From assembly GCF_000251145.1 (NCBI RefSeq), contig NZ_AIDW01000036.1:1-64000 (forward strand): DNA of 64,000 nucleotides, in the 5' to 3' direction. This DNA comes from Sphingomonas sp. PAMC 26621. Its GTDB lineage: Bacteria; Pseudomonadota; Alphaproteobacteria; Sphingomonadales; Sphingomonadaceae. The first letter of the stretch is position 1. Each line of letters opens with the position of its first letter. The notes under the pieces were generated by a model, which saw nothing but the letters and a program-made list of their open reading frames with translations, was not told where the DNA came from and ran no database searches. Shown here one piece after another: positions 1 to 64,000 of the stretch. Both the position numbers and the translations under genes were made by a program.

Positions 1-12
1 CCTATCCCCTGT

Positions 13-912
13 GTGCCTTGGCAGTCTCAGGCTGCGCGGGCCGATGCGGCGGCCGGACGGCCGCCCCCGATCAGCTGGCTCGGCTGGACTCGCTTGTGGA
101 CGCGGGTCACGCTGCTCGCGCTGTCGCTCGGGGTCACCATCCCGCTGCATTATCTGTGGCGGACGGTGCGGCTGTCGTCGCCGTGGCCGCGGCTGTTCCT
201 CGCGACCGCGGCGCGAATCTGCGGCGCGCGCGTCCGCGTTGTCGGCGTGCCGCTGAAGCGCGACGTCTTCTATGTCTCGAACCATGTCAGCTGGGTCGAT
301 ATCTGCGCGATCGCGGGCGCGAGCGGCACCGCCTTCGTCGCCAAGGCGGAGATCCGCGAGGCACCGGTCGTCGGCTGGCTCGCGACGCTCAACCGCACGG
401 TGTTCGTCGCGCGCGAGGATCGGCTGGGGGTCGCCGAACAGATCAACGCGCTGCGCGAGACTTTGGCCGAAAACTGGTCGGTGACGGTCTTTCCCGAAGG
501 CACCACCACCGACGGCCGCTCGCTGCTGCCGTTCAAGACCTCGATGCTGAAGGTGCTCGAACCCCCGCCCCCCGGCGTGATGGTCCAGCCGGTGCTGCTC
601 GATTACGGCCCGGTCGGCGCCGACATCGCGTGGATCGGCGAGGAAAGCGGGCGGAACAACGCGGTCCGCCTGCTCGCGCGCGCCGAGCGGTTTCGCGTCG
701 CGGTGCATTTCCTCGAGCCGTTCTACCCGCGCGACTTTCCGGGGCGCAAGGCGATCGCGGCGGAGAGCAAGCGGCGGATCGAGGCGGCGCTGTCGGTGGT
801 GATGTGCGGCCCGGTCCCGCCGTTCATCGGCCACGACGTGTGGGCCGGCAAGGGCGAGACGCTGCCGGCGGCGCTCGAGATCAAGGACCATCCGGCGGTG
901 CGCGCGGGGTGA
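13..912 (+). CDS. 1-acyl-sn-glycerol-3-phosphate acyltransferase (PlsC family)
   Basis: Lysophospholipid acyltransferase, expected to acylate lysophosphatidic acid at sn-2 in membrane phospholipid synthesis. The family motif NHVSWVD starts near residue 90 (catalytic His 91 and Asp), and the substrate-binding FPEGTTT begins near residue 160. A hydrophobic stretch at about residues 30-50 is a likely membrane anchor. The GTG at 13 is the first start seen, but the frame stays open to the left edge, so the true start may lie outside the window. The 3' end is followed by an inverted repeat and then miaB; in related genomes such genes often sit near miaB-phoH. Family assignment is firm; the exact acyl acceptor is inferred. 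Confidence 0.9.
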   Translation: MPWQSQAARADAAAGRPPPISWLGWTRLWTRVTLLALSLGVTIPLHYLWRTVRLSSPWPRLFLATAARICGARVRVVGVPLKRDVFYVSNHVSWVDICAIAGASGTAFVAKAEIREAPVVGWLATLNRTVFVAREDRLGVAEQINALRETLAENWSVTVFPEGTTTDGRSLLPFKTSMLKVLEPPPPGVMVQPVLLDYGPVGADIAWIGEESGRNNAVRLLARAERFRVAVHFLEPFYPRDFPGRKAIAAESKRRIEAALSVVMCGPVPPFIGHDVWAGKGETLPAALEIKDHPAVRAG

Positions 913-966
913 AGCGGGCGGGGTGATACGGGCGCTTGGTGAACCGGAATGCCTCCACCCCACATC

Positions 967-1060
967 CGTCATTCCCGCGAAGGCGGGAATCCATTGGGAC
1001 CGCCGGCCCGTCATGGTGAGACCAGCCTGTATGGATCCCCGCCTCCGCGGGAGTGTGACG
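967..1060. repeat. Inverted intergenic repeat (GCGAAGGCGGGAATCCA type)
   Basis: Left arm at 967-993 is itself a short palindrome (ATTCCCGCGAAGGCGGGAAT). A diverged reverse-oriented arm lies at 1032-1060. The element sits between the acyltransferase stop and miaB, so a transcript would fold here. It resembles the dispersed REP-like elements common in sphingomonad intergenic DNA. Confidence 0.7.
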
Positions 1061-1155
1061 AGGGAGGCGCGCGGGATGGACGCCGCGAAGCAGCGCGCAG
1101 CGTTGCCCGCAAGGGGTTCAGTCCCGTCGCATTCTCCCCTATAGCCGCGCCGATC

Positions 1156-2502
1156 ATGACCCCCGCCCCAAAGCATCCCCACAAAGCCCCCAAGACCTAC
1201 GCGGTCAAATCGTTCGGCTGCCAGATGAACGTCTATGACGGCGACCGGATGGCCGAGCTGATGGCGGCGCAGGGGCTGACCCAGGCGGACCCCGCCGAGG
1301 CCGATCTGGTCGTGCTCAACACCTGCCACATCCGCGAACGCGCCACCGAAAAGGTGTACTCCGACATCGGTCGCCTGCGGAAGCACGGCAACGACCCGAT
1401 GATCGCGGTCGCCGGGTGCGTCGCGCAGGCCGAGGGCGCGGAGATCGTTCGCCGCGCGAAGGTCGACGTCGTCGTCGGCCCGCAGGCGTATCACAACCTC
1501 CCCGACCTAATCGCGCGGGCCGCGCGCGGCGAATCCGCGGTCGATACCGACATGCCGGTCGACATGAAGTTCGGCCACCTCCCCGCGCGCCGTCGCGTGC
1601 CCCCGAGCGCATTCCTGACGGTGCAGGAGGGGTGCGACAAATTCTGCACCTATTGCGTCGTCCCCTATACGCGCGGCGCCGAAGTCAGCCGCGGGTTCGG
1701 CCAGATCGTCGACGAGGCGCGCGCGCTGGTCGCAGCGGGCGCGCGCGAGATCACGCTGCTCGGCCAGAACGTCAACGCCTGGACCGACGGCAGCCAAGGC
1801 CTCCACGATCTCGTCTCCACGCTGTCCGACATCGGCGATCTCGCGCGGATCCGCTACACCACCAGCCATCCCAACGACATGACGCAGGGGTTGATCGACG
1901 CGCACCGCGATATCGACAAGCTGATGCCGTTCCTCCACTTGCCGGTGCAATCGGGCAGCGACCCGATCCTCAAGGCGATGAACCGCAGCCACAGCCGCGA
2001 TTCCTACCTCCGCATCCTCGACCGCGTCCGCGCGGTGCGCCCCGACATCGCGCTGTCGGGGGATTTCATCGTCGGCTTCCCTGGCGAGACCGAGGCGGAT
2101 TTCGCGGATACGCTGAGCCTGGTCGATGCGGTCGGCTATGCGCAGGCGTTCAGCTTCAAATATTCGCCGCGCCCCGGCACCCCCGCGGCGACGATGGGCG
2201 AACAAGTGCCGCCTGAAGTGATGGACGAGCGGCTGCAACGCCTCCAGGCAGCGCTCAACCGCGATCAGGCGGCGTTCAACGCGGCGAGCGTCGGGCGGCG
2301 GTGCCAGGTGTTGATCGAACGCGCGGGCAAGCTGCCGGGGCAGATGCTCGGCAAGTCGCCTTGGCTGCAATCGGTCCATCTGATGACCGACGCCGCGATC
2401 GGCGATCTGGTCACGGTCGATATCGCGCAGGCCGGGCCGAATTCGGTGTCAGGGGTCGAGGTCGTGATGGCGGGACGTTTGCCCGCCGGTGCCGCTGCAT
2501 AG
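1156..2502 (+). CDS. miaB: tRNA-2-methylthio-N6-dimethylallyladenosine synthase MiaB
   Basis: Radical-SAM methylthiotransferase that adds the 2-methylthio group to i6A37 of tRNAs reading UNN codons. It is 448 residues, the usual family length. The N-terminal UPF0004 domain carries the auxiliary-cluster cysteines in FGC (near 22), NTC (near 57) and AGC (near 88). The radical-SAM CxxxCxxC is C160-C164-C167, and a C-terminal TRAM domain follows. I start at ATG 1156 because the frame upstream translates the intergenic repeat; conserved sequence begins with [13 protein letters not shown]. It is followed, two genes on, by phoH-ybeY-corC, the common alphaproteobacterial order. Confidence 0.96.
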
Positions 2503-2522
2503 GAAAAAAGCGGGGGCCGCCG

Positions 2523-3035
2523 TCAGCTCAGCGCAGTGACCGCGGCGACGACACCGGTCACGACGACGCCCCACAAAGCGAGCGATGCGCCGACGATCAC
2601 GATCAGGCGCGTGCGCATCGGCAGGCGGCGGAATTCGGGCAGGTCGGCGGTATCGGTGCCGCCGGTCGGGAACGTTGCGGGCGTCGCGAAGGGAACCACC
2701 GTCTGCACCGCGCGCGCGGCAAGCACCGCGGCTTCGGACAACGGTTCGTCGAACGCGCAGCCATACCGCTTGCCGCTCCCACGCACGATCCGACCCGAAA
2801 CCCGGCCGATCCCGGCGATCCCGATGCTGATTTCGGACGGCACCGCCAGCGTATCGCTGACGACGATCAGGCAACCCGTGGTCGACAGGTCGATCACGTC
2901 GGCGTCCACCGGACGCAACGTGTCGTCGCGCAGCGTCGCGCCGGCCTGCACGGGCAAACGCTCGGCCAGCCGACCGCTCGGGCCGGTCAGGACCGTATCG
3001 TCGTCTTCGAGGAACAGTTGAGCCGTGAGAACCAT
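2523..3035 (-). CDS. PilZ-domain protein with C-terminal membrane helix
   Basis: 170-residue protein starting at the ATG at 3035. The central part (VDADVIDLSTTGCLI... GRVSGRIVRGSGKRYGCAF) has the layout of a PilZ domain: a beta-barrel core with a D-x-S-x-x-G element and a later G-rich strand. PilZ domains often bind cyclic di-GMP; the N-terminal RxxxR switch is not obvious here, so ligand binding is uncertain. The last 30 residues form one strong transmembrane helix (VIVGASLALWGVVVTG), so the protein is probably anchored in the inner membrane with the PilZ domain in the cytoplasm. It converges on miaB, with 20 bp between the stops. Confidence 0.72.
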   Translation of the reverse strand: MVLTAQLFLEDDDTVLTGPSGRLAERLPVQAGATLRDDTLRPVDADVIDLSTTGCLIVVSDTLAVPSEISIGIAGIGRVSGRIVRGSGKRYGCAFDEPLSEAAVLAARAVQTVVPFATPATFPTGGTDTADLPEFRRLPMRTRLIVIVGASLALWGVVVTGVVAAVTALS

Positions 3036-3156
3036 GTGCCGTACTCCCGCGACGCACACTGCCCGAGGAACCTTAAGATCTGGTAACGTCGCGGCCGGGG
3101 CGTCCGCCGGAACGCATCCCCTCGACAAATTCCCCGCTTTGGCGCAGCATCGGCAT

Positions 3157-3306
3157 ATGCTCCCGGAACCCGCCTCGTCCGATCTCGCGCCCGGCCAGTG
3201 GAAGCCCAATCCGCCCGGCCTTTGGTTCTATATCATGATCGGCGTGGGGCGGATTCTCGTCTCGGGGGCGGAGGTCGTGTTGATCCGCCTCGGCGTGCGG
3301 CGCTGA
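3157..3306 (+). CDS. Small hypothetical protein with one membrane helix
   Basis: Possible 49-residue protein beginning at ATG 3157, in the 390 bp gap between the PilZ gene and phoH. It has a polar N-terminus rich in Pro, then WFYIMIGVGRILVSGAEVVLI, a plausible single transmembrane helix, and a basic end (RLGVRR). No family is recognised. It is on the phoH strand but about 120 bp upstream, with no clear ribosome-binding site. It could be a real small membrane protein or chance; nothing else is seen in this gap. Confidence 0.35.
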   Translation: MLPEPASSDLAPGQWKPNPPGLWFYIMIGVGRILVSGAEVVLIRLGVRR

Positions 3307-3424
3307 CGCCGCAACGGCCTGTTGCGGGCCTTGCCCGAACGGATCGCGCTTCCCATGTTCCCGGTCCGTTCGGTGCCGTTGATTTCCCCGCCTTTTCCCC
3401 GCGCCGTCCCAGCAAAGGAAGTGC

Positions 3425-4426
3425 ATGAGCCGCAAGCCAGTCCCCGCGCAATCCGGCGATCGTAGCCGGACCGAAGTCGTCTTCGACCGTCCACAGTTGA
3501 TGGCGCAGCTGTTTGGCGAGTTCGACCAGAACCTGCTCGCGCTGGAGAACAAGCTGGGGGTCTATATTACCGCGCGCGGCAACAAGGTCGGGCTCGAGGG
3601 AACCGCGGAAGCGGTCGCGCAGGCGCGCGACGTGCTTCATGGGCTCTACAACCGGATCGCCCGCGGCGAAGTGGTCGACACCGGGCTGATCGACGCGGTG
3701 ATCGCGATGTCGAGCGAACCGACGCTCGCCGGGATCATCCAGGCGGATGCGGGCGGCGGCGCAGTCCCGCAGATCATGATCCGCACGCGCAAGAAGACGA
3801 TCGTCCCGCGCACGATCGCGCAGGCGCATTACATGCGGCAACTGCTCAACAACGACATCATCTTCGCGCTCGGGCCAGCGGGCACGGGCAAGACCTATAT
3901 CGCGGTCGCGCAGGCGGTGGCGCAACTCATCACCGGCAGCATCCAGCGGCTGATCCTGTCGCGTCCGGCGGTCGAGGCGGGCGAGAAGCTCGGTTTCCTC
4001 CCCGGGGACATGAAGGAGAAGGTCGACCCCTATCTCCGCCCCTTGTACGACGCGCTCAACGACTGCCTTCCCGCCGAGCAGGTCGAACGGCGAATCGCGA
4101 GCGGTGAGATCGAGATCGCGCCGATCGCGTTCATGCGCGGGCGCACGCTCGCGGATGCGTTCATCATCCTCGACGAGGCGCAGAATACCACGCCCGCGCA
4201 GATGAAGATGTTCCTGACGCGCTTCGGCGAGAACAGCCGGATGGTGGTGTGCGGCGACCCCAAGCAGACCGATCTTCCCGGCGGCATGAACGCGTCCGGG
4301 CTGAACGATGCGGTCGGGCGGCTCGAGGGGGTCGAGGGCTTGTCGATCTGCCGGTTCGGGTCGGGCGATGTCGTGCGCCATCCGATTGTCGGGCGGATCG
4401 TGGAGGCGTATGAAGGGGCGAGTTAG
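3425..4426 (+). CDS. phoH: PhoH-family ATPase
   Basis: 333-residue PhoH-like P-loop ATPase, a family linked genetically to ribosome/RNA quality control beside the RNase YbeY. An N-terminal KH-like segment precedes the ATPase core. Walker A is GPAGTGKT near residue 150; Walker B (FIILDEAQ) lies near 250, followed by TPAQMKMFLTR. The ATG at 3425 gives the normal family length. In most alphaproteobacteria ybeY follows directly. Here 51 bp and a toxin-antitoxin pair separate them, so the operon has been invaded. Confidence 0.95.
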   Translation: MSRKPVPAQSGDRSRTEVVFDRPQLMAQLFGEFDQNLLALENKLGVYITARGNKVGLEGTAEAVAQARDVLHGLYNRIARGEVVDTGLIDAVIAMSSEPTLAGIIQADAGGGAVPQIMIRTRKKTIVPRTIAQAHYMRQLLNNDIIFALGPAGTGKTYIAVAQAVAQLITGSIQRLILSRPAVEAGEKLGFLPGDMKEKVDPYLRPLYDALNDCLPAEQVERRIASGEIEIAPIAFMRGRTLADAFIILDEAQNTTPAQMKMFLTRFGENSRMVVCGDPKQTDLPGGMNASGLNDAVGRLEGVEGLSICRFGSGDVVRHPIVGRIVEAYEGAS

Positions 4427-4435
4427 TTGACGGTA

Positions 4436-4467
4436 GGGATATCCGGACAGTATATTTCGGATATCCC
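4436..4467. promoter_or_regulatory. 10-bp perfect inverted repeat upstream of vapB (candidate operator)
   Basis: GGGATATCCG (4436-4445) and CGGATATCCC (4458-4467) are exact reverse complements separated by 12 bp of AT-rich sequence (GACAGTATATTT), ending 10 bp before the vapB ATG. VapBC modules are normally autorepressed by binding paired half-sites over their own promoter, and this element is placed for that role. Function is inferred from position and symmetry. Confidence 0.6.
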
Positions 4468-4477
4468 GGAGGCTCCG

Positions 4478-4731
4478 ATGGCGTCGCTCTACATCAAGAA
4501 CCCTGACACCGCAGATCTGGCGCGCGAAGTCGCCGCGTTGCTGGGGACGAGCAAGACGGCGGCCGTCCACGACGCGCTCGAACATCGCAAACGCGCGCTT
4601 CAGGCCGAGCGGAGCGTTAGCATTCACGATCGGCTCGAAATGTGGCGTGCAGCCCATCCGCTCGGCGAACCGAGCGGTCTCGAGGCCGACAAGGCGTTTT
4701 ACGATTCGCTGAATGACGAGGATAGGATTGA
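4478..4731 (+). CDS. VapB-type antitoxin (Rv0623 family), no stop codon in its own frame
   Basis: From ATG 4478 (preceded by CCGGAGG) the frame encodes about 82 family-like residues: MASLYIKNPDTADLAREVAA begins the DNA-binding part, and KAFYDSLNDED is the usual toxin-neutralising tail. The frame should end here, but it runs on without a stop through the whole of vapC and into ybeY, ending only at 5635. The frame reached by one inserted base has stops at 4714, 4723 and 4729; the last would overlap a TTG start of vapC. A single lost base between about 4715 and 4728 is the simplest explanation. The end given is that expected stop. Confidence 0.7.
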
Positions 4732-5126
4732 TCCTTTTTCTCGATGCATCGGCAATGGTCGCGATGTTGGCGGGCGAGCCCGGCTCGCCCGCGATCGAGG
4801 AAAGATTCGGTGCCGCCGACGAAATAGTGTGTTCCGCGGTCTCGCTATGGGAGACGGCGCGCGCCGTCGCAAAGATAAGAACCGTTCCGATCCCGCTCGC
4901 TTTTGCCGAAATCGAGACGTTCGTTGCCGACTTCGCGATCCGTCTCGTTCCGATCGGCGCCACCGAGAGTCGTGCCGCAGTCGATGCGTACCATCGCTAT
5001 GGCAAGGGCACCGGCCATCCCGCCAGGCTCAACCTGGGGGATTGTTTCGCCTATGCCTGTGCCAAGACCAACGCCGCGACCCTGCTCTACAAGGGCGACG
5101 ACTTCCTCCATACGGATCTTGCCTGA
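4713..5126 (+). CDS. VapC-type PIN-domain toxin ribonuclease
   Basis: PIN-domain endoribonuclease, the toxin partner of the preceding VapB. The acidic metal-binding residues are all present: D11 in LFLDASAM, E47 in SLWETA, D110 in LNLGDCFAYA and D129/D130 in the C-terminal KGDDF. At 137 residues the length is normal. ATG 4713 is the longest start. The TTG at 4728, with GAGG six bases before it, gives MILFLDASAM and may be the real one. The TGA overlaps the ybeY ATG (TGATG), so translation of the host operon is coupled to the toxin. Confidence 0.85.
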   Translation: MTRIGLILFLDASAMVAMLAGEPGSPAIEERFGAADEIVCSAVSLWETARAVAKIRTVPIPLAFAEIETFVADFAIRLVPIGATESRAAVDAYHRYGKGTGHPARLNLGDCFAYACAKTNAATLLYKGDDFLHTDLA

Positions 5127-5635
5127 TGCTTGAAATCGCCCTCTCCCACGAAGACGTCTGGCCGCAGCACGACTGGGAGGCGCTTGCCGCGCGCGCCGCC
5201 ACCGCCGCGATGTCGCGCACGCCGCACGCCGAGCTTGCCACCGGCCCTGCCACGGTCGAGATCTCGATCCGCCTGGCCACCGATGCCGAAGTGCAGGTCC
5301 TGAACGCGCAATATCGGCACAAGGACAAGCCGACCAACGTCCTGTCCTTCCCGATGGTCCAGCCCGACCTGCTCGACACGATCGCGCAGAATTCGGACGA
5401 CGGCGAGGTGCTGCTGGGTGATATCGTCCTCGCTTACGAGACGTGCGCGCGCGAGGCGGCGGAAAAAGACGTGACCGTCGACGCGCATGCAACGCATTTG
5501 ATCGTGCATGGCACGCTGCATTTGCTAGGGTATGATCACATGGACGATGACGAGGCGGGGGCGATGGAGGCGATCGAGATCGCAGCCCTCTCCGCGCTGG
5601 GCATCGCCGATCCGTATCTGATTGCTGAGGACTGA
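5126..5635 (+). CDS. ybeY: Endoribonuclease YbeY (16S rRNA maturation)
   Basis: Metal-dependent single-strand endoribonuclease needed for 16S rRNA 3' end maturation and late ribosome quality control. The diagnostic zinc triad HGTLHLLGYDH lies near the C-terminus, preceded by LGDIVLAYE. The 169-residue reading starts at ATG 5126, which overlaps the vapC stop. It shares the vapB frame, so a read-through VapB-YbeY polypeptide is formally possible; I treat ybeY as a separate gene. corC follows after 9 bp. Confidence 0.94.
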   Translation: MLEIALSHEDVWPQHDWEALAARAATAAMSRTPHAELATGPATVEISIRLATDAEVQVLNAQYRHKDKPTNVLSFPMVQPDLLDTIAQNSDDGEVLLGDIVLAYETCAREAAEKDVTVDAHATHLIVHGTLHLLGYDHMDDDEAGAMEAIEIAALSALGIADPYLIAED

Positions 5636-5644
5636 CGTAACCCC

Positions 5645-6586
5645 ATGCCCGACGGCCAAAGTACCACCGGCACCGCCACCAGCAACGGCGGTGTCACCCA
5701 TGCCTCCCCCGGGCATGAAACCAGCATCTGGCGCTCGTTCCGCAGCTGGATCTCGGGCCATTCGGGCGACGAATCGCTCCGCGCGACGCTCGAGGAAGCG
5801 ATCGACGCGCATGAGGACGACCCCGCGCCCGACGCCAAGGGGGATCTCTCCCCGCTCGAGCGGACGATGGTCCGCAACCTGCTCCACTTCGGCGAGCGCG
5901 ACGCGGGCGACGTCGGCGTGCCGCGCGCGGACATCGTCGCGGTCGAGGAAACGACCAGCTTCGCGAGTCTCGTCGCCTTGTTCGCGGAAGCCGGGCACAG
6001 CCGCCTGCCCGTCTATCGCGAGAAGCTCGATACGATCATCGGCATGGTCCACATCAAGGACGTGTTCCAGATCCTCGCGACGGGGGCCGAGCATCCGGCA
6101 AGCATCGCGCCGCTGATCCGCGAGCCGCTCTACGTGCCCATGTCGCGCGGCGCGCTCGATCTGCTCGCGGACATGCGGCAGAAGCGCGTCCATCTCGCGA
6201 TCGTGCTCGACGAATATTTCGGGACCGAAGGGCTCGTCACGATCGAGGATCTGATCGAGGAAATCGTCGGCGACATCGAGGACGAACACGATGACGCGCC
6301 GACCGCGCTGCTCGTGCCGCTCGACGGCGGCGCATGGGATGTCGATGCGCGCGCCGAGCTCGAGGATGTCGGCGAGGCGATCGATCCGCGGCTTGCCGAG
6401 GTCGATGGCGACATCGACACGATCGGCGGACTCGCCGCAGTGCTGGCGGGGCATATGCCCAAGGTCGGCGATTGCATCGTCCACGACAGCGGCTGGACGC
6501 TCGAGATCGTCGCGGCGGACACGCGGCGCGTGCTGAGCCTGCGGCTGCATCCGCCCCGGCCCGAGCTCGAAGGGCGCGACGACTAG
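5645..6586 (+). CDS. corC: CorC/HlyC-family protein with CBS pair (hemolysin-like)
   Basis: 313-residue member of the CorC/HlyC family. After a low-complexity N-terminus, two CBS domains occupy about residues 88-205 (VPRADIVAVEETTSF, then RQKRVHLAIVLDEYFGTEGL) and the CorC_HlyC transporter-associated domain about 225-305. The family is linked to cobalt/magnesium transport or ion sensing; the exact role in alphaproteobacteria is not settled. It ends the phoH-[vapBC]-ybeY-corC operon and is followed by a strong hairpin. The last 84 codons have a near-identical partial copy at 27108-27371 on the other strand. Confidence 0.9.
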   Translation: MPDGQSTTGTATSNGGVTHASPGHETSIWRSFRSWISGHSGDESLRATLEEAIDAHEDDPAPDAKGDLSPLERTMVRNLLHFGERDAGDVGVPRADIVAVEETTSFASLVALFAEAGHSRLPVYREKLDTIIGMVHIKDVFQILATGAEHPASIAPLIREPLYVPMSRGALDLLADMRQKRVHLAIVLDEYFGTEGLVTIEDLIEEIVGDIEDEHDDAPTALLVPLDGGAWDVDARAELEDVGEAIDPRLAEVDGDIDTIGGLAAVLAGHMPKVGDCIVHDSGWTLEIVAADTRRVLSLRLHPPRPELEGRDD

Positions 6587-6592
6587 GGCGAA

Positions 6593-6628
6593 CGGTGCCG
6601 CTCGCCTTTGCGGCACCGGCCTTTCTTG
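6593..6628 (+). terminator. Hairpin terminator after corC
   Basis: Perfect 9-bp stem CGGTGCCGC (6593-6601) / GCGGCACCG (6610-6618) with an 8-nt loop, followed by GCCTTTCTT. It lies 7 bp past the corC stop and closes the phoH operon. Confidence 0.75.
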
Positions 6629-6728
6629 GAAAGACGGATCGACCCGGCGGCGCGGGGAGTTAGGGAAGCGCGCGTGACGTTGCAGCGTCGTGCCCCCTGT
6701 TTGCCCCCCTGATTGCAAAGGCCTGCCC

Positions 6729-7889
6729 TTGACCTTCCGACGTGTGGCGCAAAGCCTTGGAACGATCCTGCTGTGGATCGTCATCATCCTGTGCCTCATG
6801 CTGACGATCATCCCGCGTTTTCTCGACGCGCGTTACTATCGCGGCGCGCAAGGCGGGCATTACGACGGGCAACGGTTCTTCAACGCGGATGGCGAGCAGG
6901 ACGAGATGGCGGGAAACCGCGCCGGCTTCCTGTGGCGCTACCTCACCGGCAGCGACGGACGCCCGAAATGGCCCGAGCACGTTGCGATCAACCCGGTCGC
7001 ACCGCGGCAGCGCGTCGCGGGCCAGGCGATGGTCGCGACGTGGGTCGGGCATGCGACGGTGCTGGTCCAGACACAGGGGCTCAACATCCTGACCGACCCG
7101 GTGTGGAGCAAGACCGCCGGGCCACTCGGCCTCGGGCCGGCGCGGGTCACCAGACCCGGGATCGCGTTCGGCAAGCTGCCGAAGATCGACGTCGTGCTCG
7201 TCAGCCATGACCATTACGACCATCTCGACCTCGCGACGCTCAAACGCCTGTGGACGCGCGATCATCCGCTGATCGTCACCAGCCTCGGCAACGACAGCGT
7301 GATCCGGCAGGCGGGCGTGCCGTCGCACGCGCTCGACTGGGGCGGGCGGATCGCGGTCAAGCCGGGGGTCGAGATTGTCGTCACGCGCAACCATCACTGG
7401 GGCAGCCGCTGGTTCGCGGATCGCAACCGCGCCTTGTGGTCGGCGTTCGTGGTGCGGTTGCCGGGCGGCAACGTGTTCTTCGCGGGCGACACCGGGCCGG
7501 GCGACCTGACCTGGGCGAATGCGGCGGCGAGCTATGGGCCGGTGCGGCTGGCGCTACTGCCGATCGGCGCGTTCCGCTTTGCGCCGGGGCAAATGATGTC
7601 GGGGAGCCATATCGGGCCGATCGACGCAGCCGAAGTTTATCGGCGGCTGGGGGCGTCGACCGGGATCGGGGTCCATTGGGGGACGTTCCATCTGTCGTCG
7701 GAAGCGTATGATACGCCGCCGCGACTGCTGGCAGCGGTGACGCGGGTGGCGGGGTTGCAGGGGTTCGGCACGGTGCCGCTCGGGCAGCCGCGGGTCATCG
7801 CGCCATACGTGGCGCGCAAGCCCACTGCGCCGATCGACCGTGTCGAGATCGTCGGACGCCTGCCCGCGGCAGCACGGGCATTGCCATAG
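6729..7889 (+). CDS. Membrane-anchored MBL-fold hydrolase, NAPE-PLD/UlaG-like
   Basis: Metallo-beta-lactamase-fold hydrolase of the kind related to N-acyl-phosphatidylethanolamine phospholipase D. The zinc motif SHDHYDHLD is clear, followed by NHHWGSRW, FAGDTGPG and the late IGVHWGTFHLS, giving the ordered His/Asp ligands. An N-terminal helix (ILLWIVIILCLMLTIIP) probably anchors it to the inner membrane, with the domain outside. I prefer the TTG start at 6729, which has AAAGG seven bases upstream; a GTG at 6690 would add 13 unlikely residues. The substrate cannot be told from sequence. The gene stands alone. Confidence 0.85.
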   Translation: MTFRRVAQSLGTILLWIVIILCLMLTIIPRFLDARYYRGAQGGHYDGQRFFNADGEQDEMAGNRAGFLWRYLTGSDGRPKWPEHVAINPVAPRQRVAGQAMVATWVGHATVLVQTQGLNILTDPVWSKTAGPLGLGPARVTRPGIAFGKLPKIDVVLVSHDHYDHLDLATLKRLWTRDHPLIVTSLGNDSVIRQAGVPSHALDWGGRIAVKPGVEIVVTRNHHWGSRWFADRNRALWSAFVVRLPGGNVFFAGDTGPGDLTWANAAASYGPVRLALLPIGAFRFAPGQMMSGSHIGPIDAAEVYRRLGASTGIGVHWGTFHLSSEAYDTPPRLLAAVTRVAGLQGFGTVPLGQPRVIAPYVARKPTAPIDRVEIVGRLPAAARALP

Positions 7890-7894
7890 CGCTC

Positions 7895-7978
7895 TCGTTT
7901 TCCGGCGAAAGCCGGAATCCAGGGGTGTGAGGGAAGCACCCTGCACCCCTGGACTCCCGCTTTCGCAGGAGAAGGGTT
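7895..7978. repeat. Inverted intergenic repeat
   Basis: Arms GTTTTCCGGCGAAAGCCGGA (from 7897) and the region CACCCCTGGACTCCCGCTTT (7944-7963) form an imperfect inverted pair just past the hydrolase stop. It is a relative of the element at 967-1060. Confidence 0.6.
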
Positions 7979-8000
7979 GTGACGCGCACGAACCCACCCC

Positions 8001-8029
8001 CCGTTCGCCCTGAGCGAAGTCGAAGGGCC
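8001..8029. repeat. Solo repeat arm (CGTTCGCCCTGAGCGAAGTCGAAGGG type)
   Basis: A single copy of a widespread proteobacterial intergenic sequence, related to the paired elements at 49961-50027 and 55717-55786. No matching reverse arm is seen nearby. Confidence 0.6.
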
Positions 8030-8086
8030 GTGCGCCGCGTGTGGGGGCTTCGCCTTCGCGCAGCCCGACCGGACGTTTGCGGCGTG

Positions 8087-8622
8087 CTAGCGCTTCACCG
8101 CCATTGGCGCGGGCGGCGGCGTGATGTCGCCCGCCTTGCACGGGCCGCTGCGAACGGTGTGGACGCGCATCTCCATCACGCCCTCCGCCACGCCGCTGGC
8201 GTCGAAACCTTCCGACTTCATCGTCAGGTTGCGGTCGCCGGCCGCATTGGTGCCGGTGACGCTGACCTTGACCGTCCCGCCGCCATCCTGCGGGCAGACC
8301 GCGCTGAGCCCGACCGTCGGGCCGGTGTCGTCCCGCTTGCCGATCTTGCAGTTCTGGCCGCGCGGGCCGATCTGCTCCATCGTTTGCGCGAGGTCTTCCT
8401 TCGCGGCCGCCTGGGGGGTGAGGCAGATCGACATGCCCGCCATCGCATCGAACATCGCCTGCATCTGCGCCTTTTCCTGCGGCGTCGCGCCCTTGCCCTC
8501 GAGCCGGAGGATTCGACCTTCTGCGACCAGCTACCGGGTTCGCGCCGGATCACCGGCTCGGACGAACATGCCGCGACCGCGAGGACCGGCAGCGCGAGTG
8601 CCGCGATGCGATGAAACGCCAT
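8087..8622 (-). pseudogene. DUF3617-type lipoprotein, split by one missing base
   Basis: The 5' part, from ATG 8622, encodes a lipoprotein signal (ALPVLAVAAC, lipobox Cys) and SSEPVIRREPGSWSQKVE. It then loses frame near 8510. The remainder, in the next frame, is a good DUF3617 body with GMSICLTP, CPQDGGGTVKVSV and SGPCKAGD, cysteines included. Restoring one A/T in GTCGAATCC (to GTCGAAATCC) joins the two parts into one protein of about 178 residues. The family is exported and of unknown function. If the base is a consensus error, this is an intact gene. It is divergent from uvrB, 83 bp apart. Confidence 0.75.
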
Positions 8623-8705
8623 GAGATATCCCCGGGGAAAGCTGTACGCGACACGGGGCCGGGCACGATTGTCTGTTGCCCCATCCCTTCCCATATTGCT
8701 CGGTG

Positions 8706-10912
8706 ATGGCAATCCAGATTCGCACCACGCTCGATGAACCCGAAACCGGGGTCAGCTTCGTCCCCCACCGCCCGGCGCGGCCGCCCAAGGCGGAAGGGGG
8801 CAAAAGGTTCAAGCTCGTCTCCGAATACACCGCGGCGGGCGACCAGCCGACTGCGATCGCCGAGCTCGTCGCGCAGACGCAAGCCGGCGAGCGCGACCAG
8901 GTGCTGTTGGGCGTGACGGGTTCGGGCAAGACCTTCACCATGGCGAAGGTGATCGAGGCGGTGCAACGCCCCGCGCTGATCCTCGCGCCCAACAAGATCC
9001 TCGCGGCGCAGCTCTACGGCGAGATGAAGTCGTTCTTCCCCGACAACGCGGTCGAGTATTTCGTCAGTTACTATGATTACTACCAGCCCGAGGCGTACGT
9101 CGCTCGGTCGGACACGTATATCGAGAAGGAAAGCTCGACCAACGAGGCGATCGACCGGATGCGCCACGCCGCGACCCGCTCGCTGCTCGAACGCGACGAC
9201 GTCATCATCGTCGCGTCGGTATCGTGCCTCTACGGCATCGGCTCGGTCGAGACCTATTCGGCGATGATCTTCGACCTCAAGAAAGGCCAGACCGTCGACC
9301 AGCGCGAGATCGTGCGCAAGCTGGTCGCGCTCCAGTACAAGCGCAACGATGCGGCGTTCCAGCGCGGCAATTTCCGCGTGCGCGGCGATGCGCTGGAGAT
9401 CTTCCCGTCGCATTATGACGACACGGCATGGCGCGTGTCGTTCTTTGGCGACGAGATCGAGGATATCGTCGAGTTCGATCCGCTGACCGGCAAGAAGATC
9501 GCGAGCCTCGGCACCATCCGCATCTACGCCAATTCGCACTATGTGACGCCGGGGCCGACGCTCAAGCAGGCGATGGAAGCGATCAAGTTCGAATTGTCCG
9601 AGCGGCTCAAGGAGCTGGTGCCCGAGGGCAAATTGCTCGAGGCGCAGCGGCTGGAACAGCGCACCAATTTTGATCTCGAGATGATCGCAGCGACGGGTTC
9701 GTGCGCGGGGATCGAGAATTACTCGCGCTTCCTCACCGGGCGCATGCCCGGCGAGCCGCCCCCCACGCTGTTCGAATATCTGCCCGAGAATTCGTTGCTG
9801 TTCGTGGACGAGAGCCACCAGACGATCGGCCAGATCAACGGCATGTCGCGCGGCGATCACCGTCGCAAGCTGACGCTGGCCGAATATGGCTTCCGTCTGC
9901 CCTCGGCGATCGACAACCGGCCGCTGCGCTTCAACGAATGGGAGGCGATGCGTCCGCAGACGACCTATGTCTCGGCGACGCCGGGTGCGTGGGAGATGGA
10001 ACAGACCGGCGGCGTGTTCGCCGAGCAGGTCATTCGCCCGACCGGGCTGATCGATCCCCCCATCGAGATCAAGCCGGTCGAGGAGCAGGTGCAGGACCTG
10101 ATCGTCGAGGCCCGCAAGACCGCCGAACTCGGCTATCGCACGCTGGTGACGACGCTGACCAAGCGGATGGCGGAGGATCTGACCGAGTTCATGCACGAGG
10201 CGGGCCTGCGCGTCCGCTACATGCACAGCGACGTCGAGACGCTCGAGCGTATCGAGCTGATCCGCGACTTGCGGCTTGGCGTGTACGACGTGCTGATCGG
10301 ATCAACCTGTTGCGCGAGGGGCTCGACATTCCCGAGTGCGGGCTGGTCGCGATCCTCGATGCGGACAAGGAAGGCTTCCTGCGCTCGGAAACCTCGCTGA
10401 TCCAGACGATCGGTCGTGCAGCGCGCAACGTCGACGGGCGCGTGATCCTCTATGCCGACCGCATCACGGGCTCGATGGAGCGCGCGATGAACGAGACCGA
10501 GCGTCGCCGCGAGAAACAGCGCGCGTATAACGAAGAACACGGCATCACGCCGACCACGATCAAGCGCAACATCGGCGACATCATCCAGGACGTGTCGAGC
10601 CGCGATCAGGTCACGGTCGAGATCGACGAGGACCGGCCGCACATGGTCGGGCACAATTTGCGTGCGTACATCGAGGATCTCGAGAAGAAGATGCGTGCGG
10701 CGGCATCCGACCTCGAGTTCGAGACCGCCGGTCGTCTGCGCGACGAGATCCGGCAGCTCGAGCAGGAGGAGCTCGGGCTTCCGGTCGATCAGCAGAAGGC
10801 GCCGGTGATGGGGCGCTCCAACGAGGGCAAGCCAGGGACTCGCAAGACGCGGTACGGCAAGAGCCAGAAGATGCGGGCGGGTATGGCGGGGAGTTCGCGA
10901 CGGGCGCGGTGA
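8706..10912 (+). pseudogene. uvrB: UvrABC system protein B, split by one missing base
   Basis: UvrB is the damage-verifying helicase of nucleotide excision repair, loading on DNA with UvrA and then recruiting UvrC. From ATG 8706 the protein shows Walker [10 protein letters not shown], the beta-hairpin [10 protein letters not shown] and DESHQ. Near 10299 it shifts frame within YDVLIG; the next frame continues exactly as expected ([23 protein letters not shown]) to a C-terminal UVR motif. The consensus GGGATC reads GGATC here, so one G is missing; with it the gene encodes a normal protein of about 735 residues. As read, the product lacks helicase motifs V-VI. A sequencing error is likely, since loss would make the cell UV-sensitive. 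Confidence 0.93.
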
Positions 10913-10990
10913 TTGGGGAATGCAAAATTGAACAGTGTCGGGCTGGCGTGGTAAGTTTCGCACTATGCCCGAAACTGCGAGATCGTGCCG

Positions 10991-11245
10991 ATGACCCGCA
11001 CCGCGAAACTTTACTCTTGGATATTGGCCAACCCGCGATCGGCTATTCCATTCCGTGACTTTGAGCGACTACTGGCTGCGTTTGGCTTTTCGCTCAGGCG
11101 AACGACGGGAAGCCATCGTCAGTACGCGCACCCTAAAGTCCCCCACGTCTTGACCGTCCAGCCCCACGGCAAGGACGCCAAGACCTATCAAATCGAGCAA
11201 TTTGTCGCTATGTGTATCGGGTACGGTCTTACATTGGACGAATGA
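10991..11245 (+). CDS. hicA: HicA-family toxin (dsRBD-like mRNA interferase)
   Basis: 84-residue protein from ATG 10991. The C-terminal half has the HicA fold signature: LRRTTGSHRQYAHP with the catalytic His 42 in GSH, then VLTVQPHGKDAKTYQIEQF. It is a toxin that cleaves mRNA in translation and is neutralised by the adjacent HicB. Its TGA overlaps the ATG of the next gene (ATGA). The longer GTG start at 10985 adds only two residues. Base composition is clearly lower in GC than uvrB next door, which suggests acquisition. Confidence 0.8.
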   Translation: MTRTAKLYSWILANPRSAIPFRDFERLLAAFGFSLRRTTGSHRQYAHPKVPHVLTVQPHGKDAKTYQIEQFVAMCIGYGLTLDE

Positions 11246-11463
11246 TGGCACCGCGATACCATATCGACCTGTTTTGGTATGAGCCCGACTCGTGCTGGAT
11301 CGCGAACGTGCCGGATCTCAGAAGCTGCTCGGCGCACGGCGATACGCCCGAAGAGGCGCTTGCGGAGCTTCAGATCGCCATGGAAGGTTGGTTAGAGACA
11401 GCGAGGGGGTGCGGTATCGCGATCCCTGAACCGCAATACCGTCACACAAGCCTGGCCGCTTAA
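11242..11463 (+). CDS. hicB: HicB-family antitoxin (short form)
   Basis: 73-residue HicB-like protein. YHIDLFWYEPDSCWIANVPDLRSCSAHGDTPEEALAEL-type sequence is the partial RNase H-like fold shared by HicB antitoxins. It lacks the C-terminal DNA-binding domain of longer HicBs, so autoregulation may need another factor. It starts at ATG 11242, overlapping the hicA stop by 4 nt, in the usual toxin-first order. It converges on the PRC-barrel gene. Confidence 0.82.
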   Translation: MMAPRYHIDLFWYEPDSCWIANVPDLRSCSAHGDTPEEALAELQIAMEGWLETARGCGIAIPEPQYRHTSLAA

Positions 11464-11471
11464 CCTTTGAA

Positions 11472-11840
11472 TTAAGCGACCGACAGGTCTTCGCTCGCCA
11501 CGTCGTAATATTTCGACACGCGATCGGCATAGGCCTGGTCGAACGTCGGTGCGTTGCTTGCCCAACTCGGACCGCCTTCGAGGACGCGGCGGTCGATCGT
11601 CACGATGTAGGTGTCGTTGACGGGGTCGAACTGGAGCAGCGAGAAGGGGATCGGGTAATAGGCCTTGCCCATGCCGAGGAAGCCACCGATCGTCAGCACC
11701 GCGTAGATCGTCTGGCCGGTGCGCTTGTTGACCATCAGCGTCAGGACCGAGCCGATCTTGTCGCCGTCGCGGCTACGGACCTGCATCGCGTCGCTCTTGT
11801 TCGACTGGAGCAGCAGCTGGGTGGGTTCGGTTTGTGACAT
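11472..11840 (-). CDS. PRC-barrel domain protein
   Basis: 122-residue cytoplasmic protein. Residues of about 15-85 (KSDAMQVRSRDGDKIGSVLT, YAVLTIGGFLGMGKAYYPIP) make a PRC-barrel, a small beta-barrel found in the photosynthetic reaction-centre H subunit and in the ribosome maturation factor RimM. Freestanding copies like this are common in alphaproteobacteria and their role is unknown. The C-terminal tail is charged. It starts at ATG 11840 and its stop meets hicB, 8 bp apart. Confidence 0.8.
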   Translation of the reverse strand: MSQTEPTQLLLQSNKSDAMQVRSRDGDKIGSVLTLMVNKRTGQTIYAVLTIGGFLGMGKAYYPIPFSLLQFDPVNDTYIVTIDRRVLEGGPSWASNAPTFDQAYADRVSKYYDVASEDLSVA

Positions 11841-11983
11841 GGATCAATCCTAACAGTTCGCGGGCGTAACGGAGAGAGGCCGCTCCCGGTTCCCCTCCTC
11901 CATGCGGCTGAGCGGGTGGAAAACGCGGGGCGGCGTCGCGCGCGCGGTTGAGCGGGCCGTCCGCATCGCGCATAGACCTGGCC

Positions 11984-12517
11984 ATGCGTAACATTTTCCC
12001 CCTGATAGCCCTGGCCGTTCTTGCCGGGTGCGTGGCGAAGCCGGTCGCGCCGCGTCCCGTCGCCGCGCCCGTCGTCCGCCCCGCCGTCGTCCCGCGGCCC
12101 GTCCCGGTGGCAAGCGCGGACTGGCGCGACTGGGCGGTCACGCCCGGCGACTGGGCGTATCGGCAGGATCAGGGCGGATCGACCGCGCTGTTCGGCACGA
12201 CCGGCGGCAACGCACTGCTGACGCTGCGCTGCGACAGCGCAAGCGCGACGCTGTATCTGTCGCGGCAGGGGTCGGTGGTCACGCCGCTCACCGTGCGGAC
12301 GTCGAGCGTCGCGCGCAGCGTGCCCGTCCAGCCGACCAGTCCCGGCCCGGTCGGCGCGCCGAGCTATGTCGCGACGCGGCTGACCGCGCGCGACCCGCTG
12401 CTCGACGCGATGGTGTTCAGCCGGGGCCGCTTCATCGTCGAGCAGGCTGGTACGACGACGCTGGTGGTGCCCGCCTGGGCCGAAATCGCGCGGGTTACGG
12501 AGGATTGCCGCCGCTGA
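11984..12517 (+). CDS. Putative lipoprotein, function unknown
   Basis: 177-residue exported protein. The start at ATG 11984 gives MRNIFPLIALAVLAGC, a signal peptide with lipobox LAGC. Next comes a Pro/Val-rich spacer (residues 20-40) and a globular domain beginning DWRDWAVTPGDWAYRQD that contains one more Cys (LTLRCDS) and ends EDCRR. Similar sphingomonad proteins are annotated only as hypothetical. It is not obviously in an operon. Confidence 0.75.
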   Translation: MRNIFPLIALAVLAGCVAKPVAPRPVAAPVVRPAVVPRPVPVASADWRDWAVTPGDWAYRQDQGGSTALFGTTGGNALLTLRCDSASATLYLSRQGSVVTPLTVRTSSVARSVPVQPTSPGPVGAPSYVATRLTARDPLLDAMVFSRGRFIVEQAGTTTLVVPAWAEIARVTEDCRR

Positions 12518-12654
12518 AGCCGGCGCTCCCGGCGCGCTTCGGGCAGGCCGAGGAGAATCGTCGAATCTGCGGATTATTACAAGACTTGTTTCGCGAATTT
12601 AGATGATTCAAACACGAGTCGTGACCAGCGCAGGTCACGCTATTTTCAACTGGC

Positions 12655-12669
12655 GAAAGGAGGTGATCC
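12655..12669 (+). promoter_or_regulatory. 15-nt Shine-Dalgarno fully complementary to the 16S rRNA 3' end
   Basis: GAAAGGAGGTGATCC is the exact reverse complement of the conserved 16S 3' terminus GGATCACCTCCTTTC. GGAGG ends 7 nt before an ATG at 12671. Ordinary genes here use 4-6 matching bases, so this site is extreme. A 6-bp palindrome (GTGACC at 12621-12626, GGTCAC at 12633-12638) lies just upstream. Confidence 0.6.
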
Positions 12670-12670
12670 G

Positions 12671-12727
12671 ATGTCTCATGGTTCAGCAATGGGGTCGGTT
12701 CAGTTCGTGCGGGGGACGCACCGCTAG
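12671..12727 (+). CDS. Possible 18-codon leader or small peptide
   Basis: ATG 12671 follows the extreme Shine-Dalgarno and encodes MSHGSAMGSVQFVRGTHR, then TAG. About 130 nt of further sequence, then a strong terminator at 12858, complete a transcription unit of about 250-300 nt. In another frame, 12728-12848 continues as coding-like sequence ending QREAAIEALAVRMVSQAG, so a frameshifted longer protein is also possible. No family is recognised. The alternative is a small RNA that binds ribosomes through the site. Confidence 0.4.
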   Translation: MSHGSAMGSVQFVRGTHR

Positions 12728-12857
12728 GCCTTTGGGGAAACCCGTTCGATCGCCGGCGCGGGGGGTATGGTCCCCCAGTCAACGCGAAGCGGCGATCGAG
12801 GCACTAGCGGTTCGCATGGTCTCCCAAGCTGGAGCTTCCGGCCGCTGACCATGTCAG

Positions 12858-12900
12858 GAGGTTGCCGGGGTGTCGTGAAGACCCCCGGCAGCCTCTTTTC
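12858..12900 (+). terminator. Strong intrinsic terminator
   Basis: 13-bp stem GAGGTTGCCGGGG (12858-12870) / CCCCGGCAGCCTC (12883-12895), with one G-U pair and a 12-nt loop, followed by TTTT. It ends the small transcription unit that precedes the amidase gene. Confidence 0.85.
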
Positions 12901-13007
12901 ATTTGGGGTGCCGCGCGACCTCTGAAAAAAGCCCCGTCCCCCCGCTTGTTGTCCTGCAAGGATGATCGCATGATCGGCGTCTCGAACGATAAAAGGGGAT
13001 GACGGGC

Positions 13008-14585
13008 ATGCGGATACGGGCAGCGTTTGCGGCGATGGTGATGGTTTCCGCGGCCGCTTCGGCGCAACAGGCCCCCGTGGTCGAGGAGCAGTCGATCGAC
13101 GGCTTGCGCGCGCAACTGGCGCACGGGACGAGCAGCGTCGCGATCACCCAGGCCTATCTTGCGCGGATCGCGGCGATGGACCGCACCGGGCCGACGCTCC
13201 GCGCGGTGATCGCGACCAACCCCGACGCGCTCGAGCAGGCCAAGGCCAGCGACGCGCGGCGCAAGGCCGGCAAGCCGCTCGGCCCGCTCGATGGCATCCC
13301 GGTGCTGATCAAGGACAATATCGAGACGAAGGATCCGATCGCAACGACCGCGGGGAGCCTCGCGCTCAAGGACAACGTGACGCGGCGCGACGCGCCCGTG
13401 GTCGCGGCGTTGCGCAAACAGGGCGCGGTAATCCTCGGCAAGACCAACCTCAGCGAATGGGCGAACATCCGCTCGACCCATTCGATCAGCGGATGGAGCG
13501 CGGTCGGCGGGCTGGTGCGCAACCCCTATGCGCTCGACCGGACCTCGTGCGGCTCCTCCAGCGGGTCGGGCGCGGCGGTCGCGGCGAGCTTCGCGGCGGT
13601 GGCGATCGGGACCGAGACCGACGGGTCGGTCGTCTGCCCGTCGTCGATGAACGGGCTGGTCGGACTGAAGCCGACGCTCGGGATGGTCAGCCGTAGCCGT
13701 GTCGTCCCGATCAGCCACAGCCAGGATACGCCCGGGCCGATGGCGCGGAGCGTGCGCGATGCCGCGTTGCTGTTCAACGCGATGGTCGGGGTCGATCCCG
13801 AGGACGCGGCGACGCGCGACAGCCGGACGCATCTCCACGATTTCGCCGCCCCGCTCGCGACCGCATCGCTGTCGGGCGTGCGCGTCGCGGTCCTGCGGCC
13901 CGACATGTCCGACGTGCTGAAGGCAAAGTATGAGGCATCGCTCGCAGTGCTCAAGGCGCAGGGCGCGGTGCTCGTCGACGTCGAGACGCCCAAGCTCGAC
14001 GGGATCGGCGAGGCCGAGCTGCTGGTGCTCCAGACCGAGCTCAAGGCCGATCTGGATACCTATCTCGCGACCACGCCAGCGGCGGTGAAGACGCGGACGC
14101 TGGATCAGGTGATCGCATTCGACACCGCCAATGCCGCGAGCGAAATGCCGTTCTTCGAGCAGGAGACGTTCGTTGCCGCCGCGAAGACGCGGGGGCTGCG
14201 CGATCCGGAATATCTCGGTGCGCGCGCGAAGTCGCTGCGGCTGGCGGGTGCGGAGGGGATCGACGCGCTGCTGGCGAAGGCGCAGGCGACGCTGATCGTC
14301 GCGCCGACCTACGGGATGCCGTGGCTCTCCGACACCGTCTACGGCGACAATTTCAATGGCCCGAGCGCGAGCGAATTGCCTGCGATCTCGGGCTATCCGC
14401 ATCTGACCGTCCCGATGGGGCTGGTGCGCGGGGTTCCGGTCGGCCTGTCGTTCATCGCGACGCGCTGGGGGGACCAGACCGTGCTCAACGCGGGCTATGT
14501 GTTCGAACAGGCGGCCAAGGCGCGGGTCGCGCCGGGGTATCTGGCGACCAACGATGCCGGGCCAGGGCTGGCGGGCGCGCGGTAA
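13008..14585 (+). CDS. Secreted amidase (amidase-signature family)
   Basis: Amidase-signature hydrolase with the Ser-cisSer-Lys triad: K102 in LIKDNI, cis-Ser 183 in CGSSSGSGAA, and nucleophile S207 in ETDGSVVCP. Residues 1-19 (RIRAAFAAMVMVSAAASA) are a signal peptide, so it acts in the periplasm, unlike the GatA relatives. ATG 13008 has AGGGG at suitable spacing; an ATG 9 bp earlier abuts that site. Residues 160-225 carry the rest of the glycine/serine signature. Substrate unknown; amide or aryl-amide scavenging is plausible. It follows the terminator at 12858 and stands alone. Confidence 0.9.
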   Translation: MRIRAAFAAMVMVSAAASAQQAPVVEEQSIDGLRAQLAHGTSSVAITQAYLARIAAMDRTGPTLRAVIATNPDALEQAKASDARRKAGKPLGPLDGIPVLIKDNIETKDPIATTAGSLALKDNVTRRDAPVVAALRKQGAVILGKTNLSEWANIRSTHSISGWSAVGGLVRNPYALDRTSCGSSSGSGAAVAASFAAVAIGTETDGSVVCPSSMNGLVGLKPTLGMVSRSRVVPISHSQDTPGPMARSVRDAALLFNAMVGVDPEDAATRDSRTHLHDFAAPLATASLSGVRVAVLRPDMSDVLKAKYEASLAVLKAQGAVLVDVETPKLDGIGEAELLVLQTELKADLDTYLATTPAAVKTRTLDQVIAFDTANAASEMPFFEQETFVAAAKTRGLRDPEYLGARAKSLRLAGAEGIDALLAKAQATLIVAPTYGMPWLSDTVYGDNFNGPSASELPAISGYPHLTVPMGLVRGVPVGLSFIATRWGDQTVLNAGYVFEQAAKARVAPGYLATNDAGPGLAGAR

Positions 14586-14658
14586 CGCCGCGGCGGGTGA
14601 CCTCACAGACCTGAAGTGGGGTCACCCCGAACCCTATACCCCGCTGTCAATGGAGGCG

Positions 14659-15111
14659 CTATTTCTCCAGCAATTCCGGCCGGATGTGGATCGCGATCAG
14701 CGACATCCGCACTTCGATCAGGAAGGAGATGAGCGAGGCGATCAGCAGCCCCATCGCGAGGATGAACGACAGCGCCACCACCGTGCCGATATGCAGCTTG
14801 ACCAGTTCGGCGACGAACAGCAGCGCGACGACGAGGCAGGTCATCACCGCGCTCGACACCGCGAGCACCAGCGACGCGTTGATGACGATCATTCGTTTGT
14901 CGAGCAGGCGCAATTCCCACACGTGCCGGTCATGCTCCGGCCCTTGCGAGGCCGGATGCAGCGCCTCGACCGCGCGCGCGCGGTCGACCACGCGCGACAG
15001 CCGCCCCGCGAGCACGTTGAGCAGCGCGCCGATCCCGGCGAGCATGAAGACGGGCGACAGCGAGAGCTGGATCGTCTGGGCGATCGTGGTGACGGCGGGA
15101 TAGGGGTTCAT
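14659..15111 (-). CDS. DUF2721 membrane protein
   Basis: 150-residue inner-membrane protein from ATG 15111. An N-terminal helix (LSPVFMLAGIGALLNVLAG) leads into RLSRVVDRAR, the family's charged loop, then ELRLLDKRMIVINASL and two more helices (ALLFVAELVKL, FILAMGLLIASLISFL). This is the DUF2721 layout; function is unknown. It is divergent from the UVR-motif gene with 76 bp between. Confidence 0.85.
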   Translation of the reverse strand: MNPYPAVTTIAQTIQLSLSPVFMLAGIGALLNVLAGRLSRVVDRARAVEALHPASQGPEHDRHVWELRLLDKRMIVINASLVLAVSSAVMTCLVVALLFVAELVKLHIGTVVALSFILAMGLLIASLISFLIEVRMSLIAIHIRPELLEK

Positions 15112-15187
15112 TACAGGCTTTGTGGGCAATGCGTGGCGGCGACGCAAGCCGGACGGAGCGGACCGGTGATTTCGGCGTTATAGGACG

Positions 15188-15460
15188 ATGAGCGAACTCG
15201 AGGACCTGCAGGCACAGATGGAAGCCGCCGCCGCCGCACTCGACTATGAGGAAGCGCGGCGGTTGCGTGACCGGATCAGCCTGCTGCGGGGCGGCGCGGG
15301 CGCACGGGATGCCGCGGCGGCGGACACCGCGGGGCTGGTGCGGCAACAGCCCGGCGCGATGGGGCTTGGCTCCAGCCAGCAGCGGATGACCCCGCCCAAG
15401 GGCTGGACGCCACCCCCCAAGCCGGACCTGATGACGAAGGGGCGGTCGCGCAAGCGCTAG
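15188..15460 (+). CDS. Small UVR-motif protein
   Basis: 90 residues. The first 35 (MSELEDLQAQMEAAAAALDY, then EEARRLRDRI) match the UvrB/UvrC interaction motif, a helical hairpin that binds its UvrB/UvrC/ClpC-type partner. The rest is a flexible Gly/Pro tail ending in basic GRSRKR. It resembles the C-terminal motif of uvrB upstream in this window, but is a separate gene. Role unknown; a link to protein quality control or DNA repair is inferred only from the motif. Confidence 0.75.
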   Translation: MSELEDLQAQMEAAAAALDYEEARRLRDRISLLRGGAGARDAAAADTAGLVRQQPGAMGLGSSQQRMTPPKGWTPPPKPDLMTKGRSRKR

Positions 15461-15474
15461 GGCCCCCCAGGGGC

Positions 15475-16155
15475 TCAGACCCGCAGGTAGCGGAAGTACC
15501 ACACTTCCCGCCCCTGCCGCCGCGCCTTGCGCTCGTAGCGGGTCTCGGGCCAGTCCTCCGGGCGGGTCAGGAAGTCGGCGGGCGTGCGCGCGGTCCATTC
15601 GAAGTCGCGGCGCTGCCCCATCACCATCATCGCCCAGCGGCAATAGGTCGGATCGTCGGTGCCGAGCCGGAACTCGCACCCGGGCTTTAGTTTTGCCGCG
15701 ATCAGGTCGAGCGGGCCGTGGTTGACCATCCGGCGCTTCGCATGGCGCGCCTTGCGCCACGGATCGGGGTGCAACAGATACAGCCGTGACAGCGAGGCGT
15801 CGGGGAGCCGCTCCACCACGTCGAGCGCATCGCCCATGTGGATCCGGACGTTGTCGAGCGCATCGTCGCGGATATGCGCGAGCGCGCCGACCACGCCGTT
15901 GAGGAACGGCTCGCAGCCGATGAACCCGGTGTCGGGCCGCATCCCCGCCTGCCCCGCGAGATGTTCGCCCGCGCCGAAGCCGATCTCGACCTCGAGCGGG
16001 CGATCCGCGCCGAACAACGTCGTCGCGTCGAGCGCGCCATTGGTCGGCACGCTGATCTGCGGGAGCAGCGTTTCCACAAGGTCGGCCTGGCCCAGCCGCA
16101 GTTTGTGGCCCTGTCGCCGGCCATAGAGGCGGCGTGTCGTCATCGGATCGGTCAT
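15475..16155 (-). CDS. trmB: tRNA (guanine-46-N7)-methyltransferase TrmB
   Basis: SAM-dependent enzyme that forms m7G46 in the tRNA variable loop. The SAM-binding LEVEIGFGAGEHLAGQA is followed by FIGCEPFLNGV, LYLLHPDPWRKARHAKRRMV (the family PDPW...RR motif) and a C-terminal TRYERKAR. The length of 226 is normal. In relatives it follows metK in the order lnt-metK-trmB; here three genes on the other strand (FNT, PAP2, secreted protein) lie between metK and trmB. Confidence 0.94.
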   Translation of the reverse strand: MTDPMTTRRLYGRRQGHKLRLGQADLVETLLPQISVPTNGALDATTLFGADRPLEVEIGFGAGEHLAGQAGMRPDTGFIGCEPFLNGVVGALAHIRDDALDNVRIHMGDALDVVERLPDASLSRLYLLHPDPWRKARHAKRRMVNHGPLDLIAAKLKPGCEFRLGTDDPTYCRWAMMVMGQRRDFEWTARTPADFLTRPEDWPETRYERKARRQGREVWYFRYLRV

Positions 16156-16249
16156 CGGGCGGGCGTGTAGCGCGGGATGCCGCGTCGTTAAAGGGGGAGC
16201 AAAGCGCCGTTGCCGTCGTTACAGCGGGGTAACGAAGGATTGGGGCAGC

Positions 16250-17071
16250 ATGGCTGACACGACGTCGCAGGACGATAACACGGAAGCGGGCACCGGCACG
16301 GTCGAGGAACTGAAGGCCGCCAACGCCAAGGAGCTCCACCGCGCGGTGCGCGAAGAGGGGCAGGAGGAGCTCGAACGACCGGTCAGCGCGCTGTTCTGGT
16401 CGGGCGTGGCGGCGGGGCTCGCGGTCACCGCCTCGCTGATCGCGGAGGGCGCGATCGCGTCGCACGTTCCGCCGGGGCCGACGCGCCCGCTGCTGATCGC
16501 GCTGGGCTATCCGATCGGCTTCGTGATGGTGATCCTCGGGCGGATGCAACTGTTTACCGAAAGCACCGTCACCGCGATGATCCCGCTCGTCACCACGCCG
16601 TCGTGGGATGCGCTGGGGCGGACGCTGCGGTTGTGGGCCGTGGTGTTGCTCGCCAACTGCATCGGCACGGCGCTGGCGACCGGCGCGTTCGCGGGGCTCG
16701 GGCTAGGCGATTCGTCGCTCGATGCGGGGATGATCGAGGTGTCGATAAAGATTACCGAACACGCTGCGCTGGAGACGTTCTTCAATGCGGTGCCCGCCGG
16801 GTTCCTGATCGCGATCGTCGCCTGGTCACTCCCCAATGCGCGCGAGCAGGCGTTCTTCGTGATCTTCGGGATCGTCTATGTCGTCGCGATCGGCGGGTTC
16901 AGCCATTCGGTCGTCGGGTCGAGCGAGGCGTTCCTGCTGCTGTGGACGGGCAAGATCGGGATCGGCGGCGCGCTGTCGTTCCTCGTGCCCGCGGTGCTCG
17001 GCAATCTGTTCGGCGGCGCGGGGCTGTTCGCGGTGCTGGCGCATGCGCAGGTGCGCGAGGAGGGGGCGTGA
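16250..17071 (+). CDS. Formate/nitrite transporter-family channel
   Basis: 273-residue FNT-family membrane protein of the YfdC-like branch. A charged cytoplasmic N-terminus of about 50 residues (rich in Glu) precedes six predicted helices. The family-type loops GRMQLFTESTVTAM and NAVPAGFLIAIVAWSLPNA are visible, with GGFSHSVVGSSE in the second half. FNT channels move small monovalent anions such as formate, nitrite or hydrosulfide; the ion here cannot be predicted. Next to it in the same direction is the PAP2 gene, after 67 bp. Confidence 0.88.
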   Translation: MADTTSQDDNTEAGTGTVEELKAANAKELHRAVREEGQEELERPVSALFWSGVAAGLAVTASLIAEGAIASHVPPGPTRPLLIALGYPIGFVMVILGRMQLFTESTVTAMIPLVTTPSWDALGRTLRLWAVVLLANCIGTALATGAFAGLGLGDSSLDAGMIEVSIKITEHAALETFFNAVPAGFLIAIVAWSLPNAREQAFFVIFGIVYVVAIGGFSHSVVGSSEAFLLLWTGKIGIGGALSFLVPAVLGNLFGGAGLFAVLAHAQVREEGA

Positions 17072-17138
17072 TCGCGCCGTCGATGGACCGAAACGTCCGC
17101 TTCGCCCGTTCGGTGCGGCACAGATGGAGAGGCGGACG

Positions 17139-17753
17139 ATGAACACGATCAGCAAGGCGGCAAGCAAACTGGCGAAGGCCGATCGCAAGGTCACGCACGA
17201 AGCGGCGCAGCACCGCGACGCGCCCGTCGTCAAGGCGTTCGGCGCGCTCAGCGAAGGCGCGGACCAGCCGCCCTTGCTGCTGCTCGGCGTGGGAACCATG
17301 GTGGTCGGCGCGCTGCTCCGCCAGCCGGTGATGCTGCGCACCGGCGCGCGGATGCTCGCGAGCGAGGCGGTGGCGACGGGAATCAAGTCGATCATCAAGC
17401 GCTCGGTCGATCGCACCCGGCCGAAGAAGGCGATCGAGACGGGGAAGCACGACTTCAAGCCCGGCGACAATACGGCGCACGACGAAAGCTCGTTCCCCTC
17501 TGGTCATACCGCGGGCGCGGTGGCGGTCGCGGGGGCGCTGGCGAAGGACGTGCCGGCGCTGGGCGCCCCCGCCTATGCGCTCGCAAGCGGCGTCGCTGCG
17601 GTTCAGATGCCGCGCGGGAAGCACTATGTTCTCGATACCGTCGCGGGTGCCGTGGTCGGCTTCGTCGCGCAGCGTGCGGCGAACACCGCCGTCCGCCTTG
17701 CCGAACGCGCGCTGGTTGGGGCGATCAGACGGCGGCGGCGACATTCATCCTAA
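17139..17753 (+). CDS. PAP2-family phosphatase
   Basis: Phosphatidic-acid-phosphatase-type enzyme with the three conserved blocks: KRSVDRTRP, SFPSGHTAG and the third block GKHYVLDTVAG. It is 204 residues from ATG 17139 (AGAGG nearby); an ATG at 17124 would add five residues. Several hydrophobic segments suggest a membrane enzyme. Probable substrates are lipid phosphates such as undecaprenyl pyrophosphate, phosphatidic acid or phosphatidylglycerol phosphate. It ends in a run of Arg (RRRRRHSS). Confidence 0.88.
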   Translation: MNTISKAASKLAKADRKVTHEAAQHRDAPVVKAFGALSEGADQPPLLLLGVGTMVVGALLRQPVMLRTGARMLASEAVATGIKSIIKRSVDRTRPKKAIETGKHDFKPGDNTAHDESSFPSGHTAGAVAVAGALAKDVPALGAPAYALASGVAAVQMPRGKHYVLDTVAGAVVGFVAQRAANTAVRLAERALVGAIRRRRRHSS

Positions 17754-17833
17754 AGAACGAGTTCACGATATGCGATAGGCCGAACGCAAGTTTGTATCGG
17801 TTACCTGCCCCTTGAATTTGCAAGGGGAATATC

Positions 17834-18472
17834 ATGAAGGCGATTTTCTGGACAAGTGTTGCGCTCGCGCTTTCGATGCCGGTCGCGGCGGGTGCGCAAG
17901 AGGTGGTGCAATGGTCGGCCCCCGCCGCCATGACCGGTCAAACCGCCTTCTTCCCATTGGGGACCGCGCTGCACCTGACGACGCGGACGGAACTCAACAC
18001 CAAGGAACGCCATGCCGGGGACCGCTTCTACCTCGAGGTCGCGGAACCGCTGGTATACCGCGGGCAGGTCGTCATACCCGCCGGGGCCGTCGCTGTCGGT
18101 GAGGTGATGCGGGCAGAACGCAACGGTCATTTCGGCAAGCGCGGGACGATCGACGTCCGGCTCAGCTATGTCCAGACGCCGAGCGGACCCGTGCGCATTT
18201 CGGGGCGGACATCGCGCAACGGAACCGGGCAAGGGCTGTTGTCGATCGGCGGAGCGCTCGTCGTGTCCTGGCCGATGATGTTCATCCACGGGACCAGCGG
18301 TCGCCTGCCGGCCGATACGCCGATCACCGCCTATCTTGCCGACGACCTTCGCTTCACGGTGCAGTCGGACGGCGGTCAGGCCGTGGCTGCCTTGCCGGAT
18401 AGTCCCGGCCAGATGCAGCGCGCTTTGCCCGCGCGGTTCGATCCGTCGGTATTTTCGAGCAGCCAGCGCTAG
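17834..18472 (+). CDS. Secreted protein of unknown function
   Basis: 212 residues starting MKAIFWTSVALALSMPVAAG, a clean signal peptide with a signal peptidase I site after GAQ. The body contains FFPLGTALHLTTRTELNTKE, then GDRFYLEVAEPLVYRGQVVI and a glycine-rich hydrophobic stretch (GLLSIGGALVVSWPMMF). Similar sphingomonad proteins are known only as hypothetical. The segment resembles outer-surface beta-sandwich or TrbI-like fragments, but I do not claim homology. An RBS (AAGGGG) lies 8 nt before the ATG. Confidence 0.75.
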   Translation: MKAIFWTSVALALSMPVAAGAQEVVQWSAPAAMTGQTAFFPLGTALHLTTRTELNTKERHAGDRFYLEVAEPLVYRGQVVIPAGAVAVGEVMRAERNGHFGKRGTIDVRLSYVQTPSGPVRISGRTSRNGTGQGLLSIGGALVVSWPMMFIHGTSGRLPADTPITAYLADDLRFTVQSDGGQAVAALPDSPGQMQRALPARFDPSVFSSSQR

Positions 18473-18509
18473 GGGCTGGAATGCGACGGCGGGATCCGTC
18501 GCGGGAACC

Positions 18510-18531
18510 GGGCGCGGGAGAACCCGCGCCC
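18510..18531. terminator. Hairpin between convergent genes
   Basis: Perfect 9-bp stem GGGCGCGGG / CCCGCGCCC with a 4-nt loop, in the 67 bp between the stops of the secreted protein and metK. There is no U-run, so it may serve both strands only as a weak or Rho-assisted stop. Confidence 0.5.
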
Positions 18532-18539
18532 GATCGGCT

Positions 18540-19757
18540 TCAGGCGACGGCGGCCTTGAGCGCGTCGACCAGGTCGGTCTTTTCCCAGGTGAAGCCATCC
18601 GCATCGGGCTCGCGCCCGAAATGGCCGTAAGCAGCGGTGCGCTTGTAGATCGGCGCATTGAGCTTGAGGTGCTCGCGGATGCCCTTCGGCGTCAGGCGGA
18701 CGAGCTGCGGGAGCACTTCCTCGATCTTCGACTCAGGCACCGTACCCGTGCCGTGCAGGTCGACGTAGAGCGACAGCGGCTCGGCGATGCCGATCGCATA
18801 GCTCAGCTGGATCGTGCAGCGGCGCGCGAGGCCGGCGGCAACGACGTTCTTCGCGAGATAGCGCGAGACATAGGCGGCCGAGCGATCGACCTTGGTCGGA
18901 TCCTTGCCCGAAAACGCGCCGCCGCCGTGCGGTGCTGCACCGCCGTAGGTGTCGACGATGATCTTGCGACCCGTAACGCCCGCGTCGCCGTCCGGTCCGC
19001 CGATCTCGAACGCGCCGGTCGGGTTGATGTAGATCTTGGTGTCGTCGGTCACGAAGCCCTCGGGCAACGTGTCCTTCATCACGCCAGCGACGTAGCTGCG
19101 GAGTTCCTCGTACAGCGCCGGGTTGGCGTTGTCGCCCTGCAGGCAATAGCCCGCCTTGTGCTGGGTCGACACGACCAGCGCGGTCGCGCGGACCGGCTTT
19201 TCGTCCTTATATTCGAGCGTGACCTGGCTCTTGGCGTCGGGCTCGAGGAACGGGGCCGCCCCCGAGTGCCGGTCGGCGGCCATCTGCTGCAGGATCTTGT
19301 GGCTGTAATAGAGAGTCGCGGGCATCAGGCCCGGGGTCTCGTCGGTCGCGTAACCGAACATGATGCCTTGGTCGCCGGCACCCTCGTCCTTGTTCGCGCC
19401 CTCGTCGACGCCCATCGCGATTTCGGCGGACTGGCCGTGGAGGTTGTTCTCGAAGCGGAAGTTTTCCCAATGGAAGCCCGACTGCTCATAGCCGATCTCG
19501 CGTACGGTATTGCGCACTGCCGCCTCGATCTCCTCGAGCGCGCCATCGGCCCAGGCGCCGTTCTCGTACACGCCCTTGCAGCGGATCTCGCCTGCGAGGA
19601 CGACGAGGTTGGTCGTGGTCAGCGTCTCGCACGCGATGCGCGCCTGCGGGTCCTTGCTCAGGAACAGATCGACGACGGTGTCCGAAATCTGGTCGGCGAC
19701 CTTGTCGGGATGACCTTCCGAGACCGACTCGGAGGTGAAGAGAAACGATGCGCGCAT
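18540..19757 (-). CDS. metK: S-adenosylmethionine synthetase
   Basis: Makes SAM from methionine and ATP. The signatures GHPDK near the N-terminus, [12 protein letters not shown] and [16 protein letters not shown] are all present, and the length (405) is normal. I start at the ATG at 19757 ([11 protein letters not shown]), which matches the family N-terminus; an upstream in-frame start would add 16 unlikely residues. It lies 72 bp downstream of lnt on the same strand, a standard alphaproteobacterial pair. Confidence 0.97.
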
Positions 19758-19802
19758 TGATGAAACCCTCGTCTGGGCGCGGACCGGTGCGACCGGAACA
19801 CG

Positions 19803-19824
19803 CATATAAAGCTTTCCTTATATG
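19803..19824 (-). promoter_or_regulatory. AT-rich hairpin in the lnt-metK gap
   Basis: CATATAA/TTATATG (7 bp) with an 8-nt loop, about 45-65 bp before the metK ATG. This is one of the few AT-rich spots in the region. It could be part of a metK promoter or a leader structure. I see no SAM-riboswitch core. Confidence 0.35.
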
Positions 19825-19829
19825 TGCTC

Positions 19830-21359
19830 CTATCGTGCCCGCCGTCGGATGGCAATTGCCGTTAGCGCCAACATGAGGGCGGTCAGCAGCGCCATCAGGT
19901 TGCCGAACCGTGCGAACAGGGTGGGCGGTGCGGCCGGCGGGATCGGCAGTTCGATCGCGCCCTTCGTCTCCCACGGGATCGACGCGAGGACATGACCGCG
20001 CGCATCGATGATCGCGGAAATGCCGGTCGGCGTCGCACGGATGATCGGCAGGCCTTCCTCGATCGCGCGCATCCGCGCCTGCGCGAGATGCTGCGCCGGG
20101 CCCCAGCTGCCGTACCAGCTGTCGTTCGAGGGGTTGAAGATCAGCGCCGGACGATGCTTGCGGTCGACGATCGAGCCCGAGAAGATCATTTCGTAACAGA
20201 TCGCGAAACCGACCCGGCCGATGCCGGGAATGTCGAGCCCGTCCGGCCCCTTGCCGGACGCGAAATCAAGGTCGCCGGGGACGAGCCGCGACAGCCCGAT
20301 CGCGGACATCAGCGGGCGCGCGGGGAGATATTCGCCCCACGGCACGAGGTGCGCCTTGTCGTAGCGGCCGATGACCCTGGCGTTCGCGTCGATCGCGAAG
20401 ATCGCGTTGGTGGCGGCGTTGACCTCGCCGGATGCGTCGAATTTCAGGGCATTGCCGCCGGTCAGCACGACATCGCGCGGGCCGAGCAGCGCGGCGATCC
20501 GCGAGCGGATGACGAACGGCGCGCCGCGGAAGTAATATTGCGGGGGATAGCCGTCCTCGGGGAGATAACGCAGCGCGCCCTCGGGCCAGACGATCAGCCG
20601 TGGCGCGGCGTGCGGCGTCCCGCTGAGGCCGGACAGCGCGCGGAGGTTGGTCTCGGCATAATCCTCGCGCGGGCGCTGTTCCTGGTCGAGATCGGGCTGG
20701 ACGACGCGAATGCGCGGGGCGTTGGCGAGCGGCTTTGGCGCGGGCGCGGTGTCGAGCGCCGACAAGGACAACACGACGAGCAACACGCCGACCGACACCG
20801 GGAAGCGCCACGTCCGCCGCGCCGCAAGCAGGACCGCACCTGCCGTCAGCACCGCGATTCCCGACAGCGCATAAGTGCCAAGCCAGGCCCCGCTCGCCGC
20901 GACCGGGGTCGGGAGCCAGATTTCGGAGAGCGGGTTCCACGGATACCCCGTCAGCAGCGTGCCGCGCAGATATTCGGTCGCGATCCAGACGGTCGCGAAG
21001 ATCAGCACGTAGGATGCGTCGAGCGCGGGCTTGCGCAGCCGCCACGCGACCCCCGCCGCCGCCATCGGGAAGATCGCGAGATACAGCGATAGCAGGATTG
21101 GCGCGAAGAAGCCGAGCGCATGCGGCATCGCGTCCTGGAAGCTGAAGGCCTTGGCGATCCAGTTGTTGCCGATCGAGAAATGCGCGACCCCGAACAGCCA
21201 CCCGCGCCACAGCGCCGCGCGCCGCGTCGGCGCCTGATGCACCAACAGCATCCAGACTGCGAAACAGCCGAGCGTGACGGGCCACAGCGCGAGCGGCGCG
21301 AAGCCGACCGCGGCGATCCCGCCGAGGAGGAAGGAGAAAAGAGCGGGGCGCTGGGTCAT
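19830..21359 (-). CDS. lnt: Apolipoprotein N-acyltransferase
   Basis: Inner-membrane enzyme that adds the third acyl chain to lipoproteins. Several N-terminal helices precede a nitrilase-like domain with the triad E260 ([10 protein letters not shown]), K335 ([12 protein letters not shown]) and C388 (FAICYEMIF). It is 509 residues, starting at 21359 with [14 protein letters not shown]. The product would serve the several lipoproteins encoded in this window. It is upstream of metK in the same direction. Confidence 0.95.
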
Positions 21360-21465
21360 GCGGTCGCTATCGCGTGATAGAAGAGGGGACGCAACGGGGA
21401 GCGCGAACCACGGCAGCTCCCCTCCTTGGGCTTCTTCTCTTTCCGCTTCTCTTCTCTTCTCTACC

Positions 21466-21570
21466 CTTCCCCGGCGAAGGCCGGGGCCCAGCAGCGATGG
21501 CCAAGGTAACGAAGTGCAGAGGCTCGCAATCTGCCGTTCCTCTCCTGGGCCCCGGCCTTCGCCGGGGAAG
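21466..21570. repeat. Inverted repeat element, perfect 26-bp arms
   Basis: Arms 21466-21491 and 21545-21570 (CTTCCCCGGCGAAGGCCGGG...) are exact reverse complements, separated by 53 bp. Other copies of the same family are at 46428-46530 and 51358-51462. It lies between lnt and the glyoxalase-fold gene, with nothing else in the 274 bp gap. Confidence 0.85.
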
Positions 21571-21633
21571 TGGCTTCAACTTGGCGGGCATCTTGAACGT
21601 GACGCCCCCCACCCCCGCCGCTATCGTCCCCGC

Positions 21634-22050
21634 ATGACTCGCCCCTTCCACCTCGCCTTCCCCGTCAACGATCTCGCCGCCGCGCGCGCCTTCTACGGCG
21701 GGACGCTCGGGTGCACCGAGGGGCGCAGTTCGGATCACTGGATCGACTTCGACCTCTACGGTCACCAGATCGTCGCGCATCTCGACCCCGCCGCCAAGCC
21801 GGTCGCGGTGTCGAACGCGGTCGACGGGCATGCGGTGCCGGTACCGCACTTCGGCGTCGTGCTGACGATGCCCGACTGGCAGACGCTCGCCGAGCGGCTG
21901 ACCGCGGCGGGGACTCGCTTCGGGATCGAGCCGCACACGCGCTTCGTCGGTCAGCCGGGCGAGCAGGCGACGATGTTCTTTTATGACCCGAGCGGCAACG
22001 CGCTCGAGTTCAAGGCGTTTGCCGACGACGCGATGATCTTCGCGCAATGA
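21634..22050 (+). CDS. VOC-family (glyoxalase-fold) protein
   Basis: 138 residues with the paired beta-alpha-beta-beta-beta modules of the vicinal-oxygen-chelate family: [19 protein letters not shown] at the N-terminus and [18 protein letters not shown] near the C-terminus. H6 and the Glu of LEFK are in metal-ligand positions. ATG 21634 sits 63 bp past the repeat. The substrate is not predictable; lyase, dioxygenase and resistance types all share this fold. Confidence 0.85.
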
Positions 22051-22075
22051 TACGCCGTCGCGTGAAGGACAGACC

Positions 22076-22378
22076 ATGAGCGAACCGATTGTCGTCGATA
22101 TCCCCCACAAGCTGGGCCTTGCCGCCGCGCGCGCACGCGTCGACGGCGGGATCGGCAAGCTCGCCGGGATGTTCCCGGGCGGTGCCGCGGTCGATCATCG
22201 TTGGGAGGGGGACACGATGTTCTTCACCGTCGCCGCGATGGGTCAACGCGTCGCGAGCCGGCTGACGGTCGCGGAGACCTCGGTCCGCGCCGAGGTCGAC
22301 CTGCCGCCGTTCCTCGCACTGTTCGCGGACAAGATCCGCGCGAAGCTGGCGAAGGAAGCGCCGAAGATGCTGGAGTAA
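22076..22378 (+). CDS. Polyhydroxyalkanoic acid system family protein
   Basis: 100-residue protein of the PHA_gran_rgn family: MSEPIVVDIPHKLGLAAARA, a central HRWEGDTMFFTVAAMGQ and ALFADKIRAKLAKEAPKML. Members are found beside polyhydroxyalkanoate genes in some bacteria, but also alone, as here. A cytoplasmic granule-associated or regulatory role is possible. It starts 25 bp after the VOC gene, so the two may be co-transcribed. Confidence 0.8.
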   Translation: MSEPIVVDIPHKLGLAAARARVDGGIGKLAGMFPGGAAVDHRWEGDTMFFTVAAMGQRVASRLTVAETSVRAEVDLPPFLALFADKIRAKLAKEAPKMLE

Positions 22379-22393
22379 CGCCCCTCTATACGA

Positions 22394-22491
22394 CCGTCAT
22401 GCTGAACTTGTTTCAGCATCCACCGGTGAATGCATCCTGCGGCCGGCAGGACAAGACCACGGTGGATGCTGAAACAAGTTCAGCATGACGG
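22394..22491. repeat. Inverted repeat element (GTCATGCTGAACTTGTTTCAGCATCC family)
   Basis: Arms 22394-22425 and 22461-22491 are near-exact reverse complements. The same family occurs at 31906-31998, 33614-34100 (four copies) and 56036-56131. It lies between the convergent ends of the PHA-family and sugar dehydrogenase genes. Confidence 0.8.
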
Positions 22492-22512
22492 CGCATTGTG
22501 GGTGGGCGCGCG

Positions 22513-23838
22513 TTACTTCGCGCTGACCCGCCACACGGTGTTGCCCACGTCATCCGCGACCAGCAGCGCGCCGCCGCGATCGAACGTCACCCCGACCGGA
22601 CGGCCCTGCGCCTCGCCCTTGGCGTTGAGGAAGCCCGTCAGCACGTCGACCGGCTTCACGCCCTTCCTGGGAAAGCCAAGCTCCCCGAACGGCACGAACG
22701 CGACCTTGTAGCCCGACACCGGCACGCGGTTCCACGAGCCATGCTCGCCGACGAACGCGCCGTTCGCATACGCCGCGCCGAGTTTCGCCTCGCTCGCGAA
22801 GGTCAGCCCCAGAGCTGCCACGTGCGGCCCCATCGCGAAATCGGGACGCTTGGAATATTCCTGCAGCGCCGGGTTCTCGGGCTTCACGCGCGTGTCCGGG
22901 TAGCCGCCCCAATAATACCACGGCCAGCCGAAGTTGTCCCCGAGGCCGACCCGCGTGATGTAATCGGGGACGATATCCGACCCGAGCATGTCGCGCTCGT
23001 TGACCGCGACCCACAGCCCGCCCGACCTGGGTTCGAACGCCATCCCCTGCGGGTTGCGCAAGCCCGCGCCGAACACGCGGAAGGTCTTCGCCTGCGGGTC
23101 GACCTGGAGGATGTTGGCGCGGTATTTTTCCTTGTCCATGCCGTTTTCGGCGATGTTCGACGACGAGCCGACGCCGACGTAGAGATATTTGCCGTTCGGG
23201 TCCGCGAGCAGCGTGCGCGCCCAGTGGTTGCCGCCGCCGTTGAGCGCGATCACCTTCTCGGGGGTCGCGGTGATCTTCGTCTCACCGGGCGTGAACGGCA
23301 CGCGGACCAGCGCGTCGGTGTTCGCGATGTAGAGATAGCCCCCGAGCAGCGCCATGCCGGTGGGCGAGTTGAGCCCGCCGATCAGCACGGTCTTCTGTTC
23401 CGCGACCCCATCGCCATTCGCGTCGCGCAGCAGCGTGATGCGATTGGCGGAGGGAACGCCAGCGCCCGCCCGGCCGAGCAGATAGCGCATCACGGTATCG
23501 GTGATGCTGCGGCCCTTGCGCGGCGGCGAATTGGTTTCGGCGACCAGCACGTCGCCATTGGGGAGGCGGTAGAGCCAGCGCGGATGCTCCAACCCTTGCG
23601 CGAACGCGGCCACCTTGAGCCCGGCGGCGGGGACCGGAGTCGTGCCCGCGGGCCAGCCGACCGCCTTGGCGACCTTGGTCGTGGGGATCGTCTGTTCGCG
23701 CGGTGCGGAGATGGTCGGGCGTTCGCCTTCGACCTGGGCGATCGGGAGTTGGGCGGGTTCGGGCTGGAACATCCACCAGAGGACCGCCGCCCCGACAACG
23801 GCGAAGATGCCGAGGAGGATGAAAATATGTTTGCGCAT
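22513..23838 (-). CDS. PQQ-dependent sugar dehydrogenase-like protein (sorbosone dehydrogenase family)
   Basis: 441-residue beta-propeller protein of the soluble glucose/sorbosone dehydrogenase superfamily. It starts MRKHIFILLGIFAVVGAAVL, a membrane anchor or uncleaved signal, so it faces the periplasm. Propeller repeats carry GLEHPRWLYRLPNGDVLVAE, GLNSPTGMALLGGYLYIAN and a Ca/PQQ-site-like GLRNPQGMAFEPRSG. It would oxidise aldose-type sugars if PQQ is available; no PQQ genes are visible here. Function is by family only. Confidence 0.85.
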   Translation of the reverse strand: MRKHIFILLGIFAVVGAAVLWWMFQPEPAQLPIAQVEGERPTISAPREQTIPTTKVAKAVGWPAGTTPVPAAGLKVAAFAQGLEHPRWLYRLPNGDVLVAETNSPPRKGRSITDTVMRYLLGRAGAGVPSANRITLLRDANGDGVAEQKTVLIGGLNSPTGMALLGGYLYIANTDALVRVPFTPGETKITATPEKVIALNGGGNHWARTLLADPNGKYLYVGVGSSSNIAENGMDKEKYRANILQVDPQAKTFRVFGAGLRNPQGMAFEPRSGGLWVAVNERDMLGSDIVPDYITRVGLGDNFGWPWYYWGGYPDTRVKPENPALQEYSKRPDFAMGPHVAALGLTFASEAKLGAAYANGAFVGEHGSWNRVPVSGYKVAFVPFGELGFPRKGVKPVDVLTGFLNAKGEAQGRPVGVTFDRGGALLVADDVGNTVWRVSAK

Positions 23839-24055
23839 ACCGCTTGATAGGGTGCGCCGCCGCCCGGTGGAAGGCTAGAGTTGGGGGGGCATTCCTCCAC
23901 AACCGTTCGTTTGGGGGGTTTCCGTTTCTCAAATCGAACCGGGCCAGTCCCACCGCCACGTGGCGTGGCCGCATTTCGATACGAAAACGGGAGCCCGGGG
24001 GTACGAGCAAACGCCCGCAACCCCGAAGCTCCCGCATTCAACGCCGCAACCGCGA

Positions 24056-26356
<2,301 letters not shown>

Positions 26357-26419
26357 TCAATCGACGAAATGCATTAAACCGAAGAGAGTGATCGGACGGG
26401 TGATATTTGCGACGGGGGG

Positions 26420-27022
26420 CTAAAAGCGGATCGGCACGCCCAGCATCAGCTGGCTGGCCTGATTGTCGACATGCTTGAAATCGATTCGCACGGCGGTGCG
26501 GTCGCGGAACCGATATTCCATGCCACCGCCGACGATGAAGCTGCTGCCCCATTGATGGATGTCGGGAATCCCGGGGTTGAAGTCGATCCGATAGCGATTG
26601 CCGCCATATCCGCCGGTTGCGTAAAGCAACAGGCGCGGTGTCGCGAGATATCCAGCGCGCAGGCTCAGGCGATAGCCGTAGCGAGGGTGTTCCTCGAAGA
26701 AGCGCCTGCTGTCGGGCAAGCGGGCGACCGGTCGCCCGCCACCGATGTTGACCCCGACTTCGCCACCGATGCGGACGTTCTGCGCAACCGCGACGTCATA
26801 TCCGACGAACGCGCCACCGCTCGGGCCGACCGCGCGATAGTAACGGCTCAATGTCTCGCCCGTGTCGAGGTTGGCTACATCGAAAAAGACATGATCTTCC
26901 CGCGCCCCGGCCTCGATGCCGGCGAACGGCCCGGTGTAGGACCGCGCCTGCGCAGAGGCGGACGGTGCGGACAGTATGGCGACGATACCGACGAACGTGA
27001 CCGCGACGGCTTGGCAGGTCAT
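26420..27022 (-). CDS. Outer-membrane beta-barrel protein
   Basis: 200 residues. The signal peptide VTFVGIVAILSAPSASAQA is followed by alternating hydrophobic strands ending VGYD, GGEVGVNI, YRLSLRAGYL, LLLYATGGYG, FIVGGGMEYRFRD and LMLGVPIRF. The terminal Phe is the usual outer-membrane assembly signal. It resembles OmpA/Omp25-type porin-like barrels of unknown function. It lies 117 bp upstream of the katG start on the same strand. Confidence 0.8.
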   Translation of the reverse strand: MTCQAVAVTFVGIVAILSAPSASAQARSYTGPFAGIEAGAREDHVFFDVANLDTGETLSRYYRAVGPSGGAFVGYDVAVAQNVRIGGEVGVNIGGGRPVARLPDSRRFFEEHPRYGYRLSLRAGYLATPRLLLYATGGYGGNRYRIDFNPGIPDIHQWGSSFIVGGGMEYRFRDRTAVRIDFKHVDNQASQLMLGVPIRF

Positions 27023-27107
27023 GGCAATTCCCCCTTTTCGCTACGATAGCGAAACGAAACTTGCCATTTCCAGCTGAACATCAGCTGATCGCCATGGATA
27101 TCTCGGG

Positions 27108-27371
27108 TTAACCGTGTTCGGGCTCGGGCTTGGGGGGATGCACCCGCAAACTCAGCACGCGCCGCGTATCCGCCGCGATCACCTCGAGCGTCCAGCCGCT
27201 GTCGTGGACGATGCAGGCGCCGACCTTGGGCATATGCCCCGCCAGCACCGCGGCAAGCCCGCCGATCGTGTCGATGTCGCCATCGACCTCGGCCAGCCGT
27301 TCGTCGATCGTCTCGCCGACATCCTCGAGCTCGGCGCGCGCATCGACATCCCACGCGCCGCCATCCAGATG
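27108..27371 (-). pseudogene. Truncated duplicate of the corC 3' end
   Basis: About 85 codons match the last 85 of corC (6331-6586) almost residue for residue: DGGAWDVDARAELEDVGE, GLAAVLAGHMPKVG, IVHDSGWTLE, RRVLSLR. The homology starts abruptly at 27371. No CBS domains, no upstream corC sequence and no convincing start codon precede it; upstream DNA in this frame looks non-coding. It therefore encodes at most the CorC_HlyC domain. Nucleotide identity is roughly 90 percent by eye, so the copy is fairly recent or under selection. It keeps a proper stop (TAA). Confidence 0.7.
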
Positions 27372-27424
27372 CCGCGCACCCTGCCCTCGACCTGCGATCC
27401 GCCGCCGCCCGGGGAAACCGAAGC

Positions 27425-27478
27425 GGGGTCCATTACGCTGCAATTTCAGAACCTTGAGAGCGCAGCGCAATGGACCCC
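27425..27478 (-). terminator. Long hairpin downstream of fumarase
   Basis: 17-bp arms 27425-27441 and 27462-27478 (GGGGTCCATT... type) pair completely on the minus strand, with one G-U pair. The element starts 7 bp past the fumarase stop. There is no U-run, so it may protect the transcript 3' end rather than terminate it. Confidence 0.55.
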
Positions 27479-27484
27479 GGACCC

Positions 27485-29005
27485 TTATGCGGGCAGCAAG
27501 CCCTCCCGTGCGATCTTGTCTTTCCACACCAGCGGCGCGAGCTGGTGGACGTTCGCGCCCGAGGAATCGACCGCCACCGTCACCGGGAAATCGACCACCT
27601 CGAACTCGTAGATCGCCTCCATCCCGAGATCCTCGAACCCGACGACCTTCGAGCCCTTGATCGCGCGCGCGACGAGATACGCTGCGCCGCCGACCGCCAT
27701 CAGGTACGCCGATTTGCCCTCGGCGATCGCCTTGGTCGCGTCGGGCCCGCGCTCGGCCTTGCCGACCATCGCGAGCAGGCCCTGCCCCAGCATCATCCGC
27801 GTGAACGAATCCATCCGCGTCGCAGTCGTTGGCCCCGCCGGACCGACCACCTCATCCCCCACCGGATCGACCGGGCCGACGTAATAAATGACGCGCCCAG
27901 CGAACTCGACCGGCAGCGGCTCGCCCTTGTCGAGCATGTCCTTGATGCGCTTGTGCGCGGCATCGCGTCCGGTGAGCATCTTGCCGTTGAGCAGCAGCCG
28001 GTCTCCCTGCTTCCAGCCCTGCACGTCAGCGGGCGTCAGCGTGTCGAGATCGACGCGGATCGCGGCCTGGTCGGGCACCCAGTGGACGTCGGGCCATTCA
28101 TCGAGCTTGGGCGCCTCGAGATAGGCGGGGCCGGAGCCGTCGAGGACGAAATGCGCGTGGCGGGTCGCGGCGCAATTGGGGATCATCGCGACCGGCTTGC
28201 CCGCGGCGTGGCACGGCGCGTCCAGGATCTTGACGTCGAGGATGGTCGACAGCCCGCCCAGCCCCTGCGCGCCGATGCCGAGCGCGTTGACCTTGTCGAA
28301 GATCTCGATCCGCAGCGCCTCGATATCGGTCTTCGGGCCACGTGCCTTCAATGGCCCCATGTCGATCGGCTCCATCAGCGCCTGCTTGGCGAGCAGCATG
28401 CAATGCTCCGCGGTCCCGCCGATGCCGATCCCGAGCATCCCCGGCGGGCACCAGCCCGCGCCCATCTGCGGCAGCATCTCGAGCATCCAGTCGACGATCG
28501 AATCGCTCGGGTTCATCATCTTGAACTTGGACTTGTTCTCGCTCCCGCCGCCCTTCGCCGCGACGTCGACCGAGACGCGCGATCCCGGCACCAGCTCGAC
28601 GTGGAGCACCGACGGCGTGTTGTCCTTGGTGTTGCGCCGCGTGAAGGCGGGGTCCGCGAGGATCGACGCGCGCAGCTTGTTCTCGGGGTTGAGATACGCC
28701 AGCCGCACGCCTTCGTCGACGACCTGCTGGAGCGAGCGGCTGGTGTCGTCGAGCCGGCAGTCCATTCCCCATTTGATGAAGACGTTGACGATTCCCGTAT
28801 CCTGACAGATCGGGCGATGCCCCTCCGCGCACATCCGCGAATTGGTCAGGATCTGCGCGATCGCGTCCTTGGCGGCGGGGCCCTGCTCGGCCTCATAGGC
28901 CGCGCCGAGTGCGCGGATATAATCCATCGGGTGATAGAAACTGATGAATTGCAGCGCGTCGGCGACGCTTTCGATCAGGTCGGCTTCGCGGATCATCGTG
29001 GTCAT
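27485..29005 (-). CDS. Class I fumarate hydratase (4Fe-4S)
   Basis: 506-residue iron-sulfur fumarase of the FumA/FumB type, interconverting fumarate and malate in the citric-acid cycle. The N-terminal domain holds CQDTGIVNVF and a later PPGMLGIGIGGTAEHCML block with cluster-ligand cysteines; the C-terminal beta domain contains GPTTATRMDSF. ATG 29005 gives MTTMIREADLIES, the normal N-terminus. This oxygen-sensitive class is the main fumarase of many sphingomonads. It is divergent from the GGDEF/EAL gene. Confidence 0.94.
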   Translation of the reverse strand: MTTMIREADLIESVADALQFISFYHPMDYIRALGAAYEAEQGPAAKDAIAQILTNSRMCAEGHRPICQDTGIVNVFIKWGMDCRLDDTSRSLQQVVDEGVRLAYLNPENKLRASILADPAFTRRNTKDNTPSVLHVELVPGSRVSVDVAAKGGGSENKSKFKMMNPSDSIVDWMLEMLPQMGAGWCPPGMLGIGIGGTAEHCMLLAKQALMEPIDMGPLKARGPKTDIEALRIEIFDKVNALGIGAQGLGGLSTILDVKILDAPCHAAGKPVAMIPNCAATRHAHFVLDGSGPAYLEAPKLDEWPDVHWVPDQAAIRVDLDTLTPADVQGWKQGDRLLLNGKMLTGRDAAHKRIKDMLDKGEPLPVEFAGRVIYYVGPVDPVGDEVVGPAGPTTATRMDSFTRMMLGQGLLAMVGKAERGPDATKAIAEGKSAYLMAVGGAAYLVARAIKGSKVVGFEDLGMEAIYEFEVVDFPVTVAVDSSGANVHQLAPLVWKDKIAREGLLPA

Positions 29006-29154
29006 AAGCGCTTTCCGTTCTGGCGTTTGCCCTGCCTTATGCGCCCCGCGCAGCGCCGCCAAGCCATCCGCCCGCGATAAACGCGCGCGCGCAGCACCGC
29101 GTTAACCACCTCCCGCAAGGCTCTGTGCAAGGATGCTGCGGTAGGATCGCGGCG

Positions 29155-31803
29155 ATGCGTATCCGTGTAACCCCCTTTCGTGCGCTCCGCGTCGCGTTTG
29201 CCGCGCTGTGGACCGACCTTTCCCCCAGTGCGACCGAATCCGAGGGGCATCGCAACACCTTGCGCCGACAATTGCGCCAGCTTGCGCAAAGCTGGCCGTT
29301 CGCGCTGCTGGTCGCGCTGGCGGCGCCGCTGCAGGTCGCGTGGACCGGCTGGCAGCAGGCGCGGCCGGGGGTGATGCTCGTCGCGCTGGCCTGCGCGGCG
29401 GTGCTGGCGCTGTTCGGCACGCTGCTGCTGCTGGCGATCCGGCGCGGCATCACGCGGCGCTGGTCGCTGCACGGCAAGGTCCGCACCGCCATGGCGCTCG
29501 GCGCGGTCGGCGGGGCGGCGTTGCTCCTCCTTGTGTTCGCGACCGTTCAGCTCAGTCCCGGTCCGGCGCGGCTCGCCGGTTTCGTCACCGCGTTCGGCGC
29601 GATGATCGTCCTGGTGATCGCGCTGTATCCGGTCCGCGCGGCGACGCTCGGGTTCGGCGCGGGGCTGCTGGTGACGCTGGGGGCGCAGGACGGGATCGGG
29701 ATCGGGTTCGGGATCGGCACGGTGCTACTGCTCGCGCTGACGAGCTCGACCTACCGGCTTGCGCTGTTCGAGCGCAGCGCGGTCGCGCAGCGCGATCTCG
29801 ACCATGCGCAGGGGCGGATGGCGACTCGCCTCGTCGCCGAATTCGAGACGCATTCGAGCGGCTGGTTCTGGCAGACCAACAGCGAGGGCGAAGTCACCTA
29901 TCTGACCGACAAGGTCGCGCGCGAGCTCGACACGCCCGATGCCCCCGCGATCGGCGCGCCGCTCTCCCGGCTGTTCCGGATGGACAGCGCGCTCCCCGAG
30001 ACCGAGCGCACGATCGCGTTCCACCTCTCGTCGCGCACCGCCTTTTCCAACTATTCGGTCCGCCCCGCGAGCCGCGCCAAGCTCGAGCGCTGGTGGTCGA
30101 TGTCGGGCCGCCCGATCTTCGACGAGGACGGCATCTTCATCGGCTTCGTCGGCAGCGGCAGCGACCTGACCGAACGCCGCCGCGCGGATGCCGAGATCAC
30201 CCGGCTCGCGCTGTTCGACGGGCTGACCGGGCTCGCCAACCGCCAGCGGCTCCGCCTCGCGCTCGACCAGATGCTCGCGCAGCCCGCATCGCCCCAGCGG
30301 ATGACCAGCCTGTTCCTGCTCGATCTCGACCGGTTCAAGGCGGTCAACGACACGCTCGGGCACCAGATGGGCGATGCCTTGCTCAAGCAGGTCGCGCAGC
30401 GGCTGCAACGCGGGATCGGCGAGGCGGGGCTGGTCGGGCGGCTCGGCGGCGACGAGTTCCAGGTGATCATGCCCGGCCAGGCCGATCGCGAGAAGCTCGC
30501 CGAGCTTGCGCGCCGCGTGATCTTCGACTTGTCGCAGCCCTATTCGATCGAAGGCTCGGCGATCAGCATCGGCTGCTCGATCGGCATCGCGATCGCGCCG
30601 CAGGACGGCGGCGATTCGGAAACGCTGATCCGCAACGCCGATCTCGCGCTGTACGCGGCCAAGGGCGACGGGCGCGGGATCCACCGCTTCTTCCGCGACG
30701 AACTGCTGGTCGGCGCGCAAAGCCGCAAGCAGCTCGAGGACGATCTGCGCCAGGCGCTGGTCGGCAACCAATTCTATCTCGCCTATCAGCCGGTGGTCGA
30801 TACCCGCTCCGAACGGATCGTCGGGTACGAAGCTCTGCTGCGCTGGGCGCATCCGACGCGCGGGCTGGTCAGCCCCGCCGAATTCGTCCCCGTGGCGGAG
30901 GATTGCGGGCTGATCGAGACGATCGGCGAATGGGTGCTGCGGACCGCCTGTACCGAGGCGGCGGGCTGGCCGGGGGATGTCCGCGTCGCGGTCAACGTCT
31001 CGCCGATTCAGTTCGCCAATCCGGTGCTCCCCTCGCTCGTCACGTCCGCGCTCGCAAAATCGGGGATCGCGCCGCACCGGCTCGAGCTCGAGATCACCGA
31101 AGGGGTGTTCCTCGACGAATCCGCCGCATCGGAACAGATGTTCAAGACGCTGAAGGGCTGCGGCGTGCGGCTTGCGCTCGACGATTTCGGGACGGGCTAT
31201 TCCTCGCTCGGCTATCTCAAGAAAGCGCCGTTCGACAAGATCAAGATCGACCAGAGCTTCGTCAAGGGCGCGACGATCCCGGGCAACCGCAACGCCGCGA
31301 TCATCCGCGCGATCGTCTCGCTCGCGGACGCGCTCGGGATGGAGACGACCGCCGAGGGGGTCGAGAATCGTGACGAGATCACGCTCATCCGCGATCTGGG
31401 GTGCAGCCACATCCAGGGCTTCGTCTATGGCAAGCCCGCGCGCGCGGCGGACGTCTTGCAGCAGCTCACGATCGGCGGGGGGATGGCGACCGCAACCGGC
31501 TATCAGATCACGCGCAACCCGCGCACCGCAATGCTGCGCAGCGCGCGGATCGAGGCAGGAGCGGTGTCGGGCGAAGTGCGGATCCGCAACATCTCGTCGA
31601 CCGGCGCGATGATCGAGGGGATCGAGGTCGACGACGGCACGACCGATCTCGACGTGCTGATCGAGCTGCTCGAGGACCAGATGTTCCCCGCCAAGCTGCG
31701 CTGGGCGGCGGATGGCCGCGCGGGGCTCGAATTCGCCGAGACCTTCAACCTCGAACGTCTCGCCGCGCCGAGCGTCCCGCAGGCCGCACGCAAGGCGGGA
31801 TAA
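29155..31803 (+). CDS. Membrane PAS-GGDEF-EAL-PilZ protein (c-di-GMP signalling)
   Basis: 882 residues. About 200 N-terminal residues hold several membrane helices (FALLVALAAPLQVAW and more). A PAS domain follows (GWFWQTNSEGEVTYL... GFVGSGSDLTERRR). The GGDEF domain has an intact RLGGDEFQ site at 431, and EAL begins YEALLRW at 559 with DDFGTGYSSL. Residues of about 780-875 resemble PilZ (RNISSTGAMIEGIEV, GRAGLEFAETF). Both catalytic sites look intact, so it could make and break c-di-GMP; the PilZ end may sense it. Start at ATG 29155. Confidence 0.92.
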   Translation: MRIRVTPFRALRVAFAALWTDLSPSATESEGHRNTLRRQLRQLAQSWPFALLVALAAPLQVAWTGWQQARPGVMLVALACAAVLALFGTLLLLAIRRGITRRWSLHGKVRTAMALGAVGGAALLLLVFATVQLSPGPARLAGFVTAFGAMIVLVIALYPVRAATLGFGAGLLVTLGAQDGIGIGFGIGTVLLLALTSSTYRLALFERSAVAQRDLDHAQGRMATRLVAEFETHSSGWFWQTNSEGEVTYLTDKVARELDTPDAPAIGAPLSRLFRMDSALPETERTIAFHLSSRTAFSNYSVRPASRAKLERWWSMSGRPIFDEDGIFIGFVGSGSDLTERRRADAEITRLALFDGLTGLANRQRLRLALDQMLAQPASPQRMTSLFLLDLDRFKAVNDTLGHQMGDALLKQVAQRLQRGIGEAGLVGRLGGDEFQVIMPGQADREKLAELARRVIFDLSQPYSIEGSAISIGCSIGIAIAPQDGGDSETLIRNADLALYAAKGDGRGIHRFFRDELLVGAQSRKQLEDDLRQALVGNQFYLAYQPVVDTRSERIVGYEALLRWAHPTRGLVSPAEFVPVAEDCGLIETIGEWVLRTACTEAAGWPGDVRVAVNVSPIQFANPVLPSLVTSALAKSGIAPHRLELEITEGVFLDESAASEQMFKTLKGCGVRLALDDFGTGYSSLGYLKKAPFDKIKIDQSFVKGATIPGNRNAAIIRAIVSLADALGMETTAEGVENRDEITLIRDLGCSHIQGFVYGKPARAADVLQQLTIGGGMATATGYQITRNPRTAMLRSARIEAGAVSGEVRIRNISSTGAMIEGIEVDDGTTDLDVLIELLEDQMFPAKLRWAADGRAGLEFAETFNLERLAAPSVPQAARKAG

Positions 31804-31905
31804 GACTGGGTAAGGCTTAGCAGGACCGAGCGGGTATGACGGGTTCTGGCAGGCGATTTCCCCCTTTCCGTCATTCCCGCGGACGCGAGACCTCTGCGAG
31901 AACGT

Positions 31906-31998
31906 CCGTCATCCTGAACTTGTTTCAGGATCCAGCCCTCCACGAGTCCGGACTATGCCTGTTGCGACGTGGATGCTGAAACAAGTTCAGCATGACGG
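31906..31998. repeat. Inverted repeat element (GTCATCCTGAACTTGTTTCAGGATCC family)
   Basis: Arms at 31906-31933 and 31970-31998, reverse complements with a few changes. Placed in the 329 bp gap between the GGDEF/EAL gene and the DUF5666 gene; nothing else is seen there. Confidence 0.75.
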
Positions 31999-32132
31999 CA
32001 GCTTTTGGGCGAGGGATGACGATCAAACGTCCGATTGCCTTTATGCGGAGGTCGCACTTCCACGAGCATGACGGAAAGGTTTGCCAAGGCCGGAAACACG
32101 GGCCGCGCGACGACATCGCGCGGCCCGGTCGT

Positions 32133-32774
32133 TTACTTGCTTGCGGTCGTCGGCGTGGCAACGGGTGCAGCCGGTGCCACAGCGGGCGTCGCCCCCGTGG
32201 CTGCGCCGGGCGCAGCGACCGGCGGCGGCGGCGGGGCGGCATCCTGGGCACCGGGGCCATCGGGACCGTCCGGTCCACCCGGGCCGCCGGGACCATCAGG
32301 CCCCCCGCGCCCGTGCGGGCCACGCGGGCCGCCCGGGCCACCGGGGCCACCGGGTCCACCGCGCGGCGGCATCGGGCGGAGCGCGGTCACCTTGCCATCC
32401 GCGCCGACGAGGAACGAGGCGTGGAGCATGCCATGCCCGAAGCGTCCCTGGACGCTGACGGTCTGCCCTGCGCTGACGAGGCCGGTGCCATCGACCGGCC
32501 GTCCGCCCGCGACCAGCGTCCGCCCGCTGCCATCGGCGAGGATGAACATCGGACCATAGGTCTCGGCGACCTTGCCGCGCACCGTGACGATGCTTCCGGT
32601 GTCGCTGAGGCTGCGGATCGCGACCGGCTTGATCGGTGCCATCTCGACCGACGGCGCGGTCATCTGCGCGACGGTCGCGCCGCCGCCGACCCCGACCGCA
32701 AGCAAGGCGGCGCCGATCAGCGCGCCGCGGGTCGAGATCTTGCGGCGCTGGGTGATGTGGGTTTCTTCGGTCAT
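32133..32774 (-). CDS. DUF5666 protein with collagen-like Gly-Pro tail
   Basis: 213 residues. An N-terminal helix [16 protein letters not shown] anchors or exports it. A small OB-like DUF5666 domain follows ([20 protein letters not shown]... [14 protein letters not shown]). Then comes a striking run of GGPGGPGG-type triplets (about residues 137-168) with Arg/His and Asp, and an Ala/Pro end. The triplets look like a flexible or collagen-like stalk outside the cytoplasm. It is divergent from the response regulator, 152 bp away, suggesting control by it. Confidence 0.75.
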
Positions 32775-32926
32775 CGGTATGCTCCTTCGGTTGGTATGCA
32801 GCCTTCTACCGAGTCGTGCCCCCGGCCCGCTGAACCTTGTCGTTCAGATTGGGTTTAGCGCGGGGAGATAGCCGCAATGTTGCTGCGGCGACCCGTCCTG
32901 CCTGCTCGAACGAAAGATCTGCACCC

Positions 32927-33586
32927 ATGCGCATCCTGCTGGTCGAGGACGACACCGCACTCGCCGAGGCGACCGCGAAGGCGCTCCGCGCGGAGCATTT
33001 CGCGGTCGACGTCGCCGCGAATGGCGAGGATGGCGCGCATCTCGGCGATACCGAAAGCTATGACGCGGCGGTGCTCGACCTCGGGTTGCCGCGCAAATCG
33101 GGGATTACGGTGCTCGAGGAATGGCGCGCGGCGGGGCGCATGCTCCCGGTGCTGATCCTCACCGCGCGCGATGGCTGGTCGGAAAAGGTCGCCGGGTTCC
33201 GCGCGGGCGCGGACGATTATCTCGTCAAGCCGTTCCGGATCGAGGAGCTGGTGATGCGGCTCCGCGCGCTGGTGCGGCGCTCGGCGGGGCATGCCTCGGC
33301 GCGGATCGTGTGCGGGCCGATCACCTTCGACGCGCAGACCGGGCAGGTCGAGCGCGACGGCCTCCCGCTGCGGCTGACCGCGCTCGAATGGCGCGTGCTG
33401 TCGACACTGATGCTTCGTAAAGGCGTGGTGGTCGAGCGGCTCGACCTGATGGAGCATGTCTACGAAGGCGATGCAGACCCCGATTCGAACTCGCTCGAGG
33501 TGATCGTCGGGCGGCTGCGCAAAAAGATCGGCTCGGACCTGATCGAGACGGTGCGCGGGCGCGGCTATCGGATCGTCGCGGCGTGA
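32927..33586 (+). CDS. OmpR/PhoP-family response regulator
   Basis: 219 residues. The receiver domain has DD at 8-9, phospho-acceptor D51 (VLDLGLP) and K101 (LVKPF). A winged-helix OmpR-type output domain follows (LTALEWRVLSTLMLRKG... VIVGRLRKKIG... VRGRGYRIVAA). ATG 32927 matches the family start MRILLVEDD. Its partner kinase is the next gene, but four repeat units lie between. Divergent from DUF5666, whose promoter it may control. Confidence 0.93.
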   Translation: MRILLVEDDTALAEATAKALRAEHFAVDVAANGEDGAHLGDTESYDAAVLDLGLPRKSGITVLEEWRAAGRMLPVLILTARDGWSEKVAGFRAGADDYLVKPFRIEELVMRLRALVRRSAGHASARIVCGPITFDAQTGQVERDGLPLRLTALEWRVLSTLMLRKGVVVERLDLMEHVYEGDADPDSNSLEVIVGRLRKKIGSDLIETVRGRGYRIVAA

Positions 33587-33613
33587 ACGTTGGCGCGCCT
33601 CCTTCCACACCCC

Positions 33614-34100
33614 GCCGTCATGCTGAACTTGTTTCAGCATCCACCGTGCAACACCCCCCGACAGCCATCGCCGCGCGGTGGACCCTGAAACGAGTTCAGG
33701 GTGACGCCGGCTGTGGTGGGGCCGCGCGTCCTTCCTCCCCCCGCCGTCATGCTGAACTTGTTTCAGCATCCACCGCGCAAAACCCCCGGACAGCCAGCGC
33801 CGCGCGGTGGACCCTAAAACAAGTTCAGGGTGACGCCGGCTGTGGTGGAAACACCCGCACCCCACCCCCTCGCCGCCGTCATGCTGAACTCGCTTCAGCA
33901 TCCACCGTGCAACACCTCCGGACAGCCAGCGCCGCGCGGTGGACCCTGGATCAAGTTCAGGGTGACGCCGGGCGTGGTGAAAACGCCGCCCCCCTTCCCC
34001 ACTTCCGTCATGCTGAACTTGTTTCAGCATCCACCGTGCAACACCCCCGGACAGCCAGCGCCGCGCGGTGGACCCTGAAACGCGTTCAGGGTGACGGCAG
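33614..34100. repeat. Four tandem copies of a ~130-bp inverted-repeat element
   Basis: Units begin near 33614, 33742, 33874 and 34005 (spacings 128, 132, 131 bp). Each has the arm GTCATGCTGAACTTGTTTCA, a spacer with GGACAGCCAGCGCCGCGCGG, and the reverse arm CCCTGAAACAAGTTCAGGGT. Units differ by scattered substitutions. The array fills almost the whole gap between the regulator and kinase genes of one two-component system. Confidence 0.9.
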
Positions 34101-34112
34101 CAGGTGCGCCGC

Positions 34113-35474
34113 ATGACGCTCCTCCCGCGCTCGCTTTACGGTCGCCTGCTCGTCACCGCGCTCGTCGCCACGCTCGCCGCGCTCGCGTTTGCGGCGCTGA
34201 CGATCGGCGCGGTGCTCGACCGGTTCGTGATGCACGGGCTCGACGAACGGCTCGACGCGCAGATCGCGATCCTCGCGCAGGCGGTCCGCCCCGATGGCCG
34301 GATCGACCGCACCCGGCTGATCCTCGCCGCGCCCTATGATGATCCCGCGAACGGCTGGGGCTGGCGGATCGACGCCGCGGGCCGGACGGTCGCCTCCCCC
34401 GCGCCGCCCGATCTCGATGCGATGCGCCCGCCCCGCGACGGCCCCCCGCCGCCGTTCGCCGGGCGCGATCCCGCGCAACCGGGCGCGCTCGACTGGCGCG
34501 ACCGCCACGGCCAGCTCCACGCGCGCAGCCTGACGCTCGCCACCCCCGCGGGGCAGGTCCGCATCACCGCGTCTGCCCCGCGCGCGATCGTCGACCGGCC
34601 GCTCCGCGCGGCGATGGCGCCGCTGCTCGGCTCGCTCGCGCTGCTGGGCCTTGCGCTCGGCGCGGCGACGCTGGTGCAGTTGCGCGTCGGGCTCGCCCCG
34701 CTCAAGCGGATGCGCGAGGGTCTTGCGGCGGTGCGCAGCGGACAGGCGACCGCGATTCCCGCCGACCAGCCGCGCGAACTCGCCCCGCTCGCCAGCGAAA
34801 TCAACGCGCTGCTGGAGGAGAACGCCGCCGCACTCGCCAACGCGCGCGGGCATGTCGCCAATCTCGCGCATGGGCTCAAGACCCCGCTCGCGACGCTCGC
34901 GCTGACGGTCCGCCCGCTCGACCCGGACGGCACGCTCGGCGCACAGATCGCACGGATCGACCAGGCGGTACGGCACCACCTCGGTCGCGCGCGCGCCGCG
35001 ACGCCGGGAATCGCCTCCCGCGTCGCGACCCCGCTCGCGTCGACCGTCGCCGGGCTGGTCGACGCGCTGTCGCGAATCCATGCCGAGCGGCGAATCACCG
35101 CCGCTGTCGCGATCGATCCCGCGCTGGCGGTTGCGGTCGACCCGCAGGATCTCGATGAACTGATCGGCAATCTGCTCGACAATGCGTGGCGCTGGGCCTC
35201 CCGCCGAATCGCGGTGGAGGCGCGCGCCGACGGCAGCCGGTTCCTCGTGCTGACGATCGCGGATGACGGCCCCGGCATCCCCGAAGCAACCCGCGCCGCC
35301 GCGCTTGCCGCGGGGCAGCGGCTCGACGAACGCGGCGATGGTCACGGCTTCGGCCTGTCGATCGCGACCGAGCTCGCGACTCTTTACGGCGGCACGCTGC
35401 TGCTCGATACGGCTGCGCTTGGGGGCCTGGCCGTCCATGTCACGTTGCCGCTCGGCTTGGGCGGGTCGGCGTGA
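34113..35474 (+). CDS. Sensor histidine kinase, partner of the preceding regulator
   Basis: 453 residues from ATG 34113. There are two membrane helices: LLVTALVATLAALAFAALTI near the N-terminus and one near residue 170 (MAPLLGSLALLGLALG). A periplasmic sensor loop of about 130 residues lies between them, and a HAMP-like linker follows (RMREGLAAVRSG). The HisKA phospho-acceptor is H253 in LAHGLKTPL, then an N-box (LIGNLLDNAWRWA) and G-boxes DDGPGIP and GHGFGLSIA. It should phosphorylate the upstream OmpR-type regulator. The stimulus is unknown. Confidence 0.92.
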   Translation: MTLLPRSLYGRLLVTALVATLAALAFAALTIGAVLDRFVMHGLDERLDAQIAILAQAVRPDGRIDRTRLILAAPYDDPANGWGWRIDAAGRTVASPAPPDLDAMRPPRDGPPPPFAGRDPAQPGALDWRDRHGQLHARSLTLATPAGQVRITASAPRAIVDRPLRAAMAPLLGSLALLGLALGAATLVQLRVGLAPLKRMREGLAAVRSGQATAIPADQPRELAPLASEINALLEENAAALANARGHVANLAHGLKTPLATLALTVRPLDPDGTLGAQIARIDQAVRHHLGRARAATPGIASRVATPLASTVAGLVDALSRIHAERRITAAVAIDPALAVAVDPQDLDELIGNLLDNAWRWASRRIAVEARADGSRFLVLTIADDGPGIPEATRAAALAAGQRLDERGDGHGFGLSIATELATLYGGTLLLDTAALGGLAVHVTLPLGLGGSA

Positions 35475-35886
35475 AATAAATGTCATGTTCCCGGTTCGGT
35501 CCCTTGCCTTTCCGCAACGCCAGCTTTGACCACGCGTCGCCGCGCATGCCCGGTTTCGCGACACCGCGAGCAGGCGGAAAATAGCGACGAACCGAGTCCC
35601 CGAACTGTCATTTATCATATTGCGTGATGGACGCGATGGGCACAATCTGTAGGGGTCAGGTTCGGGGGCGAACCCAAGAACTGGTAGAGCGAAGCGGGCG
35701 ACCCCATATCGGGACAGCACCCGGGCCGGATGCGCGAGCGCGATGATGGTCACTTTTCGTTCTCGCCGGAAGCCCCTGAAATGCTAGCATGGGGGCTCGT
35801 CCCCCGAGTCGAACGAAGATCGAACGGATCGGGAACGCGTGGCGTGTCCGATCCTGTAGCTTTGAGACGGAAACAGGGGCGGGACA
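35475..35886 (+). promoter_or_regulatory. 412-bp leader upstream of nrdA
   Basis: No gene is seen here. The first part is AT-richer (GTCATTTATCATATTGCGTGAT) and could hold the nrdA promoter. A hairpin AGCCCC (35774) / GGGGGCT lies about 100 bp before the nrdA start, followed by a second pairing option with CCCCCGAG, suggestive of alternative leader structures. I find no clear NrdR box and no cobalamin-riboswitch core. Confidence 0.35.
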
Positions 35887-37842
35887 ATGGATTTTCGGGA
35901 TACCGAGGAAGTGAAGGCGGATATGGCAAGCGATATGATCGAGGCGCTCGCGGCGAGCGTCCAGGCTCCCCAGGACACCGCCCAGGAAAGCGGGCGCAAC
36001 GGCGCGGATCGCAAGCTCGCGGCGCGTGGCGATTCGAAGGAAGTCCACGTCCAGCTGTATCCGGTCGAGGTCGATCACTCGCGTGACGCGCTGCTGACCG
36101 ATTTCGGCAAGGAAACGCTGCGCGACCGCTACCTGCTTCCGGGCGAGACGTTCCAGGACCTGTTCGTCCGCGTCGCCTCGGCCTATGCCGATGACGAAGC
36201 GCATGCGCAGCGGCTCTACGGCTATATCTCGCGCCTGTGGTTCATGCCCGCGACCCCCGTTCTGTCGAACGGCGGCACCGGGCGCGGCCTGCCGATATCG
36301 TGCTTCCTCAATTCGGTCCCCGACAGCCTCGGCGGGATCGTCGACACGTGGAACGAGAACGTCTGGCTCGCTTCGCGCGGCGGCGGGATCGGCACCTACT
36401 GGGGCAACGTCCGCGGGATCGGCGAGCCGGTCGGCCTCAACGGCAAGACTTCGGGGATCATCCCGTTCGTCCGCGTGATGGATTCGCTCACGCTCGCGAT
36501 CAGCCAGGGCTCGCTCCGCCGTGGCTCGGCCGCCTGCTATCTCGACGTGTCGCACCCCGAGATCGAAGAATTCCTCGAAATCCGCAAACCCTCGGGCGAT
36601 TTCAACCGCAAGGCGCTCAACCTCCACCACGGCGTGCTGATCACCGACGCGTTCATGGAAGCGGTCCGCGAGGGCAGCGAGTGGACGCTGGTCAGCCCGA
36701 AGGACGGCTCGGCGCGCGCGACAGTCGATGCGCGCTCGCTGTTCCAGAAGCTGGTCGAGACGCGGCTTGCCACCGGCGAGCCGTACATCGTCTTCGCGGA
36801 TCACGTGAACAAGGGCATGCCCCGCCATCACCGCGAGCTCGGGCTCAAGGTATCGACGTCCAACCTGTGCAGCGAGATCACGCTGCCGACCGGCACCGAC
36901 CATCTCGGCAATGAGCGCACCGCGGTCTGCTGCCTGTCGTCGCTAAACCTCGAGACGTGGGACCAGTGGAAGGACGAGAAGGGCTTCATCGAGGACGTCA
37001 TGCGGTTCCTCGACAACGTCCTGCAGGACTTCATCGACCGCGCCGAACCCGGCATGGAGCGCGCCGCCTATTCGGCGATGCGCGAGCGCTCGGTCGGCCT
37101 GGGCGTGATGGGCTATCACTCGTTCCTCCAGGCGCGCGGTCTGGCGTTCGAGGGCGCGATGGCGAAGTCGTGGAACCTCCGCATGTTCAAGCACATCAAG
37201 GCGCAGGTCGACGAAGCGTCGATGCACCTCGCGGTCGAGCGCGGGCCCTGCCCCGACGCGGCCGACCGCGGCGTGATGGAGCGGTTCAGCTGCAAGATGG
37301 CGATCGCGCCGACCGCGTCGATCAGCATCATCTGCGGCGGCACCTCGGCGTGCATCGAGCCGATCCCGGCGAACATCTACACGCACAAGACGCTCAGCGG
37401 CTCGTTCTCGATCAAGAATCCGTATCTGGAAAAGCTGCTGATCGCCAAGTCGAAGAATTCGGACGCGATCTGGAACTCGATCCTCGAGCAGGGCGGGTCG
37501 GTCCAGCATCTCGACTTCCTCGACGTCGAGGAAAAGGACTGTTTCAAGACCAGCTTCGAGATCGACCAGCGCTGGCTGCTCGAGCTCCAGGCGGACCGCA
37601 CCCCCTATATCGACCAGTCGACCTCGCTCAACCTGTTCATCCCGGCTGACGTCGAGAAGTGGGACCTGCTGATGCTCCACTTCCGCGCGTGGGAACTGGG
37701 GATCAAGTCGCTCTACTACCTCCGCTCCAAGTCGGTGCAGCGCGCCGGTTTCGCGGGCGGTGTCGAGAACGACAACACGATCGAGAAGCCGCAATACGAG
37801 TTCGAGACGACCGATTACGACGAGTGTCTCGCCTGCCAGTAG
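35887..37842 (+). CDS. nrdA: Ribonucleoside-diphosphate reductase, alpha subunit
   Basis: 651-residue catalytic subunit of class I ribonucleotide reductase, which makes deoxynucleotides. The active-site cysteines are C139 (ISCFLNSV), C328 (SNLCSEI) and C348/C349. The C-terminal redox pair is C647 and C650 in ECLACQ. A short acidic N-terminus with no ATP-cone precedes the catalytic domain, so overall activity control by dATP is probably absent. The beta subunit gene is 3.2 kb away, not adjacent. Confidence 0.95.
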   Translation: MDFRDTEEVKADMASDMIEALAASVQAPQDTAQESGRNGADRKLAARGDSKEVHVQLYPVEVDHSRDALLTDFGKETLRDRYLLPGETFQDLFVRVASAYADDEAHAQRLYGYISRLWFMPATPVLSNGGTGRGLPISCFLNSVPDSLGGIVDTWNENVWLASRGGGIGTYWGNVRGIGEPVGLNGKTSGIIPFVRVMDSLTLAISQGSLRRGSAACYLDVSHPEIEEFLEIRKPSGDFNRKALNLHHGVLITDAFMEAVREGSEWTLVSPKDGSARATVDARSLFQKLVETRLATGEPYIVFADHVNKGMPRHHRELGLKVSTSNLCSEITLPTGTDHLGNERTAVCCLSSLNLETWDQWKDEKGFIEDVMRFLDNVLQDFIDRAEPGMERAAYSAMRERSVGLGVMGYHSFLQARGLAFEGAMAKSWNLRMFKHIKAQVDEASMHLAVERGPCPDAADRGVMERFSCKMAIAPTASISIICGGTSACIEPIPANIYTHKTLSGSFSIKNPYLEKLLIAKSKNSDAIWNSILEQGGSVQHLDFLDVEEKDCFKTSFEIDQRWLLELQADRTPYIDQSTSLNLFIPADVEKWDLLMLHFRAWELGIKSLYYLRSKSVQRAGFAGGVENDNTIEKPQYEFETTDYDECLACQ

Positions 37843-38274
37843 AGGCACTTTGCGGGGCATCGGCATAATCTTGAGCGCGGAGGATGGCCGCGCCGGATCA
37901 ACCGATTTTACGCACCGTCCGACGGCGACCCCGGCGTCGGCGGTCCAAGATAGGTAACAGTCACGATGCTCGACCCTCAGATCAAGACGACGCATGACAG
38001 GTGGCGCAGCCGCTTGTCATGCGTTACTGATTCGGAGCGGTTGTGCCTCTCGGGGTTGCGTGCTTCCGGTTCAGCGTTTCGTCCGTCCGCCGGCTTTGCG
38101 CGCCATGCGTCGCGCCGCAGAGCGGACAGACGTTTTGAATCGCACTGTACCAGCATTCCGATGCCGGGTTTGCACAGACGAGCGTATCCTGTTGTCCACA
38201 AGACACCAACCATGCGCGCGTCGCCCGCTCCGGTCTTGACGGTCGTCGCGCCGCCAGAGCCGAGGGGCGAAGCG
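37843..38274 (+). other. 432-bp intergenic region with a possible small gene
   Basis: No repeat or terminator is evident. On the minus strand a 61-codon frame (38024-38209) encodes a possible zinc ribbon with CPLCG and four further cysteines; it is described as a finding, not as a gene. The methyltransferase start region closes the gap. Confidence 0.3.
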
Positions 38275-38976
38275 ATGACCAATGCGACTGCCTATCACGG
38301 GTATGAAGTGTGGAAGGGTTGGAACTCGACCGATTTCATGGCCGTCACGCCAAGCGACCGCGCCTATTTCGATCTCGAGATGCGGGGCATCCCGGTTGCG
38401 GGGGAGGATCTGCTGGAAATCGGTTTCGGCAACGGCCGGTTCCTGGGCTGGTCAGCGGCACGAGGTGCCCGTCTTTACGGCACCGAAATGTCCGAGCAGG
38501 GCAAGGCGCTTGCTGCCGCCCGCAATGTCACCGTGTTGCCAACCGATCTGTCGCAGTCTGTAGACCGTCACCGCGATCGTTTCGGGGTGATCGCCGCGTT
38601 CGATGTTCTCGAACATTTGTCGCTCGACGAAATCCGACGAATGCTCGACCAGATCTCTGCGATGTTGCGTCCCGGTGGCCATTGCATCGCGCGATTTCCC
38701 AACGGTCAAAGCATTTTGTCGGGATTGTATCAGTCTGGGGACTACACGCATGTCTCGACCCTGTCCGCGTCGATCATGACGCAACTGGTCAGCGGTAGCG
38801 TCCTCGAAATCGTGCGCGCCGAGAGCAGTGCATACCCCGATCACGGCCTTGCCCGAAAGGCCCGTGGTGTCGTTCGTACTGGTTTCGAGGCCTTCCTGTG
38901 CCGGCTCTACGGGTTCCGTGCCCCGCTTGGGCCCAATGTCACCGTTGTCCTGCGCAAGACGGCGGGCGCCGCATGA
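38275..38976 (+). CDS. Class I SAM-dependent methyltransferase
   Basis: 233 residues from ATG 38275 (AGGGG at good spacing). The Rossmann fold shows EIGFGNGRFLGW (motif I), YGTEMSEQGKALA, VIAAFDVLEHLSLDEI and a hydrophobic strand. This is the methyltransferase-type-11/12 layout used on small molecules and glycans. A polysaccharide or O-antigen substrate is possible, as the acyltransferase is three genes on. Substrate unknown. The in-frame extension upstream to 37966 looks non-coding. Confidence 0.8.
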   Translation: MTNATAYHGYEVWKGWNSTDFMAVTPSDRAYFDLEMRGIPVAGEDLLEIGFGNGRFLGWSAARGARLYGTEMSEQGKALAAARNVTVLPTDLSQSVDRHRDRFGVIAAFDVLEHLSLDEIRRMLDQISAMLRPGGHCIARFPNGQSILSGLYQSGDYTHVSTLSASIMTQLVSGSVLEIVRAESSAYPDHGLARKARGVVRTGFEAFLCRLYGFRAPLGPNVTVVLRKTAGAA

Positions 38977-39029
38977 GCGACGCCCGCCAGTCCCTCACGC
39001 GCGGTGCCGGTGGCACCGCTGCGACGGGA

Positions 39030-39290
39030 TTACTTCTCTTCTTCGAACGTCACGGCCACATCGGCGTTGGCGCTGAGGCGGACCTTGCCGTCCTCGACAT
39101 CGGCAACGAGGCCGAGCGAGATGAAGTGGTGATGCCCTTCGTGGCTGCCGGTGCCCTCGTTGACCTGCGCGCCGGAATCCTTCTTGGTAAGCTTGATGCG
39201 GCCGCCCTCGACGTGGTCGACGGTGCCGACATGGACGCCGTCTGCGCCGATGACTTCGGCATGTTCCTGAATCTGCGATGCGTCGACCAT
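39030..39290 (-). CDS. DUF2171-family protein
   Basis: 86 residues, from ATG 39290: MVDASQIQEHAEVIGADGVH, then HVEGGRIKLTKKDSG and a His-rich SHEGHHHF loop. This small beta-barrel-like family is frequent in alphaproteobacteria, related in fold to PRC-barrels, and of unknown function. It is on the opposite strand from its neighbours. Confidence 0.8.
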   Translation of the reverse strand: MVDASQIQEHAEVIGADGVHVGTVDHVEGGRIKLTKKDSGAQVNEGTGSHEGHHHFISLGLVADVEDGKVRLSANADVAVTFEEEK

Positions 39291-39361
39291 GGTGGTAGCT
39301 CCTTCGTTACGGTTGCGGACTCCCAACGCACGCCCGTCCAAATCGATGCAAGGAATGCGGC

Positions 39362-39664
39362 ATGACCGGCCCCACCCTCCGCGGGCTGGCGGTGCTGCCG
39401 GGCGTGCTCGCGCTGGCCGGGTGCGCGCACCAGGTCGCGAGCGCGGTCGCGCCGGCCGCGCCGGGCTTCGTGCTGGGCGTGTGGCACGGCTTCATCTTCC
39501 CGGTCGCCTGGGTCCTGTCGCTGCTGGTGCCCGACATCGCGGTCTATGCGGTGCCGAACAATGGCGGCTGGTACGATTTCGGCTATTTCCTCGGGATCGT
39601 CTTCCTGGGCGTCGGCGCGAACCGGACCCGCACCGTCTACGTCACGCGCGTGGTACGGCGATGA
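39362..39664 (+). CDS. Small membrane protein or lipoprotein, unknown function
   Basis: 100 residues. A lipobox-like VLALAGC follows a short signal (residues 1-21). Downstream is WHGFIFPVAWVLSLLVPDIA, a hydrophobic segment, and NNGGWYDFGYFLGIVFLG. Similar proteins occur in other sphingomonads as hypotheticals. It overlaps the next gene by 4 nt (ATGA). Confidence 0.7.
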   Translation: MTGPTLRGLAVLPGVLALAGCAHQVASAVAPAAPGFVLGVWHGFIFPVAWVLSLLVPDIAVYAVPNNGGWYDFGYFLGIVFLGVGANRTRTVYVTRVVRR

Positions 39665-39861
39665 CGCCGGGGATCGCGATCATGTATGCGGTGGCGGCAG
39701 TGTTCACGCTGATCGGCGCGGGCCTGTTGCTCGCGCTCGTCCGCCCGGGGAGCGAGGGGCGCGTCTATGCGTTCCGGATGGTCGGGATCATGGCGCTGTC
39801 GCTCGGTGTGGTGCTGATCATGTCCGCAAGTGCGATGTGGCATTGGAGCGTGAGCGCATGA
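39661..39861 (+). CDS. Small two-helix membrane protein
   Basis: 66 residues in two hydrophobic stretches (IAIMYAVAAVFTLIGAGLLLA and VGIMALSLGVVLIMSA) separated by a short basic loop. The ATG overlaps the stop of the preceding gene and the TGA overlaps the acyltransferase start, so it is the middle of a tightly coupled three-gene unit. No function known. Confidence 0.7.
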   Translation: MTPGIAIMYAVAAVFTLIGAGLLLALVRPGSEGRVYAFRMVGIMALSLGVVLIMSASAMWHWSVSA

Positions 39862-40976
39862 CTGATACGATTGCCACCCGGAACATGGCGCACGCCGCGC
39901 CGCTTCCGCTTGCCAATCCCGAGCAGCGCAAGATTGCGGCCTATCCGCTGTTCGACTGGCTGCGGTTCGTCCTGGCCTCCGTGGTCGTCCTGGTCCATGC
40001 CGGGGCGCGTTTCCCCGCGCCGCTCGACGGCAACCTTGCGGTCTGCGTGTTCCTGGCGCTGAGCGGCTGGTTGATCGGCGGCATCCTGCTGGAGACGCAA
40101 CGCGCGGAATTACCGCGCTTCTTCTACAATCGCGCGACGCGGATCTGGTGCCCGTATTTCGCGACGGTCATCCTGCTCTACGGGCTCGCTGCGGCAGTCC
40201 ACGGCGTCGACGCCAACTGGTTCAAATATCTTTTCTACGACGCGTCCTTCACCCATTACACCTGGACCGTATTCCCGCGCGCCTCGGGGGAGATGCCGCT
40301 GCTGGGCACCGGAAATCATTTCTGGAGCATCTCGGTCGAGGAGCAGTTCTACCTCTTCGCGCCGTTGCTGATGCTGTTCCTGGCGTGGGGGAAGCGGCTG
40401 TGGGTGTGGCTGGTGGTCGCCGCGTTGCTGCTTTTGAAAGGATCGCAATTCACCCCGATCGCGCTTGGCGTCGTGGCGGCGATCGTCCATCGCGATCATG
40501 GGACCAATGCCGCCGGCGTGGTGTGGAACGCGCGCTATCGCGGCCCGGCGATCGCGGCGGTTGTCGCCGTCGCGTTGTTCGTCGCGGCAGCCTATTGGCC
40601 GATCCCGCAGGTGCGCGCGTTGCTGGCGGTTGCGGTGGTCCTTGCCGCGGCGATCCCGGGGACGCGCGGGGCGGTCGGCGTGTTCGTCGGCGCGATATCC
40701 TATCCGCTGTATCTCAACCACTGGATCGGCGGGTTCGCGGTGCATTCCGTGGCGCGCCGTCTCGGCTACGGTCCCTCGGTCGTGCAGGAGGCGCTGTCCT
40801 ATCTGCTGGCGATCCCGGTCGCGATCGTTGCGTGGTACCTGATCGATCGCCAGGTGATGGCGCACCGCAACGCCTGGTACACGCCGCAGCGTGGCCGCGC
40901 GCTCGGCATCACCGCCTACGTGTTGCTCGCGATCGGGCTGGTTGGCGGCCTGTTGATCCGGCGGGCGGGCGGATGA
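39858..40976 (+). CDS. Acyltransferase-3 family membrane protein
   Basis: 372 residues, multi-helix integral membrane protein. The first helix ends in a His (VLASVVVLVHAGARF), as in the family, and GNHFWSISVEEQFYLFAPL is the conserved SVEEQFY block. RFFYNRATRIWCPYF follows an early loop. These enzymes O-acetylate polysaccharides and lipopolysaccharides at the inner membrane. A surface-glycan role fits the nearby methyltransferase, but this is inference. The ATG overlaps the previous stop. Confidence 0.88.
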   Translation: MTDTIATRNMAHAAPLPLANPEQRKIAAYPLFDWLRFVLASVVVLVHAGARFPAPLDGNLAVCVFLALSGWLIGGILLETQRAELPRFFYNRATRIWCPYFATVILLYGLAAAVHGVDANWFKYLFYDASFTHYTWTVFPRASGEMPLLGTGNHFWSISVEEQFYLFAPLLMLFLAWGKRLWVWLVVAALLLLKGSQFTPIALGVVAAIVHRDHGTNAAGVVWNARYRGPAIAAVVAVALFVAAAYWPIPQVRALLAVAVVLAAAIPGTRGAVGVFVGAISYPLYLNHWIGGFAVHSVARRLGYGPSVVQEALSYLLAIPVAIVAWYLIDRQVMAHRNAWYTPQRGRALGITAYVLLAIGLVGGLLIRRAGG

Positions 40977-41032
40977 TCGCCTGCCCTCTCCTTCTTTCCT
41001 ATCTTTCCTGAAAAGCGTCCTGGAGTAACCCC

Positions 41033-42097
41033 ATGTCCCTCACCGAAGCCCGCAAGCAGTACAAGCCGTTCGAATACCCTTGGGCATTCGATTTCTGGAA
41101 GCGCCAGCAGCAGATCCACTGGATGCCCGAGGAAGTGCCCTTGGGCGAGGATTGCCGCGATTGGGCGCAGAAGCTCAGCGACCACGAGCGCAACCTGCTC
41201 ACGCAGATCTTCCGCTTCTTCACCCAGGCGGACGTCGAGGTGCAGGATTGCTATCACGAGAAATACGGCCGCATCTTCAAGCCGACCGAGATCAAGATGA
41301 TGCTGGCGGCGTTCAGCAATATGGAGACGGTCCACATCGCCGCCTACAGCCATCTGCTCGACACGATCGGCATGCCCGAGAGCGAGTATGGCGCCTTCCT
41401 CGAATATAGCGAGATGAAGGACAAGCACGACTATCTGCAGACGTTCGGCGTCGACAGCGACGAGGACATCGCCAAGACGCTTGCGATGTTCGGCGGCTTC
41501 ACCGAGGGGCTGCAGCTGTTCGCGTCGTTCGCGATGCTGATGAACTTCCCGCGCTTCAACAAGATGAAGGGCATGGGGCAGATCGTCACCTGGTCGATCC
41601 GCGACGAATCGCTGCATTGCGAGGGGATCATCAAGCTGTTCCACGCCTTCTGCGCGGAACGCGACTGCATGACCAAGTCGGTCCGCGACGACATTGCCGA
41701 CATGTGCCAGCACACCGTCCGGCTCGAGGACAATTTCATCGACCTCGCGTTCGAGATGGGCCCGGTCAACGGCATGACGCCCAAGGAAATCAAGAAATAC
41801 ATCCGCTACATCGCCGACTGGCGGCTGGGGCAGCTCGGCATGAAGCCGATCTACATGATCGACGAACACCCGCTGCCGTGGCTCGCGCCGATGCTCAACG
41901 GCGTCGAGCACGCCAACTTCTTCGAACAGCGCGCGACGGAATATTCGAAGGCAGCGACGCGCGGCAACTGGAACGAAGTGTGGGACGGGTTCGACAAGCG
42001 CCAGAAGGCGAAGGCCGGGCCGGTCGAGCTGTTCTCGGCGAACGAGGATTCGGACGCGGGGGACATGTTCTCGCGGGCTGGGGTGGCGGCTGAGTGA
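41033..42097 (+). CDS. nrdB: Ribonucleoside-diphosphate reductase, beta subunit
   Basis: 354-residue radical-generating subunit of class I ribonucleotide reductase. The first-half metal ligands and radical tyrosine fit the R2 spacing: D67, E98, H101 and Y105 (NMETVHIAAYSH). The second-half ligands lie in WSIRDESLHCEG and the preceding helices. The radical tyrosine is present, consistent with a standard class Ia-type enzyme. It begins 56 bp after the acyltransferase and is followed by hairpin terminators. The alpha subunit is 3.2 kb upstream on the same strand. Confidence 0.95.
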   Translation: MSLTEARKQYKPFEYPWAFDFWKRQQQIHWMPEEVPLGEDCRDWAQKLSDHERNLLTQIFRFFTQADVEVQDCYHEKYGRIFKPTEIKMMLAAFSNMETVHIAAYSHLLDTIGMPESEYGAFLEYSEMKDKHDYLQTFGVDSDEDIAKTLAMFGGFTEGLQLFASFAMLMNFPRFNKMKGMGQIVTWSIRDESLHCEGIIKLFHAFCAERDCMTKSVRDDIADMCQHTVRLEDNFIDLAFEMGPVNGMTPKEIKKYIRYIADWRLGQLGMKPIYMIDEHPLPWLAPMLNGVEHANFFEQRATEYSKAATRGNWNEVWDGFDKRQKAKAGPVELFSANEDSDAGDMFSRAGVAAE

Positions 42098-42109
42098 GTC
42101 GCGCCGGGC

Positions 42110-42210
42110 GCGGGATTAGCGCAAGCTAATCCCCGCCTCGAGGCGCGACCGGCCGGCGGCGCTCCAGCGCCGACCGACGGCGCGGGCTTTGCCCGCGACG
42201 CCCCTTTTTA
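42110..42210 (+). terminator. Double hairpin terminator after nrdB
   Basis: First hairpin GCGGGATTAGC (42110-42120) / GCTAATCCCCGC with a 4-nt loop. Second hairpin CGCGGGC (42181-42187) / GCCCGCG (42191-42197), then TTTTT at 42205-42209. Together they close nrdB transcription. The next 165 bp are AT-richer and hold no gene. Confidence 0.75.
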
Positions 42211-42374
42211 TCTTGGCTGATGCATTCATGGAAATTTGAGTGCATTAAGCTCTTTGTAAACTCAAACATTGCCCCTCTCGACCCGATAAGCGTCGCCAAC
42301 GCGATTCTGCATCGCCGGCTTGAGACCGCGGGATCGCTGGTACGGTCCTCAGCGTAACACGCCGGGACGTCTCG

Positions 42375-42653
42375 CTACGCGCCCTCTTCGTCCCGGGCAC
42401 CGTGGCGCACCCGCAGGATGATCACTCGCTCCGCCTCCACCCGATAGCGCAGCACATAGGGCCAGACGCTCGTCATCTCGCGCATCCCGCCCCCGGCATC
42501 ACGTCCACGCTCGGAAAATTCGGCAAGACTGTCCGCGACGGTAATCAGTCGCTCGCCCAATGTCCGCGCCGCTGCGGGATTGAAAGCAGCGATATACGCG
42601 ACGATCGCTTCCACGTGAGCGACCGCCTCGTCCGTCCAGACGATCGCGCGCAA
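42375..42653 (-). CDS. ParE/RelE-type toxin
   Basis: 92 residues of the ParE/RelE superfamily: AVAHVEAIVAYIAAFNPAAA, then RGRDAGGGMREMTSVWPYVL and VIILRVRHGAR. ParE toxins poison gyrase, RelE toxins cleave mRNA; the sequence fits ParE better but is not decisive. It starts at a TTG at 42653, one base after the antitoxin stop, the usual coupled order. Base composition is not strongly different from the surroundings. Confidence 0.8.
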   Translation of the reverse strand: MRAIVWTDEAVAHVEAIVAYIAAFNPAAARTLGERLITVADSLAEFSERGRDAGGGMREMTSVWPYVLRYRVEAERVIILRVRHGARDEEGA

Positions 42654-42654
42654 G

Positions 42655-42831
42655 TCAGTCGCCGACGCGTGGCCGTGGCAGCGGAGCGTCCGTGTCCCAG
42701 GACTGTATCCAGCGCTTCACCGCTTCATGCGACACCAGTCGTCCCGCTGTGACATCAGCCTCGGCGCGGGCATCCGCTGCTGCCTCGGCAGCCGGGTCGA
42801 CAGACTCGAACAGGGTCGGCTTCTGGTTCAT
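42655..42831 (-). CDS. Antitoxin partner of ParE-type toxin
   Basis: 58-residue acidic protein starting at 42831 with MNQKPTLFESVDPAAEAAAD. The end GRLVSHEAVKRWIQSWDTDA is typical of small antitoxins that pair with ParE/RelE toxins. It likely represses its own promoter through an N-terminal DNA-binding element. The gene sits between the nrdB terminator and the DUF6629 gene. Confidence 0.78.
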   Translation of the reverse strand: MNQKPTLFESVDPAAEAAADARAEADVTAGRLVSHEAVKRWIQSWDTDAPLPRPRVGD

Positions 42832-42882
42832 GTGGCAGCATTCATACCACGCCCGCCGCATTCCGAAAACCGTAGCGCCCCC

Positions 42883-43577
42883 TCACCGCAGCCAGGACAA
42901 AACAAACGACCGCCGCACCGCGCTCGTCCCGTTCGGCACCGCCACATCGATGTCCTGCCGGTGGAACTGGCGGTACAGCACCACGCTCAGCACCGCGGCA
43001 TAGAAGCACCACACCGAGGCGAAGGCATAGCCCTTCACCAGATGCACGATCGTCAGCCCGACCACGTTGAGCACGCCATACCCGCGCACGACGCGGTGCG
43101 ACGACAGCAGCAGCGCGCCGCAGGTCGAGGCGATGTATAGCAGCGACACCCACAGGCGGCTCGTCACCGGGTTGCTATAGGCGATCGAATGGAACTCGAT
43201 CGCGGCGCAGGTCGGCGCGATCACCAGCCCCGCCATGTCCCACGCGAACACCACTGCGCCGACGCCGGTCAGCGCGAGGATCCCGCGGCGGCGCCACCCC
43301 GGCGGCTCCATCAGCGCGACCGCGATCGGCATCAGCAGCGGCGGGATTCCGAGGGCGTAGAGCGAGAACAGGAACACGCTGTGATCGACCGCATAGCGCC
43401 CGAGACGCTCCTCGAGCGACAGCCACACCAGCCCTTCCGAAAACTGGTGGAACGCGAACAGCAAGGGCACGCTCGCGAACAACAAAGCGCGCGGTTCGCG
43501 GACGTGGCGCAGCGTGGCAACGCGATCGTGGCAAGCACGACGGCGGCGGTGAAGCTGGCGGTGGCGGAGAAGCACAT
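42883..43577 (-). pseudogene. DUF6629-type membrane protein, split by one missing base
   Basis: From ATG 43577 the frame begins MCFSATASFTAAVVLATIA, the usual N-terminus of this family. It then shifts near 43520 and goes out of frame. The other frame carries the rest: ATLRHVREPRALLFASVPLL, FHQFSEGLVWLSL and four more helices to the stop at 42883. Restoring one G in GCGTTGCC (to GCGGTTGCC) joins them into one protein of about 230 residues. Function unknown. This is the fourth such single-base loss here and may be a consensus error. Confidence 0.75.
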
Positions 43578-43654
43578 GGTCGGTCCCTCGGGCGCGGAAC
43601 CGCCGGGGCCTGTGTGGGGGGAATTGTGCTGGGTGGGAAGGGCGGGACTTCTTG

Positions 43655-43824
43655 AAGCCCCTCCCCTTTAGGAGCGCCGGGTGAACAGCGCCCCGCGCTG
43701 TTCAGGTCATGCCGGGGGCATGACCGACCCGGCGCTGGGTTGGGGGTGGGGCAGTGCCTCGCAGAGAGTTAAGTTCCGCTGGACTCCCCCACCCCCAACC
43801 CCTCCCCTGAAGGGGAGGGGATTG
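43655..43824. repeat. Intergenic repeat with conserved 60-bp core and inverted arms
   Basis: Arms GCCCCTCCCCTTTAGGAG (43657) and CCCCTCCCCTGAAGGGGAGG (43800) flank a core that begins TTGGGGGTGGGGCAGTGCCT at about 43740. The same core and arms occur at 62867-62970. It lies between DUF6629 and dxs. Confidence 0.8.
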
Positions 43825-43834
43825 AGAAGAAGAT

Positions 43835-45760
43835 TTACGCCCGCGCGCCCTCGACCACACCACCCGAATTATGCCGCAGCGCCTTGAGCACCGTCTCGAC
43901 GATCGCGTCCGCATCCAGACCCGCCTCGGCATATTGCGCCTCGGGCTTGTCCTGGTCCTGAAACACGTCAGGCAAGCGCAGCGTCCGCAGCTTCAGCCCC
44001 GCGTCGATCAACCCGGTATCGCTCGCGAAGGTCAGCACATGCGCGCCAAGACCGCCAACCGACGATTCCTCGATCGTCACCGCAACCTCATGCGTGGTCA
44101 GCAGCTTGCGGATCAGCTCCTCGTCGAGCGGCTTCGCGAAGCGCAGATCGGCGACCGTGGTCGACAACCCCTTGGCTTCCAGAGCATCCGCCGCCTTTAA
44201 CGCCTCGCCGAGACGAGTCCCCAAGGCCATGATCGCGACCTTGTGCCCCTGGCGGACGATCCGCCCCTTACCGATCTCGAGCCGCTCGGGAACCTCGGGC
44301 ATCGCCACGCCCGTGCCATTGCCACGCGGATAGCGCACCGCGATCGGCCCGCTGTCGTGCAACGCCGCGGTGTGGGTCATATGGACCAGCTCGGCTTCGT
44401 CCGACGGCGCCATCACCACCATGTTGGGGAGCGTCGCGAGATACGTCACGTCGAACGACCCGGCATGCGTCGCGCCATCCGCGCCGACCAGCCCGGCGCG
44501 GTCGATCGCGAAGCGGACCGGCAGGTTCTGGATGCAGACGTCATGGACGACCTGGTCGTACGCGCGCTGGAGGAAGGTCGAATAGATCGCGCAGAACGGC
44601 CGCATCCCCTGCGCGGCAAGGCCCGCCGCGAAGGTGACCGCGTGCTGCTCGGCGATGCCGACGTCGAAGAAGCGGTCGGGAAAGGCCTTGGAGAAACCGT
44701 CGAGCCCGGTCCCCGACGGCATCGCCGCGGTGATCGCGCAGATCGTCGGATCGCTCTCCGCTTCCTTCAGAAGCTGCGCGCCGAACACGTTCTGATACTG
44801 CGGCGGCCCCGGGGGCGCTTTGGTCTGGACGCCCGAGATCACGTCGAACTTCTGGACGCCGTGGTACTTGTCCGCAGCGGCTTCGGCCGGGGCGTAGCCC
44901 TTGCCCTTCTTGGTCACGACATGGACGAGGATCGGGCCTTCCTCCGCATCGCGGACGTTCTCGAGCACCGGGATGAGCTGCTCGAGATTATGCCCGTCGA
45001 TCGGTCCGACGTAATAGAAGCCGAGTTCCTCGAACAACGTGCCGCCCATGGCGAGCCCGCGCGCGAATTCGTCCGCCTTGCTGAGGCTGGAGGCGAACGG
45101 CCGTGGCAGCTTCTTGGCAAGCCGCTTGGCGAGTTCGCGGAAGCCGAGGAACTCGCGGCTCGACACGATTCGCGAGAGATACGCCGACAACCCGCCGACC
45201 GGCGGCGCGATCGACATGTCGTTGTCATTGAGGATCACGACCAGCCGGTTGCCCGCCTGCGCCGCATTGTTCATCGCTTCATACGCCATGCCCGCGGACA
45301 TCGCGCCGTCGCCGATCACCGCGATCGCCTTGCCGGGCTTGTCCGCGATCTTATTGGCGATCGCGAAGCCGAGCGAGGCCGAGATCGAGGTCGAGCTGTG
45401 CGCCGCGCCGAACGGGTCATATTCGCTCTCGGAGCGCTTGGTGAAACCGGAGAGGCCCCCGCCCATGCGCAGCGTGCGGATCCGGTCGCGACGACCGGTG
45501 AGGATCTTGTGCGGGTAGCATTGATGCCCGACGTCCCACACGAGGCGGTCGCGCGGCGTATCGAAGACATAGTGAATCGCGACGGTCAGCTCGACCACGC
45601 CGAGCCCCGACCCGAGATGGCCACCGGTCACACCGACCGCGGCGATCGTCTCCTGCCGCAGCTCGTCGGCAAGCGCGCGCAGCTCTGTCGCAGGGAGGGT
45701 CCGCAGGTCCGCGGGAACGTTAACCGTGTCGAGCAACGGCGTCTTATGAGAGTCAACCAT
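43835..45760 (-). CDS. dxs: 1-deoxy-D-xylulose-5-phosphate synthase
   Basis: 641-residue thiamine-diphosphate enzyme that starts the MEP isoprenoid pathway from pyruvate and glyceraldehyde-3-phosphate. [10 protein letters not shown] near the N-terminus and the ThDP motif [19 protein letters not shown] are clear, with a transketolase-like middle and C-terminal domain. The family is essential here, as it feeds carotenoids, quinones and undecaprenol. It starts [13 protein letters not shown]. It is divergent from the GNAT gene. Confidence 0.96.
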
Positions 45761-45867
45761 CGGACCTGTTTAGCGCCGGTCCTTCACGCTGTCGATTGCT
45801 GCTAGTTGCTTCCGTTACAAAGCGACATTTTCTTGACGGCCGTCGCCTGCGCGACCGACAAGGCGGC

Positions 45868-46407
45868 ATGCGCGATTTTTCCCACCGGGTGGCGACCGAA
45901 GCCGACATCCCCGCGATCAGTGCGTTGATGGAAGACGCGATCACCGCGCTGCAATCCGCGTTTCTCTCCGACGCCGAAGTCGCAGCGAGTCGGTTGAGCA
46001 TGGGGCTGGACACGCAACTGATTGCGGACCGGACCTATTTCGTCGTCGAGGAATCGGGTGCGCTCGCCGGTTGCGGTGGCTGGAGTTACCGCGCGACGCT
46101 GTTCGGCGGGGACGCGAGCGCGGTTGCGCGCGATGCACGGACGCTCGATCCGGCGACCGATGCCGCGCGGATCCGCGCGATGTACACCCACCCCGGTTTC
46201 ATCCGCAGCGGGGTCGGGCGGCTCGTGCTCGCGTTGTGCGAGGATGCCGCGCGCGTGGCAGGGTTCAGGCAGCTCGAGATGATGGCGACGCTTGCGGGCG
46301 AACCGCTGTACCGCGCCTGCGGTTACGTCGAGATCGAGCGCGTCGCGCGGATGGCCCCGGCGGGGCCGCCGGTGCCGGGGGTGCGGATGGGGAAGACGCT
46401 GGGATAA
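45868..46407 (+). CDS. GNAT-family N-acetyltransferase
   Basis: 179 residues from ATG 45868. The acetyl-CoA-binding core contains FIRSGVGRLVLALCEDAARV, the usual Q/RxxGxG/A-type loop (RSGVGR), and the end RACGYVEIERVARM. The substrate is unknown. An in-frame extension of 24 codons upstream lacks a good start. It is followed by an inverted-repeat element. Confidence 0.82.
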   Translation: MRDFSHRVATEADIPAISALMEDAITALQSAFLSDAEVAASRLSMGLDTQLIADRTYFVVEESGALAGCGGWSYRATLFGGDASAVARDARTLDPATDAARIRAMYTHPGFIRSGVGRLVLALCEDAARVAGFRQLEMMATLAGEPLYRACGYVEIERVARMAPAGPPVPGVRMGKTLG

Positions 46408-46427
46408 TCCGGAGCCGCCCGTCCTTC

Positions 46428-46530
46428 CTTCCCCGGCGAAGGCCGGGGCCCGAGAGCAGACCATCGATCGCCTAGCGCTGCGCCTTAGACAACCACCTTC
46501 ACTACTGGCCCCCGGCCTTCGCCGGGGAAG
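46428..46530. repeat. Inverted repeat element (CTTCCCCGGCGAAGGCCGGGGC)
   Basis: Arms 46428-46450 and 46507-46530 are reverse complements. Same family as 21466-21570 and 51358-51462. It fills most of the gap between the GNAT and Fur-family genes. Confidence 0.8.
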
Positions 46531-46562
46531 CAACAAAGTGATCGCCGGGAGAAAACCCGCCG

Positions 46563-47039
46563 CTACGCCGCCTTCGCGGTCGCCGCACACGCCGCGCATT
46601 TGCCGCGCACTTCGATCACCGGACGCTCGGGCGCAAACCCCGCGTCGATCGCCGCCGTCCGCACACCCTTGGTCAGCCGGTCGTCGTCGAGATGGACGAT
46701 CTGCCCGCAGGAATCGCACACCAGAAAGATGCAATCGTGCAGGCAATCGGGGTGGGCGTTGGCGATATACGCGTTCGAGCTTTCCACCCGCCGCGCCAGG
46801 TTGGACGTCACGAACAGGTCGAGGATGCGGTACACGCTGTTCGCGGCGACGCGGCGCCCTTCGGTCTTGGAAACCGCTTCGGCGATGTCATAGGCCGAGG
46901 CAGGCTTGTCGAACCCCGCCAGCGCGCGGAAGATGTTGGCGCGCATCGTGGTCCACTGCTCGCCCGATCGCTCCAGCGTTGCCTGAGCCGCCAGCGCAAG
47001 ATCGGCGTCCTGCGGTTCATAATGTCGGTGCGTCGCCAT
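46563..47039 (-). CDS. zur: Fur-family regulator, probably Zur
   Basis: 158 residues. The winged-helix N-terminal half (LERSGEQWTTMRANIFRAL... ANSVYRILDLF) precedes a metal-binding C-terminal domain with HPDCLHDCIFLVCDSCGQ and a terminal CAAC. That cysteine-rich form and the layout match zinc-sensing Zur. It would repress zinc-uptake genes when zinc is plentiful. The MerC-domain gene is immediately upstream on the same strand, 49 bp away, so the two may form an operon. Confidence 0.8.
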   Translation of the reverse strand: MATHRHYEPQDADLALAAQATLERSGEQWTTMRANIFRALAGFDKPASAYDIAEAVSKTEGRRVAANSVYRILDLFVTSNLARRVESSNAYIANAHPDCLHDCIFLVCDSCGQIVHLDDDRLTKGVRTAAIDAGFAPERPVIEVRGKCAACAATAKAA

Positions 47040-47088
47040 GGATGGGAGATAGGCCCTCCCCGCCTTCGCTGCAACGTCCGAGCGAAGG

Positions 47089-47493
47089 TCAGCAGGCGGC
47101 GCGGCGGTTGAGATCGTGGCCGAGCGCGAGCGTCGCGACGCCGATCAGCGTCCACACCGTCTCCAGCCCGTCGCCGTCATGCGGCAGCGAAATCGCCCCC
47201 GCCATCATGCCCAGGCCGGCCGCGCCGACCACCGCGGGCATCATATAGCCGTGCGTAAAGATCCCGCGCCCGAGCGCGATCACGCCGAAGCCGATCGCGA
47301 TCGTCAGCCCGATCTCATGGAACAGTGGATTGAGCAGCAACCCGCCCGCCGATGCGGCCAACGCCAGGAACACCGAACTCGCGATGCAATGGACGACACA
47401 CAGCCCCGACAGCCCGATCGCCATATTGTCGAACCGCTGTTCGATCCACCGATAGGCGGGAGAGGAGGCAAGCGTCGTCATGCTGTTCGCCAT
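47089..47493 (-). CDS. MerC-domain membrane protein
   Basis: 134-residue inner-membrane protein with four helices. The first carries the MerC-type pair in GLSGLCVVHCIASSVFLAL, the cysteines that bind mercury in classical MerC. Freestanding MerC-domain proteins lacking the rest of a mer operon are widespread, and here the neighbour is a Zur-type regulator. Zinc or other soft-metal handling is therefore at least as likely as mercury. It starts at 47493. Confidence 0.8.
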   Translation of the reverse strand: MANSMTTLASSPAYRWIEQRFDNMAIGLSGLCVVHCIASSVFLALAASAGGLLLNPLFHEIGLTIAIGFGVIALGRGIFTHGYMMPAVVGAAGLGMMAGAISLPHDGDGLETVWTLIGVATLALGHDLNRRAAC

Positions 47494-47598
47494 GTGGCAT
47501 GCCCTCCGCCAAGTTACAACATATCATCGCGCTTTTTTGCATGCGCGGGACTGCAATCGACAATCGACGGGTCCGGGCGTGACGCGTAAGACGGGATC

Positions 47599-48636
47599 AT
47601 GCTCCAGGCATCCTCGCTCCCCTCGCGCGTCCGACCCCGTACGGTGTCGCTCTGGCTGTTTCTCGCGGCGGCGCTGGTCGTCGCGATGGTCGTGATCGGC
47701 GGAATTACCCGCCTGACCGAGTCGGGGCTGTCGATCACCCAGTGGAAACCAATCAGTGGAATCATTCCGCCGCTCAACGCCGCGCAGTGGCAGGCCGAGT
47801 TCGACAATTACAAGCGCATCCCCGAATATCAGCAGATCAACCGCGGGATGACGCTGGCCGGCTTCCAGGCAATCTTTTTCTGGGAATATGTCCACCGGCT
47901 GCTCGGGCGCGTGGTCGGCATGGTGTACCTGCTGCCGTTCCTTTATTTCTGGGCGCGCGGACGCTTGCCGCGCGGTTATGCGCCGCGGCTCGGCGCGCTG
48001 GTCGCGCTGATCGTGCTGCAGGGCGCGATCGGCTGGTGGATGGTGTCGTCGGGGCTGACCAAGCGCACCGACGTCAGCCATATCCGGCTCGCGATCCACC
48101 TCGTCACCGCGCTGACGCTGCTGGCGGGAACGGTGTGGACTGCACTCGACCTGCGCGATCTCGCCGCGACTCGGCTCGCGCGTCCGGCACGGCTGCGTGC
48201 CTTTGCAGCCGCCGCGCTGGTGCTGTTGTTCACGCAGATCATGTTCGGCGCGTTCACTGCCGGGCTCGATGCCGGCTACGCCTTCTCAAGCTGGCCGTTG
48301 ATGGGGAACGAGATCTTCCCCGCCGCCACGCCGATGACCGAGCCGATGTGGCGCAACGCGATCGACAATCCGATCGTCGTCCAGTTCATCCACCGCTGGC
48401 TCGCCTTCGTCGCGGCGGCGGGGGTCGTCGCGCTCGGCTGGCGCGCGATCCGGGCGGACGCGCCGCGAATCGGCGGAATCGCGATTGCGCTGGTCGCGGG
48501 CCAGATCCTGCTCGGGATCGCCACTTTGCTCAGCGGCGTCGAGATCGTCGTCGCCGTCGCGCACCAGGCAAATGCCGCCTTGCTGCTGATTGCGGCAATT
48601 TGCGCCGCACATGCCGTCGGACGCCGGACAATCTGA
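47599..48636 (+). CDS. ctaA: Haem A synthase (CtaA/Cox15)
   Basis: 345-residue membrane haem A synthase that hydroxylates haem O for cytochrome c oxidase. Haem-ligand histidines are seen in EYVHRLLGR, SHIRLAIHL, QFIHRWLAF and VAHQANAALL. The early ITRLTESGLSITQWKPISG is diagnostic of the alphaproteobacterial Cox15 type. It starts at ATG 47599. Confidence 0.95.
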   Translation: MLQASSLPSRVRPRTVSLWLFLAAALVVAMVVIGGITRLTESGLSITQWKPISGIIPPLNAAQWQAEFDNYKRIPEYQQINRGMTLAGFQAIFFWEYVHRLLGRVVGMVYLLPFLYFWARGRLPRGYAPRLGALVALIVLQGAIGWWMVSSGLTKRTDVSHIRLAIHLVTALTLLAGTVWTALDLRDLAATRLARPARLRAFAAAALVLLFTQIMFGAFTAGLDAGYAFSSWPLMGNEIFPAATPMTEPMWRNAIDNPIVVQFIHRWLAFVAAAGVVALGWRAIRADAPRIGGIAIALVAGQILLGIATLLSGVEIVVAVAHQANAALLLIAAICAAHAVGRRTI

Positions 48637-48687
48637 CGCAGGATAGCGGACGGTATCCCGATACCTGTCGGGAAACCCGCCGAAACC

Positions 48688-48716
48688 TTGACTTTCCGCG
48701 CCCGTCCCAGCATTAG
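48688..48716 (+). promoter_or_regulatory. Probable promoter of rplM-rpsI
   Basis: TTGACT (48688-48693), 17 bp, CATTAG (48711-48716), followed by the rplM start 67 bp later. This is the best sigma-70-type promoter candidate in the gap before the ribosomal genes. Confidence 0.5.
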
Positions 48717-48782
48717 CAACGCCAACGATGCCGTCCCCCGGGGCGGCATCCGTCATTTTAGCTATGTAAGGTCACAAGCCCC

Positions 48783-49262
48783 ATGAAGGCGCTGATGAAG
48801 ACCACCAAGCCGGCATTGCCGTATGAGGTGGAGAAAAAATGGATCATCGTCGATGCCGATGGTCTGGTCGTTGGCCGCATGGCCTCGATCATCGCGAACA
48901 TCCTGCGCGGCAAGCACAAGCCGAGCTTCACGCCCCACGTCGATTGCGGTGACAATGTCATCATCATCAACGCGGACAAGGTGCGGTTCACGGGCAACAA
49001 GCTCAAGGACAAGGTCTATTACAAGCACACCGGTTATGCCGGCGGCATCAAGGGAATCACCGCGGGCAAGGTGCTCGAAGGTCGTTTCCCCGAGCGCGTG
49101 ATCGAAAAGGCCATCGAGCGGATGATTCCGCGCGGCCCGCTCGGCCGTCAGCAGATGCGCAACCTGCGCGTCTTCGCCGGCACGGAGCATCCGCATGAGG
49201 CGCAGAACCCCGAGGTTCTCGACATCGCCAGCATGAACCGCAAGAACAAGGTGGGCGCATAA
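48783..49262 (+). CDS. rplM: Large ribosomal subunit protein uL13
   Basis: 159 residues with the usual L13 blocks: [17 protein letters not shown] near the N-terminus, [19 protein letters not shown], and the C-terminal [18 protein letters not shown]. It begins [20 protein letters not shown], slightly longer than the E. coli protein but normal for this group. Its TAA overlaps the rpsI ATG, so the two are coupled. Confidence 0.97.
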
Positions 49263-49828
49263 TGTCCGACAACCGCCAGTCGCTGGCCGATCTCGCCGCT
49301 CTGACCAACACTCCCGCGCCTGCTGCTGCAGCACCGGCCGCCGCAACGACTTCGGACGCACAGGCCGAGGATTACATGGCCGGCAAGATCGAGGAGCCAA
49401 CTGCTCCGACGATGCCGCTGCGCGAGCAGATCCTCGACCAGTACGGCCGCGCCTATGCGACCGGTCGTCGTAAGGATGCGGTTGCACGTGTCTGGATCAA
49501 GCCGGGCTCGGGCAAGATCACGATCAACGGTCGTGACCAGGAAGTGTATTTCGCACGCCCGACGCTGCGTCTCGTCATCAACCAGGTGTTCGGCGTGACC
49601 GATCGCCAGGGTGCGTATGACGTCGTCTGCACCGTCAAGGGTGGTGGCCTTTCGGGTCAGGCCGGCGCGGTCAAGCATGGCATCAGCCAGGCACTGACCA
49701 AGTTCGAGCCGATCCTGCGTGCGCCGGTCAAGGCGGCAGGCTTCCTGACGCGCGACAGCCGTACCGTCGAGCGTAAGAAGTACGGCCGTGCGAAGGCACG
49801 TCGTAGCTTCCAGTTCTCGAAGCGCTAA
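49262..49828 (+). CDS. rpsI: Small ribosomal subunit protein uS9
   Basis: 188 residues. The conserved part starts near residue 65 with [20 protein letters not shown] and ends [18 protein letters not shown], the C-terminus that reaches the P-site tRNA. It has an Ala/Pro-rich N-terminal extension of about 60 residues ([17 protein letters not shown]), as in other alphaproteobacteria. ATG overlaps the rplM stop. A terminator follows. Confidence 0.97.
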
Positions 49829-49856
49829 GCTTCCCGAGCATCGATGCTTGCGAAAG

Positions 49857-49884
49857 GGCGGTCCGGCAACGGGCCGCCTTTTTC
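49857..49884 (+). terminator. Intrinsic terminator after rpsI
   Basis: GGCGGTCC (49857-49864) / GGGCCGCC (49871-49878), 8-bp stem with one G-U pair, then TTTTT. Starts 29 bp past the rpsI stop. Confidence 0.8.
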
Positions 49885-49960
49885 GTTTGGGCCGCTCGGG
49901 CACGTCCTCCTTATTGATGAGTCGAACCATTACCTTGGCACGATAAGGACATGCCCTGTC

Positions 49961-50027
49961 CGTTCGTTTCGAGCGAAGTCGAGAAACCCGGCACAGCGCA
50001 GGTTTCTCGACTGCGCTCGAAACGAAC
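49961..50027. repeat. Inverted repeat element (CGTTCGTTTCGAGCGAAGTC family)
   Basis: Arms 49961-49988 and 50001-50027 are near-perfect reverse complements. A second copy lies at 55717-55786 and a related solo arm at 8001-8029. It lies between rpsI and the HWE kinase and reads as spurious protein in one frame. Confidence 0.8.
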
Positions 50028-50067
50028 AGTGGGGACGACCATTTACCCGATTGCAGGACCTGCCCCA

Positions 50068-51342
50068 GTGACCGACGACCCTACCCCGCACGCCACGACC
50101 CAGTCCGCCCTGCTGGACGGATCATCGGACGATGTCGTTGAGACCGCCGAGGGCACGTCGAATGGGCCGACGTCCTTCACCGAGGCGATCGAGCAGGTCG
50201 GCGCGGGGTCGCTGCTAGGCTATCGGCTCCAGCAGCAGGCGATCCTGTCCGATTTCGGGCTGTTCGCGCTGCAATGCCGCGACAATGACGCGCTGCTGGC
50301 CAAGGCCGCCGAAATGGCCGCGGACGGCATGCGGACCGGGCTGTGCAAGGTTCTCGAGTTCCGTCCCCAACAGGCCGACCTGCTGTTCCGCGCCGGAGTC
50401 GGCTGGCGCGCCGGGGTGATCGGTCAGGCCACGCTGAGCGCGGACGACAAGTCGCCCGCCGGATTCGCTTTCCGCAACGGCACGCCGGTCATCTCCAACC
50501 ATCTCGAGGGCGAGGACCGCTTCCGTACCCCGCAGATCATGGTCGAACACGGCGTGCGCCGTGCGATCAACGTGCTGATCTCGACCACGGCGGGCGCCTG
50601 GGGCGTGCTTGAGGTCGACAGCCCGAGCGCTGGCCAGTTCGAGGCCGCCGACATCGCGTTCCTGCAGGGCTTCGCCAATCTGCTCGGGGTGGCGATGGAC
50701 CGGCAGGAGGGCGAGCGGCGGCTGGCCGAGGCGCTCGACTATCAGAAAGTGCTCGTTCAGGAGGCGAGCCACCGCGTCAAGAACAGCCTGACGATGCTGT
50801 CGAGCATCCTCCACCTGCAATCCCGCAGCAACCCGCTGCCCGAGGTATCGAGCGCGCTCAACGAAGCGTCGGGGCACGTCATAGCGATCGCGCGGACGCA
50901 CGACCAATTGTGGCGGCAGGGCACCGGGCGGGTCGATATGCGGGCGTTGCTCGAGGATCTGTGCGCGAGCCTGTCCGGACAATTGCCGAGCCTCGCGCTC
51001 GACTGCACGTCCGACGCGATCTCGATCGACGCGGATCAGGCAGTCGCAGTCGGTTTGCTGATTACCGAGCTCGTCACCAATGCGGCGAAGCACGCGTATG
51101 GCGAGGACGGCGGCAAGGTCTCGGTCTCGGCGACGCGTGACGGCGAGTCGGTCTGCCTCACGGTCCGCGATTATGGCGCGGGCCTGCCCGCAACGTTCGA
51201 CGTCCGCGCAGGCTCCTCGAGCAGCCTCGGCCTGCAACTGATCCGCACGTTGGCACGCAGCCTGCACGGCAGCGTCGATGCCAAGTCGGACGGGGGCGCG
51301 CATTTCATCGTCACCTTCCCGGTAGAAATGCGGAAGGGCTGA
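50068..51342 (+). CDS. HWE-type histidine kinase with GAF domain
   Basis: 424 residues from the GTG at 50068. A GAF domain covers about residues 60-215 (FGLFALQCRDNDALLAKA, then INVLISTTAGAWGVLEVDS). The HWE/HisKA_2 phospho-acceptor is H235 in EASHRVKNSLTML, and an ATPase domain follows (LLITELVTNAAKHAYGEDGG, DYGAGLPA). Such kinases usually feed the PhyR general stress response or other two-component outputs in sphingomonads. No adjacent response regulator is visible. The longer reading from 49951 is rejected because it translates the repeat. Confidence 0.9.
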   Translation: MTDDPTPHATTQSALLDGSSDDVVETAEGTSNGPTSFTEAIEQVGAGSLLGYRLQQQAILSDFGLFALQCRDNDALLAKAAEMAADGMRTGLCKVLEFRPQQADLLFRAGVGWRAGVIGQATLSADDKSPAGFAFRNGTPVISNHLEGEDRFRTPQIMVEHGVRRAINVLISTTAGAWGVLEVDSPSAGQFEAADIAFLQGFANLLGVAMDRQEGERRLAEALDYQKVLVQEASHRVKNSLTMLSSILHLQSRSNPLPEVSSALNEASGHVIAIARTHDQLWRQGTGRVDMRALLEDLCASLSGQLPSLALDCTSDAISIDADQAVAVGLLITELVTNAAKHAYGEDGGKVSVSATRDGESVCLTVRDYGAGLPATFDVRAGSSSSLGLQLIRTLARSLHGSVDAKSDGGAHFIVTFPVEMRKG

Positions 51343-51357
51343 CCCCTTCTCGGATCC

Positions 51358-51462
51358 CTTCCCCGGCGAAGGCCGGGGCCCAGTCGGAAAACAGAAGATT
51401 GCAGGCGACCGTGCTCCATTACCTCCGCCATCGCCACTGGGCCCCGGCCTTCGCCGGGGAAG
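51358..51462. repeat. Inverted repeat element, 26-bp arms
   Basis: Arms 51358-51383 and 51437-51462 are exact reverse complements (CTTCCCCGGCGAAGGCCGGG...). Same family as 21466-21570 and 46428-46530; it sits between the convergent kinase and metallophosphoesterase genes. Confidence 0.85.
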
Positions 51463-51479
51463 AGTAAGCAGAGCCGGCG

Positions 51480-52244
51480 CTAAACCCGCTCGCGCTCCAG
51501 CACCTCGTCGGGCTTGGGCGACATCGTCCGGCACACGACGTCGAACCGCCCGTCCGCGACCCGGATCTCGTTGAACGATGGCGGCGTCGTCCGGGTCCGC
51601 TCCGACAGCGTTCCCGCGCCGATCATCCGGATGCTACGACCGTCAACGTCGTGCGCGATGTCGAACGGATCGTGGACGTGCCCCGTCAGAACCGCATCCG
51701 CCCCCGCCGCCGCCAGCGCGTCGAGCGCATCGGCACCCCGTCGTGTCTTGGCGGAAGCGTGCGTGTCCGCCTCGATCAGCGGATGGTGCGCGGCAATGAA
51801 GATCAGCCGGTTCTCGGGCACCGCCGCGATCAGGTCGAGCGTCCGCCGCAATGCCCCGCGACTGACATAGCCCTTCGACCAGTTGAGCCGCCACTGCGCG
51901 CGCGCGGTCGTCACCAGCGGCACGATCGCCACGCCCGCCAGATCGATCGGCCGCTCGACCATTCGTTCGACCTTGCCCATCCGGCGATAGGGGCGGAAGA
52001 ACCGGTCGAACAGATTCCAGTACGGCAGGTCGTGGTTGCCCACCTCGACCGTCACCGGCACCGGCAACCGCTGGAGCCATTCGAGCCCCGCAGCGAATTC
52101 GCGCCGTCGCGCGCGCATCGTCAGGTCGCCCGTCATCACCACCGCATCGGGGCGCTCGGCATGGACCAGCGCGTCGAACCACGCGATCGCGGCGGCATCC
52201 TCGCGTCCGAAATGGACGTCGCTGACATGAAACAGACGGATCAT
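51480..52244 (-). CDS. Metallophosphoesterase
   Basis: 254 residues with the calcineurin-like metal motifs: FHVSDVHFGRED, VVMTGDLT, VEVGNHDLPY and AAHHPLIEADTHA with TGHVHDPFD. The di-metal core is complete. Similar enzymes hydrolyse phosphodiesters such as cAMP or UDP-diacylglucosamine; the substrate here is unclear. It ends the pair with the upstream diacylglycerol-kinase-like gene, 10 bp apart. Confidence 0.87.
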   Translation of the reverse strand: MIRLFHVSDVHFGREDAAAIAWFDALVHAERPDAVVMTGDLTMRARRREFAAGLEWLQRLPVPVTVEVGNHDLPYWNLFDRFFRPYRRMGKVERMVERPIDLAGVAIVPLVTTARAQWRLNWSKGYVSRGALRRTLDLIAAVPENRLIFIAAHHPLIEADTHASAKTRRGADALDALAAAGADAVLTGHVHDPFDIAHDVDGRSIRMIGAGTLSERTRTTPPSFNEIRVADGRFDVVCRTMSPKPDEVLERERV

Positions 52245-52254
52245 CGGACGCCTC

Positions 52255-53082
52255 TTATCGTTCGCGCGTGGTCAGGAACAGGTCGCGCGTCCGCCCGATG
52301 CGGACTTCGCTACCCGGTTCCAGCATGGCGGGTTCCCCGTCGAACAGCGCCAATGCGGGTTTCTTGCCACCCGTGCGGAAGCTGGTCGCGTGGCACTGCG
52401 TCACTTCCGATGCCGCGACCCAATCGCCGGTCAGCCATTCCCAGCCGAGCCGCGTGATGCTGCCGAAATCGCGCGCGTCGATCGCGGCGATGTCGAGCCG
52501 GTCATCCTCGGCGCGCACCAGCACCGCCTGCGCGCCGGACTTGAGCCCCGCCACGCCTTCCATCCGGATCCCCTTGCCGAAGGTCCGGCTCCACGCATGC
52601 CGAAGCGCGCGTCCCAGCCCGCGCAGGCTTCCGCTCCGCACGATCTCGCGCGCACGGACCCAACTCGCCGCCGGGCCGAGGATCAACCCGACGAAGGCGC
52701 GGTTCTCGCCGACCTGCGCGAACGGCAAAGCGGTCTTGCGCGCCCGGTCGTGCGCTGCGCCGATGATCTTCGCGGGGTCGGTGCCGCCGTGGAGCAGCTT
52801 GGCGAGCAGGTTCATCGTCCCGCCCGGCAGGATCAGGATCGACCCCTTCCAGTCGAGCAGCGCGGTCACCGCCGCGTTGATCGTCCCGTCGCCCGCGAAC
52901 AGCACCGCGGTATCGACCCCTGCCGCGTCGAGGGATCGCGGTGTCGGCAAGGGTTCTTCGGGAAAGGCGGTGCGCCCGGCAAGCGTCAGTCCGCGCTCGC
53001 TGCAGATCGCCTCGAGCGCCTTGGCCTTGGCAGGCGTCGCGGTGCCCGATTTCGGGTTGGTGATGAACCACAGAGTCTTCAT
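52255..53082 (-). CDS. Diacylglycerol kinase catalytic-domain protein
   Basis: 275 residues of the DAGK_cat/YegS-type family. The motifs are FITNPKSGTATPAKA near the start, VLFAGDGTINAAVTALLDW (AGDGT, where GGDGT is usual) and LPGGTMNLLAKLL. A phosphorylation of a lipid such as diacylglycerol or a sphingoid base is plausible, since this group makes sphingolipids; inference only. It starts at 53082 and is co-oriented with the metallophosphoesterase. Confidence 0.85.
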   Translation of the reverse strand: MKTLWFITNPKSGTATPAKAKALEAICSERGLTLAGRTAFPEEPLPTPRSLDAAGVDTAVLFAGDGTINAAVTALLDWKGSILILPGGTMNLLAKLLHGGTDPAKIIGAAHDRARKTALPFAQVGENRAFVGLILGPAASWVRAREIVRSGSLRGLGRALRHAWSRTFGKGIRMEGVAGLKSGAQAVLVRAEDDRLDIAAIDARDFGSITRLGWEWLTGDWVAASEVTQCHATSFRTGGKKPALALFDGEPAMLEPGSEVRIGRTRDLFLTTRER

Positions 53083-53179
53083 TGTTCCGCCAACGCACCA
53101 GTCCGCGAAAAGTCACGTCGGCGATCCCGCGTGCCACAAACCCCTGTCCCGCCGCAGGCGCTTGGTGCAACGGTAGCGC

Positions 53180-55159
<1,980 letters not shown>

Positions 55160-55289
55160 CAGTCCACGGAAGTCAGCCGTAGCCTACTGAAGCGGCTATT
55201 CCGCTTCCGCCTAACTCCGGACGTTCCTAGCCATACTGCCCCCGCCCAAAACCTGCTACTTAAGACGAGATGGACAGGGCCATTTCGCG

Positions 55290-55619
55290 ATGATCGTTAG
55301 CATTTTAATTGTTCTCGGAACTATGGCGCTAATGGGTGCCGCAGCTTGGCATGCCAACACGGCCCTGCCATCGGGACAACTGCCTATGGGGCGAACCAAC
55401 AAGCCGAATACAAATCGCATCGTCGTCGTCCTACAAGCCCCTTTCGTTTATTTCGTTGTCCTTTTCATTATCCTGATCAAAGGAGTTTTTGAAGGCGAGG
55501 CGACGATATTCGACACAAAGGCGGTCTTTGCCTTGTTTGCCATTTCAGTCGTCATTCTGATCGCTCAACAAGCACAGTTTTGGGGAGTGCGTAGGATCAT
55601 GCGGAAATGTGCTCATTAA
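55290..55619 (+). CDS. Small membrane protein of lower GC content
   Basis: 109 residues in three hydrophobic segments: IVSILIVLGTMALMGAAAWH, VVVLQAPFVYFVVLFIILIK and FALFAISVVILIAQQAQFWG. The gene is visibly AT-richer than its neighbours and uses codons rarer here, which suggests recent arrival. No family is recognised. It ends RRIMRKCAH just before a repeat-filled gap. Confidence 0.6.
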   Translation: MIVSILIVLGTMALMGAAAWHANTALPSGQLPMGRTNKPNTNRIVVVLQAPFVYFVVLFIILIKGVFEGEATIFDTKAVFALFAISVVILIAQQAQFWGVRRIMRKCAH

Positions 55620-55716
55620 AGCGGCGGCTTCCGAAACCTGCCAGTCCGCTTACCACCAGCTATTGCCGTTCAACCTGATGAATGAGGAGCGCACAGTTCA
55701 CGCAACACGACCACTG

Positions 55717-55786
55717 CCGTTCGTTTCGAGCAAAGTCGAGAAACCTGCGCTGTGCCCTGTTTCTCGACTACGCTCGAAACGAACGG
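55717..55786. repeat. Inverted repeat element (CGTTCGTTTCGAGCAAAGTC family)
   Basis: Arms 55717-55745 and 55759-55786, reverse complements. Same family as 49961-50027. The 585 bp between 55620 and 56204 hold three repeat elements and no gene. Confidence 0.8.
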
Positions 55787-55814
55787 CGGGGAGGTAACGC
55801 ACGAAAGGCCGCCG

Positions 55815-55925
55815 ACCGTTCTCCTGCGTAAGCAGGAGTCCAGGGCAACAAACGCCACACCCGTAATCCTGGGCTCCTGGGCATCCCACCCCTCCCGCGT
55901 CATCCCCGCGGCGGCGGGGAGCCAT
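55815..55925. repeat. Degenerate repeat remnants
   Basis: TTCTCCTGCGTAAGCAGGAG (from 55819) and a later GCGTCATCCCCGCGGCGGCG stretch resemble arms of the 967-1060 family in a degraded state. Low symmetry, so only tentative. Confidence 0.45.
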
Positions 55926-56035
55926 ACTGGCTGGCCGCGCAGAATATGGCGGACGGCGTTAGCGGATTCCCGGCTCCGCAAGCCCTCCGCGTAAAGGCAA
56001 TCGGAAGTTTAACCGGCACCCTCACCCCAAAAACT

Positions 56036-56131
56036 GCCGTCATGCTGAACTTGTTTCAGCATCCACCGTGCAATAGGCACAGTCCGGACTCGCGGAGGGC
56101 TGGATCCTGAAACGAGTTCAGGATGACGGAC
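56036..56131. repeat. Inverted repeat element (GTCATGCTGAACTTGTTTCA family)
   Basis: Left arm 56036-56070, right arm 56102-56131 (GGATCCTGAAACGAGTTCAG...). Same family as 22394, 31906 and 33614. It lies just past the GH130 stop. Confidence 0.8.
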
Positions 56132-56204
56132 GGCTTTGCAGAACGCTCGCCATCGCGGGAAGGACGGGTGGGTTGCACCGCGCCGGCCACCCCACCCAAA
56201 ACCG

Positions 56205-57491
56205 CTACCCCATCGCCTCAAGCAACGACCCGATCTGAATAAACGCAAACGCCACCGAGCTGTCCGCCACGCCATACGGCACGAACAGCGTATCGCCATG
56301 CCGGATCGCGCCACACGTATAGACGACGTTGGGCACATACCCCTCGCGATCCTGGTTCGCCGCCGCGAGGATCGGCTCGCGCGTGCGGCCGATCACCTTC
56401 GACGGATCGGCCTTGTCGAGCAGCACCGCGCCGATCGCATATTTGCGCATCGCGCCGACGCCGTGCGTCAGCAGCAGCCAGCCCTCGTCGAGCTCGATCG
56501 GGGGCCCGCAATTGCCGATCTGCACCAGCTCCCACGGGAACGCCGGGGTCAGCAGCTTCTGCCCCTCGTCCCAATGCGTCAGCGTATCCGACTTGAGCAG
56601 GAACAGATTCTCGCCGTCCTGCCGGCCGATCATCAGATATTGTCCGCCGACCTTGCGCGGGAACAGCGCCATGCCCTTGTTGCGCGCCGCCGGCCCGGTC
56701 ATCGGCACCAGATCGAACGCGCGGAAATCGCGGGTGCGCATCAGCTCGGACTGGATCACCGAGCCGTTATAGGCGGTATAGGTGCCAAGCCATTCGACCG
56801 TGCCATCGTCATGCGTGAACTGGACGAGGCGGAGATCCTCGAGCCCTTTCGACTGCGCGGCGGTGATCGGGAAGATCACCGTGCCCGACAGCGTCGAATC
56901 GCGATGCCGGAACACCGTGATCGGACCTTCGGGAAGCGTTTCCTCGTCGATCCCGACCGCATCCGTCGCGGTCGCGAACGGCGGCTCGGGCGCGAGCTTC
57001 AACTGGTTGCCGTCGGTGATGATCCCCTCGCGGAACGCGACCGAGGAAATGTGCCCCTCGCCCACGGCGCGCAGCGACATCAGGATGCGCTGCGATCCCG
57101 CCGGCATGCCCGACTGGTCGAAATGCGGCACAGCGCTGGGGTTCATCAGCGCGGCGGCGGCATAGCTGTATTCGTGGCAGAAATACGCGCCGATCAACTG
57201 CCGCTTCTCGTCGCCGATCTCGCTGCCGTCGATCCCGAGCATGTCCTCGATTTCGTCGTAGCGCGTCATGAAGACGCGGCGCGTCTGCCAGTGGCGTGCC
57301 TCGAAATCCTTGAGGACGAGTTCGAGCTCGGCGCGGGTCTGCGCCGCGTCGAGCGACATCACCGCGGCGACGATCCGCTCGGTCCGGCTTCCGCCGTTGC
57401 GCGACCAGGCGAGATGGAACGGCCGCACGACGACTCGGGATGGGTCGGCGTGCAGCCGCAGGGCATGCTGGAACAGTTCTATCACGCGCAA
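56205..57491 (-). CDS. Glycoside hydrolase family 130-type protein
   Basis: 428 residues of the GH130 five-bladed propeller family, which acts on beta-mannosides by phosphorolysis or hydrolysis. FHLAWSRNGGSRTERIVA near the start, LMSLRAVGEGHISSVAFREG, then ARNKGMALFPRKVGGQYLMI and TPAFPWELVQIGNCGPPIE fit the family. The start is the TTG at 57491 (a GTG at 57485 is possible). It is 40 bp downstream of the glycosyltransferase-fusion gene on the same strand, so the two form one operon. Confidence 0.82.
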   Translation of the reverse strand: MRVIELFQHALRLHADPSRVVVRPFHLAWSRNGGSRTERIVAAVMSLDAAQTRAELELVLKDFEARHWQTRRVFMTRYDEIEDMLGIDGSEIGDEKRQLIGAYFCHEYSYAAAALMNPSAVPHFDQSGMPAGSQRILMSLRAVGEGHISSVAFREGIITDGNQLKLAPEPPFATATDAVGIDEETLPEGPITVFRHRDSTLSGTVIFPITAAQSKGLEDLRLVQFTHDDGTVEWLGTYTAYNGSVIQSELMRTRDFRAFDLVPMTGPAARNKGMALFPRKVGGQYLMIGRQDGENLFLLKSDTLTHWDEGQKLLTPAFPWELVQIGNCGPPIELDEGWLLLTHGVGAMRKYAIGAVLLDKADPSKVIGRTREPILAAANQDREGYVPNVVYTCGAIRHGDTLFVPYGVADSSVAFAFIQIGSLLEAMG

Positions 57492-57530
57492 ATTGCCTCG
57501 TTCAATGCCTTGGCGGCATCGCGAGCGAGG

Positions 57531-59804
57531 CTACGCGACGGCGCTGTGGGGTCCTGCCACGCTTTCCGTACGCTTTGCCAGCCCCGAAATCGTGCAATTC
57601 GCCATTTGCAGCGCCAGAATCGACTCGGCACCCTGGTTTCGGTTCAATCCGGTCGGCATCAGACCGTCGAAACACCCGCCATCCTGCGAGGTCGCCAGCG
57701 GCAGGTCGAGATCGTTCGCCCCGAGATACCAGCGATACGCACGACCCGCTTCCTCGACCCAGCGCAGATCGTCCGATGCCAGATACGCCGCATGGCAGGC
57801 ATCGATCGTCGCCTGCGCTTCCAACGGCTGCTGGTCGAACTGGAGCGGTTCGGCATAGACGCGCCCGAAGCTCTCGCTGCCGACTGCCCGGAAGCGCCCC
57901 TCGGGCGACGTCTGCCGCCCGACGATCCAGTCGAGCGTGGCGAGGCCGCACTTGACAAAATCGGGCCGGTCGAGCGCCATGCCGGCACGGATCAGCGCTT
58001 CGGGCAGGCGCGCGTTGTCATAGGCGAGGACGATCTCGAACCACTCCCACTCGGGCCGCCGCGCGACTTCGAGCAGAGCGCAAAGTTCGTCGCCGTAGCG
58101 CGCGAGGATCTGCTTGGACTGGCTATGCCCCGGATGCGCATCGAGCATCGCCGCAGCACCGAGCATCGCGAAACCGTGCGCGCGCGGCGATCCCAGTTCC
58201 ATCGTGATCGACACGGTCATGTCGAACATCCGAACCGCCCAGTCGCGATGCTTGGACGACTGCGCGTCGCGAGCGGTCACGCCAAGCGCCCAGAGCGCGC
58301 GCCCGTTCGAATCTTCCGAACCGGTATCCTCGCACCAGGTCCGGTCGAAGTTCATGAAGTTGCGGAAGCGCCGTTCGTCCGGGTTCCACGCATATTGAAC
58401 GAACGATGCGTAGATCGTCATCCACTTGTCGCGCTGGACCTCGTCCATCCCCGGCATCTGGCTGACCAGCATCAGCGCGCGCGCATTGTCGTCGATGCAA
58501 TAGCCATGACGGCGATCGGGCACCGAATAGATCGAATGCTGAAGCATTCCGGTCGAGTCGCTCATCCGCTCGACCGCCGCGAAATCGGGCTGGAGCGGGG
58601 TGAACGACATGCTCGATCCGTGCAGCCGCCGCGGCTTGGCCGCGACCATCGCGGTGATCTCGCGCATCGCGACCTCCGCGAGGCGCGGCCAGATCATCGT
58701 GCGGCCCCGCGCATAGGCGCGCTGCTCCAGCCGCTTGCGGTTGCGATCGCTGCTGAGCAGCGCGTTGATCTCGCGCGCGAACGCGTCCGAATCGCTGAAA
58801 TCGACGAGCACGCCGTAGCCGTCCGCCAGAATCTCGGTCGCATGAACATACGGCGTCGAGACGACCGCCTTGCCCACGCCAACCGCGTAGCTGAGCGTGC
58901 CCGACGTGATCTGCGCCGGGTTCAGATACGGCGTCGCGTAAATGTCGGCGGCCTGGAGATAGTCGATCAGCTCGTCATGCTCGAGGAAGGCGTCGATGAA
59001 CTGGATGTTGCCCGACACGCCGAGCTTTTCGGCGAGGGCCTTGAGGCCATCCCGATACTTCTCGCCCTCATAGGCGACGAGGTTCGGGTGAGTCGCCCCC
59101 AGCACGGTGTAAAGCGTCTCGGGATGCGCCGCGACGATCTTGGGCAGCGCCTCGATCATCACTTCGATGCCCTTGCCCGGCGCGAGCAGACCGAAGGTCA
59201 GCACGACTTTGCGCCCTTCCCAGCCGAAGCGCGGCTTGAGCGTATCGGGCTCGACGAAATCGCGATCCGGCACACCGTGCGGGATCATCACGATCGACCG
59301 ACCGCTCGCACCATAGACGCGCTCGAGAATTTCGCGACCGCGCTCGGCCATGACGACGACGCGCGACGCGCGCTGCAGCAGGCCTTCCATCACGCGACGC
59401 TGATCGGCATCGGGCTTTTCGAGAATCGTGTGCAGCGTGACGATGACCGGCAACGAGACGCGGTCGAGCAGCGCGAGAATATGCTCGCCGGCCGGACCGC
59501 CGAAAATGCCATATTCGTGCTGCAGCCAGATCGCCTGTGCACCGCTCGCTTCAATCGCGCGCGCGGCGTCGAGATAGGCGACACGGTCCTGCTCGGGGAT
59601 GCTGCGCGTTACCTCGGGCGGATAGACGTAGCGACCGGGATGGTCGTCCATCGCATAGACGTCGATCTTCAGATCGGGGAAGCGGCCCTTGAGGGCCGTG
59701 AACGTGTCCGTCGTGTATGTTGCAAGGCCGCATTTCCGGGGCAGGAAATTGCCAATCAGTGCAAGGTGATCGATCGGGGTCACGACATCTGCCAAATGCA
59801 CCAT
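57531..59804 (-). CDS. GT4-type glycosyltransferase fused to a probable alpha/alpha-toroid domain
   Basis: 757 residues from ATG 59804. The first 400 form a GT-B glycosyltransferase of the GT4 group: NFLPRKCGLATYT near the start, VVLTFGLLAPGKGIEVMIEA in the donor-site region and QITSGTLSYAVGVGKAVVST. The last 340 are all-helical and resemble glycan-processing alpha/alpha toroids: DDNARALMLVSQM, then WEWFEIVLAYDNARLPEAL. Such fusions are next to GH130 genes in several alphaproteobacteria. The pair may build and recycle a beta-mannan-like or other storage/compatible glycan. The exact product is unknown. Confidence 0.85.
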   Translation of the reverse strand: MVHLADVVTPIDHLALIGNFLPRKCGLATYTTDTFTALKGRFPDLKIDVYAMDDHPGRYVYPPEVTRSIPEQDRVAYLDAARAIEASGAQAIWLQHEYGIFGGPAGEHILALLDRVSLPVIVTLHTILEKPDADQRRVMEGLLQRASRVVVMAERGREILERVYGASGRSIVMIPHGVPDRDFVEPDTLKPRFGWEGRKVVLTFGLLAPGKGIEVMIEALPKIVAAHPETLYTVLGATHPNLVAYEGEKYRDGLKALAEKLGVSGNIQFIDAFLEHDELIDYLQAADIYATPYLNPAQITSGTLSYAVGVGKAVVSTPYVHATEILADGYGVLVDFSDSDAFAREINALLSSDRNRKRLEQRAYARGRTMIWPRLAEVAMREITAMVAAKPRRLHGSSMSFTPLQPDFAAVERMSDSTGMLQHSIYSVPDRRHGYCIDDNARALMLVSQMPGMDEVQRDKWMTIYASFVQYAWNPDERRFRNFMNFDRTWCEDTGSEDSNGRALWALGVTARDAQSSKHRDWAVRMFDMTVSITMELGSPRAHGFAMLGAAAMLDAHPGHSQSKQILARYGDELCALLEVARRPEWEWFEIVLAYDNARLPEALIRAGMALDRPDFVKCGLATLDWIVGRQTSPEGRFRAVGSESFGRVYAEPLQFDQQPLEAQATIDACHAAYLASDDLRWVEEAGRAYRWYLGANDLDLPLATSQDGGCFDGLMPTGLNRNQGAESILALQMANCTISGLAKRTESVAGPHSAVA

Positions 59805-59949
59805 GTTCGTAATCCTAAGAGTGAAATCGGGGGAACACCCCTCAGCTGTCACCAAACGAACGGCCAAGTTTCAATATGGTTGCAGTGATGTTGCATCGCA
59901 ACACAGGATTCATGTTAACTTCGATCACTCGCGCGACGGAACGAGCGTC

Positions 59950-60396
59950 TCAGCCGCGCCCGCGATAGCCCGGAACGTCCTGCGGCGGGAGCCACAGATG
60001 CTCGGGCGGCGGTCCGGATTGCCAGAACACGTCGATCGGGATGCCGCCGCGCGGATACCAATAACCACCGATTCGCAACCAGCGTGGCTGCATCTCGTCG
60101 AACAATCGCTGGCCGATCCCGACCGTGCAATCCTCGTGGAAACCCTGATGGTTGCGGAAGGCACCGAGGAACAGCTTGAGCGATTTCGACTCGACGATCG
60201 TGTCGCCGGGGGCATAGTCGATCACCAGATGCGCAAAATCGGGCTGGCCCGTTACCGGGCACAGGGACGTGAATTCGGGAACCGCGAACCGCACGAGATA
60301 CAGCGATCCCGCGCGGGGGTTGGGAACGTAATCGAGCACTGCGGCTTCTGGGGAAGCGGGCAGCGCGCTGGTTTGGCCAAGATGAAGTGGTGTCAT
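59950..60396 (-). CDS. queF: NADPH-dependent 7-cyano-7-deazaguanine reductase
   Basis: 148-residue unimodular QueF that reduces preQ0 to preQ1 in queuosine synthesis. C46 in [14 protein letters not shown] is the active thiol, with the Asp two residues past Gly-Gln in the same block and NHQGFHEDC further on. ATG 60396 starts [13 protein letters not shown]; a TTG six bases earlier is unlikely. It is divergent from the photolyase gene, 29 bp between the starts. Confidence 0.93.
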
Positions 60397-60425
60397 GCGC
60401 AAAAGATAGGGGAGCAGCAGCCGAA

Positions 60426-61979
60426 ATGAAACCGCCGCCCCTCACGCTGATCCCGGTGCTCGGCGACCAGCTCTCGCTCGGCCTGTCCTCGCTCGAGGAT
60501 GCGGACCCGGCGACCACCACGATCCTGCTGATGGAGGTCGCTGACGAGACGACCTATGTCCGGCACCACAAGCAGAAGATCGCGTTCATCCTGTCCGCGA
60601 TGCGCCACCACGCCGAGCTGCTCCGTGAGCAAGGGTGGACCGTGGAGTACGTCACGCTCGACGATCCCGACAACAGCGGCAGCTTCACCGGTGAGGTCGC
60701 GCGCGCCGTTGCGCGGCTCGAGCCGGAGCGGATCGTCGTAACCGAAGCGGGCGAATGGCGTGTCCAGGCGATGCTCGAGGCGTGGGAAACGCTTTTCGGA
60801 ATTCCGGTCGAGATCCGCAGCGACGATCGCTTCCTCGCGACTCACGCGGCGTTCCAGGCATGGGCGGAGGGCCGCAAGCAACTCCGCATGGAATATTTCT
60901 ACCGCGAGATGCGCCGCGAAACCGGGCTGCTGATGGACGGCAAGGATCCGGTCGGCGGGCAGTGGAATTTCGACCATGACAATCGCAAGCCCGCGCAGTC
61001 CGACCTGCTGATGCCGCACCCCCTGCGTTTTCCCCCCGATGCGATCACGCAGGACGTGCTCGCGCTGGTGGCGGACCGGTTCGCGGATCATCCCGGCAGC
61101 CTCGACAGCTTCGCCTGGGCGGTGACCGCGCACGACGCCGAACGGCAGCAGAAGCATTTCCTCGATCATGCGCTCGCTGGATTCGGCGATTATCAGGACG
61201 CGATGCTGACCGGCGAGCCTGCCTTGTGGCATTCGCTGCTCTCGCCCTATCTCAACTCCGGGCTGCTTGATCCCCTCGCGCTCTGCCGCGCGGTCGAGAA
61301 GCGGTTCCGCGCGGGCAAGGTGCCGGTCAACGCGGCGGAAGGCTTCATCCGCCAGATCATCGGCTGGCGCGAATATGTCCGCGGGATCTACTGGCGCGAA
61401 AGCCCCGAGTACGCGCAGCGCAACGCGCTCGGCGCGACCCGTGCGCTCCCCGCTTTCTACTGGACCGGCGAGACCGACCTGCACTGCATGGCCGAGGCGC
61501 TAGGGCAGACGCTCGCCAACGCACACGCGCATCATATCCAGCGGCTGATGGTCACGGGCACCTTCGCGCTGCTGATCGGCGCGGACCCGCACGCGGTCCA
61601 TCTGTGGTACCTCGAAATTTATATCGACGCGTATGAATGGGTCGAACTGCCCAATACGCTCGGCATGAGCCAGTTCGCCGATGGCGGCCTGCTCGGCTCC
61701 AAACCCTATGCGGCAAGCGGCGCGTACATCAACAAGATGTCCGATTACTGCAAGACTTGCCGCTACGACGTCCGCCAGCGGACCGGCCCCGACGCCTGCC
61801 CGTTCAACGCGCTCTACTGGGACTTCATCGCCCGCCACGAGGACACGCTCGCGCGCAATCCGCGCATGGCGATGCCGTACCGGACGTGGAGCAAGATGGC
61901 CCCAGCGACCCAGGATGAGATCCGCGGGTCGGCAAAAGCCTTTCTCGACCGTCTCGACGCCGCTGCGGAGGCAGGTTAG
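60426..61979 (+). CDS. phrB: Iron-sulfur photolyase, PhrB/FeS-BCP type
   Basis: 517-residue photolyase-related protein of the iron-sulfur bacterial cryptochrome/photolyase group. The four cluster cysteines fall at C354, C442, C445 and C458, the same spacing as Agrobacterium PhrB (350, 438, 441, 454). C-terminal FAD-domain blocks such as [20 protein letters not shown] and [20 protein letters not shown] are intact. PhrB repairs (6-4) photoproducts with light; this copy should too. The gene is beside queF, with no DNA-repair neighbours. Confidence 0.92.
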
Positions 61980-62010
61980 GCTCCCCAAAACAAGCAAAAG
62001 GAGACGGGAC

Positions 62011-62850
62011 ATGGACTCGCTGGTGACCACCGAATGGCTCGCAACCGAACTCGGCGCGAACGACTTGCGGATCGTCGACGCGACCTATTTCGCGGGCTTC
62101 GGGGACCGCAACGCTGCCGCCGAATATGAAGCGGCGCATATCCCCGGCGCGGTGTTCATGGATCTGGGCGAAATCGCCGACACGTCGAGCGACCTTCCCT
62201 CGATGCTTCCCACGCCCGAGAAATTCGCAAGCCGGATGCAGTCGCTCGGGCTCGGCGATGGCAGCCGGATCGTGCTCTACGACAACTCGCCCTATCATAC
62301 GTCGGCGCGCGCGTGGTTCATGCTCCGCACCTTCGGCGCGCATGACGTCGCGATCCTCGATGGCGGGCTTTCCAAGTGGCAGGCGGAAGGTCGCGACACC
62401 GCCAGCGGCAAGGAACAGCTCCGCCACCGGCACTTCACCGTCTGGGCCGACGACAAGGGCGTCCGCACGCTCGACCAGATGAAGGCCAACGTCGACAGCG
62501 GCGCAGAGCAGGTGCTCGACGCACGCTCCGCCGCGCGCTTCACCGGCGAGGAAGCCGACCCGCGCCCCGCGACGCACCCGGGGCATATCCCGGGGTCGAA
62601 GAACCTGCCGGTCGGTCAGCTGTTCAACGAAGACGGCACGTGGAAGACCGGCGACGCGCTCCGCAGCGCGTTCGAGGGCGCGGGGATCGACCTCGCCAAG
62701 CCGCTGGTGACGACCTGCGGCTCGGGTATCACCGCCTCGGCGCTCGCGTTCGGCGCGCATCTGCTGGGGGCGAACGCCGCGGTCTATGACGGCAGCTGGT
62801 CCGAATGGGGTGCGGATCGCACGACGCCTAAGGCGACCGGCGCGGCGTAA
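62011..62850 (+). CDS. 3-mercaptopyruvate/thiosulfate sulfurtransferase
   Basis: 279-residue two-domain rhodanese. The C-terminal active site is TTCGSGITASALAFGAHL with C236 in a CGSG loop, the form typical of 3-mercaptopyruvate sulfurtransferase (SseA). The N-terminal domain is a degenerate rhodanese with IVDATYF and GSRIVLYDNSPYHTSARAW. It transfers sulfane sulfur to thiols or cyanide. ATG 62011 has AAAAGGAG at good spacing. It precedes metC, a sulfur-amino-acid gene, which supports a cysteine-metabolism role. Confidence 0.92.
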   Translation: MDSLVTTEWLATELGANDLRIVDATYFAGFGDRNAAAEYEAAHIPGAVFMDLGEIADTSSDLPSMLPTPEKFASRMQSLGLGDGSRIVLYDNSPYHTSARAWFMLRTFGAHDVAILDGGLSKWQAEGRDTASGKEQLRHRHFTVWADDKGVRTLDQMKANVDSGAEQVLDARSAARFTGEEADPRPATHPGHIPGSKNLPVGQLFNEDGTWKTGDALRSAFEGAGIDLAKPLVTTCGSGITASALAFGAHLLGANAAVYDGSWSEWGADRTTPKATGAA

Positions 62851-62866
62851 CGCCTTCTTTTCTTTA

Positions 62867-62970
62867 GCCCCTCCCCTTCAGGGGAGGGGTTGGGGGTGGG
62901 GCAGTGCCTCGCAGAGAGCGAAGTTCTGCTGGACTTCCCCACCCCAACCCCTCCCCTGAAGGGGAGGGGC
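62867..62970. repeat. Intergenic repeat with conserved core, second copy
   Basis: GCCCCTCCCCTTCAGGGGAG (from 62867) and CCCCTCCCCTGAAGGGGAGG (from 62949) flank a core TTGGGGGTGGGGCAGTGCCT like that at 43740. It lies between the sulfurtransferase and metC. Confidence 0.85.
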
Positions 62971-63045
62971 TTCTAGAACGAAGCTCAGCGCTTGCCTTTC
63001 CTCACGCAGAGAGCTTTGCAGTCCCGGCACTGCCGGAGCGACACC

Positions 63046-64000
63046 ATGAAGAAGACCGATACCCCCAAGGGCAACTCCACCCGCGTCGTCACCGCCGGTC
63101 GCCGCAAGGAATGGACCCAGGGGATCGTCAACACCCCCGTCTGGCGCGCCTCGACGATCCTGTACGACTCGGTCGCCGACCTCCGCGCCGCCGGCGCGCG
63201 CGACACGCACCACCGGCTCTTTTACGGCCGCCGCGGCACGCCGACCCAATGGAGCCTTGCCGACGCGCTGACCGAACTCGAGCCCGGCGCCGAAGGTACG
63301 TTCCTTTATCCATCGGGTGTCGCAGCGATCGCCGCCGCGATGCTTTCGGTCCTGTCCCCCGGCGACGAAGTGCTGATCCCCGACACCGCCTATGACCCGA
63401 CCCGCTCGCTCGCCAACGGGCTGCTCGCGCGGATGGGGATCACGACGCGCTTCTATGATCCGCTGATCGGGGCGGGCATGGCCGACTTCATCGGCGACTC
63501 CACCGCTGCGATCCTGCTCGAAAGCCCGGGCAGCCTGACCTTCGAGGTGCAGGACATCCCCGCGATCGTCGCCGCCGCCAAGGCGCGTGGCATCACGACG
63601 CTGCTCGACAACACCTGGGCGACGCCGTTGTTCTTCCCCGCGATCGCGCACGGGATCGACCTGACGATCCTTGCGTGCACCAAGTACGTCGTCGGGCACA
63701 GCGACGTAATGCTCGGCTCGGTCACCGCCGCGCCGGGGCATTTCGCACGGCTGCGCGACACCAGCTTCCAGCTCGGGCAGGTCGCCAGCCCCGACGATTG
63801 CTGGCTCGGGTCACGCGGTTTGCGCACCATGGCGATCCGGCTGCGCCAGCACGAACAGAGCGCGCTCCAGATCGCGCGTTGGCTGCACGACCGCCCCGAG
63901 GTCGCCACCGTGCTGCATCCTGCCCTGCCCGACTGCCCGGGGCATGAAACCTTCCTCCGCGATTTCTCCGGCTCGTCCGGCTTGTTCTCGTTCGTATTGC
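63046..64000 (+). CDS. metC: Cystathionine beta-lyase, 5' part (runs off the right edge)
   Basis: At least 318 codons from ATG 63046 with no stop before the window ends. It is a PLP enzyme of the Cys/Met-metabolism family. The N-terminal TPVWRASTILYDSVADLRAA and FYGRRGTPTQWSLADALTEL are typical of MetC, FLYPSGVAAIAAAMLSVL follows, and K213 in CTKYVVGHSDVM is the cofactor lysine. It splits cystathionine to homocysteine, ammonia and pyruvate. The C-terminal third is outside the window. Confidence 0.93.
   Translation, partial: MKKTDTPKGNSTRVVTAGRRKEWTQGIVNTPVWRASTILYDSVADLRAAGARDTHHRLFYGRRGTPTQWSLADALTELEPGAEGTFLYPSGVAAIAAAMLSVLSPGDEVLIPDTAYDPTRSLANGLLARMGITTRFYDPLIGAGMADFIGDSTAAILLESPGSLTFEVQDIPAIVAAAKARGITTLLDNTWATPLFFPAIAHGIDLTILACTKYVVGHSDVMLGSVTAAPGHFARLRDTSFQLGQVASPDDCWLGSRGLRTMAIRLRQHEQSALQIARWLHDRPEVATVLHPALPDCPGHETFLRDFSGSSGLFSFVL

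Follow-up and report, generated by a model that had tools for sequence, protein, structure and literature searches.

The 64,000-nt stretch of Sphingomonas sp. PAMC 26621 DNA analyzed here (the window) carries an element that we read as an independent gene for a bistable, structured micro-mRNA. It would be a divergent paralogue of the CC2171 RNA in which exposure of the Shine-Dalgarno sequence (SD) and the act of translation matter, and not the encoded peptide; we put the probability of this reading at about one half. Comparison with relatives shows a full complement of the 16S rRNA tail, a start codon spaced from it in the ordinary way, an open reading frame (ORF) that is kept and short, a covarying helix (P0) that involves the early codons, and an ORF that tends to be complementary to its own SD (helix P1). 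Such an anatomy would fit a micro-mRNA that masks its own SD and is controlled by the docking of ribosomes, a step from anatomy to function that we infer.

A complement of the complete 16S tail

The SD of the element, GAAAGGAGGTGATCC, is complementary over 15 nt to the entire 16S 3′ tail GGATCACCTCCTTTC, the whole stretch beyond the last 16S helix. The 4.77-Mb genome has just one further exact copy of GAAAGGAGGTGATCC, the antisense of the 16S 3′ end, and the 10-nt core AGGAGGTGAT occurs ten times, the element and the 16S antisense included, against three for a reversed control. The duplex between the SD and the 16S tail is computed at -26.8 kcal/mol, versus -10.1 for AAGGAGG. Across 199 relatives, the match ends at the borders of the motif, with variable bases before and after it, and the first G and last C are kept in 97% and 95%, neither being forced by the pattern used for collection. 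The sequence-only reading had described this full match, an 18-codon ORF well spaced from it, a 6-bp palindrome upstream, and a terminator hairpin; all four are found (Table 1), the hairpin being terminator-like and the start-codon spacing ordinary. The observation of an element matching the complete 16S tail is real.

Table 1 Parts of the element, in window coordinates.
Feature	Position	Strand	Basis or remark
5′ hairpin GTGACC-N6-GGTCAC (palindrome)	12621–12638	+	precedes the SD
CAAC box	12647–12650	+	common directly 5′ of the SD; opens the RF01867 match
Predicted helix P1, 5′ strand: SD and start codon	12652–12673	+	computed pairing and folding
Extended SD, complement of the complete 16S 3′ tail	12655–12669	+	genome search, alignment
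18-codon ORF MSHGSAMGSVQFVRGTHR and TAG	12671–12727	+	ATG 12671, stop TAG 12725–12727
Helix P0, 5′ strand: codons 3–6, CAUGGUUCAGC	12677–12687	+	
Predicted helix P1, 3′ strand: 16S-tail (anti-SD) mimic within the ORF	12688–12709	+	computed pairing and folding
Helix P2, 5′ strand: final ORF codons	12712–12724	+	pairs with 12807–12824, compensatory changes
Hairpin P3	12759–12776	+	compensatory changes
Helix P2, 3′ strand	12807–12824	+	includes CAUGGUC (12815–12821), repeat of start-region sequence
Strongly conserved 3′ block GCATGGTCTCCC...GGCCGCTGACCATG	12814–12855	+	alignment
Helix P0, 3′ strand GCUGACCAUG, 5′ of the terminator	12844–12853	+	last 7 nt double as the P5 3′ strand
Intrinsic terminator	12857–12899	+	long GC-rich stem, compensatory changes, then TTTT

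Matches to the element were found in 59 of 61 congeneric genomes, and in 55 of the 55 that are at least 90% complete, the strain's own genome included. Positions 12653–12688, which span the SD, the ATG, and the next 15 bases, are invariant in an alignment of 30 of the 59 matching genomes, the window among its rows. A 306-nt stretch folds with a z-score of -7.55, and none of 100 shuffles folds equally well. A chance conjunction of an SD with a terminator is ruled out by the conservation in congeners, the fold z-score, and the invariant segment. The sequence-only reading had called for a conservation search and had named missing conservation, along with a missing transcript, as the outcome that would count against it; the search found conservation, which supports the proposed transcription unit with its full anti-SD match, tiny ORF, and terminator.

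Kinship with the CC2171 RNA and spread among bacteria

At Rfam gathering thresholds, no family matches anywhere in the window. A permissive threshold brings out RF01867, the Caulobacter sRNA CC2171, which matches 12647–12897 from the first to the last model position (E = 3.7e-5), scoring 31.7 bits in a 361-base search and 26.2 bits in a 501-base search and in the genome scan, far short of the gathering threshold of 75 bits. Seven weak matches to other Rfam families, up to E = 10, were taken as chance. The window element and CC2171 share a 5′ module, CAAC...GAAAGGAGGUGAUCC-N-RUG-UCUCAU in the family, that is, the CAAC box, GAAAGGAGGTGATCC, and a start followed by TCTCAT. Both also have a helix between the start region and the pre-terminator segment (CAUGGUUCAGC with GCUGACCAUG in the window, UCAUUGUC with GACAAUGG in the CC2171-like copies) and an intrinsic 3′ terminator. 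The window type differs in its greater length (about 250 nt versus 159 positions) and in its additional P2, P3, and conserved 3′ block. Judged by these features, the window element is a divergent, sub-threshold relative, or paralogue, of the CC2171 RNA. Copies resembling CC2171 are termed type 1 here, and elements of the kind seen in the window type 2. The strain's own genome holds a second, closer copy (G000:C45:64412–64562, locus L042), a type-1 element of 71.2 bits with a 24-codon ORF, MSHCQMPLAARFTGLASNIEVALG.

The Rfam consensus line for CC2171 shows P0 and not P1, and the family name gives no ORF. All seven RF01867 hits over the cut-off (L033–L039) carry the SD, which deviates by one base in L036, and an ORF of 22–26 codons. 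In Rfam 15, the RF01867 entry has gained one covarying pair (PMC11701678). A predicted sRNA of Mesorhizobium huakuii assigned to RF01867 has, as we read the table of that paper, an RNA-seq product of 215 nt (PMC5596092), suggesting that a relative is transcribed. In the accessible portions of the CC2171 literature, which did not include the 2008 Caulobacter sRNA paper, neither an ORF nor complementarity to 16S rRNA is described. As far as these sources go, RF01867 is a known but seemingly unexplained RNA family, beside which the window type stands as a divergent variant.

Searches at E ≤ 0.01 returned RF01867 in 56 of 240 alphaproteobacterial genomes, seven over the cut-off, with hits near the limit possibly due to chance. 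Two of 14 control genomes also had a hit, Caulobacter vibrioides and Deinobacterium chartae, the latter not an alphaproteobacterium; one of the two was over the cut-off. The pattern AAGGAGGTGRTC-N1-3-RTGTC was found in 59 of 289 genomes of Alphaproteobacteria (reversed control, 2) and, by table count in a sample of the phylum, in 53 of 86 members of the class and 8 of 213 others, compared with 2 of 299 for the reversed control. Carriers among the matches listed include Sphingomonas, Novosphingobium, Sphingobium, Erythrobacter, Brevundimonas, and Methylobacterium, as well as Bosea, Microvirga, Rhizobium, Roseomonas, and Azospirillum. These matches indicate that relatives of the element span several orders of Alphaproteobacteria. 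By our own count within the order, a narrower pattern occurs in 56 of the 70 genomes that belong to the same family as the window, compared with none of 48 from other families. Some sphingomonads hold two paralogues. A third pattern hit in the strain's own genome (C6:8588) looks like an ordinary gene start, with a frame read as at least 70 codons, and was set aside. Origin as a mobile element or phage gene was likewise rejected, a plasmid collection having no match to 12640–12900; in a viral collection the SD-start pattern occurs in two contigs.

A short ORF and covarying helices

The ORF is kept short. Among 199 distinct elements, 196 stop by codon 35, as do 64% of shuffles, and the other two frames stop within 35 codons in 132 and 124; a stop at codons 14–30 is present in 96% of elements versus 27% when shuffled. 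The type-2 stop lies directly after codon 18 in 71 of 75 elements and is written as TAA (34), TGA (27), or TAG (10), and this use of three codons indicates that the stop itself is kept rather than one base string. The type-2 peptide is not conserved, with pN of 0.146 above pS of 0.066 (1196 overlapping pairs, 86 elements), and substitutions in its final codons track helix P2. The type-1 peptide is mildly conserved (pN 0.074, pS 0.122, 11 pairs). In our view, what is under selection is translation and RNA structure rather than the type-2 peptide.

The earlier suggestion of high expression of a tiny protein is thereby weakened for the window's type, whose amino acids give no sign of purifying selection. 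In its general form, this alternative holds that the element is a plain small mRNA whose strong SD drives high synthesis of a functional peptide of 18–26 residues, the structure stabilizing the message. The kept ORF and start site fit it, as do the motif MSHC...TWI-AS of many type-1 members and their pN below pS, and 48 novel translated small ORFs are reported from S. meliloti (PMC10117765). We nevertheless regard it as unlikely: type-2 pN exceeds pS, and five typed peptides fell below every Pfam and NCBIfam cut-off, the window 18-mer being too short to scan. The motifs, too, can be read as RNA: TW would correspond to CTGGATC, which is complementary to the spacer sequence GATCCAG next to the SD, and EQP would correspond to TGGAGCA-CCT, so that P1 pairing would also account for their seeming conservation.

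The sequence-only reading had further noted coding-like sequence in another frame after the stop. An 81-aa open frame does exist there, but it is not conserved, and the frameshift proposed to reach it finds no support, the distance from the stop to the 3′ block falling in all three phases (36, 22, and 15 of 73). A programmed frameshift was rejected, the +1 frame being open for 25 codons in 31 of 75 elements and the +2 frame in 17 of 75. Three Azospirillum elements (L180, L207, L219) have an ORF lengthened to 57–59 codons that by eye resembles a secreted peptide.

Helix P0 pairs codons 3–6 with the bases just 5′ of the terminator. In type 1, an element's own 3′ strand beats strands swapped in from other elements in 77 of 85 representatives (p = 4e-11), and at positions +7 to +12 the Watson-Crick pairs are of three or four kinds. 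Variants include CAUUGUC/GACAAUG, CAUCG/CGAUG, AUGAGAUU/AAUCUCAU, and CACCAAA/UUUGGUG, some of the listed pairs being chance because the register was chosen per element. When 6 or more pairs are required, with a start no later than +8, 59 of 85 representatives have the helix versus 37.4 when swapped, and it is present in only 12 of 34 type-1 representatives that lack the common CATTGT start (2.9 when swapped). The type-2 helix (CAUGGUUCAGC/GCUGACCAUG) is near-invariant (own 15.2, swapped 15.1), so type 2 alone cannot test covariation. The signal is clear only within the pre-terminator segment, which excluded the 31 of 158 representatives whose terminator was not clear; over 200 nt the search gave little signal, with type-2 own and swapped strands equal. 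In the pairing tests for P0 and P1 and in the fold-energy survey, the type-2 label was set by ATGTCTCATGG, a criterion that among its 90 elements also captures four of a different build, three being from Azospirillum. On comparative grounds, a covarying helix links codons 3–6 to the pre-terminator segment. Covariance analysis, which the sequence-only reading had proposed, shows P0 covarying in type 1 and compensatory changes in P2, P3, and the terminator.

Stems of differing letters occupy the site of the 5′ hairpin in many Sphingomonas relatives. The best type-2 stem between -64 and -22 scores 16.3 versus 12.6 for shuffles, and 31 of 42 type-2 representatives exceed their own shuffles; type 1 gives no signal at this site (55 of 103 above their own shuffles).

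Helix P1 would pair the SD and its spacer with a mimic of the 16S tail inside the ORF. Examples of the two strands are GATCCAG/CTGGATC, GATCCTG/CAGGATC, and GATCTGAT/ATCAGAGC, and mimics include CTGGATC...CCTC facing GGAGGTGATCCAG and TATCAGAGCAACCTTT facing AAAGGAGGTGATCTGAT. With 7 of 158 representatives excluded (long ORF or too few comparators), the element's own ORF paired with its SD better than did ORFs from other spacer classes in 107 of 151 representatives (p = 2e-7), and not better in 44. This and the other p-values given for P0 and P1 are too small, since the elements were collected largely through the SD-start pattern and share descent. Mean z-scores were -1.13 for type 1 and -1.43 for type 2 against synonymous recodings, and -1.36 and -1.84 against codon-order shuffles. 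In the raw class-by-class matrix the own class was strictly best in 1 of 10 rows, we think because GC-rich ORFs pair with anything. Once the means of rows and columns had been subtracted, own pairing exceeded expectation in 133 of 156 cases (p = 2e-17), and in 29 of 37 among the rare spacer classes (p = 5e-4), with the own class best in 3 of 6 rows. Some members show little or no P1 signal, among them L036, L041, and the second copy in the strain's own genome, L042. ORFs thus appear to have a tendency, statistical and uneven, to encode a 16S-tail mimic complementary to their own SD. In L033–L039 and others, the internal mimic CTGGATC..CCTC resembles the 16S 3′ end itself, CTGGATCACCTCC; such a type-1 mimic might pair with the SDs of other mRNAs too.

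Rival folds, genomic context, and significance

The best fold of the window element contains P0 (-152.0 kcal/mol) and leaves the SD with a mean unpaired probability of 0.54. Imposing P1 gives -148.2 kcal/mol, a cost of 3.8 kcal/mol, and the 3′ domain then refolds unprompted into a hairpin, P5, which pairs 12815–12821 with 12847–12853 and uses the start-region repeat and the 3′ strand of P0. Inspection by eye gave no obvious P5 in relatives from Novosphingobium or Erythrobacter. The two states lie within 5 kcal/mol in 40 of 85 type-1 and 32 of 42 type-2 representatives, and the state with P1 has the lower energy in 15 of the 85 and 11 of the 42; these energies exclude pseudoknots, and P0 together with P1 would be one. 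The two helices may coexist. The computed folds indicate that the RNA probably adopts two rival shapes, which hide or expose the SD.

We propose that the RNA toggles between an open state, with P0 formed and the SD available to the 30S subunit, and a closed state, with P1 formed and the SD masked. Docking of the 30S subunit and translation would keep the RNA open, the ribosome displacing the closing strands, and in type 2 what is conserved would be translation as such rather than the sequence of the peptide. The output would be exerted in trans, through the stability of the RNA itself, through the conserved 3′ domain as a regulator, or through 30S capture. A tentative extension, which we hold to be possible though on the unlikely side, is a class-wide RNA switch with the ribosome as its ligand, in which the free 16S tail competes with the ORF-encoded mimic, so that the RNA reports 30S availability, or 16S-tail integrity, and stays open once translated.

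The computed duplex energy, the start of P0 at about +6, within the initiation footprint, and the partly unpaired SD would also suit a ribosome-parking decoy, whose 15 base pairs and helix after the start codon capture 30S subunits instead of using them. In a pure decoy, neither the stop nor the length of the ORF would have to be conserved, but both are, and an SD-masking mimic would be superfluous; we consider this explanation quite unlikely.

SD-masking thermometers and translational riboswitches pair the SD with an internal anti-SD strand and have two states, and RNA thermometers use imperfect SD-masking helices. The modeled element resembles these systems in its internal anti-SD strand and two states; it differs in that this strand lies within the ORF and resembles the 16S tail, and in that the unit appears to stand alone. 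That heat melts P1 and opens the SD is scarcely probable: the window P1 is an imperfect SD-masking helix, but no heat-shock gene lies downstream in the window, thermometer families are missing among the Rfam matches, and the type-1 P1 is often long and GC-rich.

Wide flanks were compared at 38 loci, 19 per type, with 25 families listed. Upstream of type 2, uvrB recurs in 11 of 19 loci and an ORF of about 180 aa in 10–12. Downstream, an amidase, at 12999–14585 in the window, is found in 3 of 19 (L127, L128, L139), and no other listed family is found in more than three. Type-1 loci share an adjacent ORF, among the families listed, only between L114 and L118, and upstream. Downstream genes are thus mostly not conserved, which argues for a stand-alone gene and against the leader peptide in cis that the sequence-only reading had put forward. 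The parts of an attenuator for the amidase are there, namely a short ORF, rival helices, and a terminator, and in three loci so is the gene; with the amidase missing from most loci and the terminator closed in both window folds, we judge a cis leader or attenuator very improbable.

In the same neighborhood, the window uvrB (8676–10912) runs over two frames, one encoding the N-terminal and helicase domains and the second the UvrB and UVR motifs; the interruption, near 10.3 kb, is a sequencing error or marks a broken gene, and in 11 related loci a single ORF of 729–944 aa matches both parts. At 10985–11463, a HicA toxin-like ORF over the Pfam cut-off overlaps a second ORF, which matches UPF0150 and has a HicB-like match below threshold.

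Like the micro-mRNA proposed here, whose transcript is predicted, rnTrpL/peTrpL of S. meliloti is a short transcript with a small ORF. It is leaderless and precedes trpE (PMC10117765), whereas the element has a complete SD and mostly lacks a common downstream gene. In Caulobacter, an SD is reported in only 24.6% of coding sequences, and two formerly predicted ncRNAs were found to be translated (PMC4117421). The members of a curated "sRNA" family may actually be micro-mRNAs that are translated, mask their own SD, and are tuned to the complete 16S tail, and sphingomonads with two paralogues allow them to be studied within one cell. Should the switch prove real, it would amount to a natural RNA that senses initiating ribosomes, within a class that includes the SD-poor Caulobacter.
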